Below are positions 1 to 64,000 of a stretch of 64,000 nucleotides of DNA, piece after piece; positions within the stretch are counted from its first letter, which is position 1, and each line of letters opens with the position of its first letter. The notes beneath the pieces are model-generated. The model was not told where the DNA came from. It saw nothing but the letters and a program-made list of their open reading frames with translations, and ran no database searches. Position numbers and translations under genes: made by a program. This stretch comes from Erythrobacter sp. Alg231-14. GTDB lineage: Bacteria > Pseudomonadota > Alphaproteobacteria > Sphingomonadales > Sphingomonadaceae. The stretch is taken from positions 2,728,001-2,792,000 of the forward strand of contig NZ_LT702999.1 of NCBI RefSeq assembly GCF_900149685.1, read 5' to 3'.

Positions 1-85
1 ACATACGCCCACGGACAAAGCCGACGAACATCAAGATCGTGACGAACATTGCCGCAATGGCGTGATAGGATGGAAAATCAATCAT
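1..85 (-). CDS. Partial membrane permease, N-terminus only (SLC13-like?)
   Basis: Only the first 28 codons lie in the window; the rest runs off the left edge. The translation starts MIDFPSYHAIAAM and continues into a hydrophobic stretch (about residues 9-24) ending in the basic group RGRM, as in the first membrane segment of SLC13-type permeases. The start is the ATG at 83-85, with no strong ribosome binding site in front. It diverges from the alcohol dehydrogenase gene, and the 121 bases between them must hold both promoters. The family name is a guess from the N-terminus alone; a membrane protein is the safe reading. Confidence 0.45.
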   Translation of the reverse strand, partial: MIDFPSYHAIAAMFVTILMFVGFVRGRM

Positions 86-206
86 ACGTGATGGTTTCGA
101 TGATCTCTCAATAAGCGGTGATCTTGGCAAGTGTTTTGATGGAATCTCTTGCCGGGCCCGCGCCGCGCGGCGATGGTGTGTGGAGATTTAGAAGAGGAAA
201 GACAAC

Positions 207-1256
207 ATGCACGCATTGGTGTTCAACGGGCCGCGCGATATTCGCTATGAAACCTACCCCGATCCCGAATTGCGCGGCGCCAACAGCGCAATCATCAAAG
301 TGCGTGCCTGTTCAATCTGCGGCAGCGACCTTCACATGTATCACGGCGCCCATATCGGAAACACGCAATATGACGAAGACACGCCGCATTTTTGCGTCGG
401 CCACGAATTTATCGGAGAAATCGTCGAAGCGGGCGCAGATGTTCACGGATTTAAGGTTGGTGACAAAGTCCTGGCCGCCGGTGGAACAGGGTGTGGGATG
501 TGTTCCCAATGTTTGACCGGTCATCCGCACAGATGCCACGAGTCGACCGCCTTCGGCTTGGGTCAAAAATTGGAGGGCGGGCAGGCTCAATTTGTGAATG
601 TCCCTAACGCCGATGCGACGTTGCTATCGACCGATGGGCTAACCGATGAACAATCCTTGTTGTTAACCGATGGGATGGCGACTGCGTATTTCGGCCTAAC
701 ACGATCCGATCCACGACCCGGGGGCACGGTGGCCGTCGTGGGCCTTGGCCCGATCGGAATTATGGGCGTAGAATTGGCCTTTGCCCTAGGTGCAGCGCGC
801 GTCTTCGCCATCGATCCGGTGCAATCACGCCGCGACATGGCGGCCGCATTGGGTGCCGAAGTGTTTGCGCCCGGGCCCGACCTGGTGCCACAGATTATGC
901 AAGCAACCGGCGGCGCCGGTGCGCAATCGGTGTTTGAGGCATCGGGCGCGAAAGGCGCGATCAATTCGGTCCTACCTTTGGTTGCCCGCGGCGGTTCGGC
1001 CAGCTTTATCGGCATACCAGAACCCGACGACACCCTCCCCCTACCTCTGATCATTTTCAAAAACGTGACGGTGCGCGGGGGAATTTGCGATGTGCAGAAT
1101 ATGTGGCCCCATCTGGTGCCATTGATCCAAAGCGGCCGCATCGAAGCATCTGGCCTATTCAGCCACCGTTTCGACCTAAGCGAAGGCACAGAGGCCTACC
1201 GCCTCTTTGACAGCCGCGAAGAAGGCGTAATCAAACTAAAAATCGATGTGAGCTGA
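207..1256 (+). CDS. Zinc-dependent medium-chain alcohol dehydrogenase
   Basis: A cytoplasmic 349-residue oxidoreductase of the medium-chain dehydrogenase/reductase family (alcohol, sorbitol or threonine dehydrogenase type). Visible motifs are the catalytic-zinc Cys38 in CSICGSDLH, GHE at 65-67, structural-zinc cysteines 96, 99, 102 and 110, and the Rossmann fold GLGPIG at 179-184 for NAD(P). The acidic residue after the second strand (IDP near 204-206) suggests NAD rather than NADP, which is inference. The start is set by a purine-rich site (GAGGAAAG) a few bases before ATG. The substrate cannot be told from sequence, and neighbouring genes do not help: it stands alone and diverges from the permease start. 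Confidence 0.9.
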   Translation: MHALVFNGPRDIRYETYPDPELRGANSAIIKVRACSICGSDLHMYHGAHIGNTQYDEDTPHFCVGHEFIGEIVEAGADVHGFKVGDKVLAAGGTGCGMCSQCLTGHPHRCHESTAFGLGQKLEGGQAQFVNVPNADATLLSTDGLTDEQSLLLTDGMATAYFGLTRSDPRPGGTVAVVGLGPIGIMGVELAFALGAARVFAIDPVQSRRDMAAALGAEVFAPGPDLVPQIMQATGGAGAQSVFEASGAKGAINSVLPLVARGGSASFIGIPEPDDTLPLPLIIFKNVTVRGGICDVQNMWPHLVPLIQSGRIEASGLFSHRFDLSEGTEAYRLFDSREEGVIKLKIDVS

Positions 1257-1325
1257 TACAGGCGACCGAAGACGGATCGGGCAATTGCTACCCGCAAACA
1301 CATCAATCCAAGTTTTCAAAAAAGT

Positions 1326-1410
1326 TGGTGCCCCTGGCCCGACTCGAACGGGCACTCCGTTAGGAATTCGATTTTGAGTCGAACGCGTCTACCAATTCCA
1401 CCACAGGGGC
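1326..1410 (-). tRNA. tRNA-Leu (anticodon CAA)
   Basis: Read on the minus strand, the seven-base acceptor arms GCCCCTG and CAGGGGC pair. The anticodon loop is CTCAAAA with anticodon CAA. There is a long variable arm typical of leucine tRNA, a T-loop TTCGAGT, and an encoded CCA at 1326-1328. It decodes UUG, a leucine codon that looks heavily used in this window. Confidence 0.96.
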
Positions 1411-1428
1411 ACCCTGTGTGAGGCGAGG

Positions 1429-1457
1429 CTGTTAGCGGCCCCCTGCGGATCTCGCAA
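1429..1457 (-). promoter_or_regulatory. Putative promoter of tRNA-Leu
   Basis: On the minus strand there is TTGCGA (1452-1457), a 17-base spacer and TAACAG (1429-1434), fitting a housekeeping sigma factor promoter. It sits about 20 bases before the tRNA 5' end and just beyond the stop of the upstream gene. Assigned by eye. Confidence 0.4.
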
Positions 1458-1461
1458 GGGC

Positions 1462-2280
1462 TCAGCGCAAACTTCCTGCCAAAATTTTATGCATCCGGGA
1501 ATGAAGCGCATCATTTGCAGCCAAAATCTGCTTTGAATGCACCGGATTTGACCGCCCGCGATAGTCGCTGACAAAGCCGCCAGCTTCGCGAACAAGCAGG
1601 CAACCCGCGGCAGTATCCCAGTCGTTGAGCCCGCTTTCCCAATAGCCGTCAAACCGTCCCTGAGCCACATAGGCCAGATCTAGCGATGCCGCGCCAAGAC
1701 GGCGAATGCCAGCGACTTCGGGTCCGATTGCACCGAAAATACGGCTCCATTCGGCAAAGTCGCCATGACCAGCATAGGGAATACCCGTGGCAATCAATGC
1801 ATCGGACATGTGCCGCCGCGCTGACACGCGCAGACGCGCATCCTGCAACCACGCACCGCGCGATTTTTCTGCCCAATAGGTCTGGTCGTTCACGGGGTGA
1901 TAAATCACCGCGCCCGACACTTCGTGCCAACCTGTTCGATCAAGCTTGGGTTCTTGCACCGCGATGCTGATCGCGAAATGCGGGATGCCGTGGGCAAAGT
2001 TGTTTGCACCGTCCAGCGGGCTGATAATCCAGCGCGGCATATCCGGCGAACCTTCGATAATGCCCGCTTCTTCCAACACAAATCCCCAATCAGGGCGTGC
2101 GTTCAAAAGCTCATCATACAAAATCCGCTCAGAGCGCATTTGCGCCTTAGCGACGAAATCCGCAGGGCCGTTGCGGCTCACCTGCAAATGTTCAACTTCG
2201 CCAAAGTCGCGGCGCAAACGCCCGCCCGCTTTGCGCGCGGCGCGTTCCATCACGCGGATCAATCCTGAAAACATCGACAT
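1462..2280 (-). CDS. Inositol-monophosphatase-family protein with degenerate active site
   Basis: A 272-residue protein of the IMPase/SuhB/CysQ fold. The family needs metal-binding acidic residues; in human IMPase these are Asp47, Glu70, Asp90, Asp93 and Asp220, with Thr95 nearby. Here the segment ADFVAKAQ has Gln47 where Asp is expected. The signature usually written DPLDGT reads SPLDGAN, so the first Asp is Ser87 and the Thr is Ala92. Glu70-Glu71, Asp90 (second Asp of the signature) and the C-terminal WDTAAG are kept. The paralogue at 39545-40348 has the full canonical set. The protein may therefore be inactive as a phosphatase or have changed role (inference). It lies downstream of the EF-P gene on the same strand, 6 bases apart, so the two may be cotranscribed. 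Confidence 0.85.
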   Translation of the reverse strand: MSMFSGLIRVMERAARKAGGRLRRDFGEVEHLQVSRNGPADFVAKAQMRSERILYDELLNARPDWGFVLEEAGIIEGSPDMPRWIISPLDGANNFAHGIPHFAISIAVQEPKLDRTGWHEVSGAVIYHPVNDQTYWAEKSRGAWLQDARLRVSARRHMSDALIATGIPYAGHGDFAEWSRIFGAIGPEVAGIRRLGAASLDLAYVAQGRFDGYWESGLNDWDTAAGCLLVREAGGFVSDYRGRSNPVHSKQILAANDALHSRMHKILAGSLR

Positions 2281-2286
2281 GTGCGC

Positions 2287-2850
2287 TTAGCCCGCCTTGC
2301 CGACATAGGTTTGCTCATACACATCAACGATGATGCGTGTGCCGCTGCCGATATGCGGCGGAACCATAATGCGAACGCCATTGTCCAGAACGGCCGGCTT
2401 GTAGCTGGAAGAAGCGGTCTGTCCCTTAACGACCGCGTCGGCTTCGACGATTTCGGCTTCGATTTGTTGCGGCAATTGCACGCTGATGGGTTTTTCTTCC
2501 CAAAGCTCAAGCATGACCTGCATACCGTCTTGAAGGAATGGACGCGCATCACCGAGCAGATCGGATGGCAGCATGATTTGTTCGTAATTCACCTGATCCA
2601 TAAAGACGAGCATGTCGCCGTCTTCGTAAAGGAATTGGTAGTCCGCTGTTTCCAGACGCACTTTTTCGACTGTGTCGGCGCTGCGGAACCGCACATTGGT
2701 TTTGCGGCCATCTTGCAGGTTCTTCATTTCGACCTGCATGTATGCCCCGCCCTTGCCGGGTTGAGTGTGTTGAATCTTGGCGACTTTCCAGATGCCTTTT
2801 TCATACTCAATGATGTTGCCGGGACGAATGTCGACGCCGCTGATCTTCAT
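2287..2850 (-). CDS. efp: Translation elongation factor P
   Basis: A 187-residue cytoplasmic factor that helps ribosomes past polyproline stretches. The N-terminal KOW-like domain begins [16 protein letters not shown], and the modifiable loop reads PGKGGAY with Lys33 at the position modified in other EF-P proteins. Two OB-fold domains follow, ending [18 protein letters not shown]. The open frame extends further upstream, but family length and the MKIS start fix the start at 2850. Six bases separate its stop from the start of the IMPase-like gene, suggesting one transcript. No modifying enzyme gene (epmA/epmB) is seen in this window. Confidence 0.97.
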
Positions 2851-3104
2851 GGCAGATAGTCTTTCTTTGATGAGGTGGAGCTGCGCGGATCGCAGATGCG
2901 CCATCCAATACAGAGCCCAATACAGGCGTGCCCAATAGCGGGTGATGCAAACCACTTCAAGCGCGCCCGTATTTCGCCCGGTCGGCACACGGCCAAAGCA
3001 GCGTTGCAGGTCCGCCAATTTGGGCCGGTCTGCCGTTTCGTGGTTAACGCATTGGCCTTCGCAAACGCACAATGCTAAGGCTTTGCGCCAAGGACCTCCT
3101 ATTT

Positions 3105-3506
3105 ATGAAGACTATTCACGTAATCTTGTTAACCGCGTTCGCCGCCGGTTTTGCGGCCTTTGCGCCTGCGATCGGTCAGAACGACGGCCAAAGCGTCGTT
3201 GCTTCGCCATCGGGCGGCGCATTGCGCACCATGCCGCACGGCACCTATCAATGCGCCCTGCCCGGCGATGCAGGCGGCGAAGCTTTCATCGAAGTCGCGG
3301 AAGAGACATTCCGCATTTTCACCGCGTCACGGTATGAAAGCACATCTGGCGCGGGAACATATATTCTGCGCGGAGACGAATTGACATTCACCCGTGGTCC
3401 CAAAAAGGGTCAGCAATTTGAACGCGTTGGCGACAATCAATTGCGCAAATTGGCCGCCGGCGGAACGCGCAGCGATCTGCTCTGCACACGGCGCGGATCA
3501 CGTTAA
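3105..3506 (+). CDS. Small secreted protein of unknown function
   Basis: A 133-residue protein beginning MKTIHVILLTAFAAGFAAF, a clear Sec signal peptide with likely cleavage near residue 23 (PAIG, then QN). The mature part is short and polar, with two cysteines (in GTYQCALPG and DLLCTRRG) that could form a disulfide in the periplasm. An in-frame ATG lies 33 bases upstream, but the signal peptide and an AAGGA site before 3105 favour this start. It diverges from efp across a 254-base gap. I do not recognise a family; the layout resembles sphingomonad-specific periplasmic proteins. Confidence 0.75.
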   Translation: MKTIHVILLTAFAAGFAAFAPAIGQNDGQSVVASPSGGALRTMPHGTYQCALPGDAGGEAFIEVAEETFRIFTASRYESTSGAGTYILRGDELTFTRGPKKGQQFERVGDNQLRKLAAGGTRSDLLCTRRGSR

Positions 3507-3528
3507 GTCACTAACACCGCCGCGCCGT

Positions 3529-4101
3529 TCACTCACCGAATATCCAGTAGTGATGGATAAAGTAGACCTCGCGCAGCAAAAATGGCGCTTTGGTCGACCA
3601 TGATTGATAGCGGGTTGAACGCGTCTCACTCACCTGAGCATCCATGCCCATACCCTTTGCCATCGCATACGCCCGACGCAGGTGCAGCGGGTCTGATACG
3701 ATCAAGGCGCTGCGCCCTCCGACCGTTTTCATCACCGCATCTGCTTCAACCAAGTTTTGGTGCGTGGTGCGCGAGAGCGATTCCGTTTCGATAAAGCCTG
3801 CGGGGACGCCTGCATCAATCGCATATTGCCGCGCCGCCTTTGATTCCGAGATGGTGCCTTCGACAGAGCGTGCGCCAGTGAAGATGATGATTTGCACGCG
3901 CCCAGACTTTAACAGATCAATAGCGTGATCAATGCGCGCGGCGAACACCGGCGAAGGTGCATCGCCATCAACCGCCGCGCCCAAGACAATGGCAACATCC
4001 GCATAGTCGTTGGTGTTCTCGGATGGTCCCGATGCAATCCACACCGCAACGCCGGCAATCCACATTAGGAAGGCCGCGACCAAAGTCGCAATCCACTTCA
4101 T
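3529..4101 (-). CDS. YdcF family (DUF218) membrane-anchored protein
   Basis: A 190-residue protein with one N-terminal membrane segment (about residues 4-24, MKWIATLVAAFLMWIAG) and a DUF218 domain. Family features seen are AIVLGAAV, FTGARSVEGTISES, SRTTHQNLVEA and ALIVSDPLHLRRA. E. coli YdcF binds S-adenosylmethionine, and SanA/ElyC relatives act in envelope maintenance; the role here is open. Its ATG overlaps the thiE stop in an ATGA (4098-4101), so translation is probably coupled to thiE. The longer open frame upstream only reads through thiE in another frame. Confidence 0.85.
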   Translation of the reverse strand: MKWIATLVAAFLMWIAGVAVWIASGPSENTNDYADVAIVLGAAVDGDAPSPVFAARIDHAIDLLKSGRVQIIIFTGARSVEGTISESKAARQYAIDAGVPAGFIETESLSRTTHQNLVEADAVMKTVGGRSALIVSDPLHLRRAYAMAKGMGMDAQVSETRSTRYQSWSTKAPFLLREVYFIHHYWIFGE

Positions 4102-4772
4102 TCTGTTGGCTTTGGCGCGTTTTCCTGCATCGCTTTGGCAAAGGCTTCGACTGCAGCGGCTTCGTCGCCGTTCCAAACCGCGCCGGATACGGCAAGGAAA
4201 TCGGCACCTGCCGCTACCAATGGTCCACAATTTTCAGGCGTGATGCCGCCAATGGCGACCAGTGGTATTTCGAAAAGCTCGCTCCAAAACTCGATGATTT
4301 CCGGTGTTGGACGCTCTGCATCGCCTTTGTCTTTGGTGGACGATTCGAAGAACGCGCCAAAGGCAACGTAATCCGCGCCCGCCTCTCCTGCTTCCATCGC
4401 AAGATGCCGGGATGCGTGGCAAGTCACACCGATTTGGGCTTCGTTGCCCAATTCTTCGCGCGCGTCCTTGGGATCGCCATCGCCCTGCCCCAAATGCACG
4501 CCATCGGCCTTTAATCGTTTGGCCAAGGCCACGTCATCATTGACGATAAAAGCGACATCATGCTCAGCGCAAATGTCTTGCAGCGGTTGAGCCAGCGCGG
4601 CCGCTTCGTGTTGGCGCTCGTGCGCGCTCAACCCTTTTACGCGAAACTGGAACGCGGTGACGACACCTTTGCCAGCGGCCAAAGCGCGATCGAGCCGCGC
4701 GGGAAAATCGCCGCCCACTTCAAGTGGAGAGATCAAATAGAGTTGGGTGGGTATCTCTGGAAATTCGGTCAT
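4098..4772 (-). CDS. thiE: Thiamine-phosphate synthase
   Basis: A 224-residue TIM-barrel enzyme that joins the HMP-pyrophosphate and thiazole-phosphate halves of thiamine. Motifs visible are the pyrophosphate-binding FQFRVKG, VNDDVALAKRLKADGVHLGQ, GVTCHAS, and the phosphate-binding AIGGITPEN and AVSGAVW at the C-terminus. I take the start at MTEFPEIPTQLY; an ATG four codons upstream is possible. It is first of a two-gene unit with the YdcF gene (4-base overlap). I looked for a TPP riboswitch in the 150-base leader and did not find the conserved elements. Confidence 0.92.
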   Translation of the reverse strand: MTEFPEIPTQLYLISPLEVGGDFPARLDRALAAGKGVVTAFQFRVKGLSAHERQHEAAALAQPLQDICAEHDVAFIVNDDVALAKRLKADGVHLGQGDGDPKDAREELGNEAQIGVTCHASRHLAMEAGEAGADYVAFGAFFESSTKDKGDAERPTPEIIEFWSELFEIPLVAIGGITPENCGPLVAAGADFLAVSGAVWNGDEAAAVEAFAKAMQENAPKPTE

Positions 4773-4923
4773 GAGGCTGCCCATAGCGCCGCATTATCGC
4801 CGCAACAATCCATTGCCTGGTTTGATGGTGTGCATCGCACCTGTCCTGACACGACACAGCCACATCGCAAACTGCACATGTGCGCGGCGCGCATGGTAAT
4901 CATCGGGTAAAGGAGATTGCCAG

Positions 4924-5355
4924 ATGACCCGCATAAACACGGTGAAACGCCGAACGGCTCGATTGAGCGTTTTGGGATCGATTGCGGCTGTGATGGCGAT
5001 CACGGCTCCGGTGCACGCGCAAGGGTATGAAACCTATGTCAGCGGCGTCGGCTTTTTCGAACGGGCGACCGTCGGCGATCTGGACGTGACACCATTTGGG
5101 ATTGTGCGCGACACTCGCTGTGCCGACATCCGGTTTTGCACCCGCGAAAACACCCTAGTGCTTTCTGTAATCCTCCACGATTATCGCGGGATGCGAGAGG
5201 TTGTTCTGGAATTGGATGAACCCGTCGCTGTGCCCGGCGGATATCTTATTCTGCGCGGCGCCGGCACGAGACCCAGCGAACGCAGCGCTATCCGGTTGAG
5301 CGAATACGCGCTGGATCTCGAATTTGTGCCGTTGCGCTACGACGAATTGCGGTAA
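4924..5355 (+). CDS. Secreted protein of unknown function
   Basis: A 143-residue protein with a basic N-terminus (MTRINTVKRRTARL), a hydrophobic core and a likely signal peptidase site after VHA (residues 30-32). The mature part is probably beta-rich and has two close cysteines in DTRCADIRFC. A strong ribosome binding site (AAAGGAG) precedes the ATG. It is transcribed towards the aldolase gene, leaving only 14 bases between the two stops. No family recognised. Confidence 0.75.
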   Translation: MTRINTVKRRTARLSVLGSIAAVMAITAPVHAQGYETYVSGVGFFERATVGDLDVTPFGIVRDTRCADIRFCTRENTLVLSVILHDYRGMREVVLELDEPVAVPGGYLILRGAGTRPSERSAIRLSEYALDLEFVPLRYDELR

Positions 5356-5369
5356 GCGCCTAAGACGCG

Positions 5370-6260
5370 TTAGCCCGCGATGCTGGCCGAGGCGATTTGA
5401 TCAATCGCTTTGCCCAACGTCCCGTCGAATTCGTCGTCGCTTTGCCCCTTGCGCAAATCTTGCAGAAGACCGCGGCTAAAGCTGGCGATCATACCGGGGT
5501 TGGTGGCCAATTTGTCGCATGCTTCATCGGTGGAGAAACCGCCCGACAACGCAACCACGCGCAACACATTGGGGTGTTCGATGGCAGGTGTGTAATGGCC
5601 CGGCTTCACTGGGATCGACAATTTCAACATGACTTTGCGCCCTTCGGGAAGCGCGTCGAGACCTTTCATGATCTCAGCCAGTAGGATCTCTTCGCCAGCG
5701 GCGCGATCTTCGGCGGTGATGTCGTATTCCGGTTCAAGCATGGGCATAAGGCCCGCATCGGCGATCTGATTGCCAACTTCGAATTGCTGCGCAACCACCG
5801 CCGCGACACCCACTGGGTTAGCCGATTTGATGACCGAACGCATTTTGGTGCCGAACATGCCGTTGGCGACCGATTTTTCGAGCAGTGCCGGCAATTTATC
5901 CAGCGGCTTCATCATCTGAGCGCCATCCGCCTCATCCGCGAGGCCTTGATCCACTTTGATAAATGGCACGATGCCGCGCGCTTTCAACGCGTCTGCGGTG
6001 GATTTTCCTTCGACTTCGCTGTCCATTGTCCGTTCGAACAGGATCGCGCCCAAGATTTTTCCGCTGCCAAAACATGGCGATGTAATCACCCGGCTGCGCA
6101 TGGCGTGAATGGCACCGAACATTTCGCCATCACCCGACCATTCGCTGTCTTCAACGCCGTATCCGCGCAACGCTTTTGGTGTGGAGCCACCGGATTGATC
6201 CAGGGCTGCAATAAAACCTTGTCCAGCGGCAATCTTGGCGGTCATCTGATCTGTGTTCAT
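5370..6260 (-). CDS. fda: Fructose-bisphosphate aldolase class I
   Basis: A 296-residue Schiff-base aldolase that splits fructose 1,6-bisphosphate into two triose phosphates. It begins in the style of the bacterial class I group, with AALDQSGGSTPKAL near the N-terminus. The segment MLKLSIPVKPGHY carries candidate active-site lysines, and VVALSGGFSTDEA resembles the phosphate-binding turn. Length fits this short class I group. It is the last glycolytic gene of the minus-strand tkt-gap-pgk-fba run, but about 100 bases separate it from the next gene upstream, so it may have its own promoter. Confidence 0.93.
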   Translation of the reverse strand: MNTDQMTAKIAAGQGFIAALDQSGGSTPKALRGYGVEDSEWSGDGEMFGAIHAMRSRVITSPCFGSGKILGAILFERTMDSEVEGKSTADALKARGIVPFIKVDQGLADEADGAQMMKPLDKLPALLEKSVANGMFGTKMRSVIKSANPVGVAAVVAQQFEVGNQIADAGLMPMLEPEYDITAEDRAAGEEILLAEIMKGLDALPEGRKVMLKLSIPVKPGHYTPAIEHPNVLRVVALSGGFSTDEACDKLATNPGMIASFSRGLLQDLRKGQSDDEFDGTLGKAIDQIASASIAG

Positions 6261-6361
6261 GGCGGTTCTGCGCCTTTCTTACTCGTGAGGGAACGATATG
6301 TGTCGGGCTTTAGCCAGCGGTTAGTCAGGCTGCAACCGGCGCCAAATTTAGGTGTGAATTA

Positions 6362-6817
6362 TCAAGATTTTTTGAAGCTGCGAATAATTCCGGTGAAGCT
6401 GGATGCGGGTTCGCCATCTGCGGTGATCAAACCACGCACGAAAATTGTTTTGCCACCGCCGCGTGTCACTTCGCCGCGCGCTTCCATCAACGCACCCGGT
6501 TTGGCCGCGCCTAGAAAGTCGGTCGACAAATTCATGGTAACGGCGGCCGCCCCGTTCAGTTCATCGGTCGCAATGGCAAACAGTGCGAAATCGGCAAACG
6601 TCATCAAGCAACCGCCGTGCATGAACCCAGCGCCGTTCATATGGTGATCTTTCGCGCGAAAGGCGCTGAGATAGGATCCGTCCTCTTCGCGGCGCATAAA
6701 GAACGGGCCCGATTGCGTTTCAAACGGGTCGTGATTCCAATAATACCAACCGGCGAATTCACCGTCATCGCAAGGGACAGCGTTCCCATAACCATATTCT
6801 GTTTTTGTCTCGGTCAT
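6362..6817 (-). CDS. PaaI-type hotdog-fold thioesterase
   Basis: A 151-residue acyl-CoA thioesterase-like protein. The hotdog signature NGAGFMHGGCLMTFADFA is present, followed by TDFLGAAKPG and a C-terminal strand with TGIIRSFKKS. An unusual N-terminal stretch (GWYYWNHDPFETQSGPFF) is aromatic-rich. The ATG at 6817 lies 4 bases after the stop of the oxygenase-like gene, so the two are probably cotranslated. The substrate is unknown. A second, unrelated-looking hotdog gene lies at 55936-56373. Confidence 0.85.
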   Translation of the reverse strand: MTETKTEYGYGNAVPCDDGEFAGWYYWNHDPFETQSGPFFMRREEDGSYLSAFRAKDHHMNGAGFMHGGCLMTFADFALFAIATDELNGAAAVTMNLSTDFLGAAKPGALMEARGEVTRGGGKTIFVRGLITADGEPASSFTGIIRSFKKS

Positions 6818-6821
6818 TGGG

Positions 6822-7481
6822 TCATTGTCCTTGGGCGGTGTCGGGATTGTGTTTTCGTGCCGGCACCAAATTGATGGCCACCGAAATTCGCGTGCCACCG
6901 CCGTGAAACGGGCGCACGGCGTGTTGCAGCCAACTTGGGAACATCACGATCAAGCCTGTGGTTGGCCGCATGATGGGTTCGCTTTTCTGGGCGATGCCGG
7001 CTTGGTCTTTTAGGCGCAATTTCGGGGCGGTCATGCGCACCATGGGCATGCGCGGATCGGACAATTGCAATTCTCCGCCCAGGTTGCCCTCGCTCACCCC
7101 TTCATACCCGTCATCGATATAGGCCACGGCGGACCAATAGCTTCCAGGATGGGTGTGATATTGATTGGCGTGTCCTTGCCCCGATACATTGGCCCACATT
7201 TCTGGGACCCAGCTGTATTCGGAGGCACTGCCCGCATCGGCGTGACCGGTGGCTTCGTCCGCCATCATCATCGCTTTATGCGCCAAAGCGCGGGCCGCTT
7301 CTCCGCCCCAATCGAGCATATTCGTGTTGGAATGCCATCCGCCCAAATTGGAGATTTGGACCCCGGCCGCATCGCGCGCGCGCTCTGCCAAGATCGCCTC
7401 TTTCAAGACGCCAATGCCTTCGGCGCTTTGCAGCCGATCGATCACAAAGGGCGTTGCGAAAAGGTGGCGTGTTTCTGACAT
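6822..7481 (-). CDS. Putative 2-oxoglutarate/Fe(II) oxygenase (TIGR02466-like)
   Basis: A 219-residue protein resembling the TIGR02466 group of cupin-fold oxygenases. The likely iron-binding part is ANQYHTHPGSYWSAVAYI, with the second half FPSWLQHAVRPFHGGGTR giving a distal His and the Arg for 2-oxoglutarate. The N-terminus has GGWHSNTNML, a hallmark of this group. Members of the family are poorly characterised and some act on small molecules or proteins. It lies in the tkt-fba cluster between an NTF2-like gene and a thioesterase. Confidence 0.8.
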   Translation of the reverse strand: MSETRHLFATPFVIDRLQSAEGIGVLKEAILAERARDAAGVQISNLGGWHSNTNMLDWGGEAARALAHKAMMMADEATGHADAGSASEYSWVPEMWANVSGQGHANQYHTHPGSYWSAVAYIDDGYEGVSEGNLGGELQLSDPRMPMVRMTAPKLRLKDQAGIAQKSEPIMRPTTGLIVMFPSWLQHAVRPFHGGGTRISVAINLVPARKHNPDTAQGQ

Positions 7482-7519
7482 TTGGGCCTCCTACTGCTCC
7501 ACAACGATCAATGCGCGCC

Positions 7520-7948
7520 TTAGCGCCACAATTGCATTGCGCGGATCGCGTCCGAAAGGCCGGAATTGGGTTCAACCGGCGATAGGCTGCGTTCGGCCAA
7601 CATCCATCGACGACGGATTGCCCCTTTGCGCCAAAGATCGGTCACTAGGAAGTTCCCGGCCCATTCTTTGTTAGCCAGTTTAAGTTCTAATTCTACATGG
7701 CCCGAAAACCACACGCATTTGCCGTATTTGCGCGCGGTCACTTCATGAAAGCGAAAACCTTTGCAGAGAAAATCGTGTTGAACCGCCGACACGAAACTGG
7801 CCCGATCCAACAAGACCGGAGGTTTTATCCCGAACATCAAAATGCCGTCGCCCGATATCAACGATTTAAGATCGCTTGTGTCGCGGTGAACCCACGCCCG
7901 CATCAGCCGGTTCTCCAACACCTCAAAGTTTTGTTCAACGTCCGCCAT
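7520..7948 (-). CDS. NTF2-like (SnoaL/DUF4440-type) protein
   Basis: A 142-residue single-domain protein, probably a cone-shaped alpha+beta barrel: an N-terminal helix (NFEVLENRLMRAWVHRD), then GDGILMFG, a helix before a strand with WFSGHVELEL, and NFLVTDLWRK. The ATG at 7948 follows the pgk stop (TGA) by a single base, with no good ribosome binding site, so it is probably translated by ribosomes coming off pgk. Function unknown; family members range from small enzymes to ligand binders. Confidence 0.75.
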   Translation of the reverse strand: MADVEQNFEVLENRLMRAWVHRDTSDLKSLISGDGILMFGIKPPVLLDRASFVSAVQHDFLCKGFRFHEVTARKYGKCVWFSGHVELELKLANKEWAGNFLVTDLWRKGAIRRRWMLAERSLSPVEPNSGLSDAIRAMQLWR

Positions 7949-7949
7949 A

Positions 7950-9149
7950 TCAAACCGTAAGAGCAGCCACGCCGGGCAATTCCTTGCCTTCCATCCATTC
8001 AAGGAAAGCACCGCCAGCGGTTGAAATATAGGTCACATCTTTGGTCACGCCGGCCTGCGCCAACGCTGCAACCGTGTCGCCGCCCCCGGCCACGCTTATC
8101 AATGACCCTTCTTGGGTGAGCGCCGCCGCTGTGCGCGCCAACGCCATTGTGGACGCATCAAACGGTTCGGTTTCAAACGCGCCCAACGGTCCGTTCCAAA
8201 CCAATGTGCGGCACGTTTTAAGCACATCGGCCAACGCCTCTGCGGCGCTGGCACCGATATCTAGGATCATCTCATCTTCTGCGACTTCGTGGACATTGCA
8301 TGTCCGCAAGGAAGCAGGGTTTGCCGCGAATTCTTTGGCCACAACCACATCATAAGGCAGGTGCACCGTGCATCCGGCATGATCGGCGGTGTCCATAATA
8401 TTCGAAGCGGTCTCGGTAAGATCATGTTCGCACAGCGATTTACCCACATCCACACCGCGCGCAGCAAGGAACGTGTTCGCCATGCCGCCGCCAATAATGA
8501 GGTGTTGAACCCGACCCACAAGGTTTTCAAGAACGGCGAGTTTGGTCGAAACCTTTGCCCCGCCAACCACGGCCGCCACCGGAGCCTCTGGATTGCCCAA
8601 GGCCGCGTCTAACGCTTTCAATTCGGCCTCCATCGCGCGGCCCGCATATGACGGCAGGTGATGCGTGATCCCCTCTGTCGTGGCGTGGGCGCGATGCGCC
8701 GCGCTGAACGCGTCGTTCACAAAAAAGTCGCCATGCGCAGCAATCGCTTTTGCGAAATTGGCATCGTTCGCTTCTTCACCCGGCCAAAACCGCGTGTTGT
8801 CCAGCAATCCGATATCGCCATCGCGCAGAATGCCGATGCTTTGTTCAACCACAGGGCCAGAGACCTCTGGAATGAACATCAATTCCTTGCCCAAGACGCC
8901 TTCAACATCGCCCACGACCATGCTGGTCGAAAGCACACTGGATCGTTGACCGCCCGGACGCCCGAAATGCGCCAACATCAACACTTTCGCGCCGCGATCG
9001 GCCAATTCTAAGACGGTTGGTTTGATTGCCTCAACCCGCGTCACGTCGGTGGCAGAGCCATCCTTCATCGGCAGGTTCAAATCGACCCGGACCAACGCGA
9101 CTTTTCCGGTCACATCACCCAAATCATCGAGCGTTTTGAACTTGGACAT
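7950..9149 (-). CDS. pgk: Phosphoglycerate kinase
   Basis: A 399-residue two-domain glycolytic kinase (1,3-bisphosphoglycerate + ADP to 3-phosphoglycerate + ATP). Visible are the N-terminal substrate site VRVDLNLPM and LAHFGRPGG, the hinge region VAAVVGGAKVSTKL, and the C-terminal nucleotide site WNGPLGAFE and SVAGGGDTVAAL. Length is normal. It lies between a small membrane protein gene (20 bases upstream) and the NTF2-like gene (1 base downstream), as part of the minus-strand tkt-gap-pgk run. Confidence 0.98.
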   Translation of the reverse strand: MSKFKTLDDLGDVTGKVALVRVDLNLPMKDGSATDVTRVEAIKPTVLELADRGAKVLMLAHFGRPGGQRSSVLSTSMVVGDVEGVLGKELMFIPEVSGPVVEQSIGILRDGDIGLLDNTRFWPGEEANDANFAKAIAAHGDFFVNDAFSAAHRAHATTEGITHHLPSYAGRAMEAELKALDAALGNPEAPVAAVVGGAKVSTKLAVLENLVGRVQHLIIGGGMANTFLAARGVDVGKSLCEHDLTETASNIMDTADHAGCTVHLPYDVVVAKEFAANPASLRTCNVHEVAEDEMILDIGASAAEALADVLKTCRTLVWNGPLGAFETEPFDASTMALARTAAALTQEGSLISVAGGGDTVAALAQAGVTKDVTYISTAGGAFLEWMEGKELPGVAALTV

Positions 9150-9169
9150 TAAACCAAAATCTCCGACGT

Positions 9170-9589
9170 TTAAGAGGCCAAATCGGCCAACAGTGGAAGC
9201 GCGGCGAGCCCAGCCACAGCGGTAGTAACATAGCCCAGCGGCTTAGAACGCGTCCAACCGCTAACGCCAATCGCCGCGAGCAAGGAAAAAACCCCGATCA
9301 CAAAGCTAAGATACATGAGCGTCGGAACATAGCCATCCGAACTCTCAATCGGCGCGCGTGGTGAAAGCGGGTGGTTTTGTGCGATCACGCCAACGCTCAT
9401 ATACGCTGTGATGATAAAGCACGAAGCGCCCAATGCGGCCGATCCGATGCTCCATCTGACCAAAAGCGACGGTTTGGCCAGCGTCAACAAAGTGACGAAT
9501 AAAGTCGCCGACACCCCACCGAGAAAGGCACCGAGGAACCCGAATTGCTGGGCAAGTGCAAGCAGATATTCGGGTTCCAATTCGGTCAT
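9170..9589 (-). CDS. Small four-helix membrane protein of unknown function
   Basis: A 139-residue protein with four predicted membrane segments at about residues 15-37, 44-66, 88-110 and 116-136, and a polar loop (AQNHPLSPRAPIESSDGYV) between the second and third. It sits between gap (21 bases upstream) and pgk (20 bases downstream) and is almost certainly in the same transcript. No family recognised. Its position inside a glycolytic operon is suggestive, but no role can be read from the sequence. Confidence 0.75.
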   Translation of the reverse strand: MTELEPEYLLALAQQFGFLGAFLGGVSATLFVTLLTLAKPSLLVRWSIGSAALGASCFIITAYMSVGVIAQNHPLSPRAPIESSDGYVPTLMYLSFVIGVFSLLAAIGVSGWTRSKPLGYVTTAVAGLAALPLLADLAS

Positions 9590-9610
9590 GTTCGTGTTGG
9601 CGGCGCTAAC

Positions 9611-10621
9611 TTAAAGAAAGCTCGCCATGACACCGGCGGTGTCGATCATGCGGTTTGAGAAGCCCCATTCATTGTCATACCAACTCACGACACGCGCAAG
9701 TTTGCCATCCATCACCGATGTTTCGAGGCTGTCGACCGTCGAGCTGGCGGGATAGTGGTTGAAATCTGAGCTCACCAAAGGTTGATCGGTGTAATCCAGA
9801 ACACCAGCCATTGGGCCAGTTTCCGATGCCGCTTTCAACGCAGCGTTCAATTCTTCGGTCGTGGTTTCGCGACCCGGTTGGAACACCAGATCGACGAGGC
9901 TGACGTTGGGCGTCGGCACGCGAACGCTCGACCCGTCCAACTTGCCCGCCAGCTCCGGCAAAACAAGACCAACAGCACGCGCGGCACCGGTGGTGGTTGG
10001 GATCATGTTTTGCGCACCGCCGCGTGCCCGGCGCATATCGCCATGCATTTGGTCCAACATGCGTTGGTCGTTGGTGTAAGAATGGATCGTGGTCATAAAG
10101 CCGCGCTCAATCCCGACTGTGTCGTTCAACACTTTCGCAATCGGCGACAGGCAGTTGGTGGTGCAGCTTGCGTTGGAGACGATCACGTCAGACGCAGTCA
10201 AAATGTCGTGGTTCACGCCGTATACGACGGTCGCCGACACGTTCTTTGCCGGGGCAGAGATTAAAACGCGCTTTGCACCAGCGGCAAGGTGCGGCTGGCA
10301 CGCTTCGTCGCTTTGGAAGAAGCCGGTGCATTCCAACACAATGTCTATGCCCTGTTCGCCGTGAGGCAAATTGCCGGGATCGCGCTCAGACGTCACCGCA
10401 ATGCTTTTGCCGTTCACAACGATGGCGCCGTCGGCGACCTCTACTGTGCCGGGAAAACGACCATGCGTGGAATCGAATTGAAACAACAGCGCGTTCGATT
10501 TGGTGTCCGCCAGATCGTTGATCGAGACCAATTCAAGATCGTGATCGCTGCGCTCAAGAATAGCGCGGGCGACAAGGCGGCCAATGCGACCGAAACCGTT
10601 AATTGCAACTTTGGTAGCCAT
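9611..10621 (-). CDS. gap: Glyceraldehyde-3-phosphate dehydrogenase, type I
   Basis: A 336-residue tetrameric enzyme forming 1,3-bisphosphoglycerate. The N-terminal NAD site is KVAINGFGRIGRL, the catalytic cysteine lies in SNASCTTNCL, and the C-terminus contains WYDNEWGFSNRM. The residue region SINDLAD after the second strand fits NAD preference, although this is not decisive. It follows tkt by 15 bases with an AGGA ribosome binding site and precedes the small membrane protein gene. Confidence 0.98.
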   Translation of the reverse strand: MATKVAINGFGRIGRLVARAILERSDHDLELVSINDLADTKSNALLFQFDSTHGRFPGTVEVADGAIVVNGKSIAVTSERDPGNLPHGEQGIDIVLECTGFFQSDEACQPHLAAGAKRVLISAPAKNVSATVVYGVNHDILTASDVIVSNASCTTNCLSPIAKVLNDTVGIERGFMTTIHSYTNDQRMLDQMHGDMRRARGGAQNMIPTTTGAARAVGLVLPELAGKLDGSSVRVPTPNVSLVDLVFQPGRETTTEELNAALKAASETGPMAGVLDYTDQPLVSSDFNHYPASSTVDSLETSVMDGKLARVVSWYDNEWGFSNRMIDTAGVMASFL

Positions 10622-10636
10622 GAGGGATTGTCCTGC

Positions 10637-12634
10637 TTAGTTGTTCAACTTGCTTTGAATTTGCGGCACGATCGCGTCCGCAGTGAAACCGAAATGAGCG
10701 AACAGATCGCTCGCTGGGGCGGACCCGCCGAACGTGTCCATCCCGATATTGATGCCGTTCCTGCCGGTGTAGCGTTCCCAGCCCAATGTGCTGCCCGCTT
10801 CGATCGATACGATCAACGCGTCCTGCGGTAGGATGTCGGCTTTATAGCCATCATCTTGGGCGTCGAACAATTCCGTGCACGGCATGGAAACCACATCAAC
10901 GCCAACGCCGTCGGCTTCAAGCCGGTCGGCGCATTCCATAGCCAAGGCTACTTCGCTGCCGGATGCGACGATCACGGCTTTGCGCGATGCGCCGGCTGCG
11001 CGAAGGCGATAACCGCCCTTGGAACAACGGTTGTCCGCGCCCGACCACGCCTCATCACCCTCACCGCGCAATTGCGGCAAACCTTGCCGTGACAAGGCCA
11101 GAACCGATGGGGTTTCTGGCGTAGAAAGCGCATGTGCCCAACATTCGGCGGTCTCAATGGTGTCGCATGGGCGGAATGTGTTGAGATTCGGGATGAGCCG
11201 CAAACTCATCACTTGTTCCACCGGCTGGTGCGTTGGACCGTCTTCGCCCAATCCGATGCTGTCATGCGTCATCACATAGACGACCTGTGTTTTTTGCAGC
11301 GCCGACAGACGGATTGCGTTGCGGCAATAGTCGGAGAAGATCAGGAACGTTCCGCCATACGGAACCACGCCGCCATGCAACGCCATACCGTTCATCGCGG
11401 CGGCCATGCCGAATTCGCGAATGCCGTAATAGACATAGCGACCGGCATAATCGTCCGCCGTCATCGGCAATGTGCTGGGTGTTTTGGTGTTGTTTGAACC
11501 GGTCAAATCGGCTGAACCGCCGATCATTTGCGGGAGAGTTTCGGTCAACGGTCCGAGCGCCATTTCCGATGCTTTGCGGGTCGCAACCTTCTGAGGCTCC
11601 TTGGCCAGCGCGCGGATATGCCCTTCGATCGCTGCCGAAGCGTGATCCGATGTCCCCGCCATTTGCGCCTCAAACGCGGCGCGTTTGTCCGATGCGGCCA
11701 AAGTTTGTTGCCAGGCGCCGTGCGCCGCAGCGCCGGCTTCACCCGTCGCGCGCCAATCGGAAAGGATTTCTGCGGGCACGTCGAACGGTTCAGATGTCCA
11801 ACCCAATGTATCGCGCGCGGCGGCAATCTCATCGGGTCCCAATGGAGCGCCATGGGTTGCGCTTGTGCCTTGTTTGTTAGGAGCGCCTTTTCCGATCACT
11901 GTCTTGCACGCGATCAACGATGGACGCGGATCGGCTTTTGCAGCGGTGATAGCGCGGTCGATATCAGCAAAATCGTGACCATCACAGCTTACGACATGCC
12001 AACCGGTTGCTTCGTACCGTGCCTTTACGTCTTCGCTGGTCGAAAGGTCAGCGGGGCCATCAATCGTGATGTTGTTGTCATCCCAAAGGACATTGAGCCG
12101 TCCAAGATGCAGGTGCCCGGCAAGGCCAATCGCTTCGTGATTGATCCCTTCCATCAAACAGCCATCCCCGGCAATCACCCAAGTCCGGTGAGCAACCAAA
12201 TCATCGCCAAAGCCCGCGTTCAAATGACGCTCTGCCATGGCCATACCCACGGCCATCGCCAAACCTTGGCCCAGTGGGCCGGTGGTGCTTTCAACGCCTT
12301 CCAACAGGAAGTTTTCCGGGTGACCGGCGCATGGGCTGCCCATTTGACGGAAATTGCGAATGTCATCCATCGTCGGACGCGCATACCCCGTCAGGTGAAG
12401 CAACGAATACATCAACATCGAACCGTGACCTGCCGACAAAACGAAACGATCCCGGTCGGCCCAATCCGGCCGCGCGGGGTCAAATTTCAAATGACCAGAA
12501 AACAAAACACTGGCGACGTCGGCCATGCCCATCGGCATACCGGGGTGGCCTGAATTGGCCGCTTGAACGGCATCCATGGAAAGCGCTCTAATGGCGTTGG
12601 CCATTGGTTGGAGGCGGGCGGCATCAAGTGTCAT
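10637..12634 (-). CDS. tkt: Transketolase
   Basis: A 665-residue thiamine-diphosphate enzyme of the non-oxidative pentose phosphate pathway. Seen in order: substrate histidines in [10 protein letters not shown], the ThDP motif GDGCLMEG with the later [12 protein letters not shown], the pyrimidine-domain [17 protein letters not shown], and [16 protein letters not shown]. First gene of the tkt-gap-membrane protein-pgk run. Its ATG has an AGGAG about 10 bases upstream. A 15-bp palindrome lies 56 bases before the start and may be an operator. Confidence 0.98.
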
Positions 12635-12690
12635 GGCGCGGGAATGCTCCTAGGTCGAAAATCGGGCGCGATTCGCCCCGGTGAGAACAT

Positions 12691-12705
12691 GCAATGGGCC
12701 ATTGC
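12691..12705. promoter_or_regulatory. 15-bp palindrome upstream of tkt, possible operator
   Basis: GCAATGG-G-CCATTGC is a perfect inverted repeat with 7-base arms and one central base. It lies 56 bases ahead of tkt in the 293-base gap shared with the divergent small gene at 12928. The rest of that gap (12706-12890) shows no reading frame or RNA structure that I can support. An operator role is inference from position and symmetry. Confidence 0.35.
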
Positions 12706-12890
12706 CGAGAGGTCGGACTAGGTCAACCTTTGCCCCCATTCGATCCCCGTTGGATCTGTGGCTTTGGCACGCGCAAGGGATGCTTTTGCACGCTCCATCG
12801 GATCATCAACACATCGCAACAAAAGCGCAAAAGTCAGCCGCGCGCTAAGGGAAAATACGAGAGCACTTATCAACAGGATCACGCAACACT

Positions 12891-12918
12891 TTGCGAAGGC
12901 GCGATAAGTTGGTAAATA
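12891..12918 (+). promoter_or_regulatory. Putative promoter of the small gene before zapA
   Basis: TTGCGA (12891-12896), a 16-base spacer and TAAATA (12913-12918). The -10 box ends only 9 bases before the ATG at 12928, where no ribosome binding site is visible, so the mRNA may be leaderless or nearly so. Confidence 0.4.
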
Positions 12919-12927
12919 TTACCCATC

Positions 12928-13140
12928 ATGAGCGCCGCCCGGATCGAACAAGCGATGACACGCATCACCACCGCCATGGCGCGGATAGATGCCGCACGCC
13001 CCGAAGGCACCGGGGATAAGGGCGACAATGCAGGTTCTGCGCGCACAATTGCATTGATCAACGCGCATGAGAAGTTGCGTGAGGAAGTCGCTGATACGAT
13101 TGGCGAACTCGATTCACTCATCGAAGAATTGGAAGGATGA
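12928..13140 (+). CDS. Small coiled-coil protein upstream of zapA
   Basis: A 70-residue acidic protein that is almost entirely helical, with the heptad-like C-terminal half ALINAHEKLREEVADTIG and a tail DSLIEELEG. The N-terminal half has a Gly/Asp-rich break (EGTGDKGDNAG). Its stop is 10 bases before zapA, and the zapA ribosome binding site overlaps its last codons, so the two are one unit. A cell-division role alongside ZapA is plausible from context alone. No known family recognised. Confidence 0.7.
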   Translation: MSAARIEQAMTRITTAMARIDAARPEGTGDKGDNAGSARTIALINAHEKLREEVADTIGELDSLIEELEG

Positions 13141-13150
13141 TCCCGCCGTT

Positions 13151-13729
13151 ATGAGCGAAGTCCGCATCACAATCGGTCCCAAAACCTATTCCATCGCTTG
13201 CGGTCCCGGCGAAGAAGAGCGTGTCGAAAAACTCGGCGCGTTGATCAATGAGAATTACGCAAAATTAGGATCCTCCCGGGCCGCGTTGGAGGCGCAAAAC
13301 ATCGTTTTTGCCGCTTTGTTCATGGCCGATGAACTGACCGAGGCGAAATCGGCGATCAAAGACGCGCAAGCAGACTTGGCAGAAACCAAGCAAGCGATGC
13401 AACGCGCCGCAGACGACGCCGCGAATGAATTGAAACAAGTCAAAAACAGCGTCGATCACCAAAAAGAAAAATCGGGCGGCAAGAAAGCCGAATTGCGCGC
13501 GGAGATCGAAACCTTGCGCAAAGCCGAAGAGCGCACTCGCAAAGATAATGAGAAATTGAAGGCCGAAATCGCCGAAATGCAGGAGCGCGCCCGGCATCAA
13601 CACGATCTATTCGGCGGGCCAGCAGAGGACGCCGCGCTATCCGAAGCGTTGGCAGAAAAGCTCGAAGCACTGGCCACACGCGCAGAAGCGACCGCGAGCG
13701 AGCTTGAAGGTCGGGGCACTTCGCACTAA
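13151..13729 (+). CDS. zapA: Cell division protein ZapA, long form
   Basis: ZapA binds and bundles FtsZ at the division ring. The N-terminal domain, MSEVRITIGPKTYSIACGPG then EEERVEKLGALINENY, fits the family, as does the helix with AQNIVFAALFMADEL. The protein is 192 residues, whereas many ZapA proteins are near 100. The extra part (about residues 60-170) is a highly charged coiled coil rich in Lys, Glu and Ala. The start at 13151 is set by the family N-terminus; the open frame extends upstream in the region of the preceding gene. Followed by the 6S RNA gene, a classic arrangement. Confidence 0.9.
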   Translation: MSEVRITIGPKTYSIACGPGEEERVEKLGALINENYAKLGSSRAALEAQNIVFAALFMADELTEAKSAIKDAQADLAETKQAMQRAADDAANELKQVKNSVDHQKEKSGGKKAELRAEIETLRKAEERTRKDNEKLKAEIAEMQERARHQHDLFGGPAEDAALSEALAEKLEALATRAEATASELEGRGTSH

Positions 13730-13759
13730 ATCATCAAGCGGCGGGGCTGCTCAGCACGA

Positions 13760-13912
13760 GCCACGGAAAATCCCTGGGGCTATAAGCAATCCTCGGGAGC
13801 TGTCCCTTCCTGGGTTCACGGGCCAATGCGTTCCTTTTTGGAGCGGACCCTTGGGACTTGGGTAAACGGCGCCCACCTGACACTTTCAGCGTCAGAGGAT
13901 TTCTCGGCAAAC
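13760..13912 (+). ncRNA. ssrS: 6S RNA
   Basis: This 314-base gap between zapA and the 5-formyl-THF cyclo-ligase gene is the usual site of 6S RNA in proteobacteria. The sequence shows the alphaproteobacterial pattern: GGAAAATCCC with GGGGCTATAAGCAATCC on the 5' side, AGCTGTCCCTTCCTGGG, a long central region, then CTTGGGACTTGGGTAAACGG, GCGCCCACCTGACA, and the 3' closing strand AGAGGATTTCTCGG, which partly pairs with the 5' end. 6S RNA binds housekeeping RNA polymerase as a promoter mimic. Ends are approximate. A 155-codon reading frame on the other strand here is an artefact. Confidence 0.85.
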
Positions 13913-14043
13913 GACTCATAGTGGTCCCGTCATTTTGCTGCGCCGACATAGGCGCTCGGCGCTTGGGCCATCGCTGATGGGGCCCGCGCAAATGGGACAA
14001 GGCGCTCTTGCGGCCCCTGACTTCGACATTTACTGAGCCTGCA

Positions 14044-14631
14044 ATGGACACGCCCCCTACCCCATCAAAATCCGAACTGCGCAAATCCTTGCTTGCCGCC
14101 CGGCGCGAGCATGTCTTGGAGCAGCCTTCTTCGATCCAAGCGTTGTTGTTCAATCGCCCTCCTGCCCCGTTGGCGGCAAAGATTGGGCAGGACGCCGTCA
14201 TCGGCCTCTACCACGCCACCCGCTTCGAAGCGTCCGCGCGGGGATACGCTCGGTTCTTTCAAGATGCCGGCCACACCGTTGCATTGCCCTATTTCGCGTC
14301 GGATGATGCAACGATGTCGTTTCGTGCGCATACGGACCCCTATGACGAAAGCGACCTAGTCTCTGGCTCCTATGGCCTAAAACAACCGGGATTCGATGCT
14401 GAGCCCGTCACGCCCGATGTCGTGTTCGTGCCTTTGGTCGGCTTCACCGACAATTTGGACCGATTGGGCCAAGGCGGCGGTCATTATGATCGTTGGTTGG
14501 CGGAACATCCCGGTCGCATAGCGATTGGGTTGGCATGGGATGCGCAATTGACCGACACGCTGCCGGTGGAACCGCATGATATCGCTTTGGATGCCGTTGT
14601 AACGCCAACGCGCATCTATGGCCTGAAATAA
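14044..14631 (+). CDS. fau: 5-formyltetrahydrofolate cyclo-ligase
   Basis: A 195-residue enzyme that converts 5-formyl-THF to 5,10-methenyl-THF with ATP. Signature pieces are the N-terminal helix KSELRKSLLAARREH, VVFVPLVGFT, and the glycine-rich GQGGGHYDRWL of the nucleotide/phosphate site. The start MDTPPTPSKSEL is chosen for family length; a start 36 bases upstream is open but overlaps the space behind 6S RNA. The zapA-6S-cyclo-ligase order is ancient, and co-processing of the 6S and cyclo-ligase transcript is known in E. coli. Confidence 0.93.
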   Translation: MDTPPTPSKSELRKSLLAARREHVLEQPSSIQALLFNRPPAPLAAKIGQDAVIGLYHATRFEASARGYARFFQDAGHTVALPYFASDDATMSFRAHTDPYDESDLVSGSYGLKQPGFDAEPVTPDVVFVPLVGFTDNLDRLGQGGGHYDRWLAEHPGRIAIGLAWDAQLTDTLPVEPHDIALDAVVTPTRIYGLK

Positions 14632-14643
14632 GAGAGCAGATCC

Positions 14644-14895
14644 ATGCGTGACACACCAACCTGGCGAATCCCCGTTGGCATTTTCGGTCTTTTCATCGGG
14701 ATCATGGTCTATGCGATTCTCATCGCGCGTTATGCGCCGGATGTGATCGGATCATGGCCGGGCCTAGCGCAGACCATTGCCTACCTTATCCTAGGCGTAA
14801 TCTGGCTTTTGCCGCTCAGGCGGTTCTTAATTTGGATGGAAACCGGCAAATGGTCCGCCCCTGCCCCAGCATCTTCTGACGCCGAACAAGAGTAA
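14644..14895 (+). CDS. DUF2842 small membrane protein
   Basis: An 83-residue protein with two membrane segments (about residues 10-30 and 40-58) and a WLLPLRRFLIWMETG motif at the end of the second, typical of the alphaproteobacterial DUF2842 family. The tail is Pro/Ala-rich. It begins 12 bases after the cyclo-ligase stop and is probably in the same transcript. Function unknown. Confidence 0.85.
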   Translation: MRDTPTWRIPVGIFGLFIGIMVYAILIARYAPDVIGSWPGLAQTIAYLILGVIWLLPLRRFLIWMETGKWSAPAPASSDAEQE

Positions 14896-14974
14896 GGGCC
14901 GGACACAATCGCCTACATGGCATCGCGCCGTTAAGCGGGAACCGCATTCGATGATGTTTCATTGATTTCCCAAG

Positions 14975-15051
<77 letters not shown>

Positions 15052-15098
15052 TTAAACTTGACCGTTCAAACTGTGGTTTGCACCGCTTGGGAGCCGGG

Positions 15099-15127
15099 CA
15101 ATTAGGCCCGGTTTGAATAGCTGTCAA
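15099..15127 (-). promoter_or_regulatory. Strong promoter of tRNA-Asp
   Basis: On the minus strand there is a perfect -35 box TTGACA (15122-15127), a 17-base spacer and TAATTG (15099-15104). It points into tRNA-Asp, with the predicted start about 40 bases before the mature 5' end. Nothing else is transcribed from this gap. Confidence 0.6.
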
Positions 15128-15163
15128 CGCCCGTGACAGCCATTTTGCAACATTTTTGAAAAC

Positions 15164-16465
15164 TTAGTCCGAAAGCAGCAAAACTGGCGTTTCAATTAGC
15201 TTTTTTACGTCCTGAATAAAGCTTGCCGCGTCAAAGCCATCAACCACCCTGTGATCGCAGGAGATGGAGATGTTCATCAACTTGCGTTTTTCGATTCGCT
15301 CCTGACCATCCGCACCCGTAACAAACATCGGGCGTTCAATGATCCGGTTGGGTCCAATGATGGCGACTTCGGGTCGATTGATCACCGGCGTGGTTGCAAC
15401 CCCGCCCAACGGCCCCAACGAAGTGACAGTGAGCGTTGAACCGGAAAGCTCTTCCGATTTTGCCGAGCCATCCCGCGCCGCCTGTGCCAACCGGCCAATC
15501 TCGACTGCCAATTGCCATAGATTGCGCGCCTGAGCGTCGCGAATCACCGGAACCATCAAACCGTTATCGGTCTGAGTCGCCATGCCCAAATGCACGCTGC
15601 CGTGACGGGTCACGATGTTCGCTTCGTCATCGTAACGGGCATTGATCATCGGATATTTGGGCAGCATCTTGCAGAATGCGGTGATCAACAAAGGAAGCAT
15701 GGTCAGCTTAGGCTTTTGGCCACGAACCGCGTTCAAATCGGCGCGCGCTTTTTCCAAATCGGTCACGTCGCATTCTTCGACATAGGTGAAATGCGGAATG
15801 TTGCGTTTGGCGGCGCTCATGTTCTGAGCGATTCGCTTGCGCAACCCGATCACTTTTACCGGTTCATCGGCGCGCGATTTGCCCGCCGGTGAAAAGCCAC
15901 CGCCCGAATTGTAGGCGAGGAATTGATCGAGATCGCCGTGACGCACGCGGCCACCATCGGCAGATTTCACATCGTTCAAATCGACGCCAAGATCGCGTGC
16001 ACGCCGACGCACGGCAGGGCTCGCCATAGTTTTGTCGCGCGATACGGAAGGTTGCGCCGCTTCGGTTGGTGCCGGAGCTGGAGCGGGTGTTGGCGCGGGC
16101 GCAGGTTGAGGTTCAGAGACTGTCACGGTCGGGGCCACTGGCACCGCCATATCTGTGCTCGTTTCCTCGCTTGCTGCATCGTCCGCAGTGTGTGCGTCGT
16201 CGGCGGCTTCGTCCGCTGCGTCACCTTCAACTTCGACCACCAACAACATGGCGCCGACCGAAATCGTATCGCCCACTTCACCGGCGACCTCGATAACGGT
16301 TCCCGAAACCGGGCTTTCGATATCAATCGTGGCCTTATCGGTCATCACATCGACAAGGTGTTGGTCTTCTTCGACTTTATCGCCGACCTTCACTTGCCAT
16401 TCGACGATTTCCGCCTCTGCCACGCCCTCGCCCACATCGGGCATGTTGAATGTAAACTTTGCCAT
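15164..16465 (-). CDS. bkdB: Branched-chain 2-oxoacid dehydrogenase E2 (dihydrolipoyl acyltransferase)
   Basis: A 433-residue core subunit. Domains in order: an N-terminal lipoyl domain with the lipoylated lysine in VMTDKATIDIESP (about residue 44); an acidic Asp/Ala/Glu linker and a Pro/Ala linker (about 80-140); a peripheral subunit-binding domain ASPAVRRRARDLGVDL; and the acyltransferase domain ending with the active-site SCDHRVVDGFDAA. Only one lipoyl domain is present. It follows the E1 beta gene by 3 bases. The E1 types next door favour a branched-chain rather than pyruvate enzyme. No E3 gene lies in the window. Confidence 0.92.
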   Translation of the reverse strand: MAKFTFNMPDVGEGVAEAEIVEWQVKVGDKVEEDQHLVDVMTDKATIDIESPVSGTVIEVAGEVGDTISVGAMLLVVEVEGDAADEAADDAHTADDAASEETSTDMAVPVAPTVTVSEPQPAPAPTPAPAPAPTEAAQPSVSRDKTMASPAVRRRARDLGVDLNDVKSADGGRVRHGDLDQFLAYNSGGGFSPAGKSRADEPVKVIGLRKRIAQNMSAAKRNIPHFTYVEECDVTDLEKARADLNAVRGQKPKLTMLPLLITAFCKMLPKYPMINARYDDEANIVTRHGSVHLGMATQTDNGLMVPVIRDAQARNLWQLAVEIGRLAQAARDGSAKSEELSGSTLTVTSLGPLGGVATTPVINRPEVAIIGPNRIIERPMFVTGADGQERIEKRKLMNISISCDHRVVDGFDAASFIQDVKKLIETPVLLLSD

Positions 16466-16468
16466 GGG

Positions 16469-17527
16469 TCAGTCTTTCAAAATTGTGTCGATGGCTTCGC
16501 CAATGCGAACAGGTCCGGGGAAATACGCCCATTCGAGGCTGTGCGGGTACGGTGTGTCAAATCCGGTGACGCGTTCAACGGGCGCTTCGAGGTGATAGAA
16601 ACACCGTTCTGTCACCAGCGCGGAAAGCTCGGCACCAAAGCCGCTTGTGCGGGTCGCTTCATGAACGATGAGGCACCGTCCCGTTTTCTTCACCGATGCT
16701 TCAATCGCCTCAATGTCCAGAGGGACCAGCGTGCGCAGATCGAGGATATCGGCATCGATACCTTTCGCCTTGCAGACCGCTTCGGCCACGTGGACCATGG
16801 TGCCATAGGCAAGCACGGTCAGCTCTTCGCCCGATTGAACCTGTCGCGCTTTACCCAATGGGATTTTGTAATATCCCTCCGGCACAACGCTGTCGTCGTG
16901 CTTCTTCCACGGCTCCACAGGCTTGTCATAAAAGCCGGTGAACGGGCCGTTATAGATCCGTTTGGGTTCAAAGAAGATCGTCGGATCGTTGTCTTCGATG
17001 CACGAAATCAACAACCCTTTGGCATCATAAGGCGTCGCCGGGATCACAGTTTTTAGGCCCGCCACATGAGTGAACAAGCTTTCGGGGCTTTGCGAGTGCG
17101 TTTGTCCGCCAAAAATCCCGCCGCCAAATGGCGATCGCACCGTCATTGGCGCGATGTATTCATTGGCCGAACGATACCGCAAACGTGCGGCTTCTGAGAT
17201 CAATTGATCAAGGCCCGGATAGATATAATCGGCAAATTGAATTTCGGGGACCGGACGCAATCCATACGCCCCCATGCCCACGGCCACACCGATAATCCCG
17301 CATTCGTTGATCGGCGTATCGAAAACGCGGGTTTTGCCGTGCTTTTCCTGAAGCCCGGCGGTGCAACGGAAAACACCGCCGAAATAACCGACGTCTTCGC
17401 CCATCACGACAACGTCGGGATCGCGTTCCAACATCACATCCAACGCTTCGTTGATCGCCTCGATCATGTTGATCCGGCGTTCTGCGCCCGCCTCTGGAGC
17501 GTTCATGTCTTTGGTTTGAGCGTTCAT
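16469..17527 (-). CDS. bkdA2: Branched-chain 2-oxoacid dehydrogenase E1 beta
   Basis: A 352-residue transketolase-like subunit that, with E1 alpha, decarboxylates the 2-oxoacids from Val, Leu and Ile. Recognisable segments are VVVMGEDVGYFGGVFR, VFDTPINECGIIGVAVG, RSPFGGGIFGGQTHSQSPE and LIVHEATRTSGFGAEL. Its ATG overlaps the E1 alpha stop by 4 bases (ATGA), and the E2 gene begins 3 bases after its stop: a tight three-gene operon. Confidence 0.93.
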   Translation of the reverse strand: MNAQTKDMNAPEAGAERRINMIEAINEALDVMLERDPDVVVMGEDVGYFGGVFRCTAGLQEKHGKTRVFDTPINECGIIGVAVGMGAYGLRPVPEIQFADYIYPGLDQLISEAARLRYRSANEYIAPMTVRSPFGGGIFGGQTHSQSPESLFTHVAGLKTVIPATPYDAKGLLISCIEDNDPTIFFEPKRIYNGPFTGFYDKPVEPWKKHDDSVVPEGYYKIPLGKARQVQSGEELTVLAYGTMVHVAEAVCKAKGIDADILDLRTLVPLDIEAIEASVKKTGRCLIVHEATRTSGFGAELSALVTERCFYHLEAPVERVTGFDTPYPHSLEWAYFPGPVRIGEAIDTILKD

Positions 17528-18852
17528 TTTCCCGCTCCATCTTTGGGGTGATGATCAGGCCATTTGATCTTTCGTTCCCGTGTCGCTTGCGCGGCCTGTT
17601 CTTTAAGATGCCATGGCAGCTCTTCGAACACGTCTTCGAACATTGTGTGGAATGGATGATGCAAACCGTGCCCAAGAATGCCGTTCTTTTCGGCTTCTTT
17701 GGTGGTCGCTTTGACCTCTTCGGCGCACGCTTTGTCCATTGCGGCCTGACGGTCTTCGTCCCATTCGCCAATGGCGATAAGGTGATCTTTCAATCGCATG
17801 ACGGGATCGCCCAACGGCCATTCTTCGCGTTCCTGTGCCGAACGATAGCCTGATGGATCATCAGAGGTGGAATGCCCCTCTGCGCGATAGGTGAAATACT
17901 CGATCAATGTGGGCCCTTGATTGGCCCGCGCCCGATTGGCGGCCCATTGCTGTGCGGCGAAACACGCCAAAGCGTCGTTGCCATCCACGCGTAGACCCGC
18001 AAGACCATATCCCAACGCCCGCGCAGCAAAAGTGGTGCGTTCCGACCCGGCGAAACCGCTAAAACTGGAAATCGCCCATTGATTGTTGATTACGTTCAAG
18101 ATCACCGGCGCGTTGTAAACGGTGGCAAAGGTGCATGCGGAATGGAAATCGCCTTCCGCGGTGCTGCCCTCGCCCACCCAAGTCGCGGCGACCCGGCTGT
18201 CGCCTTTGATCGCGCTGGCCATGGCCCAGCCCACCGCCTGGGGTGTTTGCGTCGCGAGGTTGCCAGAAATCGAGAAGAAACTGTGTTCGCGGCTGGAATA
18301 CATGATGGGCAATTGGCGGCCCTTCAATTTGTCGCCTTTGTTCGAATAGATTTGATTGATCATTTCAATCAATGGGTATCCGCGCGCGATCAGGATCCCT
18401 TGCTGACGATATGATGGGAACACCATGTCATCGCTGGCCAATGCCATAGACGACGCGACACTGGTCGCCTCTTCGCCGGTGCATTTCATATAGAACGACG
18501 TTTTGCCTTGGCGTTGACCACGAAACATCCGCTCATCAAAGGCACGAACCATCGCCATATGCCCCAACATGGTGCGCAACGTGTCGGGATCCAATTTCGG
18601 ATCCCACGGCCCATGCGCCTTGTTGTCATCACCCAGGACCCGGACAAGGTCATAGGCTAGGTCCTTCATGTCTTCGGGTTTGGTGCCTTCGTCCGGCCGC
18701 GGCTGTGCGCCCGCTTCGCTGATGATGACATCGGCAAAGTTTACCGGATCGCCGGGGCGCGATCGCGGCTCTGGCACGTGCAGTGCAAGCGCGGGTCGGT
18801 TGTCGCCAGAATTGGCAGCAACAGGTTTCGGAGTATCGGCCGCATCGGCCAT
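17524..18852 (-). CDS. bkdA1: Branched-chain 2-oxoacid dehydrogenase E1 alpha
   Basis: A 442-residue subunit that binds thiamine diphosphate. The ThDP motif starts VGEGSTAEGDFHSA and ends VINNQWAISS. The phosphorylation-loop region of the mammalian enzyme corresponds to FTYRAEGHSTSDDPSGYR, typical of branched-chain rather than pyruvate E1. The start is MADAADTPKPV, with GGGAG about 8 bases before; an upstream ATG (18867) is less likely. First gene of the E1 alpha-E1 beta-E2 operon; a 15-bp palindrome lies 40 bases upstream. Confidence 0.93.
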   Translation of the reverse strand: MADAADTPKPVAANSGDNRPALALHVPEPRSRPGDPVNFADVIISEAGAQPRPDEGTKPEDMKDLAYDLVRVLGDDNKAHGPWDPKLDPDTLRTMLGHMAMVRAFDERMFRGQRQGKTSFYMKCTGEEATSVASSMALASDDMVFPSYRQQGILIARGYPLIEMINQIYSNKGDKLKGRQLPIMYSSREHSFFSISGNLATQTPQAVGWAMASAIKGDSRVAATWVGEGSTAEGDFHSACTFATVYNAPVILNVINNQWAISSFSGFAGSERTTFAARALGYGLAGLRVDGNDALACFAAQQWAANRARANQGPTLIEYFTYRAEGHSTSDDPSGYRSAQEREEWPLGDPVMRLKDHLIAIGEWDEDRQAAMDKACAEEVKATTKEAEKNGILGHGLHHPFHTMFEDVFEELPWHLKEQAAQATRERKIKWPDHHPKDGAGK

Positions 18853-18892
18853 AAAGCGCTCTCCCAAAAAGTCGAAAGGCCGACGCGAAAGA

Positions 18893-18907
18893 CCGCGATG
18901 ATCGCGG
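18893..18907. promoter_or_regulatory. 15-bp palindrome upstream of the 2-oxoacid dehydrogenase operon
   Basis: CCGCGAT-G-ATCGCGG is a perfect inverted repeat with 7-base arms, lying 40 bases before the E1 alpha start. An operator or a hairpin in the leader is possible. The sequence is CG-rich, so chance is more likely here than for an AT-rich palindrome. Confidence 0.25.
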
Positions 18908-18969
18908 CGTTTTCAGGGCCTCTTGAGGAGCGCGTATGTCAGCATTTGAAAGCGGTCAAGGACGCGCAA

Positions 18970-19935
18970 TCACACCGCAACAGGTGCCTTAATCGGGGGT
19001 AGCGGCGCGTAATCTTGCACCACGAAATCCTCAATTTTGTAGTCGAAAATTGTTTCGGGCTTTCGCGTGATTTCGAAAGTGGGTTGGCCTTGAGGCTCAC
19101 GCGACAATTGTTCTTCGATCAAATGGGCGTGGTTCAAATAGAGATGAACGTCGCCGCCCATCCACACCAACTCACCCGGCGCCATGCTCGTTTGTTGCGC
19201 CATCATCCGCGTCAACAAAGCGGCCGACCATAGGTTGAACGGCAATCCCAATGCGACATCACAGCTGCGTTGGTACAGCACACAATTCAATCGGCTCTGA
19301 CCGTCGCCATCGGTGCTGACATGGAATTGATAGGTTTTGTGGCATGGCGGCAATGCCATCCGGTCAAGCTCGGCGACGTTCCACCCTTCGATGATGTGTC
19401 GTCGGCTACCTGGGTTAGAAGTCAGGCTTTCGACCACCTGGGCCACTTGATTGATGCCCGGTCCGCGTTCGTACAAACCGTCTTTGCGATATTGGTAGGT
19501 GGGCCAATCCACCCATTGTTTGCCATAGACGGGGCCCAAATCACCCCAACGCGCGGCGAACGATTCGTCATCGGCGATGCGTTCTACAAAAGCATCGAGC
19601 GCGATTTTCTCCCCTGTCTCTTTGACGTAACGGGCATGCGGCCATTCGTTCCATATTTTGACGCCTTGCAAGACCAGTGGGCGGATGTTCGTTTCGCCCG
19701 TCAAAAACCACAACATTTCACGCGTGGCCGTTTTCCAATAGACCCGCTTTGTCGTGAGCAGTGGCATCGCCCCATCGGCAAGGTCATAGCGCAATTGCGC
19801 CCCACAAATGGACCGCGTGCCAACCCCGGTCCGATCCGCCCGTTCATTGCCCGTGGTCCAAATCTGACGCATCAAATTGAGATATTGCCATTCGGGGTGA
19901 TCGGGATGGGATGCGGGATTCGATGCTTTGGACAT
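18970..19935 (-). CDS. thyA: Thymidylate synthase (ThyA)
   Basis: A 321-residue folate-dependent enzyme that methylates dUMP to dTMP. Key parts are RTGVGTRS near residues 35-42 (phosphate-binding Arg), the insert region with WGDLGPVYGKQW, catalytic Cys198 in ALPPCHKTYQFHVS, and QRSCDVALGLPFN. The C-terminus is extended by a short tail (LPPIKAPVAV) as in longer proteobacterial forms. It follows the dehydrogenase operon on the same strand order but with no coupling. Confidence 0.97.
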   Translation of the reverse strand: MSKASNPASHPDHPEWQYLNLMRQIWTTGNERADRTGVGTRSICGAQLRYDLADGAMPLLTTKRVYWKTATREMLWFLTGETNIRPLVLQGVKIWNEWPHARYVKETGEKIALDAFVERIADDESFAARWGDLGPVYGKQWVDWPTYQYRKDGLYERGPGINQVAQVVESLTSNPGSRRHIIEGWNVAELDRMALPPCHKTYQFHVSTDGDGQSRLNCVLYQRSCDVALGLPFNLWSAALLTRMMAQQTSMAPGELVWMGGDVHLYLNHAHLIEEQLSREPQGQPTFEITRKPETIFDYKIEDFVVQDYAPLPPIKAPVAV

Positions 19936-20012
19936 AGTGTCAGTCTATAGCGACGCAAAAGCCGGCGGAACAAGTTGCCCGCACCGCTTATCGCCCGAAC
20001 TGATTGCGTCGA

Positions 20013-20513
20013 TCAAACAATCGCCTCTGCGACAAAGCCAAGCGCTATCGTCAAACCGCCCAGACAAAGCGAAAGAACAATTCTCAACCGCATGAAATCT
20101 GGCGCGGCAAAGCCCATTGCTCGGTCCACCATCGGGGACAAGGCGATCAATGCACCAAGATATATTAGGGCAGGTCCGGGCCAGTCCCATCCAAAACTCC
20201 ACGGCAGGAACAAGGCAACGGCCAACAAACTGGGTAGGACGGCGACGACGTAGATCATTGCACCGCTCTCTTGTTTGGCTATCGCTTGCCCCCACCACAC
20301 TCCGCCCAGAAAGCTGAAAATCGCCGCCGCATAGGCGAAACCCCCGGCCAAGGCGGTGAAGGCGTATTCATGCCCTGTCGCGGCAAGCGCGACGCAGACA
20401 ATCTGCGGCAACAATCCGGCAAGACCCAATCCGGTGGATGCAGGGGCTAGCGATGGTCCACGCGATGCAACAGCGGCGGGTGTGTCGGCGTCAGGGGAAG
20501 AAGTTGAGTCCAT
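20013..20513 (-). CDS. DUF3429 membrane protein
   Basis: A 166-residue protein with an unstructured, Ser/Pro-rich N-terminus (residues 1-25) and about five membrane segments. Family hallmarks are the GLAGLLPQIVC segment and FSFLGGVWWGQAI. The function of DUF3429 proteins is unknown. It diverges from the SDR gene with 77 bases between starts. Confidence 0.82.
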   Translation of the reverse strand: MDSTSSPDADTPAAVASRGPSLAPASTGLGLAGLLPQIVCVALAATGHEYAFTALAGGFAYAAAIFSFLGGVWWGQAIAKQESGAMIYVVAVLPSLLAVALFLPWSFGWDWPGPALIYLGALIALSPMVDRAMGFAAPDFMRLRIVLSLCLGGLTIALGFVAEAIV

Positions 20514-20590
20514 AGTGCTTCAAAACCTGCGCTTCTGTTGAGTTCCCCCAAACTTGCGGGATCGGCCAATATGCGGCACCGGTGGCGACC

Positions 20591-21382
20591 ATGAATATCT
20601 TCAATTTGACGGGCCGCACCGCGGTCATAACCGGCGGCAATGGCGGCCTTGGATTGGGCATGGCACGCGGATTGGTGAAAGCCGGTTCGAACGTCGCCAT
20701 TTGGGCCCGCAATACGGCAAAGAACGACGCCGCAATTGCCGAGTTGCGCGCTATAACTGCCGATGATGGATCACGAATTGGCGAAGTCATTGCCTTGCAA
20801 TGCGATGTCGCCAACGACGAAGACGTTGAAACGGCAATGACTGCCACGTTAAAGGCGTTTGGCCGTGTTGATGCAGCCTTTGCAAATGCAGGTGTTTCCG
20901 GGGCCGGAACGCGCATACCCGACATGACCACCGATGGATGGGACGCGACAATGGCGATCAACGCGCGCGGCCCCGCCCTCGTCTACAAACATGCATCGCG
21001 GCACATGATCGAGCGCGCAGAAAAGGGCGATCCGGGTGGCAAATTGATCGTCACATCGTCGGGTCAATCGATTATGGGCGTCAACAAAAGCTCAGATTAC
21101 GCCGCATCAAAAGCGGCGGTGAACGGATTGACGCGTGGGGCGGCCTTTGAATTGGCCCGCCATGGGATCACGGCAAACGCATTGTTGTTTGGCTATTATG
21201 AAACGGACATCACCGCCGCCGCCAATCCCAAATTTGCCGAATGGATGTCGCGTCGCATCCCCCTTGGCAGACCCGGCGATCACGAAGGTTTGGAAGGCTT
21301 GGCCGTGTTCTTCGCCTCTCCGCATAGCGACTACATCACCGGGCAAAGCCTGCCCGTTGATGGCGGCCTCTGCATCAGCTGA
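20591..21382 (+). CDS. Short-chain dehydrogenase/reductase
   Basis: A 263-residue Rossmann-fold oxidoreductase. The cofactor motif is TGGNGGLG (14-21), with CDV at 71-73 and NAG at 99-101. The catalytic set is complete: Asn near 124 in MAINARG, Ser in VTSSGQS, and Tyr170/Lys174 in YAASKAAV. The C-terminal GQSLPVDGG is typical of classical SDRs. An in-frame GTG lies 9 bases upstream; the ATG giving MNIFNLTGR is preferred for family fit. Substrate unknown. Confidence 0.88.
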   Translation: MNIFNLTGRTAVITGGNGGLGLGMARGLVKAGSNVAIWARNTAKNDAAIAELRAITADDGSRIGEVIALQCDVANDEDVETAMTATLKAFGRVDAAFANAGVSGAGTRIPDMTTDGWDATMAINARGPALVYKHASRHMIERAEKGDPGGKLIVTSSGQSIMGVNKSSDYAASKAAVNGLTRGAAFELARHGITANALLFGYYETDITAAANPKFAEWMSRRIPLGRPGDHEGLEGLAVFFASPHSDYITGQSLPVDGGLCIS

Positions 21383-21464
21383 GCCCAGCAGACAAAAGCA
21401 CAGGAACACCCGGGCAGGTGTGTCGTTGTTGAACGAACCCCGCGCGTAAAGGAACACCCGCAAT

Positions 21465-22868
21465 TTGACCGACGATTTTTCTGAATTCGATGAAACGTCG
21501 GGTCAAAACAGCCGCGACAGATCGAAAGATAGAGCGCGCGAAAAAGCGGTACCGTCGGGCCGCATGGCGCGCATCGGTACATTTGGACGATTGGTTGGCG
21601 GCGTCGCCGGAGGCATGGCGGCGGAGGGCGCACGACGATTGACGAGCGGCCAACCTTTATCCGCGCGCGACCTGATCCTAACTCCCGGCAATGTCCAACG
21701 CATGACCGATCGGTTGGCCCATTTGCGCGGCGCGGCGATGAAGATGGGACAAATGATCAGCCTCGATTCAGGCGATTTTCTACCCCCAGAGCTCGCCAAG
21801 ATTCTTGCGACGTTGCGCGATCAGGCGAATTTTATGCCGACCAAGCAATTGGACCAAGTTCTCAAAGCGGAATGGGGCAATGATTGGCGCAAGCAGTTTC
21901 GTTGGTTCAACCCTCGCCCGATCGCCGCCGCATCGATCGGCCAAGTTCACAAGGCCTTGACCCGCGACGGTCAGGAATTGGCGATCAAGGTTCAATATCC
22001 CGGCGTAGCCAAAAGCATCAACAGCGATGTCGACAATGTGATGACCCTGTTAAAGGTCGCCGGATTTGCTCCGCCCGAACTCGAAATCGACAAGCTATTG
22101 GTGGCGGCCAAAAAACAACTGCACGAAGAGGCCGACTACCACCGCGAAGGCGAGCAAATGTCGCTGTTCAAAAGACAGCTCAACGGGGTCCCCGGTTTTG
22201 TTGTGCCGCAATTGCACGAAGGCCTAACCCGCGGATCGATCCTCGCGATGAGTTTCGAAGACGGCGTCAGCATTGAAGAATTGGAAAACGAACCGAACGA
22301 ACGCCGCGATGAAGTGACGGCCCGATTGATGCGATTGGTGGCGCGGGAGTTGTTCGATTTTGGCGTGATGCAGACCGATCCGAACTTCGCCAATTTCCGC
22401 TACCGGCGCGAAACGGGCGAAATCGTCTTGTTGGATTTCGGAGCCTGCCGCGCGGTCGACCCCACGGTCGCCAACGGCTATCGTACCATGCTGAATGCGG
22501 GGCTAAAAGGAGATCGAGACGCGGTTTTAAGCTCCGCGATCGAGGCAGGTTTTATGGCCCCGATTGTGGCGGAGAAATATCCCGATCGCGTCAACCGAAT
22601 GATCGACATCATTCTGGGCGAAATGAGCCAAGATGCGCCGTTCGATTTTGGCGACCGGGCCTTTGTCCCACTGTTGCGAGACGAAGGCATGGCCATCGCT
22701 CAGGATAAGGAAACATGGACCCTTCCCCCGATTGAAACCCTATTTGTGCAACGCAAGGTCAGCGGCACCGCTTTGTTGGGCGCCCGCCTTCAGGCAAAGG
22801 TCAATGTTCGCCGCATGATCGAGGAAGTGCTAAGCGACACTCAGCCCTTCCCCGTCAAAACGGATTAA
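21465..22868 (+). CDS. ABC1/UbiB family atypical kinase
   Basis: A 467-residue protein of the ABC1 (AarF/UbiB/ADCK) group, which supports ubiquinone synthesis through ATPase or kinase-like activity. Family features seen are the inhibitory KMGQ motif (93-96), the alanine-rich loop AAASIGQVH in place of a glycine loop, the lysine of LAIKVQYPG, QTDPNFANF and LLDFGACR. The N-terminus is polar, and no C-terminal membrane helices like those of UbiB are seen. The start is TTG at 21465, backed by AAAGGA about 9 bases upstream. Its stop codon overlaps that of the convergent DUF885 gene (TTAA). Confidence 0.88.
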   Translation: MTDDFSEFDETSGQNSRDRSKDRAREKAVPSGRMARIGTFGRLVGGVAGGMAAEGARRLTSGQPLSARDLILTPGNVQRMTDRLAHLRGAAMKMGQMISLDSGDFLPPELAKILATLRDQANFMPTKQLDQVLKAEWGNDWRKQFRWFNPRPIAAASIGQVHKALTRDGQELAIKVQYPGVAKSINSDVDNVMTLLKVAGFAPPELEIDKLLVAAKKQLHEEADYHREGEQMSLFKRQLNGVPGFVVPQLHEGLTRGSILAMSFEDGVSIEELENEPNERRDEVTARLMRLVARELFDFGVMQTDPNFANFRYRRETGEIVLLDFGACRAVDPTVANGYRTMLNAGLKGDRDAVLSSAIEAGFMAPIVAEKYPDRVNRMIDIILGEMSQDAPFDFGDRAFVPLLRDEGMAIAQDKETWTLPPIETLFVQRKVSGTALLGARLQAKVNVRRMIEEVLSDTQPFPVKTD

Positions 22869-24631
22869 TCGGCCGCGGCCAATTCCGCGGCGATCCAACG
22901 GTCAACATGCGCTTCCAACACGGAAAGTGGGATCGCCCCATTTTCCAGAACGGTATCGTGGAAATCACGCAGGTCGAATGCCGCGCCCAACGCTTCTTCC
23001 GCACGGCTGCGCAATTCGCGGATTTTCAGTTCACCGATTTTGTACGCCAACGCCTGACCCGGCCATGTCATATACCGGTTAACTTCGGCATCGATATTGG
23101 CAGGCGAAAGGGCCGTGTTGTCGAGCATATAAGCGACCGCCTGTTCTTTGCTCCAACCTTTTGAATGCAGGCCGGTGTCGACGACCAACCGGGTCGCGCG
23201 CCACATCTCATAGGACAGCCGCCCCATTTGTTTTGGTGCCGTATCGTACAGGCCCATTTCAATGCCCAGACGCTCTGAATAAAGACCCCACCCTTCGACA
23301 AATGCGGTAAAGTAGGTTCCGTTTGCGCGCAGCGGGTGAATGTCGAGCTCTTGCTGCAAGGCTATTTGATGGTGGTGTCCCGGCACCGCTTCATGAACGC
23401 CAAGAGCGGGCAGTTCCCAAAGGGGGCGTTGATCCAACTCAGTCGTGTTGATCCGATAAATTCCCGCCGCGCCTGTCTCCAAAGAACCCGGCTCGTAATA
23501 AGCGGTGGTGTTGCCCGGTGCATTGGGCGCAGGGATCGGGGCCACGGTGTAGGGTTGGCGCGGAAGCCGTCCAAACAATTGCGGCATAAACCCATCAATA
23601 TGCTTTGCCAGAGCCGCGACATGCGCAACATATTCGTCAATGTCGGTCATGTAATATTGCGGATCGGTGCGCAGATGTTCGATGAACGCCGCGCGGGTTT
23701 CAAACCCGGCGCCGGTGGCCACTTCGACCATTTCTGCGCGGATGCGGGCGACTTCGGATAGGCCCAAATTGTGCACCTCATCCGGGGTCATATCGGTCGT
23801 GGTGAAGCTACGCACGCGATATTCGTAATAGGCATCGCCACCCGGTGTGGCGAGGATACCCGGCGTGCCGCTGCGGCAATTGGGCGCGTATTCATCGTTG
23901 TAGAAATTGAGGAATTCTTGATAGGCAGGCAAAACCTCAGTTTCGATGGCCGATTGCGCCGCCCCTTTTAGCTCTTCCCATTCTACATCAGTAATCGCGC
24001 CGGGTTTTCCGCCTGCAAATGGCTGCCAAAATGGGGACGATGCAACATCATCGACCAATTGTTGTTCAATCCGGTTTTCAAACCCGATCATGGGCTCACA
24101 CGGCTGCGTCAATCCCAAGGCGACCCCTTGGCGGCTGCGCTCTAGCCCTTGCGCATTGACCCGCGCAAACGCTGATAGACGCTGCACGTAACTTTGATAA
24201 TCGGCCAGCGTGAAGAACGGCGACCGATAAGGCAGCGATGCAAAGCCAGAGAACCACCCGCCGCGATTGGTGAACATGATGAATTTGGTTTGGTCGTGTT
24301 CACTGGCGGCGATGGCATCGTCCAAACTGCTTACAAGCACCGCGTAATCAACCTGAAGGTCAATCGGCAGGGCGGCTTGGTCAATTGCATCCAAACGAAG
24401 CCGAAATGTTCGAGCAGCGTTGATGTCGGTCTGATATTGATCGAGAGACAAATCACCCAATTGCCCATCGCCGCGCCGATCACCGACCCTGGTTGCCAAT
24501 GTCGGAGATGAATCCAAGGTGGATTGCCACACTTCTTCGCGCAAGGTTTCGTAATCTTCCACTGGGCCAGCCATTAATGGCGCAATTGGCAAAGTCGCAA
24601 GCATCAATCCCGAAACAAATGTGCGCATCAT
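22865..24631 (-). CDS. Secreted DUF885 family protein (putative zinc peptidase)
   Basis: A 588-residue exported protein. The signal peptide is MMRTFVSGLMLATLPIAPLMA, with cleavage expected after residue 21; no lipobox cysteine is present. The DUF885 domain fills the rest, including the metallopeptidase-like HEAVPGHHHQ and the second element FVEGWGLYSERLG. These give a zinc site like that of M3/M32-type peptidases, although activity is rarely proven. The start at 24631 is set by GGAG about 9 bases upstream; an ATG 21 bases further out is possible. It ends convergently over the ABC1 gene by 4 bases. Confidence 0.85.
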   Translation of the reverse strand: MMRTFVSGLMLATLPIAPLMAGPVEDYETLREEVWQSTLDSSPTLATRVGDRRGDGQLGDLSLDQYQTDINAARTFRLRLDAIDQAALPIDLQVDYAVLVSSLDDAIAASEHDQTKFIMFTNRGGWFSGFASLPYRSPFFTLADYQSYVQRLSAFARVNAQGLERSRQGVALGLTQPCEPMIGFENRIEQQLVDDVASSPFWQPFAGGKPGAITDVEWEELKGAAQSAIETEVLPAYQEFLNFYNDEYAPNCRSGTPGILATPGGDAYYEYRVRSFTTTDMTPDEVHNLGLSEVARIRAEMVEVATGAGFETRAAFIEHLRTDPQYYMTDIDEYVAHVAALAKHIDGFMPQLFGRLPRQPYTVAPIPAPNAPGNTTAYYEPGSLETGAAGIYRINTTELDQRPLWELPALGVHEAVPGHHHQIALQQELDIHPLRANGTYFTAFVEGWGLYSERLGIEMGLYDTAPKQMGRLSYEMWRATRLVVDTGLHSKGWSKEQAVAYMLDNTALSPANIDAEVNRYMTWPGQALAYKIGELKIRELRSRAEEALGAAFDLRDFHDTVLENGAIPLSVLEAHVDRWIAAELAAAD

Positions 24632-24699
24632 AATTCCACTCCATTTCAACATCTTGCGCCTTGAAAACGCGCGGTCAGTGATAGTATTAGGCGCGCATC

Positions 24700-25197
24700 A
24701 TGGAAGCGCCAAACAATAATATTTCTGTTCTGTTTGTTTGCTTGGGCAATATCTGTCGATCACCGATGGCCCAAGGGGCGATGGCGGATGCAGCGCGCAA
24801 AGCGGGACTGGACATTCGCGTAGATTCCGTAGGCACCGCCGCGTATCACATCGGCCACACTCCTGATCCGCGCGCCATCGCCACTGCACGGGCGAACGGC
24901 GTGGACATTGGCGGTTTGTTCGGCCGCCAATTGACGGCGCAAGACTTTACCGATTTCACCCATATTTTCGCCCTCGATGGTGCCAATATGGCCGGGATCA
25001 AGGCGCGCGCCCCGCGTCATTCAACCGCGCGGATCGCCATGTTGTTGGACGCGGTTGAAGGCAAAGAAGGCACGAGCGTCCCTGATCCCTATTACGGCGA
25101 TGAAGAAGGTTTCGTTGCGTGTTGGGATTTGGTCAATGAGGCCGCAATCGCATTGATTGAGCGGTTCAAACGGGATGGCGTTGACGCCGAGTTCTAA
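24700..25197 (+). CDS. Low-molecular-weight protein tyrosine phosphatase
   Basis: A 165-residue phosphatase. The P-loop CLGNICRS places the nucleophile at Cys14 and the phosphate-binding Arg at 20. The general acid is Asp129 in the DPYYG motif (129-133). The family includes both tyrosine phosphatases tied to exopolysaccharide kinases and low-specificity enzymes; no kinase gene is nearby. It diverges from the DUF885 gene. Confidence 0.93.
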   Translation: MEAPNNNISVLFVCLGNICRSPMAQGAMADAARKAGLDIRVDSVGTAAYHIGHTPDPRAIATARANGVDIGGLFGRQLTAQDFTDFTHIFALDGANMAGIKARAPRHSTARIAMLLDAVEGKEGTSVPDPYYGDEEGFVACWDLVNEAAIALIERFKRDGVDAEF

Positions 25198-25203
25198 GCG
25201 CGT

Positions 25204-27279
25204 TCATCCCCCGCGCAGCAATTGAACACCCCAATCGCGTTCAAACAAGTACAACAAGACACGCGCCGCCTCGCCCCGTTCGCTGGTCAGGCCGCCGTCA
25301 TGATCGATCAACATGCGCGCATCGGCATGCGCAATCGGAAGCATTTTTTGGACCTGTTCCAAATCCGCGATCCTAAACGCCGCATCGCCCGATTGTCTGG
25401 TGCCCAACAATTCGCCGCCGCCGCGCAGTTCAAGATCCTCTTCGGCGATCCGAAACCCATCCTGTGTTTCCCGCATCAAAGCGAGCCGCCGTTTTCCGGT
25501 CTCTGACAATTCGGCTGCGCGCAGCAACAAGCACACTGACTTTTCGCTGCCCCGGCCAACGCGGCCGCGCAATTGGTGCAATTGCGCCAAACCAAACCGT
25601 TCGGCCTGTTCGATCACCATGAGAGTGGCGGCGGGCACATCCACACCCACTTCGATAACGGTCGTTGCGACCAACAATTGCGCACCGCCGCTGGCAAACC
25701 GTTCCATGTTCGCGTCTTTGACTTCGGGCTTTAGCTGACCGTGGACCATAACAACCGCGTCGCCAAAACGCTCTTGCAGGGCGGCATAGCGCGCCTCCGC
25801 TGCTGCGATGTCGGCCGTCTGGAACGAACCGTTGGCCTCTCGCACCATCGGGCACACCCAATAGGCCTGTTGCCCAGTGGCCAAATGGCGTTCAACCCCG
25901 GCGACGACATCGTCCATGCGTTCCTGCGCAACCACGCGGGTGTCGATTGCCTGACGTCCCGGCGGCAATTCGTCCAAGCGGCTAACATCCATTTCGCCAT
26001 ATTGGGCAAGAGTTAGGCTGCGTGGAATTGGCGTTGCGGTCATCGCCAAAGTGTGCGGCGCGCGCCGCCCCTTCCCTGCTAAAGCCAATCGTTGAGCGAC
26101 CCCAAATCGATGCTGTTCGTCGATCACAACCAGGCCGAGGTCTTTGTAGTTCACCGTGTCTTGGAAAATGGCGTGGGTGCCGACCAAAATATGAATCGAC
26201 CCATCAAGCAATCCCATCAGGATGCTTTCACGCTCTTTGCCTTTCGCCCTGCCCGTTAACAGCGCCACTTCGACGCCAGTAGGCGCGGCCATATTGCGCA
26301 GTGTTTCAAAATGTTGCCGCGCGAGGATTTCGGTCGGGGCCAACAGTGCCGCCTGTTTCCCGGCCTCATTCGCGATCAACATCGCTTCCAGCGCGACGAC
26401 CGTCTTTCCCGCACCAACATCCCCTTGAAGCAGGCGGAGCATGGGCGATTCCTGTTGAAGGTCGCCCTCAATCTCAGTCACCGATCGTTTTTGCGCGCCG
26501 GTCATTTCGAACGGCAAACTCAACCGATCGCGCAATCGCCCATCGCCGATCAAAGGTTGACCCCGGCGACGCCGGCCCTCGGCCTTCACCATCAACAACG
26601 CCAAACTGTTGGCGAGCAATTCATCATAGGCCAACCGGTCGCGGGCCTTTTCATGGGTGTCTTTGTGCGCAAGTGACAACGCATCGCGCCAATTTGGCCA
26701 ACCGGACTTGTCGAATTGGCTGGGCTCTATCCATTCGGGTAATGTCGGCAATCGGTCAATCGATTGGGCAACCAGAGCGCCAATCCGTGGCTGTGTTAAA
26801 CCTTCGGATAAGGCATAAACCGGTTCATTCATTCGGGCCAAATGCGCCGCGGAATCGGTTTCGACATGGTCGGGGTGGACGATTTGCAGCATATCGCCAT
26901 ACCGATCGAGCCGCCCGGCGACCCACCGCTTTTCCCCGACGGGCAATTGCTTTTTCGCGGTGTAGGACGCGCGCCCGAAATAGGTCAGCGCGCATATGTT
27001 GCCCGCCTCATCCTGTGCCATCACCCGATACGGGCCCCGTCCCGGATTGTAGGGCGCGCGGTGTTCAGTCGCGGTCAACGCGATAATCACCTGCTCACCC
27101 TCCGCACCTTCGTCCAAGTTGGCAATCGCGCGGCGCGAAACAAACCGTTCCGGCAGGTGATACGCGATATCCTTGATCCGGGTCAGGCCCAGCTTTTCTA
27201 GCGGCTTCGCCATTTTTGGGCCCACGCCGTCCAGCGTTTGGCTTTCCGCAAAGATCGTGTTGAGAATTTCGGGACGCAT
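25204..27279 (-). CDS. recG: ATP-dependent DNA helicase RecG
   Basis: A 691-residue branched-DNA translocase that reverses stalled forks and processes Holliday junctions. The N-terminal wedge domain (about residues 1-250) is followed by helicase motifs: Walker A GDVGAGKT, motif II DEQHRFG, TATPIPRSL, and LLVATTVIEVGVDVP with QLRGRVGRG. The ATG at 27279 is preferred over two upstream GTG codons. Diverges from sdhE. Confidence 0.97.
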   Translation of the reverse strand: MRPEILNTIFAESQTLDGVGPKMAKPLEKLGLTRIKDIAYHLPERFVSRRAIANLDEGAEGEQVIIALTATEHRAPYNPGRGPYRVMAQDEAGNICALTYFGRASYTAKKQLPVGEKRWVAGRLDRYGDMLQIVHPDHVETDSAAHLARMNEPVYALSEGLTQPRIGALVAQSIDRLPTLPEWIEPSQFDKSGWPNWRDALSLAHKDTHEKARDRLAYDELLANSLALLMVKAEGRRRRGQPLIGDGRLRDRLSLPFEMTGAQKRSVTEIEGDLQQESPMLRLLQGDVGAGKTVVALEAMLIANEAGKQAALLAPTEILARQHFETLRNMAAPTGVEVALLTGRAKGKERESILMGLLDGSIHILVGTHAIFQDTVNYKDLGLVVIDEQHRFGVAQRLALAGKGRRAPHTLAMTATPIPRSLTLAQYGEMDVSRLDELPPGRQAIDTRVVAQERMDDVVAGVERHLATGQQAYWVCPMVREANGSFQTADIAAAEARYAALQERFGDAVVMVHGQLKPEVKDANMERFASGGAQLLVATTVIEVGVDVPAATLMVIEQAERFGLAQLHQLRGRVGRGSEKSVCLLLRAAELSETGKRRLALMRETQDGFRIAEEDLELRGGGELLGTRQSGDAAFRIADLEQVQKMLPIAHADARMLIDHDGGLTSERGEAARVLLYLFERDWGVQLLRGG

Positions 27280-27372
27280 CACCACACCCTATACCCGGTT
27301 GCGCCTGTTCTGCGAGTGCCTTACCGCCATTTTACCCCTGTCACAGACGCTCAAACTGCGAAGACATCCGTT

Positions 27373-27651
27373 ATGAACGATATGCCCACCTTAGAAACCC
27401 GCCTAGCCCGCGCCAAATTTCGCAGCTGGCATCGCGGCACGCGAGAGGCAGATTACATGATCGGCGGGTTCTTTGATCGCTACCATGCCACGTGGGGTGA
27501 CGCCGAAATGAATTGGTTCGAAGATTTGCTGGCCGAAGACGATGTCGACATCATGGCATGGGGCCTACAGACACAGGATGTGCCGCCCAAGTTTCAAGGC
27601 GAGCTGATCGAAAAAATGCAGAAACTCGACTACGTCGACATCCCAAGCTAG
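27373..27651 (+). CDS. sdhE: FAD assembly factor for succinate dehydrogenase (SdhE/YgfY family)
   Basis: A 92-residue five-helix protein that helps attach FAD to SdhA. The conserved RGTREADYMIGGFFD contains the RGxxE core needed in the family. The start MNDMPTLETRLARAKF fits family length, while the longer open frame overlaps the recG promoter region. The sdh genes are not in the window; the recG-sdhE-mfd neighbourhood recurs in alphaproteobacteria. Confidence 0.92.
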   Translation: MNDMPTLETRLARAKFRSWHRGTREADYMIGGFFDRYHATWGDAEMNWFEDLLAEDDVDIMAWGLQTQDVPPKFQGELIEKMQKLDYVDIPS

Positions 27652-27715
27652 GGCCGCTTTTCTTTTGCGGGATGCGGGAACGCTCTTGCGCGATCCGCCT
27701 TTGAAATAAACAGAT

Positions 27716-30700
27716 ATGCCAGACCTCAATCGCATCCTTTCCGCGAGCGCTCCGCTCACCCTTTCCTCGCTGCCACGCGGGGCGCAACCGCTTGTGCTCA
27801 CCGATCTGGCGCGCGCAGCGAACAAGCGGGCGGTTTTCATCGCGCCCGACGATGCCGCTATGCGCAGTGTTGCCGAAGCCGCGCGGTTTGTCGCTCCTGA
27901 GGTGGAAGTGCTCGAATTGCCGGCGTGGGATTGCTTGCCCTACGATCGCGCCAGCCCCGCTTTGACGGTGAGTGCGGCCCGCCTTTCCGCTCTGTTCCGA
28001 TTGCAGCGCCCATCGTCGGGTTCGCAATTGTTGGTCACCACGGTGAACGCCGCCCTGCAACGCGTGCTCACCCCATTCCGCATTCGCGAAAGCGTGCGCG
28101 AATTCAAACCGGGCATGACCATTGGCCATGACAGCCTTGCCGCCCTGCTAACGCGGCAAGGATATTCGCGCACCGACACAGTTATTGATCACGGCGAATT
28201 TGCGGTGCGCGGGTCCATCGTCGATATTTTTCCATCCTCGCTCGACGAAGGATTGCGGCTCGACTTCTTTGGCGATGAATTGGAAAGCCTGCGCCTGTTC
28301 GACACCTCGACACAGCGATCTACAGGACGACTGGATTCCCACCTGCTCCTGCCGGCTTCAGAGGCGCTGCTGGACGAAGACAGCATCAAACGGTTCCGTT
28401 CTCGCTATCGCGAATTGTTCGGCGCGACCGCAACCCAAGACCCTTTATACGAAGCCGTCAGCGATGGGCGGCGTTTGGCGGGAATGGAACATTGGTTGCC
28501 GCTGTTTGAAGAGAATTTGAGCACTCTCTTCGATCATCTGGGCAAAGATGATTTGGTGGTGATCGATCAATCCGCATTGGGTGCAGCCGAAGAACGGCTT
28601 TCCGATATATCCGATTATCACGAACAACGCGGCCGCACCGCGAGCGAGAAAACCGGCAGCTATCGCCCCTTGGCGCAAGACGCGCTCTATGTTGGGCAAG
28701 ACGAATTCAACACCGCCATAAAAGACGCTCCGGCCCACCGCGCCAGCGTATTCGCCGCCCCCAACGGCGACACCAATATCGATTTTGGGTTTAAGGCGGC
28801 GCGCGATTTCACACCGGAACGCGCCCGTGGTGACAATGTCTACGACGCCGCGGCCAAACACCTTGCGGGCATCGCAAAATCGGGACGCAAGCCTTTGTTC
28901 GCAGCCTATTCCACCGGCAGCCGTTCACGCATCGCCTCCATCTTGGAAGAAGCGGGCGCACCCGCGATCCTTGCCGACAGTTGGCAGGAGGCCTTGGGCT
29001 TATCCGCCAAAGGAAAAACCGCCGCGATGGTCCTCCCGCTTGAGGCGGGTTTTGCCAATGACGATCTGGAAATCCTGACTGAACAGGATGTTTTGGGCGA
29101 TCGGTTGGTGCGGCGTAAGAAGAAGCGCAAGGATTCCGACGCATTTCTCGCCGAACTTCAGGCCCTGGCGAAGGGCGATTTGGTCGTCCATGTCGAACAC
29201 GGCATTGGCAAGTATCTCGGCCTTGACCCTGTCCCTGTCGGCAAAAGCCAGCATGATTGTGTCGCGTTGGAATATCGCGGCGGCGACAAATTGTTCATCC
29301 CGGTTGAAAACATCGACGTTCTGTCGCGCTATGGCTCATCCGAGGATGCCGTCATGCTCGACCGACTTGGCGGTGAGGCGTGGCAGAAACGCCGGGCGAA
29401 ACTGAAAGAGCGCATCACCGCGATTGCAGGTGAATTGATGAAAGTCGCGGCAGAGCGCGCGTTGAAAAAAGCGCCCGTCTTCGAAGCGGAAGAGGCCAGC
29501 TACAACCAATTCGTTGATCGTTTCCCATGGGAAGAAACCGACGACCAAGACGCCGCCATTGCCGATGTGCTGCGCGATTTGGAAAGCGGAAGACCGATGG
29601 ACCGGCTTGTCTGCGGCGATGTTGGCTTTGGCAAAACCGAAGTCGCCTTGCGCGCAGCTTTCGTTGCCGCGATGAACGGTCAACAAGTCGCCATCGTCGC
29701 GCCGACAACTCTGCTTGCCCGTCAACATTATCAAAATTTTGCCGAACGCTTCGCCGGCTTCCCATTGAAAGTCGGACGGCTATCGCGCCTAGTCTCATCA
29801 AAAGAGGCCGCCGAAACGCGCGATGGGCTTGCCGATGGAACCGTGGATCTCGTTGTGGGCACTCACGCGATCCTTTCCAAATCCACCGAATTCAAAAACC
29901 TCGGCCTTGTGATCGTGGATGAAGAACAACGGTTTGGTGTGACGCATAAGGAAAAGCTGAAACAGCTGCGTTCTGACGTGCATATGTTGACCCTAACCGC
30001 GACTCCTATCCCGCGCACATTGCAGATGGCGATGACGGGGCTGCGCGAGCTATCAACCATCCAAACTCCGCCGGTCGATCGGTTGGCGGTGCGGACTTAT
30101 GTCATGGAATGGGATGATATGGTCATGCGCGAAGCTTTGCTGCGCGAACACCATCGCGGCGGCCAAAGTTTCATCGTTGTCCCGCGAATTTCGGATATGG
30201 CCGAAGTCGAAGAATGGCTGCGTGAAAATGTGCCCGAGGTAAAGCCGATCTCCGCGCACGGCCAAATGGGCGCGGGCGAAATCGAAGAACGGATGAGCGC
30301 GTTTTACGATGGCAAGTACGAAGTCCTGCTGTCCACCACCATCGTGGAAAGCGGCCTCGACCTGCCTTCGGCCAACACGATCATCATCCACCGTGCCGAC
30401 CGCTTTGGCTTGGCACAGCTTTATCAATTGCGCGGCCGCGTGGGCCGATCGAAACTGCGCGCATACGCCTATCTCACCTACGAAAAGGACGTGCAGCTTT
30501 CCGAGATTGCGGAGAAACGCCTCAAGGTTCTCAGCGATCTGGATTCGCTCGGTGCTGGCTTCCAATTGGCCAGTCACGATCTCGACATTCGCGGTGCAGG
30601 CAATCTGTTGGGTGATGAACAATCGGGCCACATCCGCGAGGTTGGCTTCGAACTGTATCAATCCATGCTCGAAGACGCGATCCTTGCGGCAAAAGCGGGC

Positions 30701-31198
30701 GAAATGGGGCTGGAGAAGGCGAAAGACGCGTTCTCGCCGCAGATCACCGTTGATGCGCCGATCATGATCCCCGAAGAATATGTGCCCGATCTTGCCGTAC
30801 GCATGGCGCTGTACCGTCGCCTCAACCAAGCCGCCGACAAGGCCGAGATTGAAAGTCTGGCCGCTGAAATGATCGACCGCTTTGGCGATCTACCGGAGCC
30901 GACAAAGAACCTCGTGCGTCTGATCGAGATCAAGCATCAGGCGATTATCGCCAACATCGCAAAAATTGATGTGGGCGCGCGCGGGACTTTGGTCACCTTC
31001 CACAAGGATGACTTCCCCGACGGCCCCGGCCTCATCGCCTATGTCGACCGACTCAAAGAATCCGCGAAACTGCGCCCAGATATGAAGCTGGTCATCAACC
31101 GCGCATGGAGCGATCCTCAAAGCCGCCTCAACGGCCTGTTCCAATTGACCAAGGGGCTGTCAGGCATCGCGCGCAAGGCAGCGAAAGCGAAATTGTGA
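27716..31198 (+). CDS. mfd: Transcription-repair coupling factor Mfd
   Basis: A 1160-residue translocase that removes stalled RNA polymerase and recruits UvrA. Domains in order: a UvrB-like N-terminal part (about 1-330); the RNA-polymerase-interacting domain with [15 protein letters not shown]; the RecG-like motor with [37 protein letters not shown] and [10 protein letters not shown]; and the C-terminal TRCF domain. Length and motifs are normal. A GTG-started phosphatase gene follows 10 bases after its stop. Confidence 0.98.
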
Positions 31199-31208
31199 GA
31201 GCATCGAA

Positions 31209-31667
31209 GTGAATAGTCCTCATCCTGCTAAAGCCGTCCTGTTCGACATCGATGGTACCCTGGCAGACATCGCCCATCGCCGACCTTTTCTGGATGGCCC
31301 CTCCCCCGATTGGAAAGCCTTTAACGATGCGATGGGAGACGACACTCCCAACGAACCGGTCGTATCGTTGTACAAGACGCTTTGGGCGTCACCTGAATTT
31401 GAAGTGATCTTGGTCACTGGTCGGAACGAACGGTTCCGAAAATTGACCGAACAATGGTTTTCCTGGAACGAGTTGCCATTTGGGCGCCTGTTGATGCGCA
31501 AAGACAAAGACAACAGAGCCGATCATATCATCAAAGAAGAGCTGCTCGATGCGCTCTTAGCCGAAGGATTGGCCATTCAATTCACCGTCGATGATCGGCA
31601 ACAAGTGGTCGATATGTGGCGGCGCAGAGGCATTACGTGTTTGCAATGCGATGTGGGCGATTTTTAG
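31209..31667 (+). CDS. HAD phosphatase like the 3'-phosphatase domain of T4 polynucleotide kinase
   Basis: A 152-residue single-domain phosphatase. The HAD nucleophile motif is LFDIDGTLAD (Asp13, Asp15), motif II is VTGRNERF, and motif IV is DDR at 128-130. From memory the C-terminal DDRQQVVDMWRRRG followed by GDF closely matches the end of T4 Pnkp (PseT), whose C-terminal domain removes 3'-phosphates from nucleic acid ends. No kinase domain is present. The start is GTG at 31209, 10 bases after the mfd stop, so the two are probably cotranscribed. A role in cleaning DNA or RNA ends is inference. Confidence 0.8.
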   Translation: MNSPHPAKAVLFDIDGTLADIAHRRPFLDGPSPDWKAFNDAMGDDTPNEPVVSLYKTLWASPEFEVILVTGRNERFRKLTEQWFSWNELPFGRLLMRKDKDNRADHIIKEELLDALLAEGLAIQFTVDDRQQVVDMWRRRGITCLQCDVGDF

Positions 31668-31687
31668 CAGCGGATTGGGTCGCCTAA

Positions 31688-32554
31688 TTACCCGTGCCCG
31701 CGTCCGCGTGCCGTCCGTGATAGGGCAAGCACGCCTTCGCTTTTCATCGGTTGTGCGCGCAGGAAACCCTGCCAATAGTCACACCCTTCCGCGATGATCG
31801 CAGCGCGTTGGACGTCGCTCTCCACGCCCTCTGCGTAGATATCCAGTTCCAGCGCCTTACCCAGCGCCATAATCGCCCGCAGCACAGCCACCGCCTTTGC
31901 ATCGCCGGGGACGTCATCGACCATGATCTTATCAAGCTTGATCGCGTCGAGCGGCAATTCGCGCAGATATCGAAAATTGCAGAAGCCTGCGCCAAAATCA
32001 TCAAGCGCTGTTCGGAAGCCCAAGCCTCGAAGAGCGTTCAACGCCGCAGCCGCTTGTTCAAGGTTTCTGAGCAGCAGGTCTTCTGTGATCTCCAACATCA
32101 GTCGCGCCGGTGCGATGGTGCTCTTGCTGATCAATTCTGCGAAATCGGCGGCAAATCGCGTGTCGCCCATCTCTTCGGGCGTGATGTTCAAAGATAAGGT
32201 CAATTCTTCGGGCCAATTGCCCGCATCTTCCAAGGCGCGTGCCACAACATGCCGGGACAAAGGCGCCACCAAGGCCGCGCGTTCGGCGATCGCAAACAAA
32301 TCGCGCGCGCCGATTTCGCCCAGTGTCGGGTGCTGCCAACGGGCCAATGCTTCGGCCCCAACAACCGCGCCGGTGCGGCACGAAAATTGTGGTTGAAACA
32401 AAACTTCGATCTCGCGCCGGTCAAGCGCGCGCAACAAATCCGTTTCCAATGCGGCCGCTTTCACGCCGGGGAAATTCCCGCGCACGGGCCCCCGCAACGA
32501 AGTCGGCAGCGTTCCGGTTCTTAGGCCGGAGCCAGATGATGATGCGTCGGTCAT
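31688..32554 (-). CDS. Cyclic-di-GMP phosphodiesterase, stand-alone EAL domain
   Basis: A 288-residue cytoplasmic protein: about 40 low-complexity residues, then one EAL domain that should hydrolyse c-di-GMP. The metal and catalytic residues appear intact: EAL at 68-70 in GAEALARW, the Asn in LSLNITPEEM, LEITEDLL, the double Asp in LDDFGAGFCNF, the Lys in IKLDKIM, AEGVES, and the Gln in YWQGFL. There is no sensor, GGDEF or membrane part. The ATG at 32554 gives the natural length. It converges on the Pnkp-like phosphatase gene and diverges from nadK. Confidence 0.9.
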   Translation of the reverse strand: MTDASSSGSGLRTGTLPTSLRGPVRGNFPGVKAAALETDLLRALDRREIEVLFQPQFSCRTGAVVGAEALARWQHPTLGEIGARDLFAIAERAALVAPLSRHVVARALEDAGNWPEELTLSLNITPEEMGDTRFAADFAELISKSTIAPARLMLEITEDLLLRNLEQAAAALNALRGLGFRTALDDFGAGFCNFRYLRELPLDAIKLDKIMVDDVPGDAKAVAVLRAIMALGKALELDIYAEGVESDVQRAAIIAEGCDYWQGFLRAQPMKSEGVLALSRTARGRGHG

Positions 32555-32743
32555 AGTTTTCGCCTTAGACCCAGTTTGATTGCATTGCGCCTTCCAATTG
32601 CAATCCGACCAGATTTGGAACATCAGGATAAGTCACGAAATCAACCGCGTCAAAATGGGGGGCGCGCCGCAACAATCAATGAACATGACTGCGCAACGCG
32701 CGCAGCGATGGCTATTGCACGGCGGCGAATGGGGAGAATTTAA

Positions 32744-33580
32744 ATGGGGAACACGCCGACACAGGCTGATCCAACGGCGGAATCGGGCAAAGTATACGAC
32801 CGTCCGTTTGAAAAAGTCGCATTGCTCGCGTCGGAAACTCCGCGCGCGCAAGAGGCATTTTCGATGCTTTGGGCGGAACGCGATTGGTGCGCCCTGCACG
32901 ACGCGGAGGCCGCGATCGTATTGGGCGGTGACGGTTTTATGCTGCAAACGCTCCATTCGATGTTGGATAGCGGACGCGTCATCCCCGCCTACGGCATGAA
33001 TCTTGGCACTGTTGGTTTCCTTATGAACCGGTTCAACAAACGCTCGGCCGTGATGTCGCGTTTGAACAAAGCGCGGGGCAAGACAATTGCACCCCTGCGC
33101 ATCACCGCAACGACCCAGGACGGCGAACAGCACACAATGAACGCCATCAATGAATTGTCGCTGCTCAGGGAAACGCGGCAAACCGCAAAGATCGAGATTA
33201 CCGTGGGCAGCCGCGTTCGGATCGAAGAATTGGTTGGAGACGGCGTTCTGGTCGCGACGCCGGCCGGATCAACCGCGTACAATCTTTCCGCCAACGGGCC
33301 AATCCTACCCTTAGACAGCGGTATGCTTGCCCTCACCCCCATCAGCCCGTTCCGACCGCGGCGGTGGCGCGGGGCGATCCTGCCGGATGAAATGCCGATC
33401 AAGTTTCGCGTCCTCGAACCGGCGAAACGCCCAATTGCGGCGGTGGCCGATCAAAAGGAATTGCGCGACATTGCCGAAGTTTCGATCGAAATCGCCCATG
33501 ATTTGGAATTGGAATTGCTGTTTGACCCAGGCCAATCGCTCGCAGATCGCATTGTTGCAGAACAGTTTGCGGTGGATTGA
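32744..33580 (+). CDS. nadK: NAD kinase
   Basis: A 278-residue enzyme that makes NADP from NAD and ATP. The diagnostic motifs are GGDGFML (GGDG at 61-64), the NE pair at 136-137, and TPAGSTAYNLSA (from residue 172). The N-terminus (about 1-20) is a polar extension. GGGGAG lies 7 bases before the ATG. Monocistronic by position; tRNA-Asn follows with its own promoter. Confidence 0.96.
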   Translation: MGNTPTQADPTAESGKVYDRPFEKVALLASETPRAQEAFSMLWAERDWCALHDAEAAIVLGGDGFMLQTLHSMLDSGRVIPAYGMNLGTVGFLMNRFNKRSAVMSRLNKARGKTIAPLRITATTQDGEQHTMNAINELSLLRETRQTAKIEITVGSRVRIEELVGDGVLVATPAGSTAYNLSANGPILPLDSGMLALTPISPFRPRRWRGAILPDEMPIKFRVLEPAKRPIAAVADQKELRDIAEVSIEIAHDLELELLFDPGQSLADRIVAEQFAVD

Positions 33581-33600
33581 AGATTTCGCACAAAACCCTC

Positions 33601-33629
33601 TTGCATTGCGCGCGCACGAATCATATACG
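33601..33629 (+). promoter_or_regulatory. Putative promoter of tRNA-Asn
   Basis: TTGCAT (33601-33606), a 17-base spacer and TATACG (33624-33629). The expected transcription start is about 30 bases before the tRNA. Confidence 0.5.
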
Positions 33630-33664
33630 CGCCCCTCGCACTCGGCAGACAGATCGAGTGATGT

Positions 33665-33739
33665 TCCCCGATAGCTCAGCGGTAGAGTAGGTGACTGTTA
33701 ATCACTTGGTCGTTGGTTCGAATCCAACTCGGGGAGCCA
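33665..33739 (+). tRNA. tRNA-Asn (anticodon GTT)
   Basis: Acceptor arms TCCCCGA and TCGGGGA pair. The anticodon loop CTGTTAA gives GTT, the T-loop is TTCGAAT, the discriminator is G, and CCA is encoded at 33737-33739. Confidence 0.96.
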
Positions 33740-33815
33740 TTTTCTTCTAATTTAGACAAACGGGCTCCGATGGTGGTACTTCTGCCATGGGACTGTTTTT
33801 CAATGGGAGAATTCC

Positions 33816-34226
33816 ATGACGTTTGGAGCCTTACTCGCGACCACACCTTTGCTCATTCTGATGGCAAGCGGTGATCTGGATCGTGACACCGAAAAGCAAT
33901 TTGAGAAAATCGCCGATGTCGTCGCAATGGCGCAGACGTGTCGTCAACACGATTTTGAAGTCGATGACGCCGGCATCAACGGATGGTCAGACAGAGCGGT
34001 CGAACTGGCGGTGACTCAGGGTATGGAACGCGCCGATGCGCGTGCGCGGCTCGATCAAGAAATCGCCCGCGAATACGAGTATGTCCAAGAACAGTTCAAC
34101 ACTGCACAGCGCATGTCGCATTCACGCGATCATGTCGTGCGTTTCAACCGGCGGATGAAACGGACCTGCGAACGGTTGGCCGACGACGATATGGCCGGCG
34201 CATACTTCACCGAAGTGGATACTTAA
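33816..34226 (+). CDS. Secreted protein of unknown function
   Basis: A 136-residue protein with a short hydrophobic N-terminus (MTFGALLATTPLLILMASG) that looks like a signal peptide. The rest is strongly charged and helical (ARARLDQEIAREYEYVQE), with two cysteines (QTCRQHD and KRTCERL). GGGAGA precedes the ATG. It converges on the TauE/SafE gene. No family recognised. Confidence 0.7.
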   Translation: MTFGALLATTPLLILMASGDLDRDTEKQFEKIADVVAMAQTCRQHDFEVDDAGINGWSDRAVELAVTQGMERADARARLDQEIAREYEYVQEQFNTAQRMSHSRDHVVRFNRRMKRTCERLADDDMAGAYFTEVDT

Positions 34227-34258
34227 ATATCGGACATGGGGTCTGGTGACGGGGTGCA

Positions 34259-35008
34259 TTACACTTCGAAAAGCAACCGGGCCCCTACGACCGCGACCAA
34301 AATCGCGGTCACCCATCTGATCCAGCGTTGCGGTAGGAATTTCACCGCCATCAGGCTTCCAATTTGACCGCCAATCACCACGGCAATCAGCAAGGGCAAT
34401 GCCTCTGCCATTGCGCCGCCGAACATCGTTGGGCCGTGTTTCAACAATTGCCCGGCCAATCCAAACATCGAATTGATAAGAATGAATACACTGGCCGTGG
34501 CCGCGATCGCGCGGGCATTGTCCCAACGCGTTAGATGCAAAAGCGGGGCAAGAAAGATGCCGCCGCCAATACCCACCAATCCGGCGACAAAACCCAATGG
34601 TGCGGCCGCTACAGGCAGGAATTTCGCGAGGCTGGATCGTTCTCCCACCGTTTCTTCACGCACCGGGATCAACAATGTGACCCCGGTAAGGACCAAACTG
34701 ACGCCAAGCATCAAAAGAAACGCGTCGCGATCGATCGGAACGAGACCGCCCAGAAACGCCGCTGGGGCCGCCACAACTGTCAGAACAAGCGCGCCTTTCC
34801 ACGGGGTCATCTTTGCGCGGGCAAACCGCACAGTGCCTCCTGCAACCACCACGATGTTGCAGGCGAGCGCCACCATCGGCAGCACGCGGTAATCGAGCCC
34901 CGATAGCGCCAACAAGGCAAGATACGTGGATCCGCCGCCGAACCCGACGCTGGCATAGAGCAACGCCGCGACGAAAAAGCCGAAGGTGAGGAGAACGATT
35001 AGCGGCAT
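34259..35008 (-). CDS. TauE/SafE family anion exporter
   Basis: A 249-residue inner-membrane protein with about eight membrane segments in two similar halves. The glycine-rich signatures ASVGFGGGSTYLALLAL and AGLVGIGGGIFLAPLLHL start the two halves, as in sulfite/sulfonate exporters of this family. Its substrate is unknown, and no sulfur metabolism gene is adjacent. It lies 34 bases before the secA stop on the same strand. Confidence 0.88.
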   Translation of the reverse strand: MPLIVLLTFGFFVAALLYASVGFGGGSTYLALLALSGLDYRVLPMVALACNIVVVAGGTVRFARAKMTPWKGALVLTVVAAPAAFLGGLVPIDRDAFLLMLGVSLVLTGVTLLIPVREETVGERSSLAKFLPVAAAPLGFVAGLVGIGGGIFLAPLLHLTRWDNARAIAATASVFILINSMFGLAGQLLKHGPTMFGGAMAEALPLLIAVVIGGQIGSLMAVKFLPQRWIRWVTAILVAVVGARLLFEV

Positions 35009-35042
35009 TGCTTACTCTGCGCCCTCACCCTGGCTTTTTGCA

Positions 35043-37805
35043 TTACACAGTTTGTTTGGCGCCAGCGGCCCCATGGCAATGCTTATACTTGTTGCCCGAA
35101 CCACATGGGCACGGTGCATTCCGGCTAACGGGCAAATTCGCGTACGGGTTGTCGGTGTTCGCACCGCCCGGTCCCGATGCTGCCCGTGGGCTACCCGCAA
35201 GCGATCCAAACAATTCTGGACGTTCCGCCGACCCGTCACCGTCGTTGGAATTCTCCAACCCGGTAAGCGGATCGATATGACCCGTCAGAAAATCGGGCAG
35301 ATCAGGGAGCGCCTCCGGCTCAGGCTGTGCGATGCGCAGTTCGGATTTGAACAACAGCTTCGTGACTTCCTCACGCAGCGTATCCAACATCCCTTCGAAC
35401 AATCCAAACGCTTCCTGTTTGTATTCATTGATCGGCTGTTTTTGGGCGATGCCGCGCATCCAGATGACCTGACGCAGGGCATCCAACGTTGCGAGGTGTT
35501 CTTTCCAGTGGTTGTCGAGCTGTCGCAGCAGGATATCTTTTTCGACCATCCGCCAGATGCCGGAATCGTTCTTGGCCATCTTGGCTTCCATCATTTCATC
35601 GGTTTGTTTCACAATCCGATCTTCGATGAATTCCTGCTCAACCTGATCTTCCTGAAGCCATTCGTCGAGCGGCGGCGTTAAACCAAAGACATCTTCCAGC
35701 TTTTCCCTAAGCCCTTCGACGTCCCATTGTTCAGGATAGGTGCCCGGCGGACACGTGCTGTTGATGATCGCGTTGATTGAATCGTGGCGCATATCCACGA
35801 CCACATCATCGACCGCTTCGCTGTCCATGATTTCGGCGCGTTGTTCATAGATGACCTTGCGTTGGTCATTCATCACATCATCGTATTGAACGACTTGCTT
35901 ACGCGTGTCGTAATTGCGCGATTCCACCTTCTTCTGCGCGGTCTCAATCGCTTTTGAAAGCCATTTGGACCCAATCGCTTCGCCGTCTTCGAGGTTCGAA
36001 TTCATCATCTTGGCGAACAAAGTGTCAGGGCCAAAAATGCGCAAAAGATCGTCTTCGAGACAGAGATAGAACCGCGAAAGACCCGGATCACCCTGACGAC
36101 CGGAACGCCCGCGAAGTTGGTTGTCGATCCGGCGTGATTCATGCCGTTCCGTTCCCAAAACAAACAGGCCGCCCGCCTCAAGCACTTTCTGCTTTTCTGC
36201 CGCAACCTCTTCTTTAATCTTAGTGATTGCGGCGTCTTTCGCCAATCCATCTTCCATTGCACCGCATTCATCATCGATCCGGAAATCGAGATTTCCGCCC
36301 AATTGAATATCGGTACCGCGACCGGCCATGTTGGTGGCAATGGTCACCGCGCCAAGACGGCCCGCCTGCGCCACGATGTGCGCTTCGCGTTCGTGTTGGC
36401 GAGCGTTCAGAATTTCGTGTTTGACGCCCTCTTTGTCGAGGAACTGGCTCAACATTTCAGATTTTTCGATCGACACTGTGCCAACCAAAATCGGTTGACC
36501 AAGCGCAGATTTCTCAGCGATCGCTTTTGCGATTGCCTGAAACTTGTCGACCGTGTTTTTGTAAAACTCGTCTTCTTCATCGACGCGTTGAACCGGCAGG
36601 TTGGTCGGAATCTCGACCACATGCACTTTGTAGATATCCCAAAATTCGGCCGCTTCGGTGGCCGCGGTGCCGGTCATTCCGGCAAGCTTTGGGTACATAC
36701 GGAAATAGTTTTGGAACGTGATCGACGCCATCGTCTGGTTTTCGGGCTCGATCTTGACGCCTTCTTTGGCTTCAGTCGCTTGGTGCAAACCGTTTGACCA
36801 ACGGCGACCATCCATCATCCGGCCGGTGAATTCATCAATGATGACAACCTTGCCGTCCTTCACGATGTAATTGTCATCGCGTTTGAACATGTGGACCGCT
36901 TTCAAAGCTTGGTCCAAGTGATGCACGACCTGTGTGTTTTCAACGTCATACAGGTTGTCGGTTTCCAAGAGCCCCTTATCGATCAGCATCTTTTCAACCG
37001 ATTCCAGCCCGTCTTCGGTCAACTGGATGTTCTTGGTTTTCTCATCCTTTTCGTACCAATCTTCGGGGATCTCTTTCGCGACCTCGTCCAATTTGATGTA
37101 CAGATCAGACTTATCTTCTGTTGGTCCAGAGATGATCAATGGCGTGCGCGCCTCATCGATCAAGATCGAATCCACCTCATCGACGATCGCGAAATTGAAT
37201 GGGCGCTGTGCCATTTGGCTGCGCTCATGCTTCATATTGTCGCGCAGATAGTCGAAGCCAAATTCGTTGTTGGTGCCGTATGTAATGTCGGCATTGTAGG
37301 CATCGCGTTTGGTGTTTTCCGGCATATTCGGAACGATCACGCCGACGGTCAGGCCAAGCCACGTGTACAATTGCCCCATCCATTCCGCATCGCGGCGCGC
37401 CAAATAGTCGTTGACGGTCACAACGTGCACGCCCTTGCCCTCAATCGCGTTGAGATATGTGGCAAGCGTCGCGACCAGCGTTTTGCCTTCGCCGGTGCGC
37501 ATTTCCGAAATTTCGCCGCGATGAAGGACGATACCGCCGATCAACTGGGTATCGAAATGGCGCATGCCCAAAACGCGGGTCGATGCCTCGCGCACGGTCG
37601 CGAACGCTTCGGGCAGAATGTCGTCAAGCGTGCTGCCCGCGTCCAATTGTTCACGGAATTTGTTGGTTTGTGCCTGCAGCGCTTCGTCGGACAATTCCTT
37701 GATCATCGGCTCTAGCGCATTGACCTTTTCAACGGTCTTGCCGAGCGATTTAACGTAACGATCATTCGAAGAGCCGAAGACAGTTTTGACGAGTTTATCG
37801 AACAT
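35043..37805 (-). CDS. secA: Preprotein translocase ATPase SecA
   Basis: A 920-residue motor that pushes preproteins through SecYEG. The first nucleotide domain has [16 protein letters not shown] and the Walker B segment [19 protein letters not shown]; the second has [15 protein letters not shown] and [11 protein letters not shown]. The C-terminal zinc-binding tail is [17 protein letters not shown], linked by a Gly/Ser/Pro-rich stretch, so the SecB/phospholipid-binding end is intact. A single secA is seen. Confidence 0.98.
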
Positions 37806-37938
37806 GGGGACGATGCCTTTGGGTGTTGTTTAAAACGCGCATAGCCCACGCAGTGCGGGGCCTTACGGTGTGTTCACAATGTAATAGAGGTTCGCGCGGT
37901 TGCACCGGCGCGTTACGATAGAAAAGCTTTACGGGTCG

Positions 37939-38214
37939 CTACTCTAGCGCGCGTTCGCTTCCGAATACGATCGTTGGACGAAGAGAATTGGGCAGGCGCG
38001 CAGGGGCGCGTTGCCGGTCTCGCGATGGGCATTTGGCCGTGCCCTCTCTGGGCGGATGCTGACACTGACAGCTTACGCTGGTCGCGGTATCATTGGCCCG
38101 TGCAAATGCGCGCGCATCAAACACAAGCGATTCCAAAGCCGAAGCCTGCGCCGGCGCGTGAAGCGCAGCGAGCCCGGTGAAAAGCGCAAAGAGAGTGATT
38201 AATTGACGACGCAT
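37939..38214 (-). CDS. Small secreted protein, uncertain
   Basis: A 91-residue reading frame. The first 23 residues (MRRQLITLFALFTGLAALHA) look like a signal peptide ending APAQA. The rest is basic and contains a Cys pair (VSCQCQH) and KCPSRD. No clear ribosome binding site precedes the ATG. It diverges from argJ. The signal peptide is the main support; the basic C-terminal half is of the kind read from non-coding GC-rich DNA, so it may be spurious or a remnant. Confidence 0.4.
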   Translation of the reverse strand: MRRQLITLFALFTGLAALHAPAQASALESLVFDARAFARANDTATSVSCQCQHPPREGTAKCPSRDRQRAPARLPNSLRPTIVFGSERALE

Positions 38215-38217
38215 ATT

Positions 38218-38265
38218 GGGAAAGTCGGTTACGCTATTTTGGCCTAGACGTCTACCGGCTTTCCC
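38218..38265. repeat. Imperfect inverted repeat between the small secreted gene and argJ
   Basis: GGGAAAGTCGGT (38218-38229) and ACCGGCTTTCCC (38254-38265) are inverted copies with a single mismatch (a G-U pair in RNA), separated by 24 bases. This lies in the 107-base divergent gap. No T-run follows, so it is not a plain terminator. Confidence 0.4.
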
Positions 38266-38321
38266 ACCGCCAACAAAGCCGCAATTGCAGCGCGGCGTTA
38301 ACCGCATTACGGGGCACTGAT

Positions 38322-39548
38322 ATGGAACTCACTCAATCCCCCCTTGCCTGCCCATTTCCCGATATGCCTACGATCGCCGGCGTAGAATTGCGCGTGGCGC
38401 GGGCCCACTACAAAGAATGGGATCGCGCCGATTTGACCTTTATCAAGGTTGATGCAGACACCAGCGTGGCGGGCGTATTCACGCAAAGCGCCTGTGCATC
38501 GACCGAAGTCGAAATGGGCCGCGAACAAGTGAAGCGCGGGACGGCGCGCGCTTTGATCGTGAATGCAGGCAATTCCAACGCCTTCACCGGGTATCGCGGG
38601 CGCGAAGCGGTTGAAGAGATCATGGCGCAAGTTGGTGACGCGTTGAATTGTGATCCATACGACGTTCTGGTGTCATCGACCGGGGTGATCGGCGTCCCCC
38701 TACCCAAGGATAAGGCCCGCGCAGGCGTCGCCGCCGCGTTGAGCGCCGATCTATGCGGATGGGAAGACGCAGCGGACGCCATCGCCACAACCGACACATT
38801 TGCGAAGGGCGCGCATTGCGCCGCAATGATTGGGGACACCCGCGTCGAATTATGCGGGATCATCAAGGGGTCCGGCATGATCGCCCCCGATATGGCCACC
38901 ATGCTGGGCTATATTTTCACCGATGCGCGGGTCGCACCCGATTTCTTGCAAGAATTGCTGTCACAAGCGAACTTGCAAACCTTTAGCTGCATCACCGTTG
39001 ATGGCGACACCTCGACCAGCGACACCGTCCTGGCCTTTGCCACCGGGAAAGCGGATCATGCGACGATTACCGGTTGGGACAGCCCCGGCGCGGATGCCTT
39101 TGCTGCGGCGCTGACTGACATCACCCGGCAACTGGCGCAATTGGTCGTGCGCGATGGCGAAGGGGCGACAAAATTCATTGCGATCAGAGTGTCGGGCGCG
39201 GTCGACAATGGCAGCGCGCGCCGCGTGGGATTGGCCGTGGCCAACTCACCCTTGGTCAAAACCGCTATCGCTGGAGCCGATGCAAATTGGGGCCGCGTTG
39301 TGATGGCCGTGGGCAAAGCGGGCGAACCGGCGGATCGGGACAAGCTGTCCATCGCTTTTGGCGGCGTCTGGGCCGCGCGCAATGGCGTTCCAGTCGAAGA
39401 CTACGACGAAGCCCCCGTGGCCCAACATTTACAGGGGGACGACATCGATTTGGCCGTGGATATGGGCATGGGCGACGGACAATCGACCGTGTGGACATGC
39501 GACCTGACCCACGGATACATCTCCATCAATGCGGATTACAGATCATGA
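38322..39548 (+). CDS. argJ: Bifunctional glutamate N-acetyltransferase / amino-acid acetyltransferase
   Basis: A 408-residue enzyme of arginine biosynthesis that recycles the acetyl group from acetylornithine. The self-cleavage site and nucleophile threonine lie in AIATTDTFAKGA. Other hallmarks are IVNAGNSNAFTG, GSGMIAPDMATMLGY, TVDGDTSTSDT and DGEGATKFI. Its stop overlaps the start of the inositol monophosphatase gene in an ATGA. Other arg genes are not in the window. Confidence 0.97.
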   Translation: MELTQSPLACPFPDMPTIAGVELRVARAHYKEWDRADLTFIKVDADTSVAGVFTQSACASTEVEMGREQVKRGTARALIVNAGNSNAFTGYRGREAVEEIMAQVGDALNCDPYDVLVSSTGVIGVPLPKDKARAGVAAALSADLCGWEDAADAIATTDTFAKGAHCAAMIGDTRVELCGIIKGSGMIAPDMATMLGYIFTDARVAPDFLQELLSQANLQTFSCITVDGDTSTSDTVLAFATGKADHATITGWDSPGADAFAAALTDITRQLAQLVVRDGEGATKFIAIRVSGAVDNGSARRVGLAVANSPLVKTAIAGADANWGRVVMAVGKAGEPADRDKLSIAFGGVWAARNGVPVEDYDEAPVAQHLQGDDIDLAVDMGMGDGQSTVWTCDLTHGYISINADYRS

Positions 39549-40348
39549 GTGAGCTTAGTGCGTTAGACGCCGAAATCCGGGACTTGATGCGCTTTGCCGC
39601 GCGCGGTTCGATGTTGCCGCGTTTTCAGGCGCTGGCCGACGACGAGATCGAGATGAAGGGCGTCGATGATCCCGTCACCGTGGTCGATCGCGAAGTCGAA
39701 GCGTTCTTAACCGAAGCCTTGACCAAACTGTCTCCCGGCGTTGCCATCGTTGGCGAAGAGGCGGTGGCCGAAGACAAATCCGTCCTTGATCACTTGTCTG
39801 AGCAATGCTGGATCATAGACCCGCTTGATGGGACAGCGAATTTCACTGAAGGCAAAGAACCGTTCGGGATCATCATCGCCCTTGCCGACGGGGGAAAGGC
39901 GGTTGCGGGATGGATGTATGACCCAATCACCGATCGTTTGTGCCACACAAAGGCCGGCGAAGGCGCGTTTGTGAATGGCGAACGGATCACCGCGAAAACC
40001 ACGGGCCAGACGCCCCCAATCACCGCGATCGCCAGAACGTTCTTAACCGAAGAGCAAAATGCAATGGTGGATGCCAAAATTGCACCGCATTACAGCTTGG
40101 TCGACATTCCGCGCTGTGCGGCGGAACAATATCCGCGTTTGGCATTGGGAATAAACGACGTGTCGAGTTTTAAGCGGACATTGGCATGGGATCACGCCGC
40201 TGGCGTTCTGTGGCTGAACGAAGCGGGCGGGAAAGCGGCGCGTTTGGACGGCAGCGAATATCGTGTCGACGAACACGGCCTGCCCGGCCTTGTCGGCGCA
40301 TCTTGTCCAAAAATCTGGGATGAATTTGTCGCACGCGTCCTAAAATAG
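39545..40348 (+). CDS. Inositol-monophosphatase-family phosphatase (canonical active site)
   Basis: A 267-residue metal-dependent phosphatase. All key residues are present: Asp48 in [14 protein letters not shown] at 70-72, the signature [10 protein letters not shown] (Asp92, Asp95, Thr97), and AWDHAAG near the C-terminus. Members act on inositol phosphate, histidinol phosphate or PAP. Coupling with argJ and the amino-acid context make histidinol-phosphatase (HisN type) a reasonable guess, but this is not proven. It starts within the argJ stop (4-base overlap). Confidence 0.9.
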
Positions 40349-40418
40349 GCGGCGCGGGGGAAATTGTGATAGCTGCGCTGCGTCTTCACCATCGAAGACC
40401 TATCAAGAGGAGGCTATC

Positions 40419-40667
40419 ATGGCTCATAAAACCAACGACCTCACCGAGCTCCCCTGCTTTCGAGCGTACATCTAAACGCCGTAGGGGCTATCCATCCGAA
40501 ACGCATGTAAAGCGCGGTTTGCGATTTGTTGGCGGGGATAAAGAGCTGATCGAAAAGCTCGGCCGGAACGATCCGTGCCCCTGTCATTCGGGGAAGAGCT
40601 TTCAAGAAATGTTGCCTCAAATCAGGCCGCTTTCGATGGATCGGAACGGCACGATTATTGGCGATAA
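40419..40667 (+). pseudogene. SEC-C motif protein gene broken by three +1 frameshifts
   Basis: A ribosome binding site AAGAGGAGG precedes ATG at 40419. The frame begins [12 protein letters not shown] and stops after 18 codons. Dropping one C in the run at 40451-40454, one T near 40600-40602 and one T near 40631-40633 gives a single 81-residue protein: [45 protein letters not shown], then [10 protein letters not shown] and a TAA at 40665-40667. The total of 249 bases fits 82 codons plus three extra bases exactly. The CPC..CC pattern is a zinc-binding SEC-C domain as at the end of SecA. Either a decayed gene or homopolymer sequencing errors. Confidence 0.75.
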
Positions 40668-40697
40668 GAAAAAGGGGCGCCGATCACCGGCGCCCCC
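40668..40697 (-). terminator. Terminator of trxA
   Basis: A GGGGCGCCG / CGGCGCCCC hairpin with a 5-base loop (40674-40696), followed on the minus strand by a T-run (40669-40673). It lies 7 bases beyond the trxA stop and ends the divL-trxA operon. Confidence 0.8.
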
Positions 40698-40703
40698 AAT
40701 TCA

Positions 40704-41024
40704 TTAGATTTCGCTTTCGAGCCATTCCTTAAGCTCGCTTTTCGGGGCCATGCCCAATTTGCGCGAAACCGGCTCGCCGTTCTTGAAAAGAACCATCAAT
40801 GGAATGGATTGAACACCCATATCCGCTGGCACGCCGGTGTTTTCCATGATGTCCATTTTCGCAATTGTGACGGCTTCGCCCAATTCTTCGCTGATCTCTT
40901 CAAGCGCCGGTGCAAGGCGTTTGCATGGTCCGCACCATTCGGCCCAAAAATCGACCAAAACGGGTTTGTCGCTTTCCAGTACGTCGGTTTTGAAATTCTC
41001 ATCGGTGACGTTGACAGTGGCCAT
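40704..41024 (-). CDS. trxA: Thioredoxin
   Basis: A 106-residue redox protein. The active site is WCGPC (30-34) and the cis-proline follows in [12 protein letters not shown]. Length and fold fit thioredoxin 1, although the usual NP segment before the cis-proline strand reads [11 protein letters not shown] strong AAGGAG lies about 7 bases before the ATG. Last gene of the divL operon, 55 bases after addA. Confidence 0.97.
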
Positions 41025-41079
41025 GACGGCTTCTCCTTAAATGTCGTTGCAACAGACTTAGGGTGCGCAAGCGCCGCAC

Positions 41080-44000
41080 TCAATACGCTGTGATGGTTTC
41101 GGGCGAATAGGAATCCTGCGCCGCGCCCAAACGATCCTTTTGTGCCTCTAATGTAACGTCCGAAAGCGCAATGATTTGCGGCGTTTGCGTGTACAAGACG
41201 GCAGCATGGATCGCGCGACCGGGATAGATCACCTCAAGCGCGGCAACATAGGCCGCCATCTGACGCACCGTCGCGTTGGGCACGCGATCCACGCGCATTG
41301 GCGGGCGGCGCGTGGTTTTAAAATCGATAACGGTCACTGCGTCCTTTGTGACCAACAATCGGTCCGCCATGCCGGCCACCACAACACCGCCAATCGTCGC
41401 CGCCAACGGCACCTCTGCCAATGCATCGGGAGAGAATATCGCGGCGAATTGCGGATCGTCTAAGACCGCGATGGCGCTGTCGATCATCTCATCGCGCACC
41501 GGACCGTCCAGATCGCGGGCATGACGCTCCATCCACGCGCCTGCCACTTCGCGCCAGTCCGTCACAGGCAAATCGGGTAAACGTTCCAACAATCGGTGGA
41601 TCAAGGTCCCGCGCCGCGCGGCAATCGCCGCCGCATCGGGCGCCAGGGGTGGATCGGGGCCGCGCTCTTCGCCCGCATTGCTAGGCGCGAGGGGTTTGGG
41701 TGGACGCGGTTCATCGCCAATTGGCGCGGTTGCCCAATGGGGCAAAGCCTGCGCCGGGGGCATCGCCATCGCTGTGTCATCAACGACCAAGGGATCGGCC
41801 CGCACACCCCATTCACGCCGAGTGCCCCAAATCGGATCTTCCATCGGCGGACCATCAAAAATGGGTTCTAGATGCGCGTACCAACTGTCTTCGGGTGGAC
41901 CTTTGTCGGCGTATCTCCGGCCAAGCGATCCGCCGATAAACAAGGCTTCTTCTGCGCGGGTCATCGCCACATACAACAACCGCCAATGTTCCTGCATTTG
42001 GGCAATATTGGCATGGTCATCGGCGGCTTTCACCGGGCCAACCTTTTCGTCCTTCGACAGCGAAGGCAACGGCACTGGACTTGCGTCCGCAGCCTGATCT
42101 CCAACGGGATCATCAGCCAGTTCAAGCGATCCACCCTGTCCGGTTTCTCCCGTCGCATCGGCTAGGATTACGATGGGTGCCTGCAGGCCTTTCGAACCGT
42201 GCACTGTCATCACGCGCACTTGGCCTGTTGCCTCATCCGCATCGCGTTTCAATTCACCGTCGCCAGCGTCAAACCATTCGATGAAGCCTGCCAGGCTCGG
42301 CGTGTGGGCGCTCTGATACGAAAACGCTGCATTGACCAATTCATCAATCGGATCGTTCGCCTCTCGCCCCAATCGCGCGATCAATTCGCGGCGCGCATGC
42401 CAAGGGCCGGTCAACAACCACGCCAACACATCTTGCGGCGTGTCAAAATCCGCACGGCGCAGCAACGCACCCAATTTTTCCACCGACTGCACAACCATCG
42501 GATCGCTGCTTTTGCGGATATGTTCCCACAATCGCACCTTTTTCGGGCGCGGGACATGGGCAAGCAAGTCGTCCTGAGACCAGCCCATCAATGGGGACGA
42601 CAATAAGTTCGCAAGGCTAAGATCATCGAGAGGCTGCGCCGCAAATCGCAACGCCGCCATCAAATCCTTCACCGCGAGCGGCGCACCCAAGCGGAGCCGA
42701 TCGACGCCAGCCACCGCCACACCTTTTGCGTGCAGTTTGGCTACAATTTGCGCGGCCAAGTCTTTACGTTTGCGCACCAACACCATGATGTCGCCCGCGC
42801 GTGCGTGGCGCTTTTCGCCCTTTTCTAGGACGTATGGCTCTTCGTCGCTGACCCAGCGGCGCACTTGTTCGGCAATCTTTTCGGCCAATTGGGTGTCGTG
42901 CGCGGGCAACCAATCGCGTGTTTGATCAACATCGTCATCATCCGGTTTGCCGGTGACCGGATCCCACATTGCGACAAGACCTGCGCGATCCGCGCCCACA
43001 TGCTCCGCTGGCGCTTTGGTAAGGCCGAATGCCTCAAAACCGATCCCCTCAATCGTGCGATTGACGAAATCGAGTACGGGCAAAGCGGTGCGGAAGGATC
43101 GGCCCAGATCCAAATCGTTCCATGTCGGCAATCGGCGATCTTCGCGCAATTCATGGGCGTGGGATTTGGCGGCTTCGATGCGGGCGTGGACTTTGTCCTT
43201 TGCCTTCGCAAAGTTTTCAGGGCTGGTCCCCTGAAAACCAAAGATCGCCTGTTTGTAATCGCCCACCGTGAACAATGTCCGCACGACATCGCCCCGCGCG
43301 CCCTCCCCGCTGAAGAAATCGTCGATCAAGGCAAAGACGATGTCCCATTGCGATGCGTTGGTGTCCTGCGCTTCATCAATGAGGACGTGATCAAAACTGC
43401 GATCGAGTTTGTAGCGGATCCAGTCGGCCGCCTGTGTCGTGCCCAGCAAATGGGCTGCTTTGCGAATGAGATCGTCAAAATCGAGCCATCCCTCGCGCGC
43501 TTTCGCCGCCTCCCATCGCAACGCAAAGGCGCACCCAATTTCAAGCGCCGGCGTGACAAATTCGGCCAAGGCCAACAAAGCCCGACGTTCGGAAACCATC
43601 GCGATCGCTTGAGCAATGTCGTCTTGCCATTGGCTTAAGCGCGGTTGGGCCTTGGCCGGTTTGGCCATGGCGCGCGGAGTGCCGTCTTTCTTTAAGATCG
43701 TGTCGAAGAAGACGTCGATGTTGGCGATCCGTTGATTCAGGTCCATCGACAGCCAGCGCGGGATAAACTCGGCTGTTTGCTCGCCTGTTTTTGTGCCCCA
43801 TTCCTGCATCAGGGGCAGCATCGCGCGCATGGCATCATCGGGGAACACATCTGTGTCCAAACCCGCATTGACCCATGCTTCGTCGGCGTCGCTGGGCATG
43901 TCCAACAATCGTAAGACACGTCCACGCATTGGCGGTTGCCAAGCGTTGGCCCCTTCCCACAAATCCGCAGCGCCCGCGCATCGCATCAACCAATATCGCA

Positions 44001-44577
44001 GGGCATCGGGATCCTTCACCAGCGCAAAATTTTCAACGGCGGCAACAATTGTGGGGTCATAATCCCGCTGAGTTTCGTCCAACATTTCGGACAAGACTTC
44101 GCGCGCCAACAATTCCTTTTCGCGGTCCTCCATCGGACGGGCACCGGGGGGCAAATCCGCTTCTTCGGGGAAATTGGCCAAGAGCCATTGGGAAAAGGCG
44201 TGGATCGTATCGATGCGCAGCCCGCCACCGGGGCAATCGATCACGCTAGCGAATAAAGTGCGCGCGCGCTCCTGTGTTGCGGGGTCGATGTCCGCACCCA
44301 GATGCGACAATTCAACCGCCAAACGCCCCGGTTCCAACCGAACCCATCGCGCCAAAACCGCGTTGATACGGTTGGCCATTTCCGCGGCCCCTGCCTTTGT
44401 GAAAGTTAGACAAAGGATCTGACTTGGGTCCACGCCCGGGGTTAGCAACAAACGTAGAACGCGAGCCGACAACACCTGAGTTTTGCCGGTGCCTGCCGAC
44501 GCCGAAAGCCACACATTGTCGCGCGGATTGGCGGCATCCAATTGATTGTCTTGCAGGGGAAAGACCGCGCCGCTCAT
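41080..44577 (-). CDS. addA: Double-strand break repair helicase-nuclease AddA
   Basis: A 1165-residue UvrD-type helicase with a C-terminal RecB-family nuclease. Visible are Walker A ASAGTGKTQVLSARVLRL, motif II HVLIDEAQDTN, VGDYKQAIFGFQG, VMTVHGSKGLQAPIV, and the nuclease core GTLIHRLLERLPDLP and VTVIDFKTTRRPP. With AddB it resects double-strand ends for RecA loading, the alphaproteobacterial counterpart of RecBCD. Its ATG overlaps the addB stop by 4 bases. Confidence 0.96.
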   Translation of the reverse strand: MSGAVFPLQDNQLDAANPRDNVWLSASAGTGKTQVLSARVLRLLLTPGVDPSQILCLTFTKAGAAEMANRINAVLARWVRLEPGRLAVELSHLGADIDPATQERARTLFASVIDCPGGGLRIDTIHAFSQWLLANFPEEADLPPGARPMEDREKELLAREVLSEMLDETQRDYDPTIVAAVENFALVKDPDALRYWLMRCAGAADLWEGANAWQPPMRGRVLRLLDMPSDADEAWVNAGLDTDVFPDDAMRAMLPLMQEWGTKTGEQTAEFIPRWLSMDLNQRIANIDVFFDTILKKDGTPRAMAKPAKAQPRLSQWQDDIAQAIAMVSERRALLALAEFVTPALEIGCAFALRWEAAKAREGWLDFDDLIRKAAHLLGTTQAADWIRYKLDRSFDHVLIDEAQDTNASQWDIVFALIDDFFSGEGARGDVVRTLFTVGDYKQAIFGFQGTSPENFAKAKDKVHARIEAAKSHAHELREDRRLPTWNDLDLGRSFRTALPVLDFVNRTIEGIGFEAFGLTKAPAEHVGADRAGLVAMWDPVTGKPDDDDVDQTRDWLPAHDTQLAEKIAEQVRRWVSDEEPYVLEKGEKRHARAGDIMVLVRKRKDLAAQIVAKLHAKGVAVAGVDRLRLGAPLAVKDLMAALRFAAQPLDDLSLANLLSSPLMGWSQDDLLAHVPRPKKVRLWEHIRKSSDPMVVQSVEKLGALLRRADFDTPQDVLAWLLTGPWHARRELIARLGREANDPIDELVNAAFSYQSAHTPSLAGFIEWFDAGDGELKRDADEATGQVRVMTVHGSKGLQAPIVILADATGETGQGGSLELADDPVGDQAADASPVPLPSLSKDEKVGPVKAADDHANIAQMQEHWRLLYVAMTRAEEALFIGGSLGRRYADKGPPEDSWYAHLEPIFDGPPMEDPIWGTRREWGVRADPLVVDDTAMAMPPAQALPHWATAPIGDEPRPPKPLAPSNAGEERGPDPPLAPDAAAIAARRGTLIHRLLERLPDLPVTDWREVAGAWMERHARDLDGPVRDEMIDSAIAVLDDPQFAAIFSPDALAEVPLAATIGGVVVAGMADRLLVTKDAVTVIDFKTTRRPPMRVDRVPNATVRQMAAYVAALEVIYPGRAIHAAVLYTQTPQIIALSDVTLEAQKDRLGAAQDSYSPETITAY

Positions 44578-47500
44578 CTTACATCCCCCGGTTCAGACAA
44601 TCGGATCACCCATTCTTCCAACCGCATCAATTGATCGTAGTCGGAATAGCCGGGGTAATCTGGGTTTTCCTTGGCCGTGAACGGTGCGTCGCCCAACAAA
44701 TAGGTGCCAATTGCCTTGTTCAAGAAATCCTCATGACAGGGTAGGAATTCTTCCGGCGTTAGACCAGACCGCTTGCGGCCGGTTTTTAACGGTTCATCTT
44801 GATAGGCAAATTCGCCGCTTTTCTTGGCCAATGACCAATATTCAAACTTGGTCGCGTCGCCCGTGATGATTTGGTCATCATCGTTGAACCCACCATCGCG
44901 CGCAATCAGGCCAAGCAAACCCATTTGCAAGGCGTAGCCGGCCTCAACCTGAGCGGCGCTGGGCGAGCCGCCTGTTTTGTAGTCGACAATTGCCAACGTT
45001 CCATCTTCATGCCGATCGATCCGGTCCGCGCGGCCACGCACGGTGATCCCGTTGACAACCATGCTGCCTTTGCTTTCGGTTGAAAGGACGATGCGACCAT
45101 CGGCGGCGGCTTCGTCCACCCATTGTTCAAACCGTTCCATCGCCGCCAAAATACGCGGTTGCCACAAGCCTTTGAAAAGCGGGTGGACCCGAGCATCTTC
45201 GAATTTTCGAGCGGCAAATGGGATAAGCGCTAAATCCGGTTCGGCTCTGCGCGCCTTGTGCCACGCATCAAGGATTTCGTGCACCAATGTGCCGCGCAAC
45301 GCTGGATCACCAAAGGGATCCGCTGCGAGCGGGTCCATCTTACTCAGGCCCAAAATCTCTTGAGCGTAGAATTGATACGGATCACCCAAAAGCCGATCGA
45401 GCGCGGTGACTTTGATATCAACCTTGCGTTGATCCGGATTGGGTCGCGGCGTTGGACGGGGATATTCAGGAGCAGGTGGCGGCGCGCGGTCTAGCGCGGG
45501 TAGCATCGACGGAATTCGTTTCTCCCGATGATCTTCCGCCATCTCACCCAACAACGCTTCGACCCTTAGTAAAAAGCGCGATGGCAAGGTCGGTCCTTCT
45601 GAATCACGCTGGGCGCGACTCAACACGACTTCGGGTGCGCCCAATGCGCCGCACAAATCATGCGCAGATAGCCCGATCCGAAATTCGGCGCCCGGGACGC
45701 CCAGTGCCCGCAAAACGCCCGGCGCCAACAACGCATCGGCACCGGGAAGTTGTGGCCAAGACCCTTCGTTTAAACCGCCGCATACAACCAAATCAGCGCG
45801 AGCCATGCGCGATTCCAACAATCCATAGATCGCAACGCGCGGGTGTCCCCCATAAGGCGGACGCACCGCGATTTCCTCCATCGCATCACGCATGATCCCG
45901 GCCAGATCATCGGTGGCAATGCGCGTCTCCAATGCGCGCGCATGCAATCGCAGGTCTTCGACCATGGCCGACAATGCCCGACCATCCTCTCGCGCCCACG
46001 CGGCCTCTCCGGCTAAAGCTTCTGCCGCGACCACCACTTTATCGATCGCATCGGCTAGCAAGATATCGGGCGAAGCATCCAAGACCGGTGACAAAACAGC
46101 CGCGACTTCTTCCCACCATTCTCCAATTCCGGCTTTGCGGGCGATCTCCCGCAAGGGTTCCAATCCAGGCGCCGGCGTGGGGCCGCGCAAGGCGCGATCA
46201 AACGCCCGCAAAGATTGCAGCCACACGCGCCGCTCGTCCGGGTCGCCCGATCGCACCAATGGATGCGCCAGCGTGCCGATGAGCTGCGCCGGATTTGCTC
46301 CGTGCGATGCCAATTCCGCGACCAAGCCAAACAACCGCCCGGCAGGCGTCAACGCCAAGGATCGACCCGCAGAATCGTCCGCATCCACATTCCAACGCGC
46401 CAAATGTTGGGCAACCCGGCGGGCCAGCGAACGGTCTGCCGTGATGACAGCCACTCGTTTCTCTTGCTCCTCCAACGCCTCACGGACCAGCATCGCTATC
46501 CCTTGTGCTTCCTCTTCGCTGGTTGCGCTGGTCATCAAACGCACGCCGGTTAGGCGGCGTTTGTCTCTATCCAAAGTGATCCACGATTTGCTCGCCTGTG
46601 GGGGCAGGAATAGCGAGCTAATGGCGTGACTGCGGGCGGGTTCTGCTGCTGTGGTCCCTTTGCGATGCCATGGTCGGACCTCGGCCCGCGCAACGCCCAT
46701 CCTCTGAAGCAGCAATTTGAGGTGATATTGCGGATGGGTCAGCGCGTCCTTGCCGCCAAAGACATCACCGCCCGGCTCATCTGACGCGCCCGCTTGGCCC
46801 AATTCATCCCAAGCCTCATCGGACAAGGCCAGATCGAGATCGGGCAAAACAACCGCGCCATTGGGCAGTCCCGCAATCGCGCGCAACATCCGCGCCAAGG
46901 CCGGCGATGCGCTGGTCACACCGGCAGCGATAATGGGGGATAGAGGCGGCGTTTCGCGCCATTTGCGCGCCGCACGGTCGAACAACATGTTGCGCCGTGT
47001 CGCTGCGTCCACCGCGCCCAATTCGTCCAACCGCACCCGCCATCGCGCCTGAACTCGGGCGAACAACCGTAGCGAATTTTGCCAATGGCCGGACAAATCA
47101 CCCAACAGATCAAGCACCGCGTCGCCGGTCAGATCTTCGGGCGCTTTTTCTTCGACCAAAAGCCGATCCATCGTCCGCGCCACATCGCGCGCCAACCGCA
47201 ACCGCGCGGCCCCGGGCAGCGGCGTTTCCTTTAGATCGGCGCGTTCTTGGCGGATGAGTTCGGCGATCTCCAACCAACGTTGTGTTGGTTCCACAGCAGG
47301 TGGAATATCGCGCGCACCCAAGGGATCGAGCAACGCCCCTAACGCTTCATCAAGGTCGAGATCACCAACCGCAACCATGCGAGGCATCAACATTCCGGCT
47401 GTGCCTGTGTCGCCGGCATGACGAATGAACGCTTCGGTCATGGTGCGCGCTGCGCGGCTGCTGGGCACCAACATCGTTAGCCGCGCTAGACCAAATTCAG

Positions 47501-47597
47501 CATCACCGTAGCGCGGCACAATCCCCGCGACCAACGCATCGGCAAAACCGCGATGAGCCGCGATCGAATAGACCGTGGGCTGTTGCCCTTCACCCAC
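44574..47597 (-). CDS. addB: Double-strand break repair protein AddB
   Basis: A 1007-residue partner of AddA. The N-terminal inactive helicase-like part (LTMLVPSSRAARTMTEAF) lacks a Walker A lysine motif. The C-terminal nuclease has LRGTLVHEILDAWH, GRADRIDRH and LAIVDYKTGGSP. The protein has only three cysteines (VVCGG, DLCGA and PCHED), so the four-cysteine iron-sulfur staple of Bacillus AddB is absent. The start is GTG at 47597, overlapping the murU-like gene by 8 bases. Confidence 0.95.
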   Translation of the reverse strand: MGEGQQPTVYSIAAHRGFADALVAGIVPRYGDAEFGLARLTMLVPSSRAARTMTEAFIRHAGDTGTAGMLMPRMVAVGDLDLDEALGALLDPLGARDIPPAVEPTQRWLEIAELIRQERADLKETPLPGAARLRLARDVARTMDRLLVEEKAPEDLTGDAVLDLLGDLSGHWQNSLRLFARVQARWRVRLDELGAVDAATRRNMLFDRAARKWRETPPLSPIIAAGVTSASPALARMLRAIAGLPNGAVVLPDLDLALSDEAWDELGQAGASDEPGGDVFGGKDALTHPQYHLKLLLQRMGVARAEVRPWHRKGTTAAEPARSHAISSLFLPPQASKSWITLDRDKRRLTGVRLMTSATSEEEAQGIAMLVREALEEQEKRVAVITADRSLARRVAQHLARWNVDADDSAGRSLALTPAGRLFGLVAELASHGANPAQLIGTLAHPLVRSGDPDERRVWLQSLRAFDRALRGPTPAPGLEPLREIARKAGIGEWWEEVAAVLSPVLDASPDILLADAIDKVVVAAEALAGEAAWAREDGRALSAMVEDLRLHARALETRIATDDLAGIMRDAMEEIAVRPPYGGHPRVAIYGLLESRMARADLVVCGGLNEGSWPQLPGADALLAPGVLRALGVPGAEFRIGLSAHDLCGALGAPEVVLSRAQRDSEGPTLPSRFLLRVEALLGEMAEDHREKRIPSMLPALDRAPPPAPEYPRPTPRPNPDQRKVDIKVTALDRLLGDPYQFYAQEILGLSKMDPLAADPFGDPALRGTLVHEILDAWHKARRAEPDLALIPFAARKFEDARVHPLFKGLWQPRILAAMERFEQWVDEAAADGRIVLSTESKGSMVVNGITVRGRADRIDRHEDGTLAIVDYKTGGSPSAAQVEAGYALQMGLLGLIARDGGFNDDDQIITGDATKFEYWSLAKKSGEFAYQDEPLKTGRKRSGLTPEEFLPCHEDFLNKAIGTYLLGDAPFTAKENPDYPGYSDYDQLMRLEEWVIRLSEPGDVR

Positions 47598-48312
47598 GTT
47601 TTAGCGCGTCTTCGGTGGGCCGAATTGCTTCGGGAGTGCCCACTTCGAACCATTGCCCCGTGAATGAAACGCCAAACAAGCGCCCCTCTTCGATCGCGCG
47701 GTTCCAAAGGATGTTGGTCGAAAATTTGCCATCAGGGGCATCGCGCAACAAACGGTGCGATACCAATTGAATGCCTGTGTAGATAAATGGAGCGATCCGT
47801 TCCGGTCGACGGCGCGATAAGCGCCCTTCGGGGTCCATGTAAAAATCGCCCAAGCCATTAAAATTCGCGGCGCGCGCATGGCCGACCAGCAACAACAACG
47901 CATCCATCTTTTCTGGATCCCACCGGTTCGAAAGATCATGAAACGCGTCGCGCGGGCCATCAAGCCAGATGTTGTCGGCGTTTAGACAAAAGAATGGATC
48001 GGGCAAATGCGATTGCGCGTTGACCATGCCGCCACCCGTTTCCAACAATTGATCCCGCTCATCGGAAATCACCACTTTGGGTTGAACACGGTTTCGAACA
48101 TGCGCCTCAAGCGCATCGGCAAGGTAATGCACATTGATAACAGCGTTTGCCACGCCGGCATCTTCCAACCGATTGAGAGCGTGATCAATCAAGGGTCTTC
48201 CTGCGACGCGGACCATCGGCTTGGGCGTTGAGGCGGTGAGAGGGCGCATTCTTTTGCCCATCCCGGCTGCCATGATCATGGCCGTGTCGCTCGCCAAACC
48301 CGGTTTGGTCAT
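47590..48312 (-). CDS. murU: Sugar-phosphate nucleotidyltransferase, probable MurU
   Basis: A 240-residue enzyme of the NTP_transferase family. The nucleotide site MIMAAGMGKRMRPLT, KPMVRVAGRPLIDHAL, ETGGGMVNA and FFCLNADNIW are clear. Its pairing with a kinase gene upstream (AmgK) matches the cell-wall recycling route of Pseudomonas and Caulobacter, in which AmgK phosphorylates N-acetylmuramic acid and MurU forms UDP-MurNAc. The name rests on this pairing. Its ATG overlaps the amgK stop by 4 bases and its end overlaps the addB start by 8. Confidence 0.85.
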   Translation of the reverse strand: MTKPGLASDTAMIMAAGMGKRMRPLTASTPKPMVRVAGRPLIDHALNRLEDAGVANAVINVHYLADALEAHVRNRVQPKVVISDERDQLLETGGGMVNAQSHLPDPFFCLNADNIWLDGPRDAFHDLSNRWDPEKMDALLLLVGHARAANFNGLGDFYMDPEGRLSRRRPERIAPFIYTGIQLVSHRLLRDAPDGKFSTNILWNRAIEEGRLFGVSFTGQWFEVGTPEAIRPTEDALKRG

Positions 48313-49334
48313 GCCACTTTGCCCCCATGGGCCTTGCGCAGTTCGGGAGGAATATTGGCATCAAACCACCGTGCAACAGGAGCCATTCCCGGGTGCGCCA
48401 AATCGCGCTCCATCGCCTCCCAAACTCGCGGGATCAGGTCGAGGTAACGCGGTTTTCCATCACGCTTATAAAGCCGCGTGAAAATGCCCACGATCTTCGC
48501 GTTGCGTTGCGCACCAAGCCGCGCATAATCCGCTTCAAATTGATCGCCGGCTTCGCCAGACAAACCGCATTGCCCCCGGTAAAAGTCGAGCATGTCGCGT
48601 TCCAACTGAGTTGAAACTTCGCGGCGCGCATCCTGAAGCAGCGAGACAAGATCGTAGGCCGGGTGACCAACCAATGCATCTTGGAAATCGATCAAGCCCT
48701 GCGCGCCTGTTCCTGCCGCTTCGCCGTCCTTTTCGGGCGACAGCATCATGATATTTTCGGCGTGATAATCGCGTAAGACGGTAACGCCCGGATTTTTCGC
48801 GTCGATCAACGGCGTCAACGCTTCGGTCCAAGCGGCATAGAAGCCATTATCATCCACGCTAAGGTTCATTGCCGGGCAGTACCATTCCACCAACAATCCG
48901 ACTTCGCGCAGATACACATCCATATCATAGGGCGCGAAGGGCCCCGGATCGGTCCGCGATAACGTGCTAAGCACATCGACCGCGGTCTTGTAGGCGCCAA
49001 TCTCTCCGGATGGGTTGGCCTCAATCCATTCGCGCATGCGATCATCGCCAAAATCTTCGGTTAGGACCCAACCTTGCGCGGGTTTTTCATGATAGATTTG
49101 CGGCGCGCGAAAACCGTTGTCGTTCAACCATGCGCCGACTTCCAAGAACGGTTGCGGATCTTCCTCCGGCGGCGGAGCGTACATCAACATTGCGCGAGCC
49201 GGCGTGCTGCCGTCATCACGGCGAATGCGGAAATATCGCCGAAATGACGCATCACCGGGAATGGGGTCTATGGCGGCCCCGCCCCACCCTGCGTCGGTTA
49301 GGAATTCTTCAAGGCCTTTGGGGAGTTCGTTCAT
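48309..49334 (-). CDS. amgK: N-acetylmuramate/N-acetylglucosamine kinase, probable AmgK
   Basis: A 341-residue aminoglycoside-phosphotransferase-like sugar kinase. Kinase features seen are DASFRRYFRI (nucleotide loop), WVLTEDFGDD, the catalytic loop VLRDYHAENIM with the Asp and Asn, and the metal Asp in GLIDFQDALVGHPAYDL. The start MNELPKGLEEFL overlaps the tsaE stop in ATGA; an upstream start inside tsaE is less likely. Works with MurU next door to return wall sugars to UDP-MurNAc, bypassing fosfomycin-sensitive MurA. Confidence 0.87.
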   Translation of the reverse strand: MNELPKGLEEFLTDAGWGGAAIDPIPGDASFRRYFRIRRDDGSTPARAMLMYAPPPEEDPQPFLEVGAWLNDNGFRAPQIYHEKPAQGWVLTEDFGDDRMREWIEANPSGEIGAYKTAVDVLSTLSRTDPGPFAPYDMDVYLREVGLLVEWYCPAMNLSVDDNGFYAAWTEALTPLIDAKNPGVTVLRDYHAENIMMLSPEKDGEAAGTGAQGLIDFQDALVGHPAYDLVSLLQDARREVSTQLERDMLDFYRGQCGLSGEAGDQFEADYARLGAQRNAKIVGIFTRLYKRDGKPRYLDLIPRVWEAMERDLAHPGMAPVARWFDANIPPELRKAHGGKVA

Positions 49335-49813
49335 GACCACCGCTCTAGCCAATCCGCACCCGCCCGAGCAATCGCAATCCGACCGCCATCCGCATCTTTA
49401 GTGGCAGGCTCTATTGCAATGGTCAGGCACGCGGTTTCATAGCCAAATCCGCCCGCATGATCGGGCCACTCCGCAATCAAGGCGGCACCGTCGCGGTAAT
49501 CATCTAGGCCGATTTCCTCGACCTCGCTCGGATCGTTCAACCGATAAAAATCGGCATGGACTATCGGCAAACGCAAAGGCGGCGTATCATAGGTTTCTAC
49601 GATCGTGAAGGTGGGCGAAGGAACCTCCCCCGTATACCCCAATGCTGCGATAATCGCGCGCGCTAACGTCGTTTTGCCCGCGCCCAATCCCCCTTCTAAC
49701 GCGACGACATCGCCCGGGCGTAAGGAGGAAGCAATCCGAGCGCCGAATGCCTCCATCGCGCGAAGATCGGGCAAAATGTGACGCGTTTCTAAAGCGGCAG
49801 GAGAATCGGTCAT
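49331..49813 (-). CDS. tsaE: tRNA t6A synthesis ATPase TsaE
   Basis: A 160-residue P-loop ATPase of the TsaBCDE complex that adds threonylcarbamoyl to A37 of tRNAs reading ANN codons. Walker A is GGLGAGKTTLARAII (41 on), with SPTFTIVETYD and VHADFYRL following, all typical. Its ATG overlaps the divL stop by 4 bases and its stop overlaps the amgK start by 4. Confidence 0.95.
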   Translation of the reverse strand: MTDSPAALETRHILPDLRAMEAFGARIASSLRPGDVVALEGGLGAGKTTLARAIIAALGYTGEVPSPTFTIVETYDTPPLRLPIVHADFYRLNDPSEVEEIGLDDYRDGAALIAEWPDHAGGFGYETACLTIAIEPATKDADGGRIAIARAGADWLERWS

Positions 49814-52167
49814 GGCAGTGTGATGGCCGCGACCGTTCCGACGCCCTTCTCGCTCGCAATTTCCAAGGTTCCGCCGTGCGCGTCTACCAATTGCCGAGCC
49901 AAGCGAATGCCCAAACCTGACCCCTGACCTTGCGCATCGACATCGCGATCGGCCGCGTTCAAATTGCCTTCTGCGCGGGCTAATTCATCGGGGGTCATGC
50001 CGTTGCCATTGTCGGTTATGATGATCATCGCGCCCCATGCATCGCCTTTCGCAGGCTTGGGAATTTCGATCACAATCTTGCCGTTTTCGGGGGTCGCTTG
50101 GATCGCATTGTCCAATAGGTTTCCAACCGCACGGGCCAATTGACGCGGATCGGCATCCGCCATGCGTCCACGTTTCCCTTTGAGATCAAGGCCCAATCCG
50201 GCGTTGATAATCAACTGCTCCCGATCTCGCACCAATCCGGTAAGGAAAGGGAGTAGGTCGATCTCTTCTTTGTCGATGGGCAACAATCCGGCCTCACTTT
50301 GAGACAGGTCGAGCACATTTTCCACTTGTTCGGTCAATCGCGCGACCGAGGTTAGGATCGCATCGACATATTCGGATGCCTGTTCGTTCACTTCGCCAGC
50401 TGCGCCGCTTTTCAACAATTCGGCAAAGCCGCCAATCGTCGTTAACGGCGTTCGGAATTCATACGACATATTGGCAAGGAACCGCGCCTTGACCGCGTCC
50501 GCTTCCTCCAATGCGACCGCCCGATCTCTCAATGCCTTTTCGGCCTTTTGCGAATCCGTAATGTCCAACACAGTCAGCAATCCGTTGCCATCCGGCAGCG
50601 GCACCCCGGCAAATCGCAATGTGCGGCCATCGGCCAAAACCACCTGACCTTGTTTCTCACGCCGATCCAATGTGGCCGCGCGCACAACACCGCCAATTTG
50701 TTCGGAATGCCCCGGCTTGGCGAGGTTTTGCGCAATCGCTTCCAACAACCCTTCGACGCTGGGATGGGTGTCGAGGAATTCCGGTGGCAGCCCCCATGTC
50801 GCGGCGAAACTCCGGTTCCACAATTGGACCGAACCATCAGGGGCAAAAATGGCGAGCGCTTCGATTAGGCTGTCCAAAGTGGCCGTGCGCGTGCGCAGCA
50901 ATGTATCGCGCGTTGCAGACAGCGCCAATTGCTCGGTCCGGTCTTCTGCAAACATGACAAGCCCGCCATCGGGCATAGGCTGCGCCACAATTCTAAGATG
51001 CGTGCCGCCCGACAAGGGCCAATTTTCTTCCTGAGTTTCCGCGCTGTCGAACCATGCGCGATGTTCGCGCCGCCATTCGGGAAAATCCCGAACTTCCGGC
51101 GTGCTGCCGTTTTCACGAGCTTCGGCTAGGAACCGATCGAACGCCAATCGTGCGCCCACGGTTTCGTTGGTCAATCCAAATTGGCGCCGGAACGGCCGGT
51201 TCGCAAAGGTCAATTGTTCTTGAGCGTTGAATTGGGCAACGCCGATGGACAATTGATCCAACATCGCCCGCTGTGCATCGCGGAACGCTTTGAACTCTCG
51301 CGTAACCTGTTGTTGTTCCTCAATATCGATCGCGTAGCCGGCCACTCCATCTTGGCCAAGCGGTAGGTCGGTCACTCGCAAACTGCGCCGTTCGCCATCA
51401 ATTGTGACGGCGTCGATGCGCTGCGATTCCACCTGCTTCTCTAAACAGTCACGCGCGATGTCCGCGGGGGTTTTGCCGCCATCAGGTTCCAGCAATTCAA
51501 CCTGCTCGGCGACCACTTTTTGCAGGCTTTCTGCGCCCACGGCCTCAACATAGGCTTGATTGACCAACCTCAATCGCATGTCGGCATCGCGGAACCACAT
51601 CGGCATGGGCGCCGCTTCGATTAGGCCGATCAACGCGGAAAAATCCGCCTCTGCCCGCCCGGCCGTATCGCGCAATTGCGACAATTCGTCTTCGCTGGCT
51701 GTGAAATCGAACACCCAAACGATCGCTGCACCGCCCGGTGACACTTGAGGATCGGCCAAGGCCCCCTGCAAAGACAGGCTCCGTTTCGCGCCCGGCGGGG
51801 TAAGAACCATTTGAAACGGGGCGGCGCTTTTCTGAGTTAGCGCGATCTTCTCTGTCAGATCGGCGGTTTGCGCGGCCGACAATCCCGTACCGTTCTCACC
51901 GCTCAATTCGCTTAAGAAAGTCGGCATCGTATCAAGGCCAAGCCACCGCGCCAGCCGCTCTGGCGCTTCGATCCGGCCATCCACCCGAACCAGCAAAGGG
52001 ATCGCCGGTGCGACGTCCAACATTTGCTGCATTCGCTTAAGCGATTTTTGAAGCGCCTTGGTCCGCCGGGTCTTTGCACCGGCCCGCAACATCGCGATCA
52101 CAGCCGCAATGGTCCACCCAGCAAGAAGCAGCGCAATCGCAATCAGGGCAAGCGGCGAAAATTCCAT
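49810..52167 (-). CDS. divL: DivL-type PAS-domain tyrosine pseudokinase
   Basis: A 785-residue membrane-bound histidine-kinase-like protein. One N-terminal membrane helix (about 6-28) is followed by several PAS-like domains (about 60-540, for example MPMWFRDADMRLRLVNQAY and LIEALAIFAPDGSVQLWN), the dimerisation helix and an ATPase domain with LDNAIQATPENG, ITDNGNGM and GSGLGIRLARQL. In the H-box the phospho-acceptor is Tyr569: FLANMSYEFRTPL. A Tyr at this place is the hallmark of Caulobacter DivL (Tyr550), which senses DivK and controls CckA-CtrA. Length and gene neighbourhood agree. Probably not an autokinase. Confidence 0.87.
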   Translation of the reverse strand: MEFSPLALIAIALLLAGWTIAAVIAMLRAGAKTRRTKALQKSLKRMQQMLDVAPAIPLLVRVDGRIEAPERLARWLGLDTMPTFLSELSGENGTGLSAAQTADLTEKIALTQKSAAPFQMVLTPPGAKRSLSLQGALADPQVSPGGAAIVWVFDFTASEDELSQLRDTAGRAEADFSALIGLIEAAPMPMWFRDADMRLRLVNQAYVEAVGAESLQKVVAEQVELLEPDGGKTPADIARDCLEKQVESQRIDAVTIDGERRSLRVTDLPLGQDGVAGYAIDIEEQQQVTREFKAFRDAQRAMLDQLSIGVAQFNAQEQLTFANRPFRRQFGLTNETVGARLAFDRFLAEARENGSTPEVRDFPEWRREHRAWFDSAETQEENWPLSGGTHLRIVAQPMPDGGLVMFAEDRTEQLALSATRDTLLRTRTATLDSLIEALAIFAPDGSVQLWNRSFAATWGLPPEFLDTHPSVEGLLEAIAQNLAKPGHSEQIGGVVRAATLDRREKQGQVVLADGRTLRFAGVPLPDGNGLLTVLDITDSQKAEKALRDRAVALEEADAVKARFLANMSYEFRTPLTTIGGFAELLKSGAAGEVNEQASEYVDAILTSVARLTEQVENVLDLSQSEAGLLPIDKEEIDLLPFLTGLVRDREQLIINAGLGLDLKGKRGRMADADPRQLARAVGNLLDNAIQATPENGKIVIEIPKPAKGDAWGAMIIITDNGNGMTPDELARAEGNLNAADRDVDAQGQGSGLGIRLARQLVDAHGGTLEIASEKGVGTVAAITLP

Positions 52168-52220
52168 AAGAACCAGCTATGCCGGAGATGCGAAGCTTGC
52201 AACCGCATAAGAGGGCGAAA

Positions 52221-52250
52221 GCCCCCACAACATCGTTTAGTTGTGGGGGC
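52221..52250 (-). terminator. Terminator of ahcY
   Basis: An 11-bp hairpin (GCCCCCACAAC / GTTGTGGGGGC) with an 8-base loop, 10 bases beyond the ahcY stop. On the minus strand only a short TTTC follows, so strength is uncertain. It separates ahcY from divL. Confidence 0.65.
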
Positions 52251-52260
52251 AATCGGATGA

Positions 52261-53691
52261 TTAATAGCGGTAATGGTCTGGTTTGAACGGTCCAGCCGCC
52301 GGAACGCCGATGTAATCTGCTTGTTTCTGGCTCAACTTGCTCAGCTCAACACCCAATTTTTCAAGGTGCAACGCGGCAACCTTTTCATCGAGATGCTTTG
52401 GCAGAACGTAGACGTCGTTCTCATACTCATCCGACTTGGTGAACAATTCGATTTGAGCCAGCGTTTGGTTGGTGAAGCTCGCGCTCATCACAAAGCTTGG
52501 GTGACCGGTGGCACAGCCCAAGTTCACCAAACGGCCTTTGGCAAGGATCAACAACGATTTGCCATCGGGCATGGTCACCATATCGGTGCCCTCTTTGATT
52601 TCCTTCCACTCGTAATTGTCGAGAGCAGAGATCTGAATTTCACTATCAAAGTGGCCGATGTTGCACACGATAGCCATGTTCTTCATCGCCTTCATATGTT
52701 CGCCGGTGATAACGTCTTCGTTGCCGGTGGCGGTGACGAAGATATCCGCACGCTTTGCGCCTTCTTCCATCGTGACCACTTCGTAGCCATCCATGGCCGC
52801 TTGCAAGGCACAGATTGGGTCGACTTCGGTCACCATCACACGGGCGCCGCCATCGCGCAGCGACGCAGCCGATCCCTTACCAACATCGCCGTAACCCGCG
52901 ACACATGCGACCTTACCTGCCAACATAACGTCGGTTGCACGGCGGATCGCATCAACCAAGGATTCCTTGCAACCGTAAAGGTTGTCGAACTTCGATTTGG
53001 TCACGCTGTCGTTCACGTTGATCGCAGGGAAAGGCAATTTGCCTTGTTTGGCGATCTGATAAAGACGCATAACGCCTGTGGTGGTTTCTTCAGAAACGCC
53101 TTTGATGTTCTGCACCGATTTGGTGAGGTAACCCGGCTTTGCAGCGACATAGGCTTTCAATGCGCGTTGGAATTCGATTTCTTCGGCATTCGCAGGCGCT
53201 GGCATCTCTTCGCCCGCTTCAAGGCGCGCGCCCCACAATGCGAACATCGTCGCGTCACCGCCATCATCCAAGATGATGTTGGTTGTGAGGTCGAGGTCGC
53301 TGTCGGTGGACCAATCGAAAATGCGGCCAACATAATCCCAGTAATCGGCGAGCGTTTCACCCTTGATCGCGAACACTGGAATGCCTTGGTCGGCGATCGC
53401 GGCGGCGGCGTGATCTTGGGTTGAGAAGATATTGCAGGTCGCCCAACGCACATCCGCGCCAAGAGCGACAAGCGTTTCGATCAAAACGGCGGTCTGGATC
53501 GTCATGTGCAAAGACCCGGTGATCCGTGCACCTTTCAACGGTTGTGCCGCGCCGTATTCTTCGCGCAGAGCCATAAGGCCCGGCATCTCAATTTCAGCAA
53601 TCCCGATTTCATCATGACCATATTGCGCAAGGGCAATGTCTTTGATGATGTGCTCTTGGGTGGGGGCGTTGCCCGATGCTGTCTTGGCCAT
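52261..53691 (-). CDS. ahcY: Adenosylhomocysteinase
   Basis: A 476-residue NAD-dependent enzyme that splits S-adenosylhomocysteine into adenosine and homocysteine, sustaining methylation. Visible are the substrate region [42 protein letters not shown], and the NAD fold [16 protein letters not shown]; the C-terminus ends FKPDHYRY as in the whole family. It has the 40-residue insert of the long form. The start [12 protein letters not shown] has GGAG ahead; an upstream open frame lacks support. A palindrome lies 61 bases upstream. Confidence 0.98.
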
Positions 53692-53752
53692 GAGAGTCTC
53701 CGATAGGGTAATATTATTACGCGCCCCTAGCGATCTCCCCGCGGACAATCAA

Positions 53753-53772
53753 ATATAAAGTTTTCTTTATAT
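53753..53772. promoter_or_regulatory. Perfect inverted repeat ahead of ahcY, possible SahR operator
   Basis: ATATAAAGTTTTCTTTATAT has 8-base arms and a 4-base centre. It lies 61 bases before ahcY and 35 bases from the stop of the convergent secreted-protein gene. SahR, an ArsR-type regulator of methionine-cycle genes in proteobacteria, is known to act at ahcY promoters; I recall similar AT-rich palindromes but could not check the motif. No sahR gene is in the window. Confidence 0.5.
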
Positions 53773-53807
53773 CTCTATGTGCACCACCACCATCTCCATT
53801 AGGCGCC

Positions 53808-54599
53808 CTACCCCCGCAGCCAATTCGGTACGCGTTCCCGATCCGATTGTTCCGCTTGCCCCCCATCATCCGACATGGCCTGCGGTTCATTCAATGCACG
53901 TCGTGCCTTTGCAGGGTTGTGATGTGTGCTTGTCGGTTGCCGCGCTTCGGATTCGCCGGGATTGCGGTTGCTTTGCTCTGATGGTGCCACGGCCTGTGGT
54001 GCGTCAGAGAATTGGGTTTCGACTTGTGGGGGGCTATGCACAGCAGGCGCGGTTTGGCCAGGTCGCGAAGACGCAGTCCATTGCGCCACAAGAGGCGCAT
54101 CGGCTTTTTCATCCAGCAACCGACCCGCCATTGCTGCCAATTGAGCGCGATCTTGGCTCATCGCCAATTCTAACGTTGCCTGCTTTAACTCAGGGCATCC
54201 CATGGTTGGGTGCCCATCCCCGTATTGATTGGCAATCGCCACACCCATCCGGTCCAGTTCCCGGTGGCTGCCGTCTTCCCCGTGCGATGCGACCAAATTG
54301 TGGGTCAGATGTTGGCTTGCCTCTTCGAGGTTTTGGCGATGCGCGGCGGCGAACAATTCGTATTCACCCCGGAAATCATGCCCGCTTGTCCGGCACCTCA
54401 ACGATGTGACCATCAACATGATGTTGAGGCTGCGGATGTTTTGTGCATTGTCGATGATCGGGCTTATGTATTCGCCGTTGAACGATGGCGTGATCGGTTG
54501 AGGGCCGCTCTGCGCAAACGCGCCCGTCGTCGCGGTCATCATCGCGGCGATCGCGACGCCTTTGACAAAAGGACCGATTGAATTGCTGTGCATGCGCAT
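53808..54599 (-). CDS. Secreted protein of unknown function beside ahcY
   Basis: A 263-residue protein with a signal peptide (MRMHSNSIGPFVKGVAIAA to about AFA, near residue 29). A conserved-looking middle has SLRCRTSGHDFRGEYELFA, HLTHNLVASHGEDG, GVAIANQYGDGHPTMGC and one pair of cysteines; the C-terminal third (about 175-263) is low-complexity and polar. In related sphingomonads I recall similar proteins labelled S-adenosylhomocysteine hydrolase, but nothing here resembles that enzyme. GGGAG lies about 9 bases before the start chosen. Confidence 0.75.
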   Translation of the reverse strand: MRMHSNSIGPFVKGVAIAAMMTATTGAFAQSGPQPITPSFNGEYISPIIDNAQNIRSLNIMLMVTSLRCRTSGHDFRGEYELFAAAHRQNLEEASQHLTHNLVASHGEDGSHRELDRMGVAIANQYGDGHPTMGCPELKQATLELAMSQDRAQLAAMAGRLLDEKADAPLVAQWTASSRPGQTAPAVHSPPQVETQFSDAPQAVAPSEQSNRNPGESEARQPTSTHHNPAKARRALNEPQAMSDDGGQAEQSDRERVPNWLRG

Positions 54600-54718
54600 A
54601 TCTTGCTCTCCCATGGCTTTTCCAACCCACCGGAACACAAACTATCCGCCTAGGTTTACCCGAAGTTCAAGACCCACAGTAAAGCGAACTTAACCGCGTT
54701 TTGCCGCGTCCTTATCCA

Positions 54719-54746
54719 TTGCCGCCGCGATCCAAGTGCCTATATT
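54719..54746 (+). promoter_or_regulatory. Putative promoter of the peroxiredoxin gene
   Basis: TTGCCG (54719-54724), a 16-base spacer and TATATT (54741-54746), giving a short leader of about 20 bases before ATG at 54772. Confidence 0.45.
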
Positions 54747-54771
54747 GGGCCCACAACTGATGGAGAAAACA

Positions 54772-55251
54772 ATGACGATTTCTGTAGGCGACAAGCTTCC
54801 CGATGTAGCCTTGGTCAAAGCAACCGCCGAAGGTCCCGAACAGGTTCAGGCCACCGATTATTTCGCCGGCAAGAAAGTCGCGCTTTTCTCTGTACCCGGC
54901 GCGTTCACACCCACTTGCTCGGCCAAACACCTGCCCGGTTTTGTCGAAAAGGCCGCTGATCTGAAAGCCAAAGGCGTTGACGAAATTGTCGGCACCGCGG
55001 TCAATGACGCCTTTGTTATGGGCGCGTGGAATTCGGCTGCTGGGTCGGACGACATTACTATGTTGGCCGATGGCAATGCGGATTTCGCCGAAGCCGTTGG
55101 CCTGACCATGGATGGCTCTGGTTTTGGTATGGGCAAACGCGGTCAGCGTTTCTCGATGGTTGTGAATGACGGTGTCGTCGAACAACTCAACGTCGAAGCG
55201 CCCGGCGATTTCAAAGTCTCCAGCGCAGAGCACATGCTCGATCAGATGTGA
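54772..55251 (+). CDS. Type II (Prx5-like) peroxiredoxin
   Basis: A 159-residue thiol peroxidase that reduces H2O2 and organic peroxides. The peroxidatic Cys49 lies in VPGAFTPTCSAKHLPGF, with AVNDAFVMGAW and GFGMGKRGQRFSMV as family markers. No second conserved cysteine near the C-terminus is seen, so it may use glutathione or glutaredoxin. The start MTISVGDKLPD has TGGAG 8 bases upstream. Confidence 0.93.
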   Translation: MTISVGDKLPDVALVKATAEGPEQVQATDYFAGKKVALFSVPGAFTPTCSAKHLPGFVEKAADLKAKGVDEIVGTAVNDAFVMGAWNSAAGSDDITMLADGNADFAEAVGLTMDGSGFGMGKRGQRFSMVVNDGVVEQLNVEAPGDFKVSSAEHMLDQM

Positions 55252-55287
55252 TCGCTCGCTCGAAAGTTAGACCTAACGACATCATTG

Positions 55288-55330
55288 CGCGCCTCCGGCT
55301 ATCGCTAAGCCGGGGGCGCGTTTGATTTTG
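55288..55330 (+). terminator. Terminator of the peroxiredoxin gene
   Basis: A 13-bp hairpin with one G-T pair (arms 55288-55300 and 55308-55320, 7-base loop) followed by TTTGATTTT. It lies 36 bases after the stop codon. Confidence 0.75.
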
Positions 55331-55335
55331 GGCTA

Positions 55336-55890
55336 TCACCCAGATCGAGAATACGCCTCTTTCACCCACGCTTTCACTTCATCGTCAAAATCTTCGACGC
55401 TTTCCAACCGGACCCGGTGCGAACACATGGCGTTGTATGTTTCCAAACGCCCTTGTGCCGCATCCCCTTTCAACGCGAGGCCAAGATCAATCCGACTTTT
55501 CGTAGCAGGGGTGATGAGCGTGAATTGCTTTTTGCGCCTAAGACTGACGCTGGTCTTTTTGGGCGCGACTTCGACATCATCGCCCAATGACTGAGCAAAA
55601 GCCACGATCGCGTCGTAGATCGGCTTTAACGCCTCTTTTGCGCCGGAATATTGATCGGCGACCGGATCGGTGGGCGCCTGGTCCCCGGCATTGGCTTTCA
55701 ACGCCTCTGCCGCAATGAGATTGGCGAAACCATGGGTTACGCCATGATCGCCCTTTAACATCGCCAAGATCTTGCCGTGTTTGTCCAAGCCCGATGCGGC
55801 AATCACCGTCATCCAGTCGGCCATGGATTTGCCGGTCTTTTCTGGCACATTGGCCAACATCGTCGCGAGTTGTTTATCCACTGTCGACAT
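55336..55890 (-). CDS. DUF4287/DUF5655 domain protein
   Basis: A 184-residue cytoplasmic protein with an N-terminal DUF4287 segment (TGKSMADWMTVIAASG, then HGVTHGFANLIA) and a C-terminal DUF5655 segment (VAPKKTSVSLRRKKQFTLI with RIDLGLALKG). This fusion is common in proteobacteria; function is unknown, and the C-terminal fold is thought to be nucleic-acid or protein binding. Confidence 0.82.
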   Translation of the reverse strand: MSTVDKQLATMLANVPEKTGKSMADWMTVIAASGLDKHGKILAMLKGDHGVTHGFANLIAAEALKANAGDQAPTDPVADQYSGAKEALKPIYDAIVAFAQSLGDDVEVAPKKTSVSLRRKKQFTLITPATKSRIDLGLALKGDAAQGRLETYNAMCSHRVRLESVEDFDDEVKAWVKEAYSRSG

Positions 55891-55935
55891 TGCACACTCC
55901 CTGATTGGGGCAATGTATAGCGCCAGAGGGATCGA

Positions 55936-56373
55936 TCAAGTTTCCGCAGGGATGGCGTAAGTCACCGTGGATTGCGCGGCGAGAATGGCAGGATCATCGG
56001 ACCAAATCCGCACATCAACCGTTGCGAGCCGGCGGCCCAGTTTTATAAGCTGTGCACCGGCAAAGAACGGTTTTGCCGGCAAAGCGCGCAGGAAACTCAT
56101 ATTAAGGTTGCTGGTCACCGCCATCGGAACGATTCCGATATGGGCGAGGATCACCGCATAGGCAGCGCGATCCGCAATCGCCATTTGCGTCGGACCCGAA
56201 ACGATGCCGCCGGGCCGCAACATGGTTTCATCAGGTGTTTGCCTCAATTCAACAACGCCGGGATCAACCCGCACGAATTGCACCGCCCCGCTGTTCTGTC
56301 CGGGAAAGGCCTCGACAAAGAAGTCGGCCAATTGCTGAGCCGTAAGAACCGGCTTGTAAGGTGAAGACGTCAT
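55936..56373 (-). CDS. PaaI-type hotdog-fold thioesterase
   Basis: A 145-residue hotdog protein. The core has RPGGIVSGPTQMAIADRAAY in the position of the catalytic helix, then SNLNMSFLRALPAKPFFAGA and VTYAIPAE. The usual HGG turn reads SGP, so catalytic details differ from the other thioesterase here (6362-6817), which keeps HGG. Substrate unknown. Confidence 0.82.
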   Translation of the reverse strand: MTSSPYKPVLTAQQLADFFVEAFPGQNSGAVQFVRVDPGVVELRQTPDETMLRPGGIVSGPTQMAIADRAAYAVILAHIGIVPMAVTSNLNMSFLRALPAKPFFAGAQLIKLGRRLATVDVRIWSDDPAILAAQSTVTYAIPAET

Positions 56374-56418
56374 CGCGCGAACAGTGCTACGAAATGACGC
56401 CTACCTCAAGCCGGTGCT

Positions 56419-57042
56419 TTAAAAGCCCATCAGACTCATAACTTCCTTGCGGCTGCGATGATCGTCGAGGAAACACCCCATCATGCGGCTGGTCAGCATT
56501 TCCACTTCGTGCACTTTAACCCCGCGTCCAGTCATGCATCCATGTTCCGCCTCAATCACAACGGCGACGCCGCGCGGTTCTAGGTTGTTCCAAATGCACT
56601 CCGCCACTTCAGCGGTTAGCCGTTCTTGAACCTGCAAACGGTTGGCAAAGCCATGCAGCACGCGGGCGAGTTTAGAGATGCCGACGATCTTCTTATCGGG
56701 AAGATAGGCAATGTGCGCTTTGCCGGTGATCGGCGCCATGTGGTGTTCGCAATGCGAATGAAATGGGATGCCCTTCAAAAGGACGATCTCGTCATAACCG
56801 CCCACTTCTTCGAAAATTCGGCTTAAGTGAACAGCGGGGTCCTCTTGATTGCCCTGACAATATTCAAGCCACGCTCGGCCGACGCGTTTGGGGGTGTCGA
56901 GCAAGCCTTCGCGTGTGGGATCATCGCCTGCCCAGCGCAAAATAGTGCGGACCGCTTCCTGCACGTCTTCGGGAACATCTGGTTTACTCAATGGGTTCTC
57001 CGGGTCAAATTCGTCGTAATCATGCACGTTCAAGTAGTTCAT
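56419..57042 (-). CDS. folE: GTP cyclohydrolase I
   Basis: A 207-residue enzyme opening folate (and pterin) synthesis. The zinc ligands Cys and His in PFHSHCEHHMAP and the Cys in AEHGCMTGRGVK are present, with GLLDTPKRVGRAW and the C-terminal VEMLTSRMMGCF. MNYLNVHDYDEFD is chosen as start because AAGAAAG precedes it; an ATG 21 bases upstream is possible. A 15-bp palindrome lies about 100 bases upstream. Confidence 0.96.
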   Translation of the reverse strand: MNYLNVHDYDEFDPENPLSKPDVPEDVQEAVRTILRWAGDDPTREGLLDTPKRVGRAWLEYCQGNQEDPAVHLSRIFEEVGGYDEIVLLKGIPFHSHCEHHMAPITGKAHIAYLPDKKIVGISKLARVLHGFANRLQVQERLTAEVAECIWNNLEPRGVAVVIEAEHGCMTGRGVKVHEVEMLTSRMMGCFLDDHRSRKEVMSLMGF

Positions 57043-57333
57043 GGCACTGTCTTTCTTAGGCATCCAGGCAGAGCCGCAAATGGACCCTTCCCATGGTTTA
57101 TCATGATCCTAAGAGTAAAAACCGATTTAGCATCAAAGGGTTCCGTGCAAAATTTGCACGCCAACCGCTTCACCGCATTCACAATCGTTCAGAGCCTCTC
57201 CCTACCGCCAATATATAGAGCACGGTCATGGGATTTCACCCCCAATCCCCTGATCCGGCTCCATAAACCTGTATCAATGCGTAAACTGAATCCGCCGCTT
57301 TCGCGTGCCCTGATGGTGATCGGGACGATCCAA
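57043..57333. other. Non-coding gap upstream of folE with a 15-bp palindrome
   Basis: About 290 bases without a credible gene. They contain the folE promoter region and a perfect palindrome GTGCAAA-A-TTTGCAC at 57145-57159, which could be an operator. The long open frame on the plus strand here is antisense to folE at its start and has no family resemblance. Confidence 0.4.
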
Positions 57334-57367
57334 CAAAAAAACCCACCCTCAGCAGAGGATGGGTTTT
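57334..57367 (-). terminator. Terminator of tRNA-Arg
   Basis: A 13-bp hairpin with one mismatch (57338-57350 and 57355-57367, loop 57351-57354). On the minus strand it begins right after the tRNA CCA end and is followed by seven T residues. Confidence 0.8.
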
Positions 57368-57369
57368 CT

Positions 57370-57446
57370 TGGCGCGCCAGGAAGGATTCGAACCTCCGGC
57401 CGCCTGATTCGTAGTCAGGTACTCTATCCAGCTGAGCTACTGGCGC
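57370..57446 (-). tRNA. tRNA-Arg (anticodon ACG)
   Basis: On the minus strand, acceptor arms GCGCCAG and CTGGCGC pair. The anticodon stem CCTGA/TCAGG has loop CTACGAA, giving ACG (A34 is expected to be edited to inosine by TadA). The T-loop is TTCGAAT, the discriminator is G, and CCA is encoded at 57370-57372. Confidence 0.95.
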
Positions 57447-57458
57447 GCGGTGAAGGGG

Positions 57459-57486
57459 CACATAGCATCCGCCGCGCGCTTGGCAA
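57459..57486 (-). promoter_or_regulatory. Putative promoter of tRNA-Arg
   Basis: On the minus strand there is TTGCCA (57481-57486), a 16-base spacer and TATGTG (57459-57464), just before the tRNA. Confidence 0.4.
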
Positions 57487-57574
57487 TAGCTGATTGTGGG
57501 TTCTTTCTAATCTGACCCCTATTGCGAACACCGCGCTATAGCGCGCGCCGCTCCATTCATCCGCGATCCGCGCG

Positions 57575-58009
57575 TCAAGGATTGCCAAAAAGCCGCCGCG
57601 CCAATTCCTGATCCAAAGGCGGTTTGTCCAAATTCGCAATCTGATCGGGCGTAAATCTTTCGATTCGTCCGCCTTCCAATGCGCGGGCCTCACCTTTCCA
57701 ATCGGCGATTGTGTAAAGCATTATGACAATCGGAGAACGCCCGTTTGCCCGCGCCGACAGGCCCCGTTCCTCGGCAAATCCGGCCGGCTCACAATCTCTG
57801 ACGCTGACCTCTATGCCCAGCTCCTCGTGCAGTTCCCTTACTAAAGCTTTTACTGGAATTTCAGTATCTTCGACCTTGCCACCCGGGAATTCCCATAGGC
57901 CGCCGTGATCCTTTTCCAAAGGTCTACGATGCATAAGCCATTTGTCTTCGGAAATGCGAAGTGCCCCTGCAACCACATAGGTCGGTCCCCATGCTTCACG
58001 TTCTACCAT
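57575..58009 (-). CDS. MutT-like Nudix hydrolase
   Basis: A 144-residue Nudix protein. The full Nudix box is present, from GGKVEDTEIPVKALV through RELHEELGI, preceded by HGGLWEFPGG, which is typical of MutT (8-oxo-dGTP hydrolase). MutT identity is likely but not certain within this broad family. It lies upstream of tRNA-Arg on the same strand and diverges from the first Flp pilin gene. Confidence 0.9.
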   Translation of the reverse strand: MVEREAWGPTYVVAGALRISEDKWLMHRRPLEKDHGGLWEFPGGKVEDTEIPVKALVRELHEELGIEVSVRDCEPAGFAEERGLSARANGRSPIVIMLYTIADWKGEARALEGGRIERFTPDQIANLDKPPLDQELARRLFGNP

Positions 58010-58106
58010 GTCGGATTTTTTTCCATTTTGTTGGCTCTCATCAATCTTTTCTTAACCCCGCGCGGCGATTTGTAACTCATCAGGAACGTAAGTGACGGGT
58101 GACCTC

Positions 58107-58295
58107 ATGAAATTGACGCCATTCCTTAAGCACATTTGGAACGACAATTCAGGTGCCACTGCCGTTGAATACGGACTGATCGTGAGTTTGATCGTGATCG
58201 CCATGATTGGTGCTCTCCAGGGCGTAGCCCAGGCGACCATCGAAACATGGAGTGAAGTTGAAACCGCGTCTGTGGAGGCGATGGACGGTTCATAA
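58107..58295 (+). CDS. Flp-family type IVb pilin
   Basis: A 62-residue prepilin. A short basic leader ends at Gly16, then ATAVEYGLIVSLIVIAMIG: the Glu at +5 and Tyr at +6 are the marks of Flp pilins cleaved by a CpaA/TadV-type peptidase. After the hydrophobic helix comes a short acidic tail (ETWSEVETASVEAMDGS). The ATG at 58107 is chosen over one 15 bases upstream for leader length. No tad/cpa assembly genes are in the window. Confidence 0.9.
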   Translation: MKLTPFLKHIWNDNSGATAVEYGLIVSLIVIAMIGALQGVAQATIETWSEVETASVEAMDGS

Positions 58296-58410
58296 ATTTG
58301 AAAGGTTCCAAATTAGGAATTTATCAAGAGCTATTCATTAATTCAAAAAATGTCCGGGCAATCCAATTGGCTGGACACGGGTACCGAAGACCAAAACCAG
58401 GAGACTACAA

Positions 58411-58575
58411 ATGAAATTTTTCAACAAAATGGCTCGTGACGAGCAAGGCGCGACTGCAATTGAGTACGGCCTTATCGCTGCTTTGATCGCTGTTGCTGCA
58501 ATCACCGCAATGGGTTCACTGGGTAACACCCTTTCGGACACATTCTCGGAAGTTCAAACTGAAATGGAAACTTAA
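58411..58575 (+). CDS. Second Flp-family type IVb pilin
   Basis: A 54-residue prepilin beginning MKFFNKMARDEQG, then ATAIEYGLIAALIAVAAI with the same Glu/Tyr mark after Gly13, and ending SEVQTEMET. A strong CAGGAG precedes the ATG by about 8 bases. Shorter and more alanine-rich than the pilin 115 bases upstream, and with a stronger ribosome binding site and its own terminator; it is probably the more abundant pilin (inference). Confidence 0.9.
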   Translation: MKFFNKMARDEQGATAIEYGLIAALIAVAAITAMGSLGNTLSDTFSEVQTEMET

Positions 58576-58604
58576 GTCTTAACGGCTTAATTGACCAAAA
58601 AGAG

Positions 58605-58635
58605 AGCGGCGGGGTTTTGCCCCGCCGCTTTTTTT
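58605..58635 (+). terminator. Strong terminator after the Flp pilins
   Basis: A GC-rich 9-bp hairpin, GCGGCGGGG / CCCCGCCGC (58606-58614 and 58620-58628), followed by TTTTTTT. It lies 30 bases beyond the second pilin stop. Confidence 0.9.
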
Positions 58636-58721
58636 GTGTCTGCAATCCGTGATTGTCGAAACGCGCGCCTTAATGCAGCGTTGTGCAGCGTCGCGACGAT
58701 CCGGGCGCACAGCCCGAACAA

Positions 58722-60215
58722 TCACCGTCCGCGAACGACGATTTTCACTTTTTGACCCGCGATCAATCCTTCATTTGCGCTCAATCCGTTCAACACGCGG
58801 AATCGGGCTACCTGCCCATCATCATATGCCATGCGACGCGCCAGACCCGCAACGGTGTCACCGCGTTGGACCGTGACCACATCAAGCCGGCGTGGAATCA
58901 CTTGAGCCGCTTCGCTTGCGCTGATCCTGCGCATGGACTGGAACATGGATGAAAATGTATTGGCGCGCCCCGCCGGCGTAATCGCAGCGAAGTGATAGGC
59001 GCGGTTGCTCGCAAATTCATACGCGAAAATCGTCACATCGACTTGGGAATTGCCGTTGTTGACGCGCGCCTGACCATAGGCGGCCGGAATGCCATTCACA
59101 GTCGTGCGTTCAATGCTCTGCGGCGTTAGATTGTTGTTTTCGCCGCCCAATTCGGTGAATTGCCGACGAATATAGCTATCCAGATCGCCGTTATACGGTG
59201 CCAATGTCAGCTGCGCCTGTCCGCTTTGGCCGTTCACACTCACCGCGCTGGACGAGTTGACCATGTAGAAACCCTGAGGTGCGGCAAATGTCAGCCGCAA
59301 TTCTGGGTGGATGAAGTTGCGCCCCTCGATCACGCCTTGTTCGGGATCATCACCATAAAGCAGGCCATCGATCCGTTGCAGGAATGTGTCGCGATTCGTG
59401 ACTGTACCGGGGAGCCCTTGCGCAGCACCTAGCGCGCGCTGCACCCGACTGGCCGGATCGGGGTGAGTCGATGCCCATTCCGGAACGGTAGCGTTGTCGC
59501 GACCCTGAAGTTGAGCATCCAAGCTGTTTTGAGCAGCAAGACTTGCCAAAACTGTGCCCATAGCCCGCGGATCGTACCCGGCTTGGGTCAGATATTGGAT
59601 ACCCAAATCGTCCGCCTGCGTTTCCTGTGATCGCGAAAAGCGCAATGTTAAAAGCTGCGATCCTTGGAGGAAGCTGCGCGAAAGGGTTTCGCCAACGCCG
59701 CTATCGCCCAACAATATTGAGCTGCCGATGGCGCCAAGCACTCCCAAAATTGAATTGCGTTGAGCGGTTTGTTGGCGGCGTTGCGAATGACGTGCTGCGA
59801 CGTGGCCGACTTCATGGCCCATTACGCCGGCCAATTCCGCCTCATTGTTCATCAATGTGACCAATTGGCGCGTCGTATAAATGTACCCGCCCGGCACCGC
59901 AAAAGCGTTGTTCACCGGAGAATTCAAAAGGCTAACGGTGAAACTTTCACGCGCATTGCCAAGGCCCGATTGAACGGCAATGTTCTTGCCAACTTGCTCG
60001 ACATATTGCGCCTGAGATCCTGTCATTGCGCCGCCAAATTGCGCCAACAATTGCGGGTGATATTCCGCGCCCTGCTGTGCCTCTGTCGTTGTGATCGGTG
60101 TGGATGCCGACGGGATGGAACCCCCGCCCATGCAACCGCTTAAAACCAATGCAAGCGGCGCTGCACCTGCGACGAGGTGCCTTTTCGTGATCATCGCTTT
60201 TGTAATTCTGGCCAT
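58722..60215 (-). CDS. M48-family metalloprotease lipoprotein with LysM-like end
   Basis: A 497-residue envelope protease. The N-terminal lipobox LALVLSGC puts the lipid anchor at Cys28. The zinc site is HEVGH (134-138), with the third ligand Glu198 in RSQETQADDLG, as in BepA/LoiP-type M48 proteins. A middle domain of unknown fold (about 280-430) is followed by a LysM-like C-terminus (VTVQRGDTVAGLARRM). GGGAG lies before the ATG at 60215; the open frame upstream is rejected. A role in outer-membrane protein quality control is likely by analogy. Confidence 0.92.
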   Translation of the reverse strand: MARITKAMITKRHLVAGAAPLALVLSGCMGGGSIPSASTPITTTEAQQGAEYHPQLLAQFGGAMTGSQAQYVEQVGKNIAVQSGLGNARESFTVSLLNSPVNNAFAVPGGYIYTTRQLVTLMNNEAELAGVMGHEVGHVAARHSQRRQQTAQRNSILGVLGAIGSSILLGDSGVGETLSRSFLQGSQLLTLRFSRSQETQADDLGIQYLTQAGYDPRAMGTVLASLAAQNSLDAQLQGRDNATVPEWASTHPDPASRVQRALGAAQGLPGTVTNRDTFLQRIDGLLYGDDPEQGVIEGRNFIHPELRLTFAAPQGFYMVNSSSAVSVNGQSGQAQLTLAPYNGDLDSYIRRQFTELGGENNNLTPQSIERTTVNGIPAAYGQARVNNGNSQVDVTIFAYEFASNRAYHFAAITPAGRANTFSSMFQSMRRISASEAAQVIPRRLDVVTVQRGDTVAGLARRMAYDDGQVARFRVLNGLSANEGLIAGQKVKIVVRGR

Positions 60216-60317
60216 GCGTTCTCTCCCGCAAAAGTTCCGCCGCGCCCCACCGCCAACGGCTTTTTGTACGAGATCAACTATCGGGAATGTAGGCCACGGG
60301 GGCAAGCCCCCCGCACG

Positions 60318-61277
60318 TCATCCACCCAATTGCAAGAACCGCTCTTCGCGCATCCGCTTCAATGTTTCGCTGTCCATTTCACTCAATTTATCAAGCTCTT
60401 CGGTCAGGACATTCGCAAGGTTTCGGGCCATCATTTGCCCATCGCGGTGGGCGCCCCCGATAGGTTCTTTTACAATTCTGTCGATCACGTTCAGCCGCTT
60501 TAGGTGCTGGGCGGTGATTTTCATGGCTTGCGCGGCTTCGGATGCTTTTTCCGATGTGCGCCAAAGGATCGATGCACAGCCTTCGGGTGAGATCACCGAA
60601 TAGACCGAATGTTCGAGCATCAAGACGCGTTCCGCACTGGCCAAAGCAACGGCTCCGCCGGAGCCGCCCTCACCCACGACGACCGCAACCATTGGCACCG
60701 GTAAGGCAAGGCAGGCTTCCGTCGAACGGGCGATGGCTTCGGCTTGGCCGCGTTCTTCCGCCTCAATTCCCGGAAACGCACCCGATGTGTCGACCAAGGT
60801 GACAACCGGAAGACCAAATCGACCTGCAAGCTCCATCAAACGGATCGCTTTGCGATACCCTTCGGGTTTGCCCATGCCAAAATTGTGTTTGATCCGGCTG
60901 TGTGTGTCGTGCCCTTTTTCGTGGCCGATCAACATCACGCGCCGTCCAACGCCATCCGGGCCATTCAGTTTGGCAAAGCCGCCCATGATCGCTTCGTCTT
61001 CACCGTAACACCGATCGCCGCCCAAAGGCATGAAATCGGTGAAGGCGTGTTTGACATAGTCGCGGAAATGCGGACGCTGCGGATGCCGAGCAACTTGGGT
61101 TTTTTGCCACGGAGTCAACGAGGCATAGGTGCTCGCCAACAATTCCGCGCTCTTGCCCTCAAGACGCTCAATCTCAGATGCCACATCAACCTGGTGATCT
61201 GCATCAACGCCGCGCAATTCTGCAATGCGGTCTTGAAGGCTGGAAACCGGTTTCTCGAATTCGAGGTAAGAAATCAT
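60318..61277 (-). CDS. accA: Acetyl-CoA carboxylase carboxyltransferase subunit alpha
   Basis: A 319-residue subunit that, with AccD, moves the carboxyl group from biotin to acetyl-CoA in the first step of fatty acid synthesis. Begins MISYLEFEKPVSSLQDRI, followed by GFAKLNGPDGVGRRVMLIGH, GMGKPEGYRKAIRLMELA and GEGGSGGAVALASAERV, all canonical. The upstream ATG (61313) lies in the xerD region and is not favoured. Follows xerD by 10 bases, so cotranscribed. Confidence 0.97.
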   Translation of the reverse strand: MISYLEFEKPVSSLQDRIAELRGVDADHQVDVASEIERLEGKSAELLASTYASLTPWQKTQVARHPQRPHFRDYVKHAFTDFMPLGGDRCYGEDEAIMGGFAKLNGPDGVGRRVMLIGHEKGHDTHSRIKHNFGMGKPEGYRKAIRLMELAGRFGLPVVTLVDTSGAFPGIEAEERGQAEAIARSTEACLALPVPMVAVVVGEGGSGGAVALASAERVLMLEHSVYSVISPEGCASILWRTSEKASEAAQAMKITAQHLKRLNVIDRIVKEPIGGAHRDGQMMARNLANVLTEELDKLSEMDSETLKRMREERFLQLGG

Positions 61278-61287
61278 GTCAGAACCG

Positions 61288-62175
61288 CTAATCGGAACGC
61301 TCGCGTGTGGCAAGCGGGTGTCGTGAATTTACAAGCTCCACCAACCGCGCCGCATCGACGTGGGTGTAGATTTGTGTGGTCGCAATATCGGCATGACCAA
61401 GCAGTGTTTGAAGCACCCGAAGATCTGCGCCACCCTCCAACAAATGCGTGGCAAATGCGTGACGTAGGACATGCGGGCTGATGCCGGTTGGATCAAGATT
61501 GGCCCGTGCGGCAAGCTCTTTCAGCAATTGAAAAAGGCGTACCCGCGACAGGTGCTTTCCACCGCGTGATGGAAAAAGAAATTTTGACGCTGGATCGCTG
61601 GGACGAATCTCAATCCACCGCGACAATGCCATTTGCGCCCGTTCGCTAACCGGGACCATGCGCGCCTGACCGCCCTTGCCCATCACAGTTATCATCGGCG
61701 CATCTCGCGGCACAGCGGATAGCGGCAATCCCACAAGTTCCGTCGCACGGAGGCCCGATCCGTAGAGCATTTCAATGAGAGCCAATTGCCGGACAGCGGC
61801 GGGTTTACCGGTCGATGCCTCCAATTCCGCGCGCGACATCAACGTTTCAACCGCATCATGCCCCAACACTTTGGGAAGCGGCCGTCGGGTCCGTGGTTTG
61901 GGCAAAGCGCCAGAGGGATCGTCCTCGCGCCATCCTTCGTCCAACGCGAACCCAAAAAACTGACGCAAGGCGGATGCTTTGCGTGCCACCGTGGATGGGG
62001 CCAATGCAGACCAAGCGCCGGCCAGCTTTTCGATTTGTGCACGATCAACCTTGGCCAGTTCTCCGACCACCTCTTCGGCACCGTCCAAATCCCGACGATA
62101 AGCGGACACAGTGTTTGCCGCCGCGCCGCGTTCTGCGGCCAACATATCCAGAAACGATTGAACCGCCGCCGACAT
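61288..62175 (-). CDS. xerD: Tyrosine recombinase XerD
   Basis: A 295-residue site-specific recombinase for chromosome dimer resolution at dif with XerC. The SAM-like core-binding domain (1-95) is followed by the catalytic set: Arg in GSGLRATEL, Lys in GKGGQAR, HVLRHAFATHLL (His and Arg), LLGHADIATT and the nucleophile Tyr in QIYTHV. Position next to accA and length point to XerD, not to a mobile integrase. The stop is 10 bases before accA. Confidence 0.95.
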   Translation of the reverse strand: MSAAVQSFLDMLAAERGAAANTVSAYRRDLDGAEEVVGELAKVDRAQIEKLAGAWSALAPSTVARKASALRQFFGFALDEGWREDDPSGALPKPRTRRPLPKVLGHDAVETLMSRAELEASTGKPAAVRQLALIEMLYGSGLRATELVGLPLSAVPRDAPMITVMGKGGQARMVPVSERAQMALSRWIEIRPSDPASKFLFPSRGGKHLSRVRLFQLLKELAARANLDPTGISPHVLRHAFATHLLEGGADLRVLQTLLGHADIATTQIYTHVDAARLVELVNSRHPLATRERSD

Positions 62176-62185
62176 CAGCGCCTCG

Positions 62186-64000
62186 TCAAATCCGCGCAAC
62201 CGCCTCTGCGGCTATCAAGCGAGCCTCGGCCTCCATGCCCACTTGGCGCAAAGCAGATACGACATGATAGAGGTGCAGCGGGGTCATCTGGGACCATTGT
62301 TCCCCTTGCATGCCTAGGCCGGCGAGCATCGCCACCATGGTTGGGTTTCGCACCTCTGCAGCGCGCCCAATAACGCGGGTCCAGCGGGTGATGCGGCCCA
62401 GATCTGCGCCATAATTGTTCGCGTCGGCCATGCTCAAACGATCAAGCCCAGCCAATCCGGCGACAAGAAAGGCCGATTTCATCGCCTCTTCGCTGTCGTC
62501 GCCGCCGTAGAATGCGTCCACCCCTTCGATGGTCGCGTTGCCGCCGTTGGGATCAGACAGAGCAATCAACGCCCACGCCAACGATCCCGGCTCCACAACA
62601 TCACGCCAAGCCGCCGCATCGCGATCAAGCCCGGCCGTCAACATGGATGCGATCAAATCACCGGCGTCATCGGCATTTTCGGCCGAGGGTGCGATCCGCG
62701 CCGCAGCATAGGCGGTTAGGATTTGGCCAGAGAAGCCCGCATCGCCCTCTCCCCAAAGCCCTTTCATCGCGGCAATGCGCGTGTTCGCATCGGTGCCGAC
62801 AAACGCCTCACGCAAGCGCACTGCACGCTGTGTCGCGACGCCGCTGATGGAATTGTCGGAATAGACTTGTGAATACAGGTCAACCATCGCCGAAGCTGAC
62901 AACACGCCGCGGCTCGCCGCGACTTCGGCATATTGCGCCCTTGTTGAAAGCGGTAACATCGGCGCAGACGCTGCAGAAAGCGGGTAATACACACCGCGCG
63001 GCCCAGAAAGCGCGCTTTCCAACAAAGCAGCCGGAATGGTGTCGCCGACCGCGTTGGCAATCGCAAAACGCCATGGGGTCAATTCTTCTACGCCATCCCA
63101 ACTTACAGTGGTGCCGCCGCGCCCACGGCCGGCCGCACCGGCGTAACGCTGGGCCAGCAAAATATCGATTTCCGGCGCAATTTCATCATTTTGCGCACCA
63201 TTCAATTGCGATCCGGCCAGCGCACCTTCACCCGCATAGGCGTTGCAGATGGCCTGCATCATCACCCATTCGGGATTTTCACGCGATGATCCCTGCAAAC
63301 GAACCGCCGGACACGCGCCAACCAAATCCGATGACGCAATATAAGCGGTCAACGCTTGGCTGGTCATTGCCTCAGACCAATTGCCCGTGTCGACATCCTG
63401 AACAAGCCCGCGCGTGACAGCATATTCGCCAATTGAATTCAGAACGCCCGCACGCAAGGTCGCAAATTCGACCGGGTCCATGCCTTCGGGTGCGGCCAGA
63501 CGGCTCGCCATGGTGCGGCGCGTCAGAATGTGCCCCCACCGCGACACGATCGGCCCGCGCATCCCTGCGAGAATGGCGCGGACCAGATTCTCCGGTTGAT
63601 TGGCAAGACCGGCAATCGGCAAGCCGCCTTCTTGTGGAGAAATCACGCCCACTTGCGCCAATGATCGACGGGCAGCTGGAGGAATGTCGAATTTCGGTTT
63701 TAGCCCCAACAGATCATCCAGCTGATCAGTCGAAAGGTCTTCCAGCTCTTCGAGCGATGGCAGCCCGGATAGCTCATCCTCGGACAATTGCGGCGCAGGC
63801 GGAATATTGCCGGGCAAAGGAGCGCCCGGAGCCGGCGCAGGGCCCGTCGCCGGTCCTGTCGCTGGGCCGGTTACAGGTTGTGCGGGGCCGACCGGCGCAA
63901 CCGGAGGCGCTACGGTTGGCGGAGGCGCAGGCGTTGGTGCGGGAATTGGATCATCGAATCCAGGTGGCAGCAGCGATTCGGGCGCTTCCTGCGCGCTAAC
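62186..64000 (-). CDS. Large proline-rich, probably secreted protein, 5' end outside the window
   Basis: The reading frame is open to the right edge, so the start is missing; at least 604 residues remain. The visible N-terminal part (63818-64000) is a Pro/Ala/Gly-rich linker beginning VSAQEAPESLLPPG and including PATGPATGPAPAPG repeats. A signal peptide probably lies just outside. The rest is alanine-rich and helical, with an acidic ELEDLSTDQLDDLLG stretch, reminiscent of helical-repeat proteins. Only two cysteines are obvious. It ends 10 bases before xerD. A TTG at 63815-63817 could mislead gene finders into a shorter call. Function unknown. Confidence 0.75.
   Translation of the reverse strand, partial: VSAQEAPESLLPPGFDDPIPAPTPAPPPTVAPPVAPVGPAQPVTGPATGPATGPAPAPGAPLPGNIPPAPQLSEDELSGLPSLEELEDLSTDQLDDLLGLKPKFDIPPAARRSLAQVGVISPQEGGLPIAGLANQPENLVRAILAGMRGPIVSRWGHILTRRTMASRLAAPEGMDPVEFATLRAGVLNSIGEYAVTRGLVQDVDTGNWSEAMTSQALTAYIASSDLVGACPAVRLQGSSRENPEWVMMQAICNAYAGEGALAGSQLNGAQNDEIAPEIDILLAQRYAGAAGRGRGGTTVSWDGVEELTPWRFAIANAVGDTIPAALLESALSGPRGVYYPLSAASAPMLPLSTRAQYAEVAASRGVLSASAMVDLYSQVYSDNSISGVATQRAVRLREAFVGTDANTRIAAMKGLWGEGDAGFSGQILTAYAAARIAPSAENADDAGDLIASMLTAGLDRDAAAWRDVVEPGSLAWALIALSDPNGGNATIEGVDAFYGGDDSEEAMKSAFLVAGLAGLDRLSMADANNYGADLGRITRWTRVIGRAAEVRNPTMVAMLAGLGMQGEQWSQMTPLHLYHVVSALRQVGMEAEARLIAAEAVARI

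What the first reader, a model, noticed from the sequence alone, without database searches (positions are those of the whole stretch)
1462..2280. Inositol-monophosphatase homologue with three active-site substitutions
The protein has Gln47 for the expected Asp, Ser87 for the first Asp of DPLDGT, and Ala92 for the Thr. The rest of the fold markers (Glu70-Glu71, Asp90, WDTAAG) remain. A second family member in the same window (39545-40348) keeps every residue. The gene is intact and sits 6 bases behind efp, so it looks maintained. It may be a pseudoenzyme with a binding or regulatory role; SuhB in E. coli has a non-enzymatic role in rRNA transcription, which makes the efp link worth a look.
Basis: partly seen in the sequence, partly recalled or inferred. 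Interest (0 to 1): 0.55.

Follow-up and report, generated by a model that had tools for sequence, protein, structure and literature searches.

The report
Naturally catalytically-dead SuhB in marine Erythrobacter
In a small group of Erythrobacter species a protein that looks like the phosphatase SuhB has lost key metal-binding residues of its active site yet is still kept under strong selection, which suggests that its lasting job is not its enzyme activity but probably helping RNA polymerase make ribosomal RNA.

Summary
Q47, S87, A92 replace D, D, T, kept in 104 of 108 genus orthologues; the same four genomes differ at all three (Q/S/A in two, Q/N/V in two). D47 and D87 are kept in 68 of 68 class sequences read. 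Clade mate G047 keeps these three but has WHTAAG for WDTAAG. Of 36 columns invariant in 186 comparison sequences only D47 and D87 changed in the four. It is not decay: omega on their tip branches is 0.044, omega = 1 is rejected (LRT 401.7); an earlier burst accompanied the changes. Sixteen of 16 genomes have five family members and none has PF07994 (inositol-phosphate synthase). The equivalent of E. coli SuhB R184 is kept, NusA has C-terminal repeats, five of five rRNA leaders read carry GCTCTTTGACA. Best reading: a natural SuhB pseudoenzyme that keeps the Nus-factor (rRNA transcription) role. Loss of catalysis and the Nus role are inferred, not measured; G047's place inside the clade is unresolved. 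New variant of a known kind.

The parts
1462..2280 (-). suhB-like gene, 272 aa, IMPase fold with Q47, S87, A92, N37 in place of D, D, T, K
   Evidence: (PF00459, 181.5 bits)
2281..2286 (-). 6-base gap between efp stop and suhB start
   Evidence: gap 5, 8 and 8 bases in the other three clade genomes
2287..2850 (-). efp, elongation factor P, upstream neighbour
   Evidence: TIGR00038 229.7 bits, cut-off 185.8
1326..1410 (-). tRNA-Leu (CAA) directly downstream of the suhB-like gene; neighbour, no functional link claimed
39545..40348 (+). paralogue of the same family (PF00459, 267 aa) with its catalytic residues; comparison, not part of the system

Best explanation
It is the SuhB orthologue of this Erythrobacter, turned into a pseudoenzyme. 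Loss of Asp87 (human IMPase Asp90, shared ligand of Mg-I and Mg-II), of Asp47 and of Thr92 (human Thr95) should abolish three-metal phosphatase catalysis (inferred from family knowledge). The protein is nevertheless conserved because its selected function is non-catalytic. By homology that is most likely the Nus-factor role: SuhB binds NusA and the leader RNA and brings NusB/NusE into the rRNA transcription complex, protecting rRNA transcription and folding. Shown: the substitutions, their sharing by a clade, renewed purifying selection, no extra paralogue and no PF07994 in the genomes checked, a boxA-like leader motif, NusA C-terminal repeats, the R184 equivalent kept. Inferred: no phosphatase activity; NusA and RNA binding.
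For: Same four genomes of 108 changed at all three positions; D47, E70, D87, D90, D222 kept in 68 of 68 class sequences read; of 36 columns invariant in 186 sequences only D47 and D87 changed. Four tip branches omega 0.044 against 0.056 elsewhere (p 0.25), omega = 1 rejected, LRT 401.7; G000+G151 tips 0.028. Burst on stem branches c,a,b: omega 0.22, p 1.6e-8, versus 0.023 for efp on the same branches. Five PF00459 members in each of 16 genomes, clade or not; PF07994 in 0 of 16. R194, which I map to E. coli R184 from the alignment and numbering offset, is 108 of 108. NusA has nusA_Cterm_rpt over its cut-off, three stretches. GCTCTTTGACA in 5 of 5 rRNA leaders read. PMC6614801 states that the phosphatase activity of E. 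coli SuhB is not needed to relieve suhB mutant effects (passage); PMC4954947 gives the metal ligands (passages).
Against: No assay; no usable structure (AlphaFold mean pLDDT 53.9). E70, D90 and D222 remain, so residual metal binding or weak activity is possible. The E. coli NusA-AR2 contact residues K251/L254 lie past the end of the alignment and could not be mapped. Pfam's helix-hairpin-helix hit in NusA is below its cut-off (19 versus 27 bits). Rate elevation is not wholly suhB-specific: branch d is raised in efp (0.21) and nusA (0.22) too, nusA is raised on c,a,b (0.09, p 0.003), and under the species topology four housekeeping genes are raised about twofold on a,b (0.088 versus 0.042) against about tenfold in suhB (0.44 versus 0.045). 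The NusA, boxA and R194 points hold for canonical relatives as well and do not single out the clade.
Confidence: 0.62

Rival explanations
1. Relaxed selection: the gene lost its use and is a pseudogene in the making that is still open by chance.
For: Changes sit at the active site and follow different routes (S/A versus N/V; H222 in G047); stem omega near 1 on branch c.
Against: Open frame without stops in all four genomes; tip omega 0.044, omega = 1 rejected with LRT 401.7; NG86 dS 0.93 between G000 and G151 with omega 0.023; 34 of 36 invariant columns kept.
Confidence: 0.05
2. Altered enzyme: the pocket still works with another metal set or a different substrate.
For: E70, D90, E215 are kept in 108 of 108 and D222 in the four; the fold is intact by profile score.
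Against: The ligand shared by Mg-I and Mg-II is gone in all four genomes with no fixed substitute (S or N), as are D47 and T92; G047 loses a different ligand. A new activity would be expected to fix one new pocket.
Confidence: 0.13
3. Non-catalytic role other than rRNA transcription, for example a ligand sensor or a regulator of another PF00459 enzyme or of EF-P.
For: efp is the upstream neighbour within 400 bases in 104 of 108 genus members, 14 of 14 order-level and 21 of 28 class-level loci looked at; four PF00459 paralogues are present.
Against: The efp link is as strong in canonical orthologues, so it does not track the loss; the closest solved chains are SuhB proteins, two of them named Nus factor.
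Confidence: 0.2

Closest known systems
Escherichia coli SuhB (PDB 6ib7, 6tqn; PMC6614801, PMC4807359)
   Same: IMPase fold (182 bits); R184 equivalent kept; rRNA leader boxA-like motif and NusA C-terminal repeats present in this genome
   Different: E. coli SuhB is an active phosphatase with D, D, T at the three positions; here these are Q, S, A
PDB 3luz, 'extragenic suppressor protein suhB' (from Bartonella, name recalled)
   Same: closest solved chain by sequence, 252 bits over residues 5-267
   Different: has D, D and T at the three positions (alignment)
Canonical Erythrobacter SuhB beside efp (e.g. G038, G009)
   Same: 86% and 85% identity, same neighbourhood
   Different: catalytic residues complete
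Mycobacterium tuberculosis SuhB (PMC2080633, abstract and passages)
   Same: same fold family; Lys in the mobile loop, DPXDGT and GEEG motifs make up its active site
   Different: its dimerisation is promoted by Mg, linked there to loading of a complete active site; this protein lacks parts of that site
Pseudophosphatases such as STYX (PMC8907265, search listing only)
   Same: phosphatase fold kept without catalytic residues
   Different: unrelated protein-phosphatase family

Membership tests
Inositol monophosphatase superfamily (PF00459) | profile match over the curated cut-off | tested here: met
   181.5 bits, cut-off 27
Catalytically active IMPase | metal ligands and catalytic residues: E70, D90, D93, D220, plus D47 and T95 (recalled), human numbering | tested here: not met
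   D47, D90 and T95 equivalents replaced by Q, S, A; E70, D93, D220 equivalents kept
Catalytically active IMPase | Mg-dependent phosphatase activity | not testable with these tools
   needs purified protein
SuhB orthologue group | one close orthologue per genome in a conserved neighbourhood, best match SuhB | tested here: met
   next paralogue in this genome 28% identity; efp; best solved chain named suhB
SuhB orthologue group | NCBIfam PRK10757 equivalog cut-off | tested here: inconclusive
   182.6 of 332 bits, but two canonical orthologues also fail, 200.9 and 209.4
SuhB Nus factor | Arg184 of E. coli SuhB (site of the studied R184A variant; its importance for interactions is recalled) | tested here: met
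   maps to R194 by the alignment and its numbering offset; 108 of 108
SuhB Nus factor | NusA with AR2-type C-terminal domain | tested here: inconclusive
   nusA_Cterm_rpt 78.7 bits over cut-off 48.15, three stretches; HHH_5 below cut-off
SuhB Nus factor | boxA in the rRNA leader | tested here: met
   GCTCTTTGACA conserved in 5 of 5 leaders read, seen in the alignment; that it is boxA is by likeness to the E. coli motif, recalled
SuhB Nus factor | binding to NusA, leader RNA and RNA polymerase; suhB complementation | not testable with these tools
   bench work

The most novel reading that the evidence does not exclude
The clade made SuhB a metal-independent Nus factor: neutralising the acidic metal pocket (D47Q with D87S or N; separately D222H in G047) mimics the Mg-loaded state, orders the mobile loop and fixes the dimer, so that rRNA antitermination no longer depends on Mg or phosphorylated ligands.
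Probability: 0.2. Interest if true: 0.72.

Novelty: new variant of a known kind. Interest (0 to 1): 0.55.

Why it matters
SuhB is known both as a phosphatase and as an rRNA transcription factor, and whether the enzyme activity matters to the second role is open (PMC4807359, passage). A lineage that lost the active site but kept the protein under strong selection would be a natural separation-of-function experiment, and gives a ready-made test protein.

Tried and rejected
Sequencing or strain artefact: rejected, four genomes share the changes in two versions. Decay: rejected by omega. Replacement by an extra copy: rejected, five PF00459 members in each of 16 genomes; in this genome HisN is a separate gene, 282.7 bits over cut-off 275.15. 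Inositol synthesis by the known route: PF07994 in 0 of 16 genomes, the control ringing in 5 of 14 genomes and over the cut-off in 3; the library names PF07994 NAD_binding_5, and that it marks inositol-1-phosphate synthase is recalled. AlphaFold model on 26 close sequences: mean pLDDT 53.9, not used, no fold search run. A first tree run failed on thread number; the gene tree holds 104 of 108 genus members plus two outgroups, because the coding sequences of G053, G056, G145 and G013 could not be cut to the query frame. A first concatenated tree probably took a wrong rpoB frame for G018 (very long branch) and was redone with another choice of frame. Some likelihood-ratio values are slightly negative, from incomplete optimisation. 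My first NusA script found nothing because of a wrong motif, redone. My motif search for boxA with a leading T matched in one of five leaders only; the conserved stretch was then read from the alignment. Paper searches: none of the listed titles reports a SuhB or IMPase pseudoenzyme, but the lists were capped: 20 of 69 papers listed; 20 of 232; 15 of 603; 10 of 1,144; 10 of 10; one search found 0 papers with both 'inositol monophosphatase' and 'pseudoenzyme'. The library holds only open-licence papers.

Full report
What is there. The frame at 1462-2280 is on the minus strand and encodes 272 aa; efp ends six bases upstream (minus 2287-2850) and a tRNA-Leu lies downstream at 1326-1410. The protein matches PF00459 with 181.5 bits. 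Its best solved relatives are SuhB proteins: 3luz at 252 bits, then 8wdq and 9j90 ('Nus factor SuhB') at 186 bits and E. coli 6tqn/6ib7 at 182 bits. Q47, S87, A92 and N37 stand where the family has D, D, T and K.

How rare it is. In 108 genus orthologues (114 genomes searched, 108 with a match at 1e-100; the six without are 67-88% complete) position 47 is D in 104 and Q in 4, position 87 is D in 104, S in 2 and N in 2, position 92 is T in 104, A in 2 and V in 2; E70, E71, D90, R193 and R194 are 108 of 108. The four are the same at all three positions: G000 (this genome), G151 (96% identity; the matching public record is an uncultured Erythrobacter, isolate 4-2072), G149 and G030. Position 222 (WDTAAG) is D in 106, H in G047 and E in G102. 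The 14 order-level orthologues read, of 39 order-level genomes, are all canonical at 47, 70, 87, 90, 92 and 222. In 68 class-level sequences read D47, E70, D87, D90 and D222 are 68 of 68 and T92 is 67 of 68. These 68 come from 336 genomes with a match (387 searched): 28 best ones not yet held and 40 that I picked from the printed rows, so weaker matches were not read.

Phylogeny. In the suhB tree the four are one clade (support 100) with G047 as sister (100); in a 16-genome suhB tree the supports are 96 and 95. In a four-gene tree (rpoB, gyrB, efp, nusA; 14 genomes) the five genomes are one clade (96), but G047 falls with G030 and G149 at 78. Single genes disagree: rpoB gives the five at 80, gyrB at 54, efp does not recover them, nusA gives 74 for the five and 52 for G047 with G030 and G149. 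So the loss belongs to this clade, but whether G047 split first is unresolved; if G047 is truly nested, D47Q arose twice or suhB recombined.

Selection. A codon model written here, on 13 genomes with the suhB topology, gives one omega of 0.054; all branches inside the four-genome clade together give 0.065, not different from the rest. The four tip branches have 0.044, and omega = 1 is rejected (LRT 401.7); the G000 and G151 tips have 0.028. The branches on which the changes fell (c, a, b) have 0.22 (p 1.6e-8), branch c alone about 1.0, while efp on the same branches has 0.023 and no signal. Results against a clean story: branch d is raised in suhB, efp and nusA alike, and nusA (8 genomes) is raised on c,a,b (0.09, p 0.003). 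With the species topology (9 genomes) housekeeping genes rise about twofold on a and b and suhB about tenfold. A burst of change followed by renewed constraint is what a move from enzyme to pseudoenzyme would leave.

Where the changes fell. Of 36 columns invariant in 186 comparison sequences (104 genus, 14 order, 68 class), only D47 and D87 changed in the four; 34 were kept. The comparison set includes G047 and G102, so column 222 is not among the 36. In the wider set of 69 columns conserved in at least 97%, seven changed: 24, 37, 41, 46, 47, 87, 92. In human IMPase the equivalent of D87 (Asp90) binds both Mg-I and Mg-II (PMC4954947, passages); the lysine equivalent to K37 stabilises the third metal (PMC2080633, passages). 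That D47 and T92 act in catalysis is recalled family knowledge, apart from Thr109 (human 95) being named at the substrate site.

What it does. Five PF00459 members occur in each of 16 genomes, clade members or not, so no spare copy took over. PF07994, which I recall as the inositol-phosphate synthase domain, is absent in 16 of 16, so inositol synthesis by the known route is probably not the function in this group. PMC6614801 (abstract, passages, section 18) shows SuhB binding NusA AR2 and rRNA leader RNA and needed to integrate NusB/E, and states that its phosphatase activity is not required for relief of suhB mutant effects. PMC4807359 (passages) notes no obvious metabolic need for the activity in E. 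coli. The work of Chen and Roberts that it cites was not read. In G000 NusA carries three C-terminal repeat stretches, and GCTCTTTGACA, which I take for boxA from memory of the E. coli motif, is conserved in the five leaders read; of eight genomes searched, the other three gave no whole 16S match. E. coli R184 maps to R194, kept in 108 of 108. A non-catalytic Nus-factor role is therefore the best account, by homology and not by test.

Limits. No activity, binding or structure was measured. The AlphaFold model was poor. G047 and G102 rest on one genome each.

Noticed in passing
L007 (G047), suhB residue 222: Another genome of the clade keeps D47, D87, T92 but has His for the metal-binding Asp of WDTAAG and Asn for Lys37: probably a second route to an inactive site.
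   Followed up: partly
L045/L303 (G102), suhB residue 222: WETAAG instead of WDTAAG in an otherwise canonical orthologue.
   Followed up: no
L252 (G174), suhB residue 92: DPLDGM for DPLDGT in a class-level orthologue, the only change at this position among 68 read.
   Followed up: no
nusA of the five-genome clade (L217, L219, L222, L223, L224): nusA also shows raised omega on the stem branches of the clade (0.09 on c,a,b; 0.22 on d): a possible co-change with suhB or a general effect on short inner branches.
   Followed up: partly
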